From the IMG/VR virus record IMGVR_UViG_3300017743_000180, positions 1 through 20,839 of that record: a DNA stretch of 20,839 nucleotides. The stretch is one strand, 5' to 3'. The notes under the pieces are model-generated. The model saw nothing but the letters and a program-made list of their open reading frames with translations, was not told where the DNA came from and ran no database searches. Shown here piece by piece: positions 1-20,839 of this stretch. The first letter of the stretch is position 1. Every line of letters starts with the position of its first letter. Both the position numbers and the translations under genes were made by a program. The DNA is from a virus.

Positions 1-1
1 A

Positions 2-145
2 GGCCTCGCCTATATGCTGTCTTTAAAATACTCCCCAGATAGGACCGCCGCCTTGCAGCAAATGTACGAGCAAGATTTTACTCGAGCGGCACAGGAAGAT
101 AGAGATACGGCCAGTACTCGTATATTGCCTGACGTAGGGTCCTAG
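2..145 (+). CDS. C-terminal end of a phage connector/structural protein (5' truncated)
   Basis: Open from the window edge and ending in TAG at 143-145, leaving 47 residues. The tail reads GLAYMLSLKYSPDRTAALQQ, then a Glu/Asp/Arg-rich helix and a short RILPDVGS end. This helical, charged ending resembles the C-termini of small head-tail adaptor (P22 gp4-like) proteins, in which a final helix of Ala, Leu, Asp and Arg packs in the connector ring. It lies 2 nt before the next start, in front of another adaptor-type gene at 483, which fits a head-to-tail joining cluster. The N-terminus is missing, so the family call is weak; the reading frame itself is well supported by the tight junction with the next gene. 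Confidence 0.6.
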   Translation, partial: GLAYMLSLKYSPDRTAALQQMYEQDFTRAAQEDRDTASTRILPDVGS

Positions 146-147
146 AG

Positions 148-486
148 ATGTCTCAGGCTTCAGGGAAATTTTCTTATGGCCTCTGCGATTACTGCGGGCA
201 GCGTTATCCTTATCAGACCCTGAGGAAAAATTGGAAGGGGTTTATGGTGTGCCCTGAGGACTATGAGCCAAAAGAGCCTCAGTTGACCCCGTTAAACCAT
301 AGAGGCGATGCGATTGCTCTTGAGAATCCTCGTCCAGACAGAACAGAGCCGCTGAGCGTGTTTGTAAATAACGCGGGTGGCGATACGCCTTTTGAGACAG
401 TGCCGAGTTCTATGCAGCCTGCCCCCGCTGCGATTGCAGTTGAAGGCGTAGGTACACTTGGAACAGTTACGGTGGTAATTACATGA
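148..486 (+). CDS. Small virion-region protein with Cys zinc-finger-like motif
   Basis: 112 aa. The N-terminal 40 residues hold C13-x-x-C16 and, after a basic linker, C35-P-E-D38-Y-E-P. This looks like a short zinc-binding knuckle with three Cys and possibly Asp38 or another residue as fourth ligand. The following NPRPDRTEP segment resembles small conserved phage proteins encoded next to head-tail joining genes, from my recollection of the family. The C-terminal half is Ala/Val/Thr-rich and probably beta-structured or flexible. It starts 2 nt after the previous stop with no strong Shine-Dalgarno, suggesting coupling, and its stop overlaps the next start (ATGA at 483-486). Function unknown; a structural or assembly role is inferred only from position. 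Confidence 0.8.
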   Translation: MSQASGKFSYGLCDYCGQRYPYQTLRKNWKGFMVCPEDYEPKEPQLTPLNHRGDAIALENPRPDRTEPLSVFVNNAGGDTPFETVPSSMQPAPAAIAVEGVGTLGTVTVVIT

Positions 487-1139
487 CCTATGATGAGTTA
501 GTAACAAACATTCGTAATTACACCGAGGTTGACTCAAACGTCTTTCCTAATTCGGTGATAGACACGTTTATTACGATGGCCGAAAACAGAATCCTCCGTG
601 ATATTGACTTGGATGTGTTTAAGCTAGAAGCCACTGCCAACATGACCGCAGGCAATCGTTTCCTAGTGGCGCCTAGCGACATCCTTACCCACCGTTACAT
701 CATGGCAACATTGAATGGGGACCAGACTTTTTTAGAGTTTAGGGACACGTCCTTCATGAAGGAGTACTGGCCTGATTCTACGGTAACGGGAACACCCAAA
801 TACTATTCTGTATGGAACCAGAACACGTTCTATATTGCGCCGACACCCGACGCTAATTACGAAGTTCAGTTAGGATACATATATAAGCCGCAACAGTTGT
901 CGTCTACAAATACGACAACGTGGGTGAGCACTGACGCCCCCGAAGCGCTTTTATATGCGTGCCTTATTCAGGCATACAGTTACACCAAAGGTCCGCTCGA
1001 AATGCTGAAATATTTTGAAGACAGCTATAAGCAGGCAATACAAGGTCTCGGCATCGAGCAGCAAGGTCGCCGCCGTCGTGACGAGTTTAGAGATGGCATG
1101 ATCAGGTTGCCTATCAAATCGGAATCACCCGGCCCGTAA
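483..1139 (+). CDS. Phage head-tail adaptor/connector protein
   Basis: 218 aa. The opening (MTYDELVTNIRNYTEVDSN) followed by FPNSVIDTFITMAENRILRD is characteristic of small phage adaptor proteins that form a ring below the portal. An N-terminal helical bundle is followed by a beta-rich middle (LEFRDTSFMKEYWPDS, GTPKYYSVWNQNTFYIAPTP, YEVQLGYIYKP) and a final helical segment (APEALLYACLIQAYSYTKGP, then an amphipathic helix). A GTPKYY-x(n)-F-x-I-A-P-x-P core is, as I recall, a recurring signature of these adaptors. It overlaps the previous gene by 4 nt. The C-terminus is rich in Arg and Glu, as expected for a protein that contacts DNA or the portal. The family assignment is from memory of sequence patterns, not a search. 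Confidence 0.8.
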   Translation: MTYDELVTNIRNYTEVDSNVFPNSVIDTFITMAENRILRDIDLDVFKLEATANMTAGNRFLVAPSDILTHRYIMATLNGDQTFLEFRDTSFMKEYWPDSTVTGTPKYYSVWNQNTFYIAPTPDANYEVQLGYIYKPQQLSSTNTTTWVSTDAPEALLYACLIQAYSYTKGPLEMLKYFEDSYKQAIQGLGIEQQGRRRRDEFRDGMIRLPIKSESPGP

Positions 1140-1145
1140 TTTTTT

Positions 1146-1152
1146 AAGAGGA
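1146..1152 (+). promoter_or_regulatory. Strong ribosome binding site for the 1160 gene
   Basis: AAGAGGA lies 7 nt before the ATG at 1160, in a short 20-nt gap. It is one of the better Shine-Dalgarno sequences in the window, which fits a virion protein made in many copies. Confidence 0.6.
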
Positions 1153-1159
1153 AAGAAAA

Positions 1160-1594
1160 ATGGCTATTACACAAGCTATGGCAACATCATTCAAAGTTCA
1201 AATCCTTGGTGGAGACTTTGATTTCAGCAGCGGTACAGCACAGACGTTCAAGATTGCTTTGTTTACTTCAGCAGCTACGTTGGATGCGACTACTACTGCG
1301 TATTCTGCGACTAATGAAGCTTCTGGTACAGGGTACGTAGCAGGTGGTAACACTCTGACTATTTCTGCAAACCCCGCGTCTAGTGGCACCACAGCGTTTT
1401 TGGACTTTGCGGATACTACATGGTCTACAGCGACTATTACAGCTCGTGGCGCTTTGATCTACTTGGCTAACGGCGGCACTAACCCCGCTGTTGCAGTTCT
1501 GGACTTCGGTTCGGATAAGACCTCTACTGCGGGCGACTTTACTATTGTCTTCCCTGCTGCTGACGCTAGCAACGCTATTATCCGTATTGCTTAA
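1160..1594 (+). CDS. Phage structural (virion decoration/tail) protein
   Basis: 144 aa, Ala/Thr/Ser-rich and predicted all-beta. The pattern is an N-terminal MAITQAMATSFKVQILGG, then FKIALFTSAATLDATTTAYS, EASGTGYVAGGNTL, a DFADTTW-x(7)-ARGALIYL core, and an end in DFTIVFP. This arrangement is typical of an abundant small structural protein seen in many podovirus-like and marine phages, usually annotated only as structural protein. It sits behind a good Shine-Dalgarno between the adaptor and the repeat protein, as expected for a virion component. The exact site in the virion (capsid decoration or tail) cannot be told from sequence. Confidence 0.8.
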   Translation: MAITQAMATSFKVQILGGDFDFSSGTAQTFKIALFTSAATLDATTTAYSATNEASGTGYVAGGNTLTISANPASSGTTAFLDFADTTWSTATITARGALIYLANGGTNPAVAVLDFGSDKTSTAGDFTIVFPAADASNAIIRIA

Positions 1595-1606
1595 TAGGGG
1601 CGCTAA

Positions 1607-2449
1607 ATGGCCTCTTCGACGGATTACATAGGGTGGGGATCAGGTCCTTGGGGCCGAGATAACTGGGGTTCTAGCACCACTACTATTTATGTAGACGGTG
1701 TTTCTGGAACTTCGGCGCTCGGCAGTGAGGCTGTGTCCGCAGGTGCTATTGTATCTGTTACGGGTGTTGCGGCTACGGGGGCTGTAGGTTCTGTAGCTAT
1801 TGCGATAGGGCAGACTGTCCAAGTTACGGGCCTTACAGCTACTGGAGCGTTAGGAACTTCTACGGTTGAAGCAGATGCTAACGTAAGCGTAACCGGTGTT
1901 GAAGCTACTTCTGTATTAGGCAACATTGCAGTTGAAGCAGACGGTGCGGTAAATGCACTAGGCAACGCGGCCACCGGCGAAATTGGTTCTGTAATAGTCA
2001 GTATTGGTAGAATCGTAGATGTTACCGGTGTTGAAGCAACCGGGGTTGTAGGTACTGTCGATGTCGAAGAGAGTGTTTTATTTGCGGTTTCTGGTGTTGA
2101 AGCTACCACTGCCCTTGGCGAAGAAAGTGTTATAGCTAAGGCAACGGCTAGCCCTAACGGTGTTGAAGGTACGGCTCAAGTAGGTACGGTAGCCTTAATA
2201 ACTAACAACACGATCAACGTGACCGGCCTTCAAGGAACTACAGCTCTAGGCACAGCAACGGCACAGGCTAATGCAGACGTAAGTGTTACTGGCGTACAGG
2301 GTACTACAGCCCTAGGCGAAACAACAGAAACAGGCACGGCTACGGTATACGCCATTGGCGTACAGGGCACGGGTGACGTAGGAAATGTACTGGTTTGGAG
2401 TAGAATAGTGCCAGATCCGGGAACTACTTGGACACGAATTGCGGCATAG
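1607..2449 (+). CDS. Repeat protein of ten 22-residue units, likely virion fibre/surface protein
   Basis: 280 aa. Residues 9-21 hold a Trp/Gly motif (GWGSGPWGRDNWG). Residues 32-251 form ten consecutive units of exactly 22 aa with consensus V-x-[GA]-T-x-x-[LV]-G-x-x-x-V-x-x-x-x-x-V-x-V-T-G, and an eleventh, degenerate unit runs into the C-terminal WSRIVPDPGTTWTRIAA. Alternating Val/Thr with a Gly every half repeat suggests a regular beta-solenoid or trimeric beta-fibre. Asp and Glu are scattered and Lys/Arg are nearly absent, giving an acidic surface. It lies between two structural genes and ends 1 nt before the AGGAGA used by the next gene. A virion fibre or surface role is inferred; no enzymatic motif is visible. 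Confidence 0.75.
   Translation: MASSTDYIGWGSGPWGRDNWGSSTTTIYVDGVSGTSALGSEAVSAGAIVSVTGVAATGAVGSVAIAIGQTVQVTGLTATGALGTSTVEADANVSVTGVEATSVLGNIAVEADGAVNALGNAATGEIGSVIVSIGRIVDVTGVEATGVVGTVDVEESVLFAVSGVEATTALGEESVIAKATASPNGVEGTAQVGTVALITNNTINVTGLQGTTALGTATAQANADVSVTGVQGTTALGETTETGTATVYAIGVQGTGDVGNVLVWSRIVPDPGTTWTRIAA
1700..2359 (+). repeat. Ten tandem 66-nt (22-codon) units
   Basis: Ten in-frame units of exactly 22 codons without a single length change, each starting at a codon for V, L or N followed by x-[GA]-T and ending in Gly. The units differ widely at DNA level, so the array is old rather than freshly expanded. Units 9 and 10 (LQGTTALG and VQGTTALG) are among the most similar. Confidence 0.9.
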
Positions 2450-2453
2450 GAGA
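2448..2453 (+). promoter_or_regulatory. Ribosome binding site that fixes the start of the zinc-ribbon gene
   Basis: AGGAGA overlaps the stop codon of the repeat protein and sits 4 nt before ATG 2458. It favours 2458 over the in-frame upstream ATG at 2428, which lies inside the preceding gene and lacks such a site. Confidence 0.55.
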
Positions 2454-2457
2454 AGAC

Positions 2458-2670
2458 ATGAAGACAGTAAACGAAGCGGTAGACTTAGGTGATACAATAG
2501 ACCCTAAGCATGAAGTAGAAATCGTGTGTGGTAATTGCGGTTACGATTTGGACGAAACGGAACTAACAGCGGATACTTGTTCAGATTGCGGGGAAGCCCT
2601 AAACTTACGGCAGCACACAAAAATTTATGCGACAAGCATCCCTGCTGCCGGTGGCAGTACACTAGTATAA
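2458..2670 (+). CDS. Zinc-ribbon mini-protein
   Basis: 70 aa from the ATG at 2458; an in-frame ATG at 2428 would add 10 residues but has no good ribosome site. The protein has two CxxC knuckles, C24-G-N-C27 and C41-S-D-C44, separated by 13 residues, the geometry of a rubredoxin-like or zinc-ribbon fold. Both halves are acidic (YDLDETEL, DCGEAL), which argues against simple DNA binding and for a protein-protein or assembly role. The C-terminal 25 residues (ATSIPAAGGSTLV) are unrelated to the ribbon. It lies between a fibre-like repeat protein and the fibre-like protein at 2687, so a role in assembling those parts is possible but unproven. Confidence 0.75.
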   Translation: MKTVNEAVDLGDTIDPKHEVEIVCGNCGYDLDETELTADTCSDCGEALNLRQHTKIYATSIPAAGGSTLV

Positions 2671-2676
2671 GTACTG
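2655..2676 (+). other. 6-bp inverted repeat next to a ribosome binding site
   Basis: CAGTAC at 2655-2660 pairs with GTACTG at 2671-2676 around a 10-nt loop that itself contains ACTAGT. The 3' arm ends in the GGAGA (2676-2680) that serves the gene at 2687. There is no T-run, so it is not a terminator. It may tune translation of the fibre gene or may be chance. Confidence 0.3.
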
Positions 2677-2686
2677 GAGAAACCTA

Positions 2687-3994
2687 ATGGCTACTTATGT
2701 AAATAACTTACGGCTCAAAGAAATCGCCACGGGCGATGAAAGTGGCACTTGGGGCACCAGTACCAACACTAACCTTGAGCTGATTACCGACGGTTTTAGC
2801 TATGGCACGAAGCAGATGGCGGCTGACGCCAACGAAACCTTCACGATGCCGGACGCTACAGCAGACGCGACTCGCGGGTTTTACCTAAAGATTACTTCGG
2901 CGGGTGCTCTTACGGCTACTCGTGAGGTAACACTCGGTCCGAACACTGTATCTAAGGTGTGGATGATCGAGAACGCTACTTCAGGCAGCCAGATTATTAC
3001 GATCAAGCAAGGCTCGGGCGCTACGGTTAACGTCGCTAATGGCTCTAAAGTCATGGTCGTCACAGACGGTGCGGGTGCAGGCGCTGCGGTCCTTAATGCC
3101 AATCCAACAGAAGTGGGCGGTACGGTAACAAGTGTAGCTGTTTCTGGCGGCACCACAGGTCTTACTACTTCAGGCGGCCCTGTAACTACTTCTGGTACAA
3201 TTACTCTTGCGGGTACTCTCGCTGTCGCTAACGGCGGTACGGGTGTAACTTCATCTACAGGTACTGGCTCGGTTGTTCTGTCTACTAACCCAACTTTTGC
3301 GGGTCTTACGACTACTGCGGATATGAGTTTTGGGGATAACGACAAGGCCATCTTTGGTGCTAGTAATGACCTACAGCTTTATCATGATGGTAGTAATAGT
3401 TACATTGACGACGCCGGTGCAGGTTCGCTACTTATTCGTGGCACAAACTTGCAGCTACGCAGCTACACCACTAATGAAAACTTCCTTACAGGCACTGAAA
3501 ATGGTGCAGTTAGCTTATACTATGACGGCACAATCAAAGCAGCCACAATTTCCACCGGCCTAGACGTAACAGGCACAGTGCGATCCGACAGCCTCTCCGA
3601 TGGCGGTGGTGTAGGTAAGATCAACTACGATTCTAGCTCGTTCTTCTCTGGCGCTTTCTCTGACGAAGTAACTGCTTTAGGTAATACTGGAACAGCGGTA
3701 ACGATTGACTGTGACGATGGTAACGTATTTACTGCGACCCTAACTGGTAATGCCACTATTACTTTGGCTACACCTAACAGCACCGCTAATAGAGCAACTT
3801 CGTTTACATTGGTTCTTACTAACGACGCTACGGCAAGTCGAACAGTTGCTTTTGCGGGGGGAACCTTTAAGTATCCGGGCGGTTCAGTTAGCCGCACTAC
3901 CGATGCTAATGCTACAGACATTTGGTTCTTCTTTTCTCCAGACAACGGAACAAATTGGTATGTAAGCATACCCATGAAAAACTTATCATCTTAA
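2687..3994 (+). CDS. Phage tail-fibre-like structural protein
   Basis: 435 aa. The N-terminus (TYVNNLRLKEIATGDESGTW then GTSTNTNLELI) resembles the virion-attachment part of marine phage fibre-like proteins. Around residues 140-205 a Thr/Gly/Ser-rich stretch with ANGGTG and TGTGSVVLSTNPTF motifs is typical of trimeric fibre shafts. It is followed by an LQLYHDGSNSYIDD segment and a SLLIRG motif, also recurrent in fibres. The last 110 residues (EVTALGNTGTAVTIDC, FTATLTGNATITL, FAGGTFKYPGG, WFFFSPDNGTNWYVS) form a separate beta domain, probably the distal tip. No peptidase S74 chaperone domain is visible. GGAGA at 2676-2680 lies 6 nt before the start. A role in host contact or as a tail appendage is inferred from composition and motifs. 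Confidence 0.8.
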   Translation: MATYVNNLRLKEIATGDESGTWGTSTNTNLELITDGFSYGTKQMAADANETFTMPDATADATRGFYLKITSAGALTATREVTLGPNTVSKVWMIENATSGSQIITIKQGSGATVNVANGSKVMVVTDGAGAGAAVLNANPTEVGGTVTSVAVSGGTTGLTTSGGPVTTSGTITLAGTLAVANGGTGVTSSTGTGSVVLSTNPTFAGLTTTADMSFGDNDKAIFGASNDLQLYHDGSNSYIDDAGAGSLLIRGTNLQLRSYTTNENFLTGTENGAVSLYYDGTIKAATISTGLDVTGTVRSDSLSDGGGVGKINYDSSSFFSGAFSDEVTALGNTGTAVTIDCDDGNVFTATLTGNATITLATPNSTANRATSFTLVLTNDATASRTVAFAGGTFKYPGGSVSRTTDANATDIWFFFSPDNGTNWYVSIPMKNLSS

Positions 3995-4002
3995 TTTAAG
4001 AC

Positions 4003-4015
4003 AGCCTAGGAGGCT
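4003..4015 (+). promoter_or_regulatory. Strong Shine-Dalgarno within a short hairpin
   Basis: TAGGAGG (4007-4013) lies 8 nt before ATG 4022. It is flanked by AGCC (4003-4006) and overlaps GGCT (4012-4015), which can pair as a 4-bp stem with a 5-nt loop. The ribosome site is clear; any regulatory effect of such a small hairpin is speculative. Confidence 0.45.
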
Positions 4016-4021
4016 ACTAAA

Positions 4022-4246
4022 ATGGCACTAACAGCAGAACAACAAGCAGAAGTAGATTTACAAGAAGCTATGCGCTCAGGCGACAGAGAGCAAGAAGCAA
4101 AGCGAGTTAAGCTTGAAGCTCTTCGTATGGCTAAAGAGATTGTGGTAGAAAACCGTCGCACGCAAAGCGCGGCTGAAGCTACTGATATAACCGCCGAGTC
4201 GATACAAGCTATTGCAGACAGCCTAACCACTTACGTTAACTCGTAG
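4022..4246 (+). CDS. Small charged helical protein, function unknown
   Basis: 74 aa, almost entirely predicted helix: LTAEQQAEVDLQEAMRSGDR, a Glu/Lys/Arg-rich middle, and an amphipathic end (ESIQAIADSLTTYVNS). It has no Cys, no membrane segment and no recognised motif. It has one of the best Shine-Dalgarno sequences in the window, implying high expression, and its stop is 1 nt before the first oxygenase gene, so the two are probably co-translated. Similar small helical proteins accompany fibre genes in other phages, possibly as chaperones, but this is not established here. Confidence 0.75.
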   Translation: MALTAEQQAEVDLQEAMRSGDREQEAKRVKLEALRMAKEIVVENRRTQSAAEATDITAESIQAIADSLTTYVNS

Positions 4247-4247
4247 T

Positions 4248-4826
4248 ATGGAAGCTTACGCTTACTTTTCTTCCCCCATATACCGCGAAGAGCGCCCAGA
4301 GTGGGTAGAAGAAACGCTAAAGCATACGCAGAAATACTACGACGAAACGCAGTCGGGAGTGGTTAAACATACTAGACCTATGGCAAATGACTCTGACCTT
4401 GAGTACTTAGCGTCTTACTTTCGGGATAAGGGTGTTAGTATTTTAAAGGATCAGGGGTATTTAACAGACGAGTACGAGTTTTACGTTTCTGAGATGTGGG
4501 GTCAGGAGTTTGCTTGCACGGGCAGTAACATTATGCATGTTCATGGGGATAGCCAAATATCTGGTTTTTACTTTATGGAAGTCCCAGAAGACGGTTCCTA
4601 CCCTATATTTGACGACCCGAGACCGGGCAAACGCATGGCAGACCTGTGGACATCGCCTAGCGACGAAGTAACAATGGCAACACCGCAGGTACACTTTAAC
4701 AACGTGCAGGCGGGTACAATGATGTTATTTAACTCGTGGCTACCGCACATGATTACACCAAACCAATCTAATAACCCGACAAAATTTGTGCATTTTATTT
4801 TGTCGCAAAGAAAAAGGTTTATTTAA
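4248..4826 (+). CDS. 2OG-Fe(II) oxygenase 1 (2OG-FeII_Oxy_5-like)
   Basis: 192 aa. The core is a double-stranded beta-helix dioxygenase. H97-V-H99-G-D101-S-Q-I-S-G-F-Y-F matches the H-x-H/x-D...SG-x-Y-[YF] iron-binding strand of the putative 2OG-Fe(II) oxygenase family 2OG-FeII_Oxy_5. The next markers are FDDPR at 121-125 and AGTMMLFNSWLPH at 155-167, with His167 as distal iron ligand. The Arg that normally binds 2-oxoglutarate appears replaced by Lys179 (NPTKFVHFIL). Predicted reaction: oxidation of an unknown substrate coupled to decarboxylation of 2-oxoglutarate. It shares a TAATG junction with oxygenase 2. Its distance from the other three enzymes in sequence suggests separate ancestry. 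Substrate unknown; the setting within virion genes hints at a structural protein. Confidence 0.85.
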   Translation: MEAYAYFSSPIYREERPEWVEETLKHTQKYYDETQSGVVKHTRPMANDSDLEYLASYFRDKGVSILKDQGYLTDEYEFYVSEMWGQEFACTGSNIMHVHGDSQISGFYFMEVPEDGSYPIFDDPRPGKRMADLWTSPSDEVTMATPQVHFNNVQAGTMMLFNSWLPHMITPNQSNNPTKFVHFILSQRKRFI

Positions 4827-5410
4827 TGCAGCATTTGCTGACGCCGTATTCAAGGGCAATAAAGCCGTTTGCTTGGTGGGAAGGTGCGTTTACCGAAGAA
4901 CAGCTAGATTGGTTACAGCAAAAAGCTAAAGAAGCCACAAAAGAGGCCGCAGTTGGCGGGGGCGGTAGTGGAGAAGTTAACGACCAAATAAGAAGTTCTG
5001 AGATTAACTGGCTACATAAAGATATAGAATGTGAGTGGATATTTGGAAAGTTAAGTCACATTGTTTCTAGTTTAAATGCAGATTATTTTGGGTTTGATCT
5101 GACTGGGTTTGGAGACGCTTTGCAACTTACAAACTACCACGAAGCTAGACAAGGACACTATAAATGGCACCAAGATTTTGGTTCGTCTGGGGTTTCGAGA
5201 AAGCTTTCTTTGGTTTTACAGCTATCCGATCCTAATGATTACGAAGGTGGAGAACTCCAACTACTAACTACAGGACAGCCCACTTCGATTCATAAAAAAA
5301 GAGGGCTTATCACAGTGTTTCCTGCTTGGACATTGCATCAGGTGACTCCCGTAATTAAGGGAACAAGGCAAACACTAGTTACGTGGATTTCGGGACCTGC
5401 TTTTAAATGA
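4826..5410 (+). CDS. 2OG-Fe(II) oxygenase 2 (PKHD/prolyl-4-hydroxylase-like)
   Basis: 194 aa. It carries a full facial triad and co-substrate site: W114-H115-Q-D117 (H-x-D), H171 in FPAWTLHQVTPV, and R181 in GTRQTLVTW. Further support comes from RKLSLVLQLSDPNDYEGGEL, a hallmark of PKHD-type hydroxylases (YbiX/PiuC-like), and the GP end. The N-terminal 60 residues are helical (FTEEQLDWLQQKAKEAT) with a Gly-rich linker GGGGSG at 44-49. The enzyme is predicted to be cytoplasmic, with no signal peptide. It overlaps the gene before (TAATG) and after (ATGA), so the three oxygenases should be made together. The substrate is not visible from sequence; prolyl or other side-chain hydroxylation is the family expectation. 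Confidence 0.88.
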   Translation: MQHLLTPYSRAIKPFAWWEGAFTEEQLDWLQQKAKEATKEAAVGGGGSGEVNDQIRSSEINWLHKDIECEWIFGKLSHIVSSLNADYFGFDLTGFGDALQLTNYHEARQGHYKWHQDFGSSGVSRKLSLVLQLSDPNDYEGGELQLLTTGQPTSIHKKRGLITVFPAWTLHQVTPVIKGTRQTLVTWISGPAFK

Positions 5411-6003
5411 ACTCAGAATATAAAGATTTTATTGGTGTATTTTCTGAAGTTTACCCTGACGGGTTTTGCGAGCATTTAATAGCTGAGTTTGAGCGCAATC
5501 AAAATTTAGGGGTGGGAGTTAATAGACAAAAAGGCGAAGGCGCGGTTAAACACGTCAAGAACGACTATCAAATTTGTTCTAACGGGAAAAATGTAAACTT
5601 TGATGGGTTTAACGGACAGCCCACTATAGATATGTTTTTTAACGGCCTTCAGGAATGTTTTAAAGAATATACAAACGAGTTCTCGTGCCTACAAAACATA
5701 GACATAAGGTGCAACAACATGAAAATGCAAAAGACCTCTACCGGAGGCGGCTATCATGTTTGGCATGGTGAACAAGGTAACGGAGAGCAAGCAAATAGGG
5801 GTTTAGTTTATATGCTTTATCTTAGTACACTACCTCCAGAAGCTAACGGCGAGACAGAGTTTTTATATCAACAGAGACGAATAAATCCTGTTGGAAATAC
5901 TATGGTATTGTGGCCCGCCGCGTTCACCCACGCACATAGGGGTAACCCCGTTTACGGCGACCACACTAAATATATTGTTACAGGGTGGTTTTACCACGAG
6001 TGA
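5407..6003 (+). CDS. 2OG-Fe(II) oxygenase 3 (P4H-like, H-x-E variant)
   Basis: 198 aa. Core motif GGGYHVWHGE (113-122) gives His120 and Glu122 as iron ligands, so the usual Asp is Glu. RGLVYMLYLSTLPPEANGET is followed by FLYQQRRINPVGNTMVLWPA and FTHAHRGNPVYGDHTKYIVTG. The distal ligand is His175 or His177; H-x-G-x-PV matches the prolyl-4-hydroxylase pattern, favouring His177. Lys188 occupies the place of the 2-oxoglutarate-binding Lys of prolyl 4-hydroxylases. The N-terminus (FIGVFSEVYPDGFCEHLIAE) has the usual helical opening of phage and bacterial P4H-like enzymes. It is encoded directly before the glycine-rich protein, 7 nt from its start. Hydroxylation of that neighbour is an attractive inference but has no direct sequence proof. 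Confidence 0.85.
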   Translation: MNSEYKDFIGVFSEVYPDGFCEHLIAEFERNQNLGVGVNRQKGEGAVKHVKNDYQICSNGKNVNFDGFNGQPTIDMFFNGLQECFKEYTNEFSCLQNIDIRCNNMKMQKTSTGGGYHVWHGEQGNGEQANRGLVYMLYLSTLPPEANGETEFLYQQRRINPVGNTMVLWPAAFTHAHRGNPVYGDHTKYIVTGWFYHE

Positions 6004-6010
6004 GTAGATT

Positions 6011-7069
6011 ATGCCTATAGGTACTAGTAAAGCAGGCTTGTTAGGTGCGGGCGTAGTCCCCGGCGGCAGCCAAGTATTCAACTCTTCGGGAACTTTTGTT
6101 GTCCCTGCGGGGGTTACTTTAGTTAGTGCTTCGGGTTTGGGCACCGCAGGTAATTCCGGAAACGCAGGTAGTGCGGGCGGCTTAGGCGCAGGGGGTTCTG
6201 GAGGTGCGGGAGGTAACGCAGGAAACTCCGGCCTACCAAGTTCGTATCGAGCATCTGCTTCGTCTAATCCGGGCGGATCAGGAGGTTCCGGAGGGGGAAG
6301 TGGACCTTCCGGTAATCCGGGTAATGCCGGTACAGCTTCGTCTGCGTTTTGTTTGAATTTCCCCGGAGGAACTGCGGGAACTGGCGGAAACGGTGGGGCA
6401 GCCGGAGCCAGTGGTAATTCCGGAACTGCGGGAACTCCAGACAACAGCGCCATTGCCGTCCCGTGTAACTTCCCTACTCCGACTCTACAAACCATTTCAA
6501 GCGGTGGCGGTGGCGGCACTACGGGTGGCGGCGGTGGCGCGAGTGCAAGAGCGCGCACCATCCCGTGTCCTTGTACGAACATTAGGTCAATATATATATT
6601 AGGCGGTGGTGGCGGCGGTGGGTCCGGAGACACAAACAGCGGCAGTACCGCTTCAAGCGGTTTTGCTGCGGGACTATTTCAACAAACAGCGCCGGGAGGC
6701 ACCGCAGGTGGTGGAAGGGGTGCCAGACCAAGCTATAGCTACGGGCAAACGCCCGGTGGAGGTAGTACTGGTTTAAGCAGGGCGGGAATACCCGGCGACG
6801 CAGGTGCAAGCGCCTCATCTCCGGGAGCGGGCGGTGGCGGTGGCGGTGGGGGGTCGATGATTTACGGCCTTCAGTCTACTAATGTTCAAGCTACTGCGGG
6901 AAGCGGTGCCGGTGGTGGGGGCCGTGGGAGTGCAGGTAATCCGGGTAATCCCGGCAATGCCGGGGCCCCTTCAAACCCTACAGTTCACAATTGCGTTAGC
7001 GTAGTTTCAGGAGCTTCGTACCCAGTAACGGCTAACGCCCCCGTAACTATTTCATGGGACCCACAATAA
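6011..7069 (+). CDS. Glycine-rich, partly collagen-like fibre/adhesin protein
   Basis: 352 aa. An opening VFNSSGTFVVPAGVTLVSAS (22-41) matches the SGTF-x-VPAGVT start of glycine-rich domains found in phage tail proteins. Then come Gly-X-Y runs at residues 44-76 (11 triplets), 89-109 (7), 120-143 (8), 259-267 (3) and 303-320 (6). Every Pro at a Y position follows Gly-X (GLP, GNP, GTP, GIP, GAP). Poly-Gly tracts also occur (165-176, 198-204, 273-281). The composition suits either a polyglycine-II bundle, as in the S16-type phage adhesin gp38, or a collagen-like stalk. Five Cys (114, 152, 186, 188, 328) could cross-link it. Host binding is likely but inferred. Confidence 0.8.
   Translation: MPIGTSKAGLLGAGVVPGGSQVFNSSGTFVVPAGVTLVSASGLGTAGNSGNAGSAGGLGAGGSGGAGGNAGNSGLPSSYRASASSNPGGSGGSGGGSGPSGNPGNAGTASSAFCLNFPGGTAGTGGNGGAAGASGNSGTAGTPDNSAIAVPCNFPTPTLQTISSGGGGGTTGGGGGASARARTIPCPCTNIRSIYILGGGGGGGSGDTNSGSTASSGFAAGLFQQTAPGGTAGGGRGARPSYSYGQTPGGGSTGLSRAGIPGDAGASASSPGAGGGGGGGGSMIYGLQSTNVQATAGSGAGGGGRGSAGNPGNPGNAGAPSNPTVHNCVSVVSGASYPVTANAPVTISWDPQ
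6140..6439 (+). repeat. Collagen-like Gly-X-Y triplet stretches
   Basis: Unbroken Gly-X-Y frames occur at 6140-6238, 6275-6337 and 6368-6439, with a further stretch at 6917-6970. Asn is common at X (GNS, GNA, GNP) and Pro occurs only rarely at X but repeatedly at Y. The stretches are interrupted by non-triplet linkers, unlike a long collagen. Confidence 0.7.
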
Positions 7070-7071
7070 GT

Positions 7072-7536
7072 ATGAACCAAGAAGACCTTGATAGTGCGAT
7101 GAAAGAGCATCATTTAAAGCAACAAATACGCTCTTTAGAGGCTAATAAAAATAGAGCGCAGTCCGTCAGTATTGGTATGTCGGGTTCTGGCACGACAGAA
7201 ATAACTATGCGGGGAGAAGACGGCACGTTTTTGTGGAATATATATCAACCCGTTCAAGTAACAGAATTTATACATCAACTAGCCGCTAGTATAGGTTGCC
7301 ACATACACATTCAACCTAGAAAAGATTTTGGTAGTTGGAGAGAATGGAACGAACCTACGGAGCAAGAGCAGTTACACTTAAATGGTTTTCCTCCTTTTGC
7401 CCAACAAAGCGTAGGACATGAAAAAATAGGTTTGATACCCCAAAATGCTCCGCAAACTAAGGAGAAAGAGAATGTGGCAACTAAAAAGGCTGTCAACAAA
7501 CGAAGCACTAAGCGAAGCAGGACCGCTTCCAAATAA
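7072..7536 (+). CDS. Phage protein of unknown function with basic tail
   Basis: 154 aa from ATG 7072; an in-frame ATG at 7054 would overlap the Gly-rich gene by 16 nt. Neither start has a strong Shine-Dalgarno. Residues 1-27 (MNQEDLDSAMKEHHLKQQIR and following) look like a short coiled coil. The middle contains a beta-like SIGMSGSGTTEITMRGEDG, then a helical VTEFIHQLAASIGCHIHIQP with two His around a Cys, and a WREW motif. The last ~25 residues are very Lys/Arg-rich (KKAVNKRSTKRSRTASK), possibly nucleic-acid binding. Its last 65 nt overlap the next gene out of frame. I do not recognise the family; position between fibre and chaperone-like genes suggests a tail role. Confidence 0.7.
   Translation: MNQEDLDSAMKEHHLKQQIRSLEANKNRAQSVSIGMSGSGTTEITMRGEDGTFLWNIYQPVQVTEFIHQLAASIGCHIHIQPRKDFGSWREWNEPTEQEQLHLNGFPPFAQQSVGHEKIGLIPQNAPQTKEKENVATKKAVNKRSTKRSRTASK
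7459..7464 (+). promoter_or_regulatory. Ribosome binding site inside the preceding gene
   Basis: AAGGAG lies 7 nt before ATG 7472 and within the upstream reading frame. It selects 7472 over the in-frame upstream ATG at 7445. Confidence 0.6.
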
Positions 7537-7837
7537 CTGGGGTCCTATATTTGGCTTGCATGGGTTCCAAGAAAAACTTGGTGACTTGTCGTGGCTAGGT
7601 CCTTCCTATGCGGATAAGGGGTGGGTAGAGCTAACTCAAGAAGAGCAGGAAGCCCTAGAGACTGCCGCCGTCACAGCCAAAGTCCAATCATTGAAGACTG
7701 AGACGGAAGAAAGGCTAACAACCCCAGACCTTACGGTAGAGCTTAAAATAGCTTTGAATGAATATCTATTAGCCCTTGATAGTGTTTGTTTGTGCCCAGA
7801 CTTTAACTGCGACCCAAAGTTTCCGGTGAAGCCTTAG
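7472..7837 (+). CDS. Tail-assembly-chaperone-like phage protein
   Basis: 121 aa with start at 7472 chosen for its AAGGAG. The conserved-looking N-terminus (MWQLKRLSTNEALSEAGPLP, then NWGPIFGLHGFQEKLGDLSW, GPSYADKGWVELT) is followed by an acidic helix and a C-terminal block TTPDLTVELKIALNEYLLAL...PKFPVKP. The latter half resembles phage tail assembly chaperone-like proteins, which typically end in an Asp-rich helix, a conserved Tyr and a final P-x-[KR]-P. It lies downstream of the Gly-rich fibre gene, where fibre assembly chaperones are often encoded. The family call is from pattern memory and is tentative; the frame itself is secure. Confidence 0.7.
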   Translation: MWQLKRLSTNEALSEAGPLPNNWGPIFGLHGFQEKLGDLSWLGPSYADKGWVELTQEEQEALETAAVTAKVQSLKTETEERLTTPDLTVELKIALNEYLLALDSVCLCPDFNCDPKFPVKP

Positions 7838-7840
7838 TTT

Positions 7841-8428
7841 ATGGAGATTAGTGGATATAGAGTTAAGAATCTATCTTACATAACCATAGACAACTTTTTT
7901 ACTGCCGAAGAATTAAAAACAGTTACCCAAGAAATAAAAGACCTAAAAAGATTTAGTCTCTCTGCCGAAAAAACTGGCACGGCAATAAACGAAGTCAACA
8001 ATTTAAAGAAAACAGGCACGGGATTATTTTTAGACGGCCTTTACTCCGAAAACCGAGACGCGTCGGACATACTTAAAGCAAACAGGAAATTGTTTGCCCC
8101 AGAGATACAAGACTACGCGACTGAATTTGATATTATTTTTGAGTATATGAGGGAGTCCAACCAAGACACTACCCTACTAAATTACTACGCCGAAGGGCAA
8201 AGCTACGCCCCTCATAAAGACCAAGCAAGGATATCATCGGTTTTATTTTTACGAGCCGGAGAGTTTACAGGAGGAGAGTTTTCTTTCCCTGAACAGGGAG
8301 TAACTATTGAGGCCGTGCATAATCGAGCGGTTGTCTTCCCCGGATGTGCGACTCATGCCGCCATGCCTTTATACGGGGCCGGAACAAGAGTTTCAATAGC
8401 CCAGTTTATAGATTATGTTGGAAAGTAA
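7841..8428 (+). CDS. 2OG-Fe(II) oxygenase 4
   Basis: 195 aa. Complete cofactor site: H125-K-D127 in the strand YYAEGQSYAPHKDQARISSV, H172 in VVFPGCATHAAMPL, and R183 in GTRVSIAQFI. The central FLRAGEFTGGEFSFPEQ gives the usual F-x-GGE-x-x-F feature of P4H-type folds. The N-terminal half (YITIDNFFTAEELKTVTQEI) matches the helical cap of these enzymes. It is separated from oxygenases 1-3 by the Gly-rich gene and two small genes, so the four enzymes bracket the fibre gene. The next gene starts immediately after its stop. Substrate unknown; it shares only motifs, not overall sequence, with the other three. Confidence 0.87.
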   Translation: MEISGYRVKNLSYITIDNFFTAEELKTVTQEIKDLKRFSLSAEKTGTAINEVNNLKKTGTGLFLDGLYSENRDASDILKANRKLFAPEIQDYATEFDIIFEYMRESNQDTTLLNYYAEGQSYAPHKDQARISSVLFLRAGEFTGGEFSFPEQGVTIEAVHNRAVVFPGCATHAAMPLYGAGTRVSIAQFIDYVGK

Positions 8429-8653
8429 ATGCCGCTTAAATACCGCATAAGGTTTAACAAAGCTCGTGGACAATCGGGCAGGGGTACGGAAGAGCACGTC
8501 TGGCGTGTGCTACAAGACGATACAGAGTGGTTAGCTAGACATGTTATCATTGAAGTGCCTTCTCGAAGCGAGCAGGAAGGGCCAGATTGGAATATGGTGT
8601 GCGAAGGCACTATGCTATTTTTTGAAGACACCGATACTGTAGTAATACAGTGA
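8429..8653 (+). CDS. Small conserved phage protein, unknown function
   Basis: 74 aa, beginning directly at the stop of oxygenase 4 (no gap). The basic opening MPLKYRIRFNKARGQSGRGT is followed by EEHVWRVLQDDTEWLARHVI, EVPSRSEQEGPDW and an acidic end FFEDTDTVVIQ. Comparable ~75-aa proteins with the same RIRFNKxRGQxGRGT and DWN motifs occur in marine phage genomes, from memory, without a known role. No membrane or catalytic features are visible. Probably cytoplasmic and compact. It is the last gene before the lysis module. Confidence 0.75.
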   Translation: MPLKYRIRFNKARGQSGRGTEEHVWRVLQDDTEWLARHVIIEVPSRSEQEGPDWNMVCEGTMLFFEDTDTVVIQ

Positions 8654-8675
8654 CTTAAAAGTAGAGTAGAATTAA

Positions 8676-9158
8676 ATGATTGAAATCGGACTAGCACTAG
8701 GGGCGGCTAAGAAAGCCTTTGACCTCATACAGTCTGCAATCGACACAGGTAAGCAGGCCAATGAAATTCTGGGACAAGTTGGCGATTTTTACGACGCCAA
8801 AGAGAAAGTCCAAGAAGCGAAAGAAGAGCACAGGCGAAAGCCAAACGGGGCCTACGGCGAACAGTCCGTAGAGTCCTACGCTCTGAGAATAGTCGAGGCT
8901 GAGATAGCTTGCGACAGATATGAAGCGCAGATTAAAAAGATGTTCATGGCCCAAGGCAAGACGCCTATGTATCAAAAAATGATGCAAATTAGAACGCAAG
9001 AGCGTGACCGTAGGGCTGCGGCTCAGCGTGAGCTTCTGAAAATACAACGTGAGAAGCTACAGCGACAACGTGAGCTGAAGAACGTCATTATTGCCTTGTT
9101 TGCACTGGCAATGTGTGCAGGCTCTGCTATTTATATAGCTGCTGTAGCGGTAGGGTAG
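8676..9158 (+). CDS. C-tail-anchored coiled-coil membrane protein
   Basis: 160 aa. Residues 1-134 are hydrophilic and mostly helical, with long Lys/Glu/Arg/Gln-rich coiled-coil stretches (about 47-65 and 106-134, including ERDRRAAAQRELLKIQREKL). Residues 137-159 form one membrane segment (VIIALFALAMCAGSAIYIAA) at the very C-terminus. The expected topology is a cytoplasmic coiled coil anchored to the inner membrane, or the reverse. It is the first gene of the lysis module and lies 4 nt before another small membrane protein, so a holin-partner or lysis-timing role is plausible, but the family is not recognised. Confidence 0.75.
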   Translation: MIEIGLALGAAKKAFDLIQSAIDTGKQANEILGQVGDFYDAKEKVQEAKEEHRRKPNGAYGEQSVESYALRIVEAEIACDRYEAQIKKMFMAQGKTPMYQKMMQIRTQERDRRAAAQRELLKIQREKLQRQRELKNVIIALFALAMCAGSAIYIAAVAVG

Positions 9159-9162
9159 TAGT

Positions 9163-9384
9163 ATGGAATATCAAGTAATGTTTAACGTAGCTATCGCCTT
9201 GGCGGGTTTTATTGGCGGTTGGTTAGTCAACCGTGTATTTGCTTTGTTAGACCGCATTGACGCCGAAATGAAAGCTATACCGATGCAGTACGTGGCAAAG
9301 GACGACTACCGCGAAGACATCCGCGAGATCAAAGAGATGCTTGGGGCTATATTCAAGCGACTAGAGAACAAGGCAGACAAATGA
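9163..9384 (+). CDS. Small membrane protein with C-terminal coiled coil (holin partner or i-spanin-like)
   Basis: 73 aa: a single hydrophobic segment at about residues 7-25 (FNVAIALAGFIGGWLVNRVF), then a charged helix ending REIKEMLGAIFKRLENKADK. An N-terminal membrane anchor followed by a coiled coil is the topology of an inner-membrane spanin subunit, but the protein is short for that family, so a holin or antiholin accessory is equally possible. Its last 4 nt overlap the lipase start (ATGA), tying the two in translation. A lipoprotein resembling an o-spanin is encoded after the lipase and could be its partner. Confidence 0.75.
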   Translation: MEYQVMFNVAIALAGFIGGWLVNRVFALLDRIDAEMKAIPMQYVAKDDYREDIREIKEMLGAIFKRLENKADK

Positions 9385-10082
9385 AACTCGATCCGGTAAT
9401 GCTGAAAATGGCCTGCTCATGGTCAATGAAGGCGTACAACGAAAAAAATAAAGACGTGATCAAGATAGAGTCCAAGCTGACCTCTACCACTGCCTACTTC
9501 GTCCGAAGAAAAACCATCGACATTATTGTATTCCGTGGCACGCAGCAGGTGGGCGACTGGGCTTTTAACCTAATGGCGGTCCCTGTCCCGTATGCAGGCA
9601 GGCTGTGTCATGGCGGGTTTGTCACGGCCCATGCTTCTGTTTGGGGCCAAATCAAAAAGCTAATAGATCCCGAGAAGCGCACTCTAATTTGCGGCCATAG
9701 CCTCGGTGGGGCGCTTGCTGAGCTGACAGCCGCCAAGCTAAACGGCAAGCACGATAACCTGCACCTTATAACTTTTGGCAAGCCTAATACGTTCTTCAAA
9801 GGTTTTAAAAAGCCGATGGCCCTAGACAACCAAATATCCTGTGTTAACGGCAGTGACAGCGTAGCTCGTATACCTCGGTTGTGCTACGGCCCGAGCAAAT
9901 CACAAGAGATGCTGTACTTTTCTAATGCAGGTGTAGACTACATAAATCCTAGTAAGTACCTACGCAAAAAAGATAGGGGTGTTAAGGATCGTGTGTCAGA
10001 TCATTTTATGGACGGTTACAAAGAACGACTAACCCAATTCCTAGAGGATCAGAAAAATGGCAAAACTGGCGTTGATATTTAG
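9381..10082 (+). CDS. Class 3 lipase (alpha/beta hydrolase)
   Basis: 233 aa. The nucleophile elbow G105-H-S107-L-G-G lies in TLICGHSLGGALAEL, the acid is Asp159 (NGSDSVARIPR) and the base is His208 (VSDHFMDGY), in the order and spacing expected of Lipase_3 enzymes. VFRGT at 50-54 is the usual oxyanion strand, and CHGGFVTAHASVW at 76-88 the lid-proximal helix. Predicted reaction: hydrolysis of acylglycerols or phospholipids. There is no signal peptide, so it would depend on the holin to reach the envelope or would act on the inner membrane from inside. It is encoded between two envelope proteins of the lysis module, suggesting a lysis role; a metabolic role cannot be excluded. Confidence 0.88.
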   Translation: MKLDPVMLKMACSWSMKAYNEKNKDVIKIESKLTSTTAYFVRRKTIDIIVFRGTQQVGDWAFNLMAVPVPYAGRLCHGGFVTAHASVWGQIKKLIDPEKRTLICGHSLGGALAELTAAKLNGKHDNLHLITFGKPNTFFKGFKKPMALDNQISCVNGSDSVARIPRLCYGPSKSQEMLYFSNAGVDYINPSKYLRKKDRGVKDRVSDHFMDGYKERLTQFLEDQKNGKTGVDI

Positions 10083-10275
10083 CATTGCACTACTTATGGT
10101 TTCCTGCACCACCGTTGAGCAAGTACGTGAAAACAAAGAGCTGTATTGTTCGGGCATATACAAAGGCATGCGAGCCGTAGGCCGAGGTGCTCTGTCTGCC
10201 ACTACTGGCGTGGTCGTACCTGATGTGTGCGACACTATTGACGAAATCGTATCCGAAGAAAACGCAGAAGCATGA
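10057..10275 (+). CDS. Small lipoprotein, o-spanin candidate
   Basis: 72 aa. A short N-terminus (MAK) and hydrophobic core lead to a lipobox M14-V-S-C17, giving a mature ~56-aa lipoprotein attached to the outer membrane or inner membrane. Two more Cys (31 and 58) could form a disulfide. AGAGGA at 10043-10048 is a clear ribosome site inside the lipase gene, and the gene overlaps the lipase end by 26 nt and the next start by 4 nt (ATGA). Size, lipobox and position directly before holin and endolysin genes fit an o-spanin; the mature part has no Pro-rich stretch typical of some o-spanins, so the role is inferred. Confidence 0.75.
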   Translation: MAKLALIFSIALLMVSCTTVEQVRENKELYCSGIYKGMRAVGRGALSATTGVVVPDVCDTIDEIVSEENAEA

Positions 10276-10745
10276 TTAAAATAGGCGCTCTACTCAAGGC
10301 GCTTGCACCTACCGTGGCTCAAGCTGCGGGTGGCCCGATGGCCAGTATGGCGGTTAAAATGGTCGCTAGTAAGCTAGGTAGCCCCGATGCAAGCGTTGAC
10401 AAAATCGAAGAGATACTGCAAAGCCAACCCGAAAAAGCTGTACTAGTAAAACAGGCGGACAGGGAGTTTGGCGACCGTATCCGAGAGATGGAAATTGACC
10501 TTGAGTCGTTTAAGGCCGAAGTCGATGACCGCAAGGACGCAAGAGCAAAGTTCTCTGACGACCCCACCCCTAAGGTGTTTGCTGTCATTAGCCTAATAGG
10601 TTTCCTAGCCTACATCTTTATGGTTACCATACAGCCTCCCGACGCAAACGACGACGGGGTAGTTAATCTGGTGTTAGGGTACTTAGGCGGACTTGTCTCA
10701 GGTATATCTGCTTATTTCTTTGGTGGCAGTAATGGAAAGAAGTGA
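10272..10745 (+). CDS. Holin-like protein (GTA holin/3-TM type)
   Basis: 157 aa. An N-terminal, mildly hydrophobic amphipathic region (4-33) is followed by a charged helical middle and two strong membrane segments at 102-120 (VFAVISLIGFLAYIFMVTI) and 131-151 (VNLVLGYLGGLVSGISAYFF), with an acidic loop between them (PPDANDDG). The end FFGGSNGKK and the DDRKDARAKF motif before the first segment match the gene-transfer-agent 3-TM holin family (GTA_holin_3TM). Expected role: inner-membrane pore that lets lysozyme reach the cell wall. It lies directly before the endolysin gene; the stop is 1 nt from the chosen lysozyme start. Confidence 0.8.
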   Translation: MIKIGALLKALAPTVAQAAGGPMASMAVKMVASKLGSPDASVDKIEEILQSQPEKAVLVKQADREFGDRIREMEIDLESFKAEVDDRKDARAKFSDDPTPKVFAVISLIGFLAYIFMVTIQPPDANDDGVVNLVLGYLGGLVSGISAYFFGGSNGKK

Positions 10746-10746
10746 G

Positions 10747-11166
10747 ATGGAAAAACTACTAGAGATGCTCAAGCGCCACGAGGGCGTAAGGTCCCACGTT
10801 TACTTGTGCTCTGCCGGTTACGAAACCATCGGGGTAGGGAGAAATATTTCAAAGTCTGGGATTGGTTTGTCCGACGATGAAGTCGATTACCTACTGGAGA
10901 ACGACATAACGCGAGTTATTAAAGAGCTTTCTTCTGAATATCCGTGGTTTAACGATCTTGATGATGTCAGAAAAGATGCTATGATTGACATCAGCTTTAA
11001 CCTTGGCGCCACGCGCTTTCGCGGCTTTAAAAACGCGCTATCGGCTATGGAATCAGCCGACTATACCCTCGCAGCAAAAGAATTCCTTGATTCAAAATGG
11101 AGTCGGGACGTAAAGGGTCGCAGCCACGAACTCGCATCTATGATCGAGACGGGCAAATACTTGTAA
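10747..11166 (+). CDS. Endolysin, T4-like lysozyme (GH24)
   Basis: 139 aa from ATG 10747, 1 nt after the holin stop and with GGAAAG 7 nt upstream. In-frame ATGs at 10693 and 10732 lie inside the holin gene and are less likely. The catalytic region reads LKRHEGVRSHVY...CSAGYETIGVGRN. Glu12, Cys21 and Thr27 follow the E-8aa-[D/C]-5aa-T signature of T4-type lysozymes, with Cys in place of the T4 Asp. The rest (LENDITRVIKEL, ALSAMESADYTLAAKEFLDS, WSRDVKGRSHELASMIETG) fits the helical C-terminal lobe. It cleaves the MurNAc-GlcNAc bond of peptidoglycan. There is no signal sequence, so export must be holin-dependent. Confidence 0.9.
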   Translation: MEKLLEMLKRHEGVRSHVYLCSAGYETIGVGRNISKSGIGLSDDEVDYLLENDITRVIKELSSEYPWFNDLDDVRKDAMIDISFNLGATRFRGFKNALSAMESADYTLAAKEFLDSKWSRDVKGRSHELASMIETGKYL

Positions 11167-11182
11167 CGAGATTGGTAACCGT

Positions 11183-13051
11183 ATGGCTTATTTCCGATTG
11201 GCATTAAAGCCCGGCATCGACAAGCAGAACACCGAATACGGTGCGGAAGGCGGGTGGACGAATTGTGATAACGTGCGCTTTCGTTTTGGCTTGCCAGAAA
11301 AGATAGGTGGATGGACCTATTTCAATGGAGCTGCTGCTTATCTTGTCGGCGATGCGACCGAGGCTTTTTCGTGGAACAACCTAGCCGGAAGCCCCTATTT
11401 AGCTGTCGGCACGGACCGTAAAGTCTACGTTTCAAATGGTGGAATCTGGTCAGACATAACGCCTTTGAGAGCCACGACTACAGCAGGCGACGTTACGTTT
11501 GCAGCCTCTTCAGGCTCCCCGACACTCACCGTAACCGACGCCGCTCATGGCGCGGTCGAGGGTGATTTTGTCACGTTTAGCGGAGCAGCCAGTTTAGGAG
11601 GCGTAATCACTGCCGACATCCTGAATTCTGAGTATCAAATAACCGAAGTCACTAACTCCTCTACCTACACTATCACGGCCCCTGTCAATGCAAACGGTTC
11701 TGATACAGGAAACGGCGGGGCTTCGGTGGTGGGCGCATATCAAATCAACACAGGCTCTGATGTCAGCCTGTTTGATTTTGGGTTTGGCAGTGGAACGTGG
11801 GGCGCAGAAACTTGGGGCACAGAAAGAACGTCTAGTACAGAGGTCTCTTTGTTCTCTCGAAGTTGGAAGTTTGACAATTTTGGACAGGTTCTTATCTTGC
11901 AGCTTGTGGACGGTCAGATATTTAATTGGAATCCTGCTTCAGGCATAGACACGCGAGCTACTGCAATTAGCGGAGCGCCAAGCGCCAGTACTTTTGCCTT
12001 AATCTCTAGCCCAGACAGGCATCTGGTGTGCTTAGGCACAGAGACCACGGTTGGTGATTCAACCACACAAGACCCCTTGTTTGTTCGGTTCTCTGACCAA
12101 GAAAACATTAACGAATTTGCGGAATCGGTCACTAACACGGCAGGCGGGCAACGCCTCTCGGACGGCAACAGAATCATGACCGCCGTGCGCTCACGCGGCC
12201 AGATACTTATTTTAACCGACACCTCCTTGCACGGCATGCAGTACATCGGCCCTCCTTACACCTTTGGCTTTCAACAGCTTGCAAGCAACTGCGGGGCCTT
12301 GGGGCCACACTGTGCTTTGGACGTGAATGGCCTAGCTATGTGGATGGGACCTGAGGCCTTCTATGTGTTTGACGGCACGGTAAAGAAGATACCCTGCACC
12401 GTGCAGGACTACGTCTTTAAGGACTTAAACCTTGTCCAAGGCCGAAAGGTCTTTGCAGGTTTAAACACGGACTATAACGAGATTACGTGGTTCTATTGCA
12501 GTTTTACATCTGACTCTATAGATCGCAGCGTGACATACAATTACCTTGAAAACGTCTGGTCTATAGGCAGTTTAGCCCGCACCGCTTGGCAGGATGTAGG
12601 CACCTTTAACCTACCTGTTGCGACAGAGCAGCTAGTCGACAGCACCGCGACATCGCCAAGCACTATATACGGCCTTACTGCAGGCCGCACAGTAGTCTAT
12701 AACCAAGAATCAGGCGTCAATCAGGCCGACGGGACGGGCATAACCGCCTCTCTTGAGTCTGGTTATTTTGACATGGGCGAAGGCGATAACATGCTGCTTA
12801 TGCGGAAGTTTATCCCTGACTTTAAAGATCAGCAGGGAAACCTCACGGTCAACCTTTTGCTTCGTCCCTACCCTCAGGCCTCGGCAAGCCCAAGCTCTTT
12901 GGACCCGTATGTCATAGCGCCGGGCACGGAAAAGGTGGACACTCGGGCGCGAGGCAGGCAGATAGCAATTAAGATAGACAGCTCCGGCGTCGATACCAAC
13001 TGGCGTTACGGGACCCTGCGCGTTGACATACAACCGGATGGCCTGCGATGA
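11183..13051 (+). CDS. Tail/hub structural protein (P22 gp10-like)
   Basis: 622 aa. The N-terminus (YFRLALKPGIDKQNTEYGAE, GGWTNCDNVRFRFGLPEKIG) and C-terminus (RARGRQIAIKIDSSGVDTNW, then RYGTLRVDIQPDGLR) are hallmarks of the phage packaged-DNA-stabilisation/tail hub proteins related to P22 gp10. Residues 96-190 look like an inserted immunoglobulin-like domain (Thr/Ser-rich, LTVTDAAHGAVEGDFVTFSG). Residues 200-212 carry the Trp/Gly motif GFGSGTWGAETWG, also present at the start of the repeat protein at 1607. The middle (WKFDNFGQVLILQLVDGQIF, DSTTQDPLFVRFSDQENINE, GQILILTDTSLHGMQYIGPP) is repetitive beta, likely a propeller-like fold. Expected role: closes the tail channel and joins fibres. Homology is by pattern, not by search. 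Confidence 0.8.
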   Translation: MAYFRLALKPGIDKQNTEYGAEGGWTNCDNVRFRFGLPEKIGGWTYFNGAAAYLVGDATEAFSWNNLAGSPYLAVGTDRKVYVSNGGIWSDITPLRATTTAGDVTFAASSGSPTLTVTDAAHGAVEGDFVTFSGAASLGGVITADILNSEYQITEVTNSSTYTITAPVNANGSDTGNGGASVVGAYQINTGSDVSLFDFGFGSGTWGAETWGTERTSSTEVSLFSRSWKFDNFGQVLILQLVDGQIFNWNPASGIDTRATAISGAPSASTFALISSPDRHLVCLGTETTVGDSTTQDPLFVRFSDQENINEFAESVTNTAGGQRLSDGNRIMTAVRSRGQILILTDTSLHGMQYIGPPYTFGFQQLASNCGALGPHCALDVNGLAMWMGPEAFYVFDGTVKKIPCTVQDYVFKDLNLVQGRKVFAGLNTDYNEITWFYCSFTSDSIDRSVTYNYLENVWSIGSLARTAWQDVGTFNLPVATEQLVDSTATSPSTIYGLTAGRTVVYNQESGVNQADGTGITASLESGYFDMGEGDNMLLMRKFIPDFKDQQGNLTVNLLLRPYPQASASPSSLDPYVIAPGTEKVDTRARGRQIAIKIDSSGVDTNWRYGTLRVDIQPDGLR

Positions 13052-13224
13052 GCAAGATACAGAACGTCCGACTGCCTAACGCAGCGTTGGGTGACTACAA
13101 TCCGCAGCAGTTTGACCAGTTGGTTAGATCGCTCGAGCAGATCATTTTGCAGTTAAACAGCAGCTACACGCCGATTACTACTCAGCAGAAGAGTAATGCC
13201 CGCGCGTGGTTTGAGGGCACTTAG
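13048..13224 (+). CDS. 58-aa phage protein next to the hub gene
   Basis: Starts at ATG 13048, overlapping the hub stop by 4 nt (ATGA), and ends in TAG at 13222-13224. The protein opens MSKIQNVRLPNAALGDYNPQ, continues with an amphipathic helix (QFDQLVRSLEQIILQLNSSY) and ends TPITTQQKSNARAWFEGT. The NVRLPNA...YNPQQFDQLVRSLEQIILQLN pattern is familiar from other phages, where a short conserved gene follows the hub/gp10-like gene. It is probably a helical virion or assembly factor that oligomerises through its Leu/Ile-rich helix. It is shorter than a common 60-codon cut-off and easily missed. Confidence 0.8.
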   Translation: MSKIQNVRLPNAALGDYNPQQFDQLVRSLEQIILQLNSSYTPITTQQKSNARAWFEGT

Positions 13225-13226
13225 CC

Positions 13227-13559
13227 GTGGCAGATAAATATTTTCATCAGCGACTTATCCCTGCGGCGGCGACCGAGACAACGATTTACACGGTCCCTGC
13301 TGCAAATACGGCGATTATTAAGTCCCTGCGGGTTACCAATGCCTCTGGCAACCAGTCGGATATTACGGTATCTCAGTACGAGACATCAGGCGGTGCAGTA
13401 GGCTATTTGTACCATGCTCAAGCATTAGCGCACAGTGCAAGCGTTGACGTTTTTGCAGGTGTTCCGTGTATTTTAGAAGAAAGTAACGTCTTAAAGGTTA
13501 CTTCGACACGCGCCGACGTGACTTTTTACCTGTCTTATCTTGAAGTGGACAGGGACTGA
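13227..13559 (+). CDS. Small beta-rich virion-associated protein, GTG start
   Basis: 110 aa. The only plausible start is GTG at 13227, 2 nt after the previous stop; no in-frame ATG follows in the N-terminal part. The sequence opens ADKYFHQRLIPAAATETTIY and continues as alternating beta strands (TVPAANTAIIKSLRVTNASG, DITVSQYETSGGAVGYLYHA, VPCILEESNVLKVTSTRADV). The pattern of short strands, TVPANT-x-x-I-x-x-L-x-V-x-N and VxF-x-LSYLE resembles small phage proteins thought to decorate virions or tails. No catalytic residues are visible. It is the last gene of the hub block, before the 83-nt gap ahead of the ejection block. Confidence 0.78.
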   Translation: MADKYFHQRLIPAAATETTIYTVPAANTAIIKSLRVTNASGNQSDITVSQYETSGGAVGYLYHAQALAHSASVDVFAGVPCILEESNVLKVTSTRADVTFYLSYLEVDRD

Positions 13560-13642
13560 TAATTGCTTGATAATCAGCAGTAATTTCGCGTCTTTGGCGC
13601 GCGACCCTGTGTGGTCCTACTTAAAAAATTAAGGAAAAGATC
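13560..13642 (+). other. 83-nt gap before the ejection block
   Basis: The largest space between genes. It contains two weak 4-bp inverted repeats (CGCG around 13588-13602 and GACC/GGTC around 13602-13615), an A/T-rich end and AAGGA at 13631-13635 upstream of ATG 13643. I see no terminator T-run and no convincing sigma70-type promoter; a phage-specific promoter cannot be excluded. Confidence 0.4.
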
Positions 13643-15499
13643 ATGGCAGAAGCGATGCCCCTACCCGCTCAAATGGGTGATATGAGCGCCGAAATGGCCG
13701 CCGTCAACGAGATGCGCGGACAGGTTTCCCCGACTGAAGTTAACTCAGAAATGCTGATGGCGGCTGAACAAGCTGATCCTATTGCCGTTTCCGAGTTTAG
13801 GCGTGAACTAGAGGAGATGGAGATACCGCCAGAGGTAATCTCTCTTCTTGATGCAATGGTCGATGAGGTGCTTGCTGACCCCGCCAACTACGCGGCTATT
13901 CGTCAGCGTTACATGGCCCAAGGTGTAGACGAGGAGCTTCTGCCAGAGGCGTTTGACGCTCAGTTATTTGGTGCTCTGCAGGTTGCGCTTGATCAAATGC
14001 GACCCTCTGAGACAATGACTCCCCCACAGAATTTTGCCAAAGGCGGTGTCGCAAGCCTCCGTCCAATGGCTCAGGCTATGGCTGACGCCGGTCGCAACGG
14101 CGACACAATGGTCGCCCACATCAGCCCTGTTGAGGCTCGAATCCTAAAGCGTATCGGCGGTAGCGGCACTACTAACCCCACCACCGGCATGCCTGAATTC
14201 TTCCTGAAGAAGCTGTTCAAGAAGATCGGCAAGACGGTCAAGAAGTTTGCTAACACTACTATTGGCAAGATCGTCATAGGCACCGCGCTCTTTATGACCG
14301 TCGGAGCAGGGGCAGCCTCGATGTTTGGTAGCACAGCCGCCCCTGCTTTGGCTGCCGCCACTAAAGGCTTTGTTGCCGGTGCAGGCACGTCTTTGCTTGG
14401 TGGCAGAAACCTTAAGGACTCCCTGAAGGCAGGCGCTATCGGCGCGGTAACTGCCGGTGCAGTAAGTGGCGTGACCCAAGGAGCAAGCGCATTTAAGCCT
14501 ACTACGCCTACTTTGGGTGCTCCGGTGAGAGAATCCATAGCCGCTGTAGATAACACAGCGGCACTTCCTGACTTAAGCGCTACAGCGGCAGAGACGGTGG
14601 CAACTGGCGTACCGATGCCCATGGACCCCTTTGCCGCCAGTCCCACAGGAATGCCTGTTGCAGTTCAAGGCGGAGTGGCCTCTTTACCTCAAAACGCAGG
14701 GGTTACAGCAGACATGTACACTAACGCTGTCAGCGGTTCACCTGCGGTTACAGCAGACATGTACACTAACGCTGTCAGCGGTTCACCTGCGGTAAGTGCT
14801 CAAACTGCAGCCCTGACCCCACCGCCCACATTTGGACAAAATGTCAAAGACATATTCCTAAAGGACACACTGCCCGACAGTAGTCGCTTTGATAGCTTTA
14901 AAAATGCATTCTCGCCCACTGCGCGTAAAGCGGCAAGCGCAGACAACGCACTTTTAAAGACAATGAAACAATTTCCTGAGATGAGCAAAGAAGCAATACT
15001 CACTGCTGACTCTACGTCGGCCGTAGGAAGATATTTGGCGGCCAATACCCCGGGCATAATATCTGACCTTGCCCCTGCCGCTATAGGTGCAATGGGCATC
15101 GCCGGATTATCCGGAGCGTTTAGCCCTGAGCAGCCACAACTTCCGCCCGGCTATGAGGGCTTTATGGATGCACCCGGCCAACGACTGCTCGAGCAGTACC
15201 CCGAGCGTTACGGCCTAAGCTTTGGTGGCGTGAATACCATGTCGCAAACTGCGCCATACCAAACGTATCGCCCCTACGGCGCCGCGACAGGAGGCAGCAC
15301 GTCTGACTTCCCACGCAAGAACGGCGCAATTAACGGGCCGGGCACTGGCACATCCGACGACATCCCCGCAATGCTCAGCGACGGCGAGTTTGTATTCACC
15401 GCCAAAGCAGTGAGAAACATGGGCAACGGATCACGGCGCAAGGGAGCCAAGAAAATGTATGCACTTATGAAGAATCTAGAGGGCCGCGCCAATGGTTGA
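13643..15499 (+). CDS. Internal virion/ejection-type protein with membrane-active segment
   Basis: 618 aa, Ala/Gly/Met-rich. Residues 1-120 are acidic helices (EFRRELEEMEIPPEVISLLD, YAAIRQRYMAQGVDEELLPE). FAKGGVASL at 131-139 and QGGVASLP at 342-349 repeat a short GGVASL motif. Residues 186-202 form a highly cationic helix (FFLKKLFKKIGKTVKKF), leading into a hydrophobic Ala/Gly/Met stretch to 228. Residues 354-383 are a perfect duplication of 15 aa. The C-terminus contains GPGTGTSDDIPAMLSDGEFV, then FTAKAVRNMGNGSRRKGAKK and a basic helix, a domain recurring in phage internal proteins. Expected role: part of the inner core ejected with DNA, perhaps membrane-inserted. The role is inferred. Confidence 0.75.
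   Translation: MAEAMPLPAQMGDMSAEMAAVNEMRGQVSPTEVNSEMLMAAEQADPIAVSEFRRELEEMEIPPEVISLLDAMVDEVLADPANYAAIRQRYMAQGVDEELLPEAFDAQLFGALQVALDQMRPSETMTPPQNFAKGGVASLRPMAQAMADAGRNGDTMVAHISPVEARILKRIGGSGTTNPTTGMPEFFLKKLFKKIGKTVKKFANTTIGKIVIGTALFMTVGAGAASMFGSTAAPALAAATKGFVAGAGTSLLGGRNLKDSLKAGAIGAVTAGAVSGVTQGASAFKPTTPTLGAPVRESIAAVDNTAALPDLSATAAETVATGVPMPMDPFAASPTGMPVAVQGGVASLPQNAGVTADMYTNAVSGSPAVTADMYTNAVSGSPAVSAQTAALTPPPTFGQNVKDIFLKDTLPDSSRFDSFKNAFSPTARKAASADNALLKTMKQFPEMSKEAILTADSTSAVGRYLAANTPGIISDLAPAAIGAMGIAGLSGAFSPEQPQLPPGYEGFMDAPGQRLLEQYPERYGLSFGGVNTMSQTAPYQTYRPYGAATGGSTSDFPRKNGAINGPGTGTSDDIPAMLSDGEFVFTAKAVRNMGNGSRRKGAKKMYALMKNLEGRANG
14701..14790 (+). repeat. Perfect 45-bp tandem duplication
   Basis: Two identical adjacent 45-nt copies (14701-14745 and 14746-14790), followed by the first 3 nt of a third. 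The reading frame is kept, giving VTADMYTNAVSGSPA twice. Perfect identity suggests a recent slippage or recombination event, or strong homogenisation. Confidence 0.95.
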
Positions 15500-16787
15500 T
15501 ATGACTTACAGCACACAGTATGTGCGAGAGGCCCCAGAAGTTGAGGCCTACAAGCTAGGGCTGCTCCAAGAGGCTCAGAATCTCTACAACCAACCGATGA
15601 ATATTCCTGCCGTCGAGGCTGCAGCGCTTTCAGGCACTGAGCAGCAAGGTATTGACTTTGCCAAGCAAGGCGTAGGGGCGTTTGAGCCGTTTATTCAAGC
15701 AGGTGCTCAGGGCGTCACTCAGGGCATGGACCTTACGCAGCGCGGGGCGTTAGCAGCAGGCGCAGTGGACACAACAGCTCAGTACCAAGCCGCTCAGGAC
15801 ATGATGGGTCGCGCGGTCCCTGTTATCGGCCAAGGTATCGGCGGTATCTTAGGATCTGCTCAGGCATATGACCCTACTCGCCAAAGAAAACAATTCAGTA
15901 GTTTACAAGAACAGCAGGCTGATCCTACGGTTCAACGGTTAAATAGTATTACTCAACAATTGAGCGGGATGGACCCTAATTCCCCCGAAGCTCAGGCGTT
16001 ACGGGGCCAATATAAAGTAGAAGAGCAGTCGCTATATACTAGCCCTGTAACTCAATACATGAACCCGTACCAAGAGCAGGTGACACAAAACGCTCTTGGT
16101 GAGATGCGCCGTCAGGCTGATATTGCTCAAACGGGCCAAGCCGCTCAAGCAGTTGGTTCCGGTGCTTTTGGCGGTACTCGAGAGGGTGTTCAGCGTGCTG
16201 AAACTGAGCGCGGTATTCAGGACCTAATGCAACAGCGAATCATGCAGGACTACGCGAACAACTACCAACAGGCTCAAGCCGCTGCTATGGGCAACTTTGA
16301 GCAGCAACAACAGCGCCAGTTAGCCGGTGGTCAGGCGTTAGGTCAAGCCGGAATGCAGTTTGGCAATCTCGGTCAGGGCATCGGCGGGTTGACTGCACAG
16401 CAAGCAGGCGTTGACATTAGCAAAGCCGGAGCACTTGGCAGCCTTGGTGGTCAGATGGGATCGCTTGGCACTCAGTATGGCGCACTCGGACAGGCTACGC
16501 AGCAGCTCGGCGCTGCCGACACAGGCTTGTTGATGGGTCTTGGTGGCCTAGAACGTCAAAATGAGCAGGCTCAGATTGATGCGATTCGTTCGACTCAGAT
16601 GCAGGAGTCGATGGCTCCTTACCAACAGCTTGGTTTTGTTTCAGACATTTACCGTGGCGCTCCTACCACGTCAATGGCACTTACCTCGCAGACAGCACCT
16701 AGTGCAAGCCCGCTACAAACAGCGGTAGGCTTGGGAGTTGGAGCGTTGACCACGGCCGCAGGCGCACAGAAAGCAGGGTTATTCTAA
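15492..16787 (+). CDS. Gln/Ala-rich internal virion protein
   Basis: 431 aa. It overlaps the preceding gene by 8 nt; an alternative ATG at 15501 starts 1 nt after its stop. Residues 185-245 hold the recognisable pattern YMNPYQEQVTQNALGEMRRQ, IAQTGQAAQAVGSGAFGGTR and an Arg/Glu stretch, typical of phage internal/structural proteins. The rest is long helices rich in Gln, Ala and Gly (QQQQRQLAGGQALGQAGMQF, GSLGGQMGSLGTQYGALGQA), suggesting coiled or flexible, repetitive packing in an ejection core. The C-terminus (QTAVGLGVGALTTAAGAQKA) is a hydrophobic Ala/Gly stretch. Its stop and the next start share TAATG. Confidence 0.75.
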   Translation: MVDMTYSTQYVREAPEVEAYKLGLLQEAQNLYNQPMNIPAVEAAALSGTEQQGIDFAKQGVGAFEPFIQAGAQGVTQGMDLTQRGALAAGAVDTTAQYQAAQDMMGRAVPVIGQGIGGILGSAQAYDPTRQRKQFSSLQEQQADPTVQRLNSITQQLSGMDPNSPEAQALRGQYKVEEQSLYTSPVTQYMNPYQEQVTQNALGEMRRQADIAQTGQAAQAVGSGAFGGTREGVQRAETERGIQDLMQQRIMQDYANNYQQAQAAAMGNFEQQQQRQLAGGQALGQAGMQFGNLGQGIGGLTAQQAGVDISKAGALGSLGGQMGSLGTQYGALGQATQQLGAADTGLLMGLGGLERQNEQAQIDAIRSTQMQESMAPYQQLGFVSDIYRGAPTTSMALTSQTAPSASPLQTAVGLGVGALTTAAGAQKAGLF

Positions 16788-18499
16788 TGAAAGATAAACT
16801 TAAGATGGTTGATGACGACCAAGTCGAGAATGTCGGGATTATGTCCGGCTTTATGGACGAGATCGACGAGCTGATGGGTGAAATCTCTGACGACGATAGG
16901 GAAGAGGGCGACGAGGCGGACATGGCGCGGATGATGGAGCGCACACCTAACTCACCTGAAATCCTCATGAATAACCTACGTGGTGACATGCGTTCGATTG
17001 ACGCACGCCGTGAGGAGCTTGCCGATCTGGTTGGATTCCGTGAAGCAGAAGAGACGCCTGAGGGTGTCCTTGCGTTGTTACAGCCGATTCTAGCGCAGCA
17101 GGCCGCGCCTGCTATGCCTATGCCTGCGCCTCAGGGAATGCCACAGGGCATGCCTCCTGAAATGGCCGGAATGGCTCCACCCCCTATGCCCGCCGGTCCT
17201 GCACCTGCGATGGGTGGTATTGGTGGATTGCCAATGGACCAAGGACCTGCGCCTATGGCGATGGCTAACGGAGGCATGGTCCAGTATTTTCAAGACGGTA
17301 GCGGCGAGGAGGGCGTTACCCCAAATAGTGGCGCATACCCTCCTGAAGTCGTGGCCTCGGCCATAGCACGCTATCAAGCGATAATGAATCAGCAGCCTGA
17401 AGCCGTGCCTACCCTGCAGGCAGGTATGGATGCAAGCTTGCCAATGTATCAAGAGCTTCTGGGTAGTGATCCGAAGGATACGCAGGCTCAGATGTTGTTT
17501 GACATTGGTCAGGCGGCGCTCGGCTACGCGGGTAACGTAGGCCCTGACGGCCAACCACTTCGTGGCTCTGCTGCGGCAAGACTGGCAGGCGCTACACGAG
17601 AACTACCCGGCCGTATCGGTCAGCGTGCAGCAGGCATGTCCAAAGAGGCGCAGGCGCTTAAGATGGCCGCACTGCAGGCAGCCGAAGGACAAAGGACCGC
17701 TGCTCAAGAACGAAACTTGGCCCTTAGTGAGCGTCAGGGTGAAATCTATAAGGATGTGGTCACACAAGAACCTGCAGCAAGAATGTTGACGCCGCAAGAA
17801 GTCACCGTAATGGGCTTGGACTCTGAGGCGGGCGCGTGGGGCATAGACGGGAAAGGTAAGCCTTTCTTGGCCGGAGGTCGGACGCCTGCGTCGTTGGTGG
17901 ATATGGGTGAAAACACGCTCGAGAAGGTCGGCGTTGCCGCACTGGCGGAAGGCCTGACCAACCAGTACAACGCGGCACTAAACGCTACAGGAAACATCCG
18001 CAAGATCGATGAGACTATTAACTTGATTGAAAATAGCGATGTGGATACAGGCTTTGGTGCAGAGTTCCGTCAGAATTTACGCAAAGCACAAAGTCTGTAT
18101 TCTGACGACCCTGAGCTACTAAAAACACTGACCGATACGGAGCTACTCAACGCTGCTTTAGGACAGAATGTGTTTGGGGCGATTAACTCGCTTGGTATAG
18201 GTGCTAGAGGTCTAGATACTCCCGCAGAAAGAGAGTTCTTGCGCGAGGTTCTTGCCGGAAGAATCACTTTGACCAAGGATACGCTACTAGAAATGGCACG
18301 CATACGTCGCAGGGCGGAAGAGAACAACATCATGCGTTGGAATGACACGCTGCAATCTGGTCGAGCGGATTCGTTGATTGATGTTTCTCGCGGCATGATT
18401 CCAAAGACTCCTATGACTATCCCTGTTGACCCCATAACAGGGGAAAGGGACACAGGCACTGGTGTTAGTTCTCGTGTTAACGCATTATTAGGTAGGTAA
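16787..18499 (+). CDS. Internal virion/ejection-type protein with Met/Pro-rich linker
   Basis: 570 aa. The first 60 residues are very acidic (FMDEIDELMGEISDDDREEG). Residues 108-160 are a Met/Pro/Ala/Gly linker (MPAPQGMPQGMPPEMAG), ending in ANGGMVQYFQDGSGEE, a GG-[VM] motif like that of the gene at 13643. Next come Ala-rich helices (VVASAIARYQAIMNQQPEAV, AQMLFDIGQAALGYAG) and an Arg/Gln helix around 280-325. Then a folded-looking C-terminal domain follows (LNATGNIRKIDETINLIENS, FREVLAG-type helices, RGMIPKTP) and a final VNALLGR. Marine phages often carry such low-complexity proteins next to the large ejection protein. A role in DNA delivery is inferred from neighbours only. Confidence 0.73.
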   Translation: MKDKLKMVDDDQVENVGIMSGFMDEIDELMGEISDDDREEGDEADMARMMERTPNSPEILMNNLRGDMRSIDARREELADLVGFREAEETPEGVLALLQPILAQQAAPAMPMPAPQGMPQGMPPEMAGMAPPPMPAGPAPAMGGIGGLPMDQGPAPMAMANGGMVQYFQDGSGEEGVTPNSGAYPPEVVASAIARYQAIMNQQPEAVPTLQAGMDASLPMYQELLGSDPKDTQAQMLFDIGQAALGYAGNVGPDGQPLRGSAAARLAGATRELPGRIGQRAAGMSKEAQALKMAALQAAEGQRTAAQERNLALSERQGEIYKDVVTQEPAARMLTPQEVTVMGLDSEAGAWGIDGKGKPFLAGGRTPASLVDMGENTLEKVGVAALAEGLTNQYNAALNATGNIRKIDETINLIENSDVDTGFGAEFRQNLRKAQSLYSDDPELLKTLTDTELLNAALGQNVFGAINSLGIGARGLDTPAEREFLREVLAGRITLTKDTLLEMARIRRRAEENNIMRWNDTLQSGRADSLIDVSRGMIPKTPMTIPVDPITGERDTGTGVSSRVNALLGR

Positions 18500-18502
18500 C
18501 CG

Positions 18503-20839
18503 ATGGAAGAAGAAAACAACACAGGTTCTTCAACACCAAAGCCCGTCACCTCTAACGATCTTGGGCAGTGGCTACTTGATAACGCTGAACAAAAAGGCAG
18601 CGAAGACTTCAACTTAATGGTTTCGGAGTACGACCGCCTTGTGGCGGCGGAAAACGCAAATGAGGCCCCTGCCCCGTTGCCGACCGCCCCTCAGCAAGAA
18701 GAGATGGGGTTCTTGGAAGGTATTGGCGAGGCCTTTACTGGCGAACGACGGGCCACGGACCTGACACGCACGCTGCCTTCTTACAATAAAATGCCTGAGT
18801 TTGATAAGTTTCTGTCTATGCCGGTCTTTAAGACAGCAATAGGCACTATGATGGGTGCCCCTGAGGAAATGGCTCAGGTCATCAAGGAGCAGTTTCCTGA
18901 GGTACGGGTTCGTTTTGACGAGAAGGGCAACCCTATTCTTAAGTCTGGCATCGACGATCAAGAGTATGTGATCGAGCCGGGCATGGAGATGTCGGACATC
19001 CCGCGCGGTGCAGCGTCTGCCGCTATCTTTGCAGGGACAAAAGGGCGAGGCCTTGTGGGAACTATGGCCCAAGGCGCAGCTACTCAAGGTTTGTACGAAG
19101 CCGCGCAAAAAAGCCTTGGTGGTCAGTTTGGCGTTCTTGAAACAGCGACCGCAGGCTTAGTCCCTGCCGCCTTTTATACTTTAGGGTCGTCTTTTAGAGC
19201 ATTAAAGCCTTATTTCCAAGGCGCTTTCCCGCGTTTGTTTGATACGGCGAAAACTCCTGCATCTAAGATTGTAAATCCGAACCTGACTGGCGAAGAAACT
19301 GCCGAGTTAGCGCGTAAAGCGGCAGACGGTGACACCGCAGCAATGCGCTTGTTGGCAGAGGACGCAGCTCCTGACGCACGGACTATTGCAGCAGCGGAGC
19401 GTCTTGGCATTGCAGAAAACCTGCAGCCGGACCACGTGACTACAAGTCAGACCTTCCGTGAGCTTGCTCAACTGGCCAAGTCACAGACTGGTTCAGCTAC
19501 ACGTAACGCAGAGATAGAGGGCCTGCAGAGAGTAGGCGAGCGTGCATTCCAACTAGTTGATGACCTTGGTGGCACTGCGGACATGAGCACGCTTAACGCT
19601 ACGCTACGCGGGCGCATGCAGAGTACTTTGTCAGAAGTAGACACTGCTGTGAACAACGCGTGGACGAATCTCCGCACGCTAGTAAAGCCCTCGACTTCTG
19701 TCACCCCCACAAATGTAATTTCTCAGATACAGGCCAGAGCAGCGGACCTTGGAGGAGAAGAGTTTTTGTCTCCGCTTGAGAAAAGAATCCTGTCTGGACT
19801 TCGCCGAGATGCTAACGCCGCGCCCCCGACTTATGGACTACTGGATAGCCTGCGCCGTGAAGCAGGGCGTGCTTCACGTATGTTGGGCGAGTTCGGTAAC
19901 GAAGACACAGGCCTAGCAAAGCAGCTATACAAAGCGCTTTCCGCTGATGTCAAAGAAATTGCAGAAGCAATAAGCCCAGAAGCTGCGGACGCATTTACTA
20001 TTGCCAAAACTGCAACTCGAACACAAAAAGCGTTGCAGGACGACCTGACATCTTTATTTGGCCGCAACCTCGAACGCTCAATGGTGGACAGCCTCGGCGC
20101 CGCGATGAAAGCGCTGACCAAGGGCGACGCAGATACTTTTGTTCGACTGATTAACACTATACCTAAGGAGATGCGTCGTGAGGTAGTCAGCTCGGGCCTG
20201 ACTTCGGCGTTTGGTAAAGCTACGCAAAACGGTCAGCTAAACTTCAATACTTATATGAAGTGGTATGACGGCCTGCTACGCAACCGCACCGCTTACAAAG
20301 CACTAATGTCAAACCTGCCGCCGGGCGCGCAGAAGCAACTTTCGGACCTGTACCGTGTATCACGTGGCGTGACTCAAGCAACTCGAGAATACGTCCGCAC
20401 AGGTAAGGCCCTGCAGGATGGAATGATGTCTGCCGACACCGCATTGCAGCGTCTTTACGGCGTAGCTAAGCGGGCAGCGGTTGGCGTTCCTGTCGAGGCC
20501 GCCGCGAGCATGATGGGTTTCCCCGGGATGGGTATTGCCTCTGGCATTACTTCGGCGATCATGGCTCGCGGAACTAAGCCTGCAGCGGTCAAGGCCGTCG
20601 ACGATATGCTCATCTCGCCTCAGTTCAGGCAGATGGTCACTCAAACAGGAACTGCAAACGAAGTCACTGCAGCACGCGAACTGGCGCAGTCTGGTCCTTT
20701 CCGTCGCTTTGCCTCAGCAATAAAGCTGCCCCTAACCGATGCGGAGAGTTATATCCTCTCGATATTCCAAAGCGGCGCTCAAGCAAACGTACCAGAGGAA
20801 GCCCCAATCCAAGAGCCTGCCGCGCCACCTCAGGCTCGA
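18503..20839 (+). CDS. Large internal/ejection-type virion protein (3' truncated)
   Basis: Starts at ATG 18503, 3 nt after the previous stop with TAGGTAGG upstream, and stays open to the window end (779 codons and no stop). The N-terminus (residues 1-70) is acidic and Pro-rich. Residues ~165-215 and 658-688 are Ala/Gly/Met-rich hydrophobic stretches (VGVPVEAAASMMGFPGMGIA, SGITSAIMARG) that could insert into a membrane. The rest is long amphipathic helices (GLQRVGERAFQLVDDLGG, ALYR-type segments, ALQDDLTSLFGRNLERSMVD) with many Arg/Glu/Ala. This is the usual make-up of the largest ejection protein in podovirus-like phages; no transglycosylase motif is evident in the visible part. It is the biggest gene in the window. 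Confidence 0.78.
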   Translation, partial: MEEENNTGSSTPKPVTSNDLGQWLLDNAEQKGSEDFNLMVSEYDRLVAAENANEAPAPLPTAPQQEEMGFLEGIGEAFTGERRATDLTRTLPSYNKMPEFDKFLSMPVFKTAIGTMMGAPEEMAQVIKEQFPEVRVRFDEKGNPILKSGIDDQEYVIEPGMEMSDIPRGAASAAIFAGTKGRGLVGTMAQGAATQGLYEAAQKSLGGQFGVLETATAGLVPAAFYTLGSSFRALKPYFQGAFPRLFDTAKTPASKIVNPNLTGEETAELARKAADGDTAAMRLLAEDAAPDARTIAAAERLGIAENLQPDHVTTSQTFRELAQLAKSQTGSATRNAEIEGLQRVGERAFQLVDDLGGTADMSTLNATLRGRMQSTLSEVDTAVNNAWTNLRTLVKPSTSVTPTNVISQIQARAADLGGEEFLSPLEKRILSGLRRDANAAPPTYGLLDSLRREAGRASRMLGEFGNEDTGLAKQLYKALSADVKEIAEAISPEAADAFTIAKTATRTQKALQDDLTSLFGRNLERSMVDSLGAAMKALTKGDADTFVRLINTIPKEMRREVVSSGLTSAFGKATQNGQLNFNTYMKWYDGLLRNRTAYKALMSNLPPGAQKQLSDLYRVSRGVTQATREYVRTGKALQDGMMSADTALQRLYGVAKRAAVGVPVEAAASMMGFPGMGIASGITSAIMARGTKPAAVKAVDDMLISPQFRQMVTQTGTANEVTAARELAQSGPFRRFASAIKLPLTDAESYILSIFQSGAQANVPEEAPIQEPAAPPQAR

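Follow-up and report, generated by a model that had tools for sequence, protein, structure and literature searches.

Oxygenase genes adjoining glycine-rich adhesin genes suggest hydroxylation of predicted receptor-binding proteins in marine phages

In this report, we describe a marine phage gene cassette in which genes for 2OG-Fe(II) oxygenases surround the gene for a glycine-rich (Gly-rich) protein, a predicted receptor-binding protein, and show that this enzyme-protein link recurs in about 100 related loci. The DNA analysed (the window; 20,839 nucleotides, positions 1-20,839 of IMGVR_UViG_3300017743_000180) carries four oxygenase genes around the Gly-rich gene, and many relatives carry a fifth, five being the maximum. 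The adjacency across many phages suggests, short of proof, that these phages hydroxylate their own adhesins, and we consider it fairly probable that the oxygenases hydroxylate the Gly-rich adhesin during infection, most likely at proline in the Y position of its Gly-X-Y stems. The enzyme-substrate relation, the modified residue and its effect are what we infer here, all arguments being genomic or drawn from structural prediction.

All genes of the cassette lie on the plus strand. Upstream is a tail-fibre-like gene (2687-3994), which matches PHROG tail fibre and virion structural families (best 2.1e-23) and keeps its synteny in relatives. The oxygenase genes E0 (4248-4826), E1 (4826-5410, with a TAATG overlap with E0) and E2 (5407-6003) precede the gene for the Gly-rich protein (6011-7069; 352 residues, 29% Gly), which is followed by ORF160 (7054-7536), ORF130 (7445-7837) and another oxygenase gene, E3 (7841-8428). 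A preliminary description of this DNA had noted the ATGA overlap of E1 and E2 and the start of the Gly-rich reading frame 7 nt past the E2 stop, and these coordinates are exact; the two oxygenase genes that it counted are both real, but it overlooked E0 and E3. ORF160, which shares a short overlap with the 3' end of the Gly-rich gene, directly follows that gene in nearly all relatives; it had no match in Pfam, PHROG, the PDB or, by tblastn, phage records, and from its position it is possibly an adhesin-specific chaperone. ORF130 is a second conserved downstream partner that is kept together with ORF160, and it had no family (Pfam, PHROG) or PDB match. Neither a nucleotide search of the cassette region nor tblastn with the Gly-rich protein matched phage records, the latter probably owing to low-complexity masking.

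The reading of E1 and E2 as 2OG-Fe(II) oxygenases is borne out by PF13640 scores of 57.4 and 44.4 bits, respectively (cut-off 27), and by phrog_61 matches of 2.8e-33 and 3.1e-36. E3, which lies near the Gly-rich gene in only a minority of relatives (10 of 65 distinct loci), belongs to the same families (PF13640 38.0 bits, cut-off 27; phrog_61 4e-20), and E0 is of the PF13759 type (49.6 bits, cut-off 27; phrog_81 1e-26). Searches of bacterial genomes found mainly distant bacterial oxygenases. The iron triad and the 2OG residue are conserved in E1 (H115xD117, H171 and R181) and in E2 (H120xE122, H175 or H177, and K188), and iron ligands are conserved in E3 (H125xD127, H172) and in the fifth enzyme of the relatives (H97xD99, H149). 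Cassette relatives retain E0 together with its H97, H99 and H167, and conservation gives no clear acidic (third) iron ligand for this enzyme. E1 is PKHD-like, matching the PKHD hydroxylases 3dkq (2.5e-9) and PiuC (4.8e-7) in the PDB; the solved sequences closest to it, PiuC and Sbal_3634, are both bacterial, and we know of no link between hydroxylases of this type and a tail adhesin. The AF2 model of E2 (pLDDT 84.2) matches the protein prolyl hydroxylase fold (P4H/PHD double-stranded beta-helix): its best Foldseek match is 5c5t, PBCV-1 vCPH (4.7e-9), and VIA gives Z 15.9 to both 4j25 (the P. putida P4H, PPHD) and 8z31 (PHD2), with 174-176 residues aligned at 3.2-3.5 Å. The sole sequence match of the E2 profile in the PDB is again 5c5t, a weak one (E 0.018). 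Like E2 as predicted, PBCV-1 vCPH is a viral enzyme of the 2OG oxygenase class whose fold is that of protein prolyl hydroxylases; E2 differs from it in having HxE in place of HxD, and the cassette differs in that several enzymes surround a phage Gly-rich protein, whereas vCPH is a single enzyme of a virus of algal cells.

The Gly-X-Y runs of the Gly-rich protein that had been listed at residues 44-76, 89-109, 120-143 and 303-320 were recovered, and a fifth, at 259-267, comprises three triplets only. In-register runs of at least five triplets cover 96 residues; 2000 shuffled versions of this protein averaged 3.5 such residues, and the best of them reached 45. The presence of Asn in the X position and of Pro in the Y position, also pointed out beforehand, holds across 65 cassette relatives (1311 triplets), with Asn at 33% and Pro at 2% of X positions and Ala at 26%, Pro at 18% and Asn at 4% of Y positions. 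Over 6407 triplets of enzyme-linked Gly-rich proteins, Pro makes up 20% of Y and is rare at X; the commonest X residue is Asn (33-40%). Such a bias could arise from stem packing alone.

The protein had been called collagen-like, a label that we abandon: Pfam, Collagen (PF01391) included, gave no hit at E values of 0.1 or below, its longest run spans 11 triplets and X or Y is often Gly too, and its AF2 model (pLDDT 89.6, pTM 0.76) is a confident, compact monomer of 17 beta-strands, all of which speaks against a collagen triple helix. The family profile has one weak PDB match, collagen IX (0.0027), of the kind to be expected from Gly-X-Y composition. A genuine collagen run was found in another phage, in S-PRM1 gp158. 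In the model, the terminal strands (19-42 and 324-349) enclose conserved poly-Gly segments (199-204 and 274-280). The top three VIA matches, above unrelated rows, are the Pam3 fibre 7ypx (Z 6.6, 2.1 Å over 60 residues; and Z 5.2) and ALK 7nx3 (Z 5.1, 2.0 Å over 59 residues), all with Z below 8 and the model only partly aligned; this ranking comes from VIA only, and Foldseek found nothing significant. The predicted fold is nearest to the polyglycine-II type of glycine-rich domain, as in Pam3 and ALK, and the Gly content (29%) is close to the 30-40% of Pam3 gp24, Salmonella phage S16 gp38 and ALK-type domains. We predict a receptor-binding protein with a beta sandwich and Gly-rich stems, which probably resides in the virion and binds the host.

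Co-occurrence of the enzymes and the Gly-rich gene in relatives had been proposed as a check, and it was found from four sides. A PF13640 enzyme is present in 42 of 50 records with proteins bearing Gly-Asn-[Pro/Ala/Ser] (GN-type) runs, compared with 15 of 50 records with other Gly-rich proteins and 4 of 50 neutral records (Fisher P of 7e-8 and 3e-15, respectively, values in which shared ancestry is only partly corrected). The contrast persists with near-duplicates removed (48/57 versus 15/53 groups). Shared ancestry weighs in, however, as single linkage at 50% identity leaves only 12/19 versus 4/26 groups; at 30% identity most loci merged and the clustering was uninformative. An oxygenase lies within 1.5 kb in 43 of 47 versus 4 of 22 well-flanked loci, a linkage seen in 14 enzyme clusters and with the genes in either order, and the Gly-rich gene is directly adjacent to an oxygenase gene in 36 of 53 loci, where 7.2 would be expected from the other genes of the same loci. 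When relatives were sampled through the tail adaptor gene, a handle unrelated to either partner, all five contigs with a GN-type protein carried the enzymes, and the contigs without one had no PF13640-type enzyme. Among the latter are four relatives (L143, L161, L207 and L209) whose Gly-rich proteins lack GN runs. The link was also recovered by reverse searches seeded with the Gly-Asn repeat. In the cultured pelagiphages HTVC033P, HTVC023P and HTVC008M, Gly-rich genes adjoin oxygenase clusters; these adhesins have few GN motifs, so a strict dependence on GN runs was rejected. In cyanophages S-PM2 and S-CAM1 the same enzyme family adjoins fibres without GN runs, and in S-CAM8 a member lies among replication genes; thus, the family need not share one substrate.

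Our comparisons also bear on the residue modified. Among Gly-rich proteins without GN runs, Pro accounts for 5.3% of residues beside an oxygenase versus 3.3% in enzyme-free proteins (p 3e-4; GC-matched p 1e-3), and Pro-Gly is also raised, but Asn is not (p 0.29). Pro content is likewise higher in relatives with the fifth enzyme (p 1.6e-5). As judged from composition, it is Pro, not Asn, that separates enzyme-linked from enzyme-free Gly-rich proteins, and the earlier suggestion of Asn rather than Pro as the target has become less likely. We regard beta-hydroxylation of Asn at X (FIH/AspH-like), with Pro at Y merely structural, as improbable: Asn is the top X residue and the strongest enzyme association is with GN runs, but without such runs the linkage follows Pro, the closest folds to E2 are prolyl hydroxylases, and GN motifs are few in the oxygenase-adjacent adhesins of cultured pelagiphages. 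Y-position Pro stands in the X-Pro-Gly context, which is the one that collagen prolyl 4-hydroxylases use. Collagens of bacteria and viruses without hydroxylases show no preference for Pro at Y (PMC3368898).

It is also conceivable, albeit unlikely, that the true target lies elsewhere in or around the tail, be it the adjacent fibre, a further structural protein or a component of the host surface, and that the enzymes travel with the adhesin as parts of one exchangeable host-range cassette. Phages are known to swap receptor-binding modules in blocks, ORF160 and ORF130 are also part of the cassette, and E2-like enzymes of cyanophages follow a short tail fibre that lacks GN runs; against this, in the loci of the adjacency comparison the enzymes adjoin the Gly-rich gene far more often than other genes, fibre-bearing relatives without a GN-type protein have no PF13640-type enzyme, and the Pro content of the Gly-rich protein itself tracks the linkage. 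The usual reading in the literature, that such oxygenases are auxiliary metabolic genes (2-oxoglutarate, iron) or DNA or nucleotide enzymes placed near the adhesin by chance, seems to us very unlikely here. Cyanophage oxygenases have been assigned to 2-oxoglutarate metabolism or DNA repair (PMC3037559), and pelagiphage ones to co-located metabolic genes (PMC9599517); yet incidental position leaves the linkage controls unexplained, and matches to AlkB-like PF13532 and Tet_JBP are far under cut-off.

We favour a model in which the Gly-rich gene encodes a tail protein for host binding, whose first and last strands would form a TNF-like beta sandwich, from which the Gly-X-Y stretches would extend as packed polyglycine-II stems. 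Before virion assembly, the co-encoded oxygenases, with Fe(II), O2 and 2-oxoglutarate, would hydroxylate this protein, and the resulting 4-hydroxyproline may stiffen the extended stems and supply hydroxyls for packing or receptor contact. The presence of several enzymes may reflect several target residues or contexts. A broader proposal, that many marine phages of varied gene context make hydroxylated polyglycine-II adhesins and that each oxygenase has its own residue or context, is more tentative, and we lean slightly against it.

Several known systems share parts of this arrangement. In Pam3 gp24 and S16 gp38, as in the model predicted here, Gly-rich segments lie between terminal TNF-like strands (PMC9608196). 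Pam3 uses a chaperone, gp25, and the accessible part of the source mentions no oxygenase; the protein described here differs in its GN-type runs in three-residue register and its co-encoded oxygenases. The EPclA-type fibres of E. coli prophages also have Gly-X-Y repeats, but theirs form genuine collagen domains, lack a hydroxylase and show no Y-Pro preference (PMC3368898). Pelagiphage and cyanophage 2OG-Fe(II)/'ferrochelatase' clusters resemble the cassette in having several phrog_61-type enzymes per genome in tail regions; in the portions available, the reports treat them as metabolic or substrate-less and do not discuss an adhesin link (PMC9599517, PMC12774648).

The 2OG-Fe(II) oxygenases of marine phages are common 'auxiliary' genes without an agreed substrate, and a Phold survey found phage proteins like human prolyl hydroxylase EGLN3 to be widespread but named no substrate (PMC12774648); the linkage reported here names a testable substrate class. 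If our reading is correct, hydroxylation after translation would be part of building the host-binding protein, which host-range prediction from sequence only would overlook. Protein-prolyl hydroxylation would then reach polyglycine-II domains, beyond triple-helix collagen and signalling targets. Under the broader, more tentative proposal, the oxygenases would form a post-translational maturation system for receptor-binding proteins, whose quality would depend on the O2, iron and 2-oxoglutarate of the dying cell. Such a role would also account for phrog_61 and its relatives, a large set of phage oxygenases that has so far lacked an explanation.

The window, a virus record of 20,839 bases, carries four 2OG-Fe(II) oxygenase genes, designated E0 to E3, together with a gene for a glycine-rich, predicted receptor-binding protein that is their proposed substrate. 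In 5' to 3' order, a tail-fibre-like gene (2687-3994) and a small ORF are followed by E0 (4248-4826), E1 (4826-5410), E2 (5407-6003), the Gly-rich gene (6011-7069), two conserved genes (ORF160 and then ORF130) and E3 (7841-8428); all lie on the + strand, and most overlap or are separated by a few bases. E0 matched PF13759, and E1, E2 and E3 matched PF13640, each above the curated cut-off. The preliminary description had named two oxygenase genes, E1 and E2, and gave them and their spacing exactly, but it overlooked E0 and E3. The E2 model matches the PBCV-1 collagen prolyl hydroxylase (Foldseek 4.7e-9) as well as P. putida PPHD and PHD2 (Z up to 15.9), with the iron and 2OG ligands conserved, and E1 is closest to PKHD hydroxylases. 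Elsewhere in the window, 1607-2449 encodes a 280-aa protein built of repeat units resembling VTGVEATGALGTVTVEA, with no Pfam or PHROG match, and a lipase-like ORF with a GHSLGG motif (9381-10082), kept in relatives, lies close to the lysis region.

The Gly-X-Y pattern claimed for the Gly-rich protein proved to be real: 96 residues fall within in-register runs of at least five triplets, whereas 2000 shuffles gave 3.5 on average and at most 45. The bias is pronounced among 65 cassette relatives: X is Asn in 33% and Pro in 2% of cases, and Y is Pro in 18% and Asn in 4%; in a wider set of 6407 triplets, Asn occupies 40% of X and Pro 20% of Y. The label 'collagen-like' fared less well, as a collagen triple helix is unsupported by the predicted structure. 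The AlphaFold2 monomer (pLDDT 89.6, pTM 0.76) has beta strands at either end, separated by long stretches without DSSP helix or strand, and its closest solved chains by VIA-align are the Pam3 fibre (Z 6.6 and 5.2) and ALK (Z 5.1). This assignment of the fold is probable rather than certain, because Foldseek alone gave nothing significant.

Searches of viral contigs with E1 and E2 yielded about 130 loci, and the order E0-E1-E2-(extra gene)-Gly-ORF160-ORF130 is retained in nearly all close relatives. At 58 of 97 loci, E2 and the Gly-rich gene are separated by a gap, mostly of about 575 bases, that holds one gene. Despite a weak Pfam match, this gene probably encodes a fifth oxygenase, given its conserved HxD...H motif and its resemblance to '2OG oxygenase/ferrochelatase' genes of phages. 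Its homologues include pelagiphage 'ferrochelatase' genes (L537:7998-8642, L538:7998-8639 and L539:7806-8426), which look like misannotated 2OG oxygenases. In another contig, the same gene set has a different architecture: a gene (L099:2983-5493) for a Gly-rich protein of 836 aa, which matches Pfam Collagen significantly and has Gly-X-Y runs rich in Lys, lies upstream of E2-, E1- and E0-like genes.

To avoid the enzymes as a starting point, we also collected viral contigs by DNA patterns for Gly-Asn-Pro-Gly-Asn-Ala (set A) or for Asn-free Gly-rich sequence (set B), with a neutral set of records from the same scan whose match site lacked a Gly-rich ORF. PF13640 was present in 42/50 records of set A, 15/50 of set B and 4/50 of the neutral set (Fisher tests, 7e-8 for A versus B and 3e-15 for A versus neutral), and in 48/57 versus 15/53 groups of A and B after removal of near-duplicates; the co-occurrence in relatives proposed as a check by the preliminary description was borne out. 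Among loci with 1.5 kb on either side of the Gly gene, an oxygenase lay within that distance in 43/47 (A) versus 4/22 (B), with both gene orders and 14 enzyme clusters represented. The Gly gene was within 100 bases of an oxygenase at 36 of 53 loci, against 7.2 expected for the same loci's other genes, a within-locus comparison that controls for phages merely rich in oxygenases. Matched relatives were further gathered through the tail adaptor gene, which is unrelated to the enzymes and to the Gly gene. Each of the five contigs encoding a protein with Gly-Asn-[Pro/Ala/Ser] (GN) runs, two of them probably from the same phage, carried the enzymes; relatives without such a protein, including four contigs with Gly-rich proteins of 0-2 GN motifs, had no PF13640-type enzyme (Fisher 8.6e-5, counting conservatively 5/5 versus 0/14 and uncorrected for ancestry). 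In one relative (L161) the adaptor is 91-92% identical to that of the window, the Gly-rich protein is different, and the stretch seen has no enzyme; two others (L197 and L211) carry E0 alone. Separately, a short ORF that consists of GNPGNAGSA repeated in tandem almost perfectly (L242:1209-1790 and L330:10825-11406) occurs at a locus without any oxygenase and may be no real gene.

Three hints point to Pro as the putative target residue. Enzyme-linked Gly-rich proteins carry Pro at Y and rarely at X; phage and bacterial collagens without hydroxylases show no Y preference for Pro (PMC3368898). Among Gly-rich proteins without GN runs, Pro makes up 5.3% near oxygenases versus 3.3% otherwise (p 3e-4; GC-matched p 1e-3) and Pro-Gly is also commoner, with Asn no higher (p 0.29). 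Finally, the Gly proteins are richer in Pro in relatives with the fifth enzyme (p 1.6e-5), to which shared ancestry may contribute. Lys is likewise higher near oxygenases, which the lower GC of those loci may explain. Pelagiphage Gly-rich adhesin genes (L537:4719-6461, L539:1-5442 and L544:2377-5190) have in common a conserved element resembling GNTPPVSPPQGNPGG, which may be a Pro-rich recognition site.

In three published reports, these enzymes are treated as metabolic or their substrate is left open (PMC3037559, PMC9599517, PMC12774648), and for Baltic viruses a prolyl 4-hydroxylase and tail-fibre collagen are mentioned and their use called cryptic (PMC9301287). We found no description of the oxygenase-adhesin pairing in the literature searched, and its novelty is provisional because most subscription journals fell outside that search. 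In the cultured pelagiphages HTVC033P, HTVC023P and HTVC008M, Gly-rich genes with few GN motifs adjoin oxygenase clusters. Cyanophage S-PRM1 gp158 (L542:1435-6909), an 1824-aa protein with a true collagen run of 59 triplets bearing Pro at X and Lys or Thr at Y, is encoded upstream of two 2OG oxygenases, with one small ORF between; in this protein, the Lys at Y suggests that Lys would be hydroxylated rather than Pro. Since enzymes of the same family adjoin fibres lacking GN runs in the cyanophages S-PM2 and S-CAM1 and lie away from tail genes in S-CAM8, the broader rule would be a linkage, frequent but not invariable, between these enzymes and tail proteins that are Gly-rich or collagen-like.
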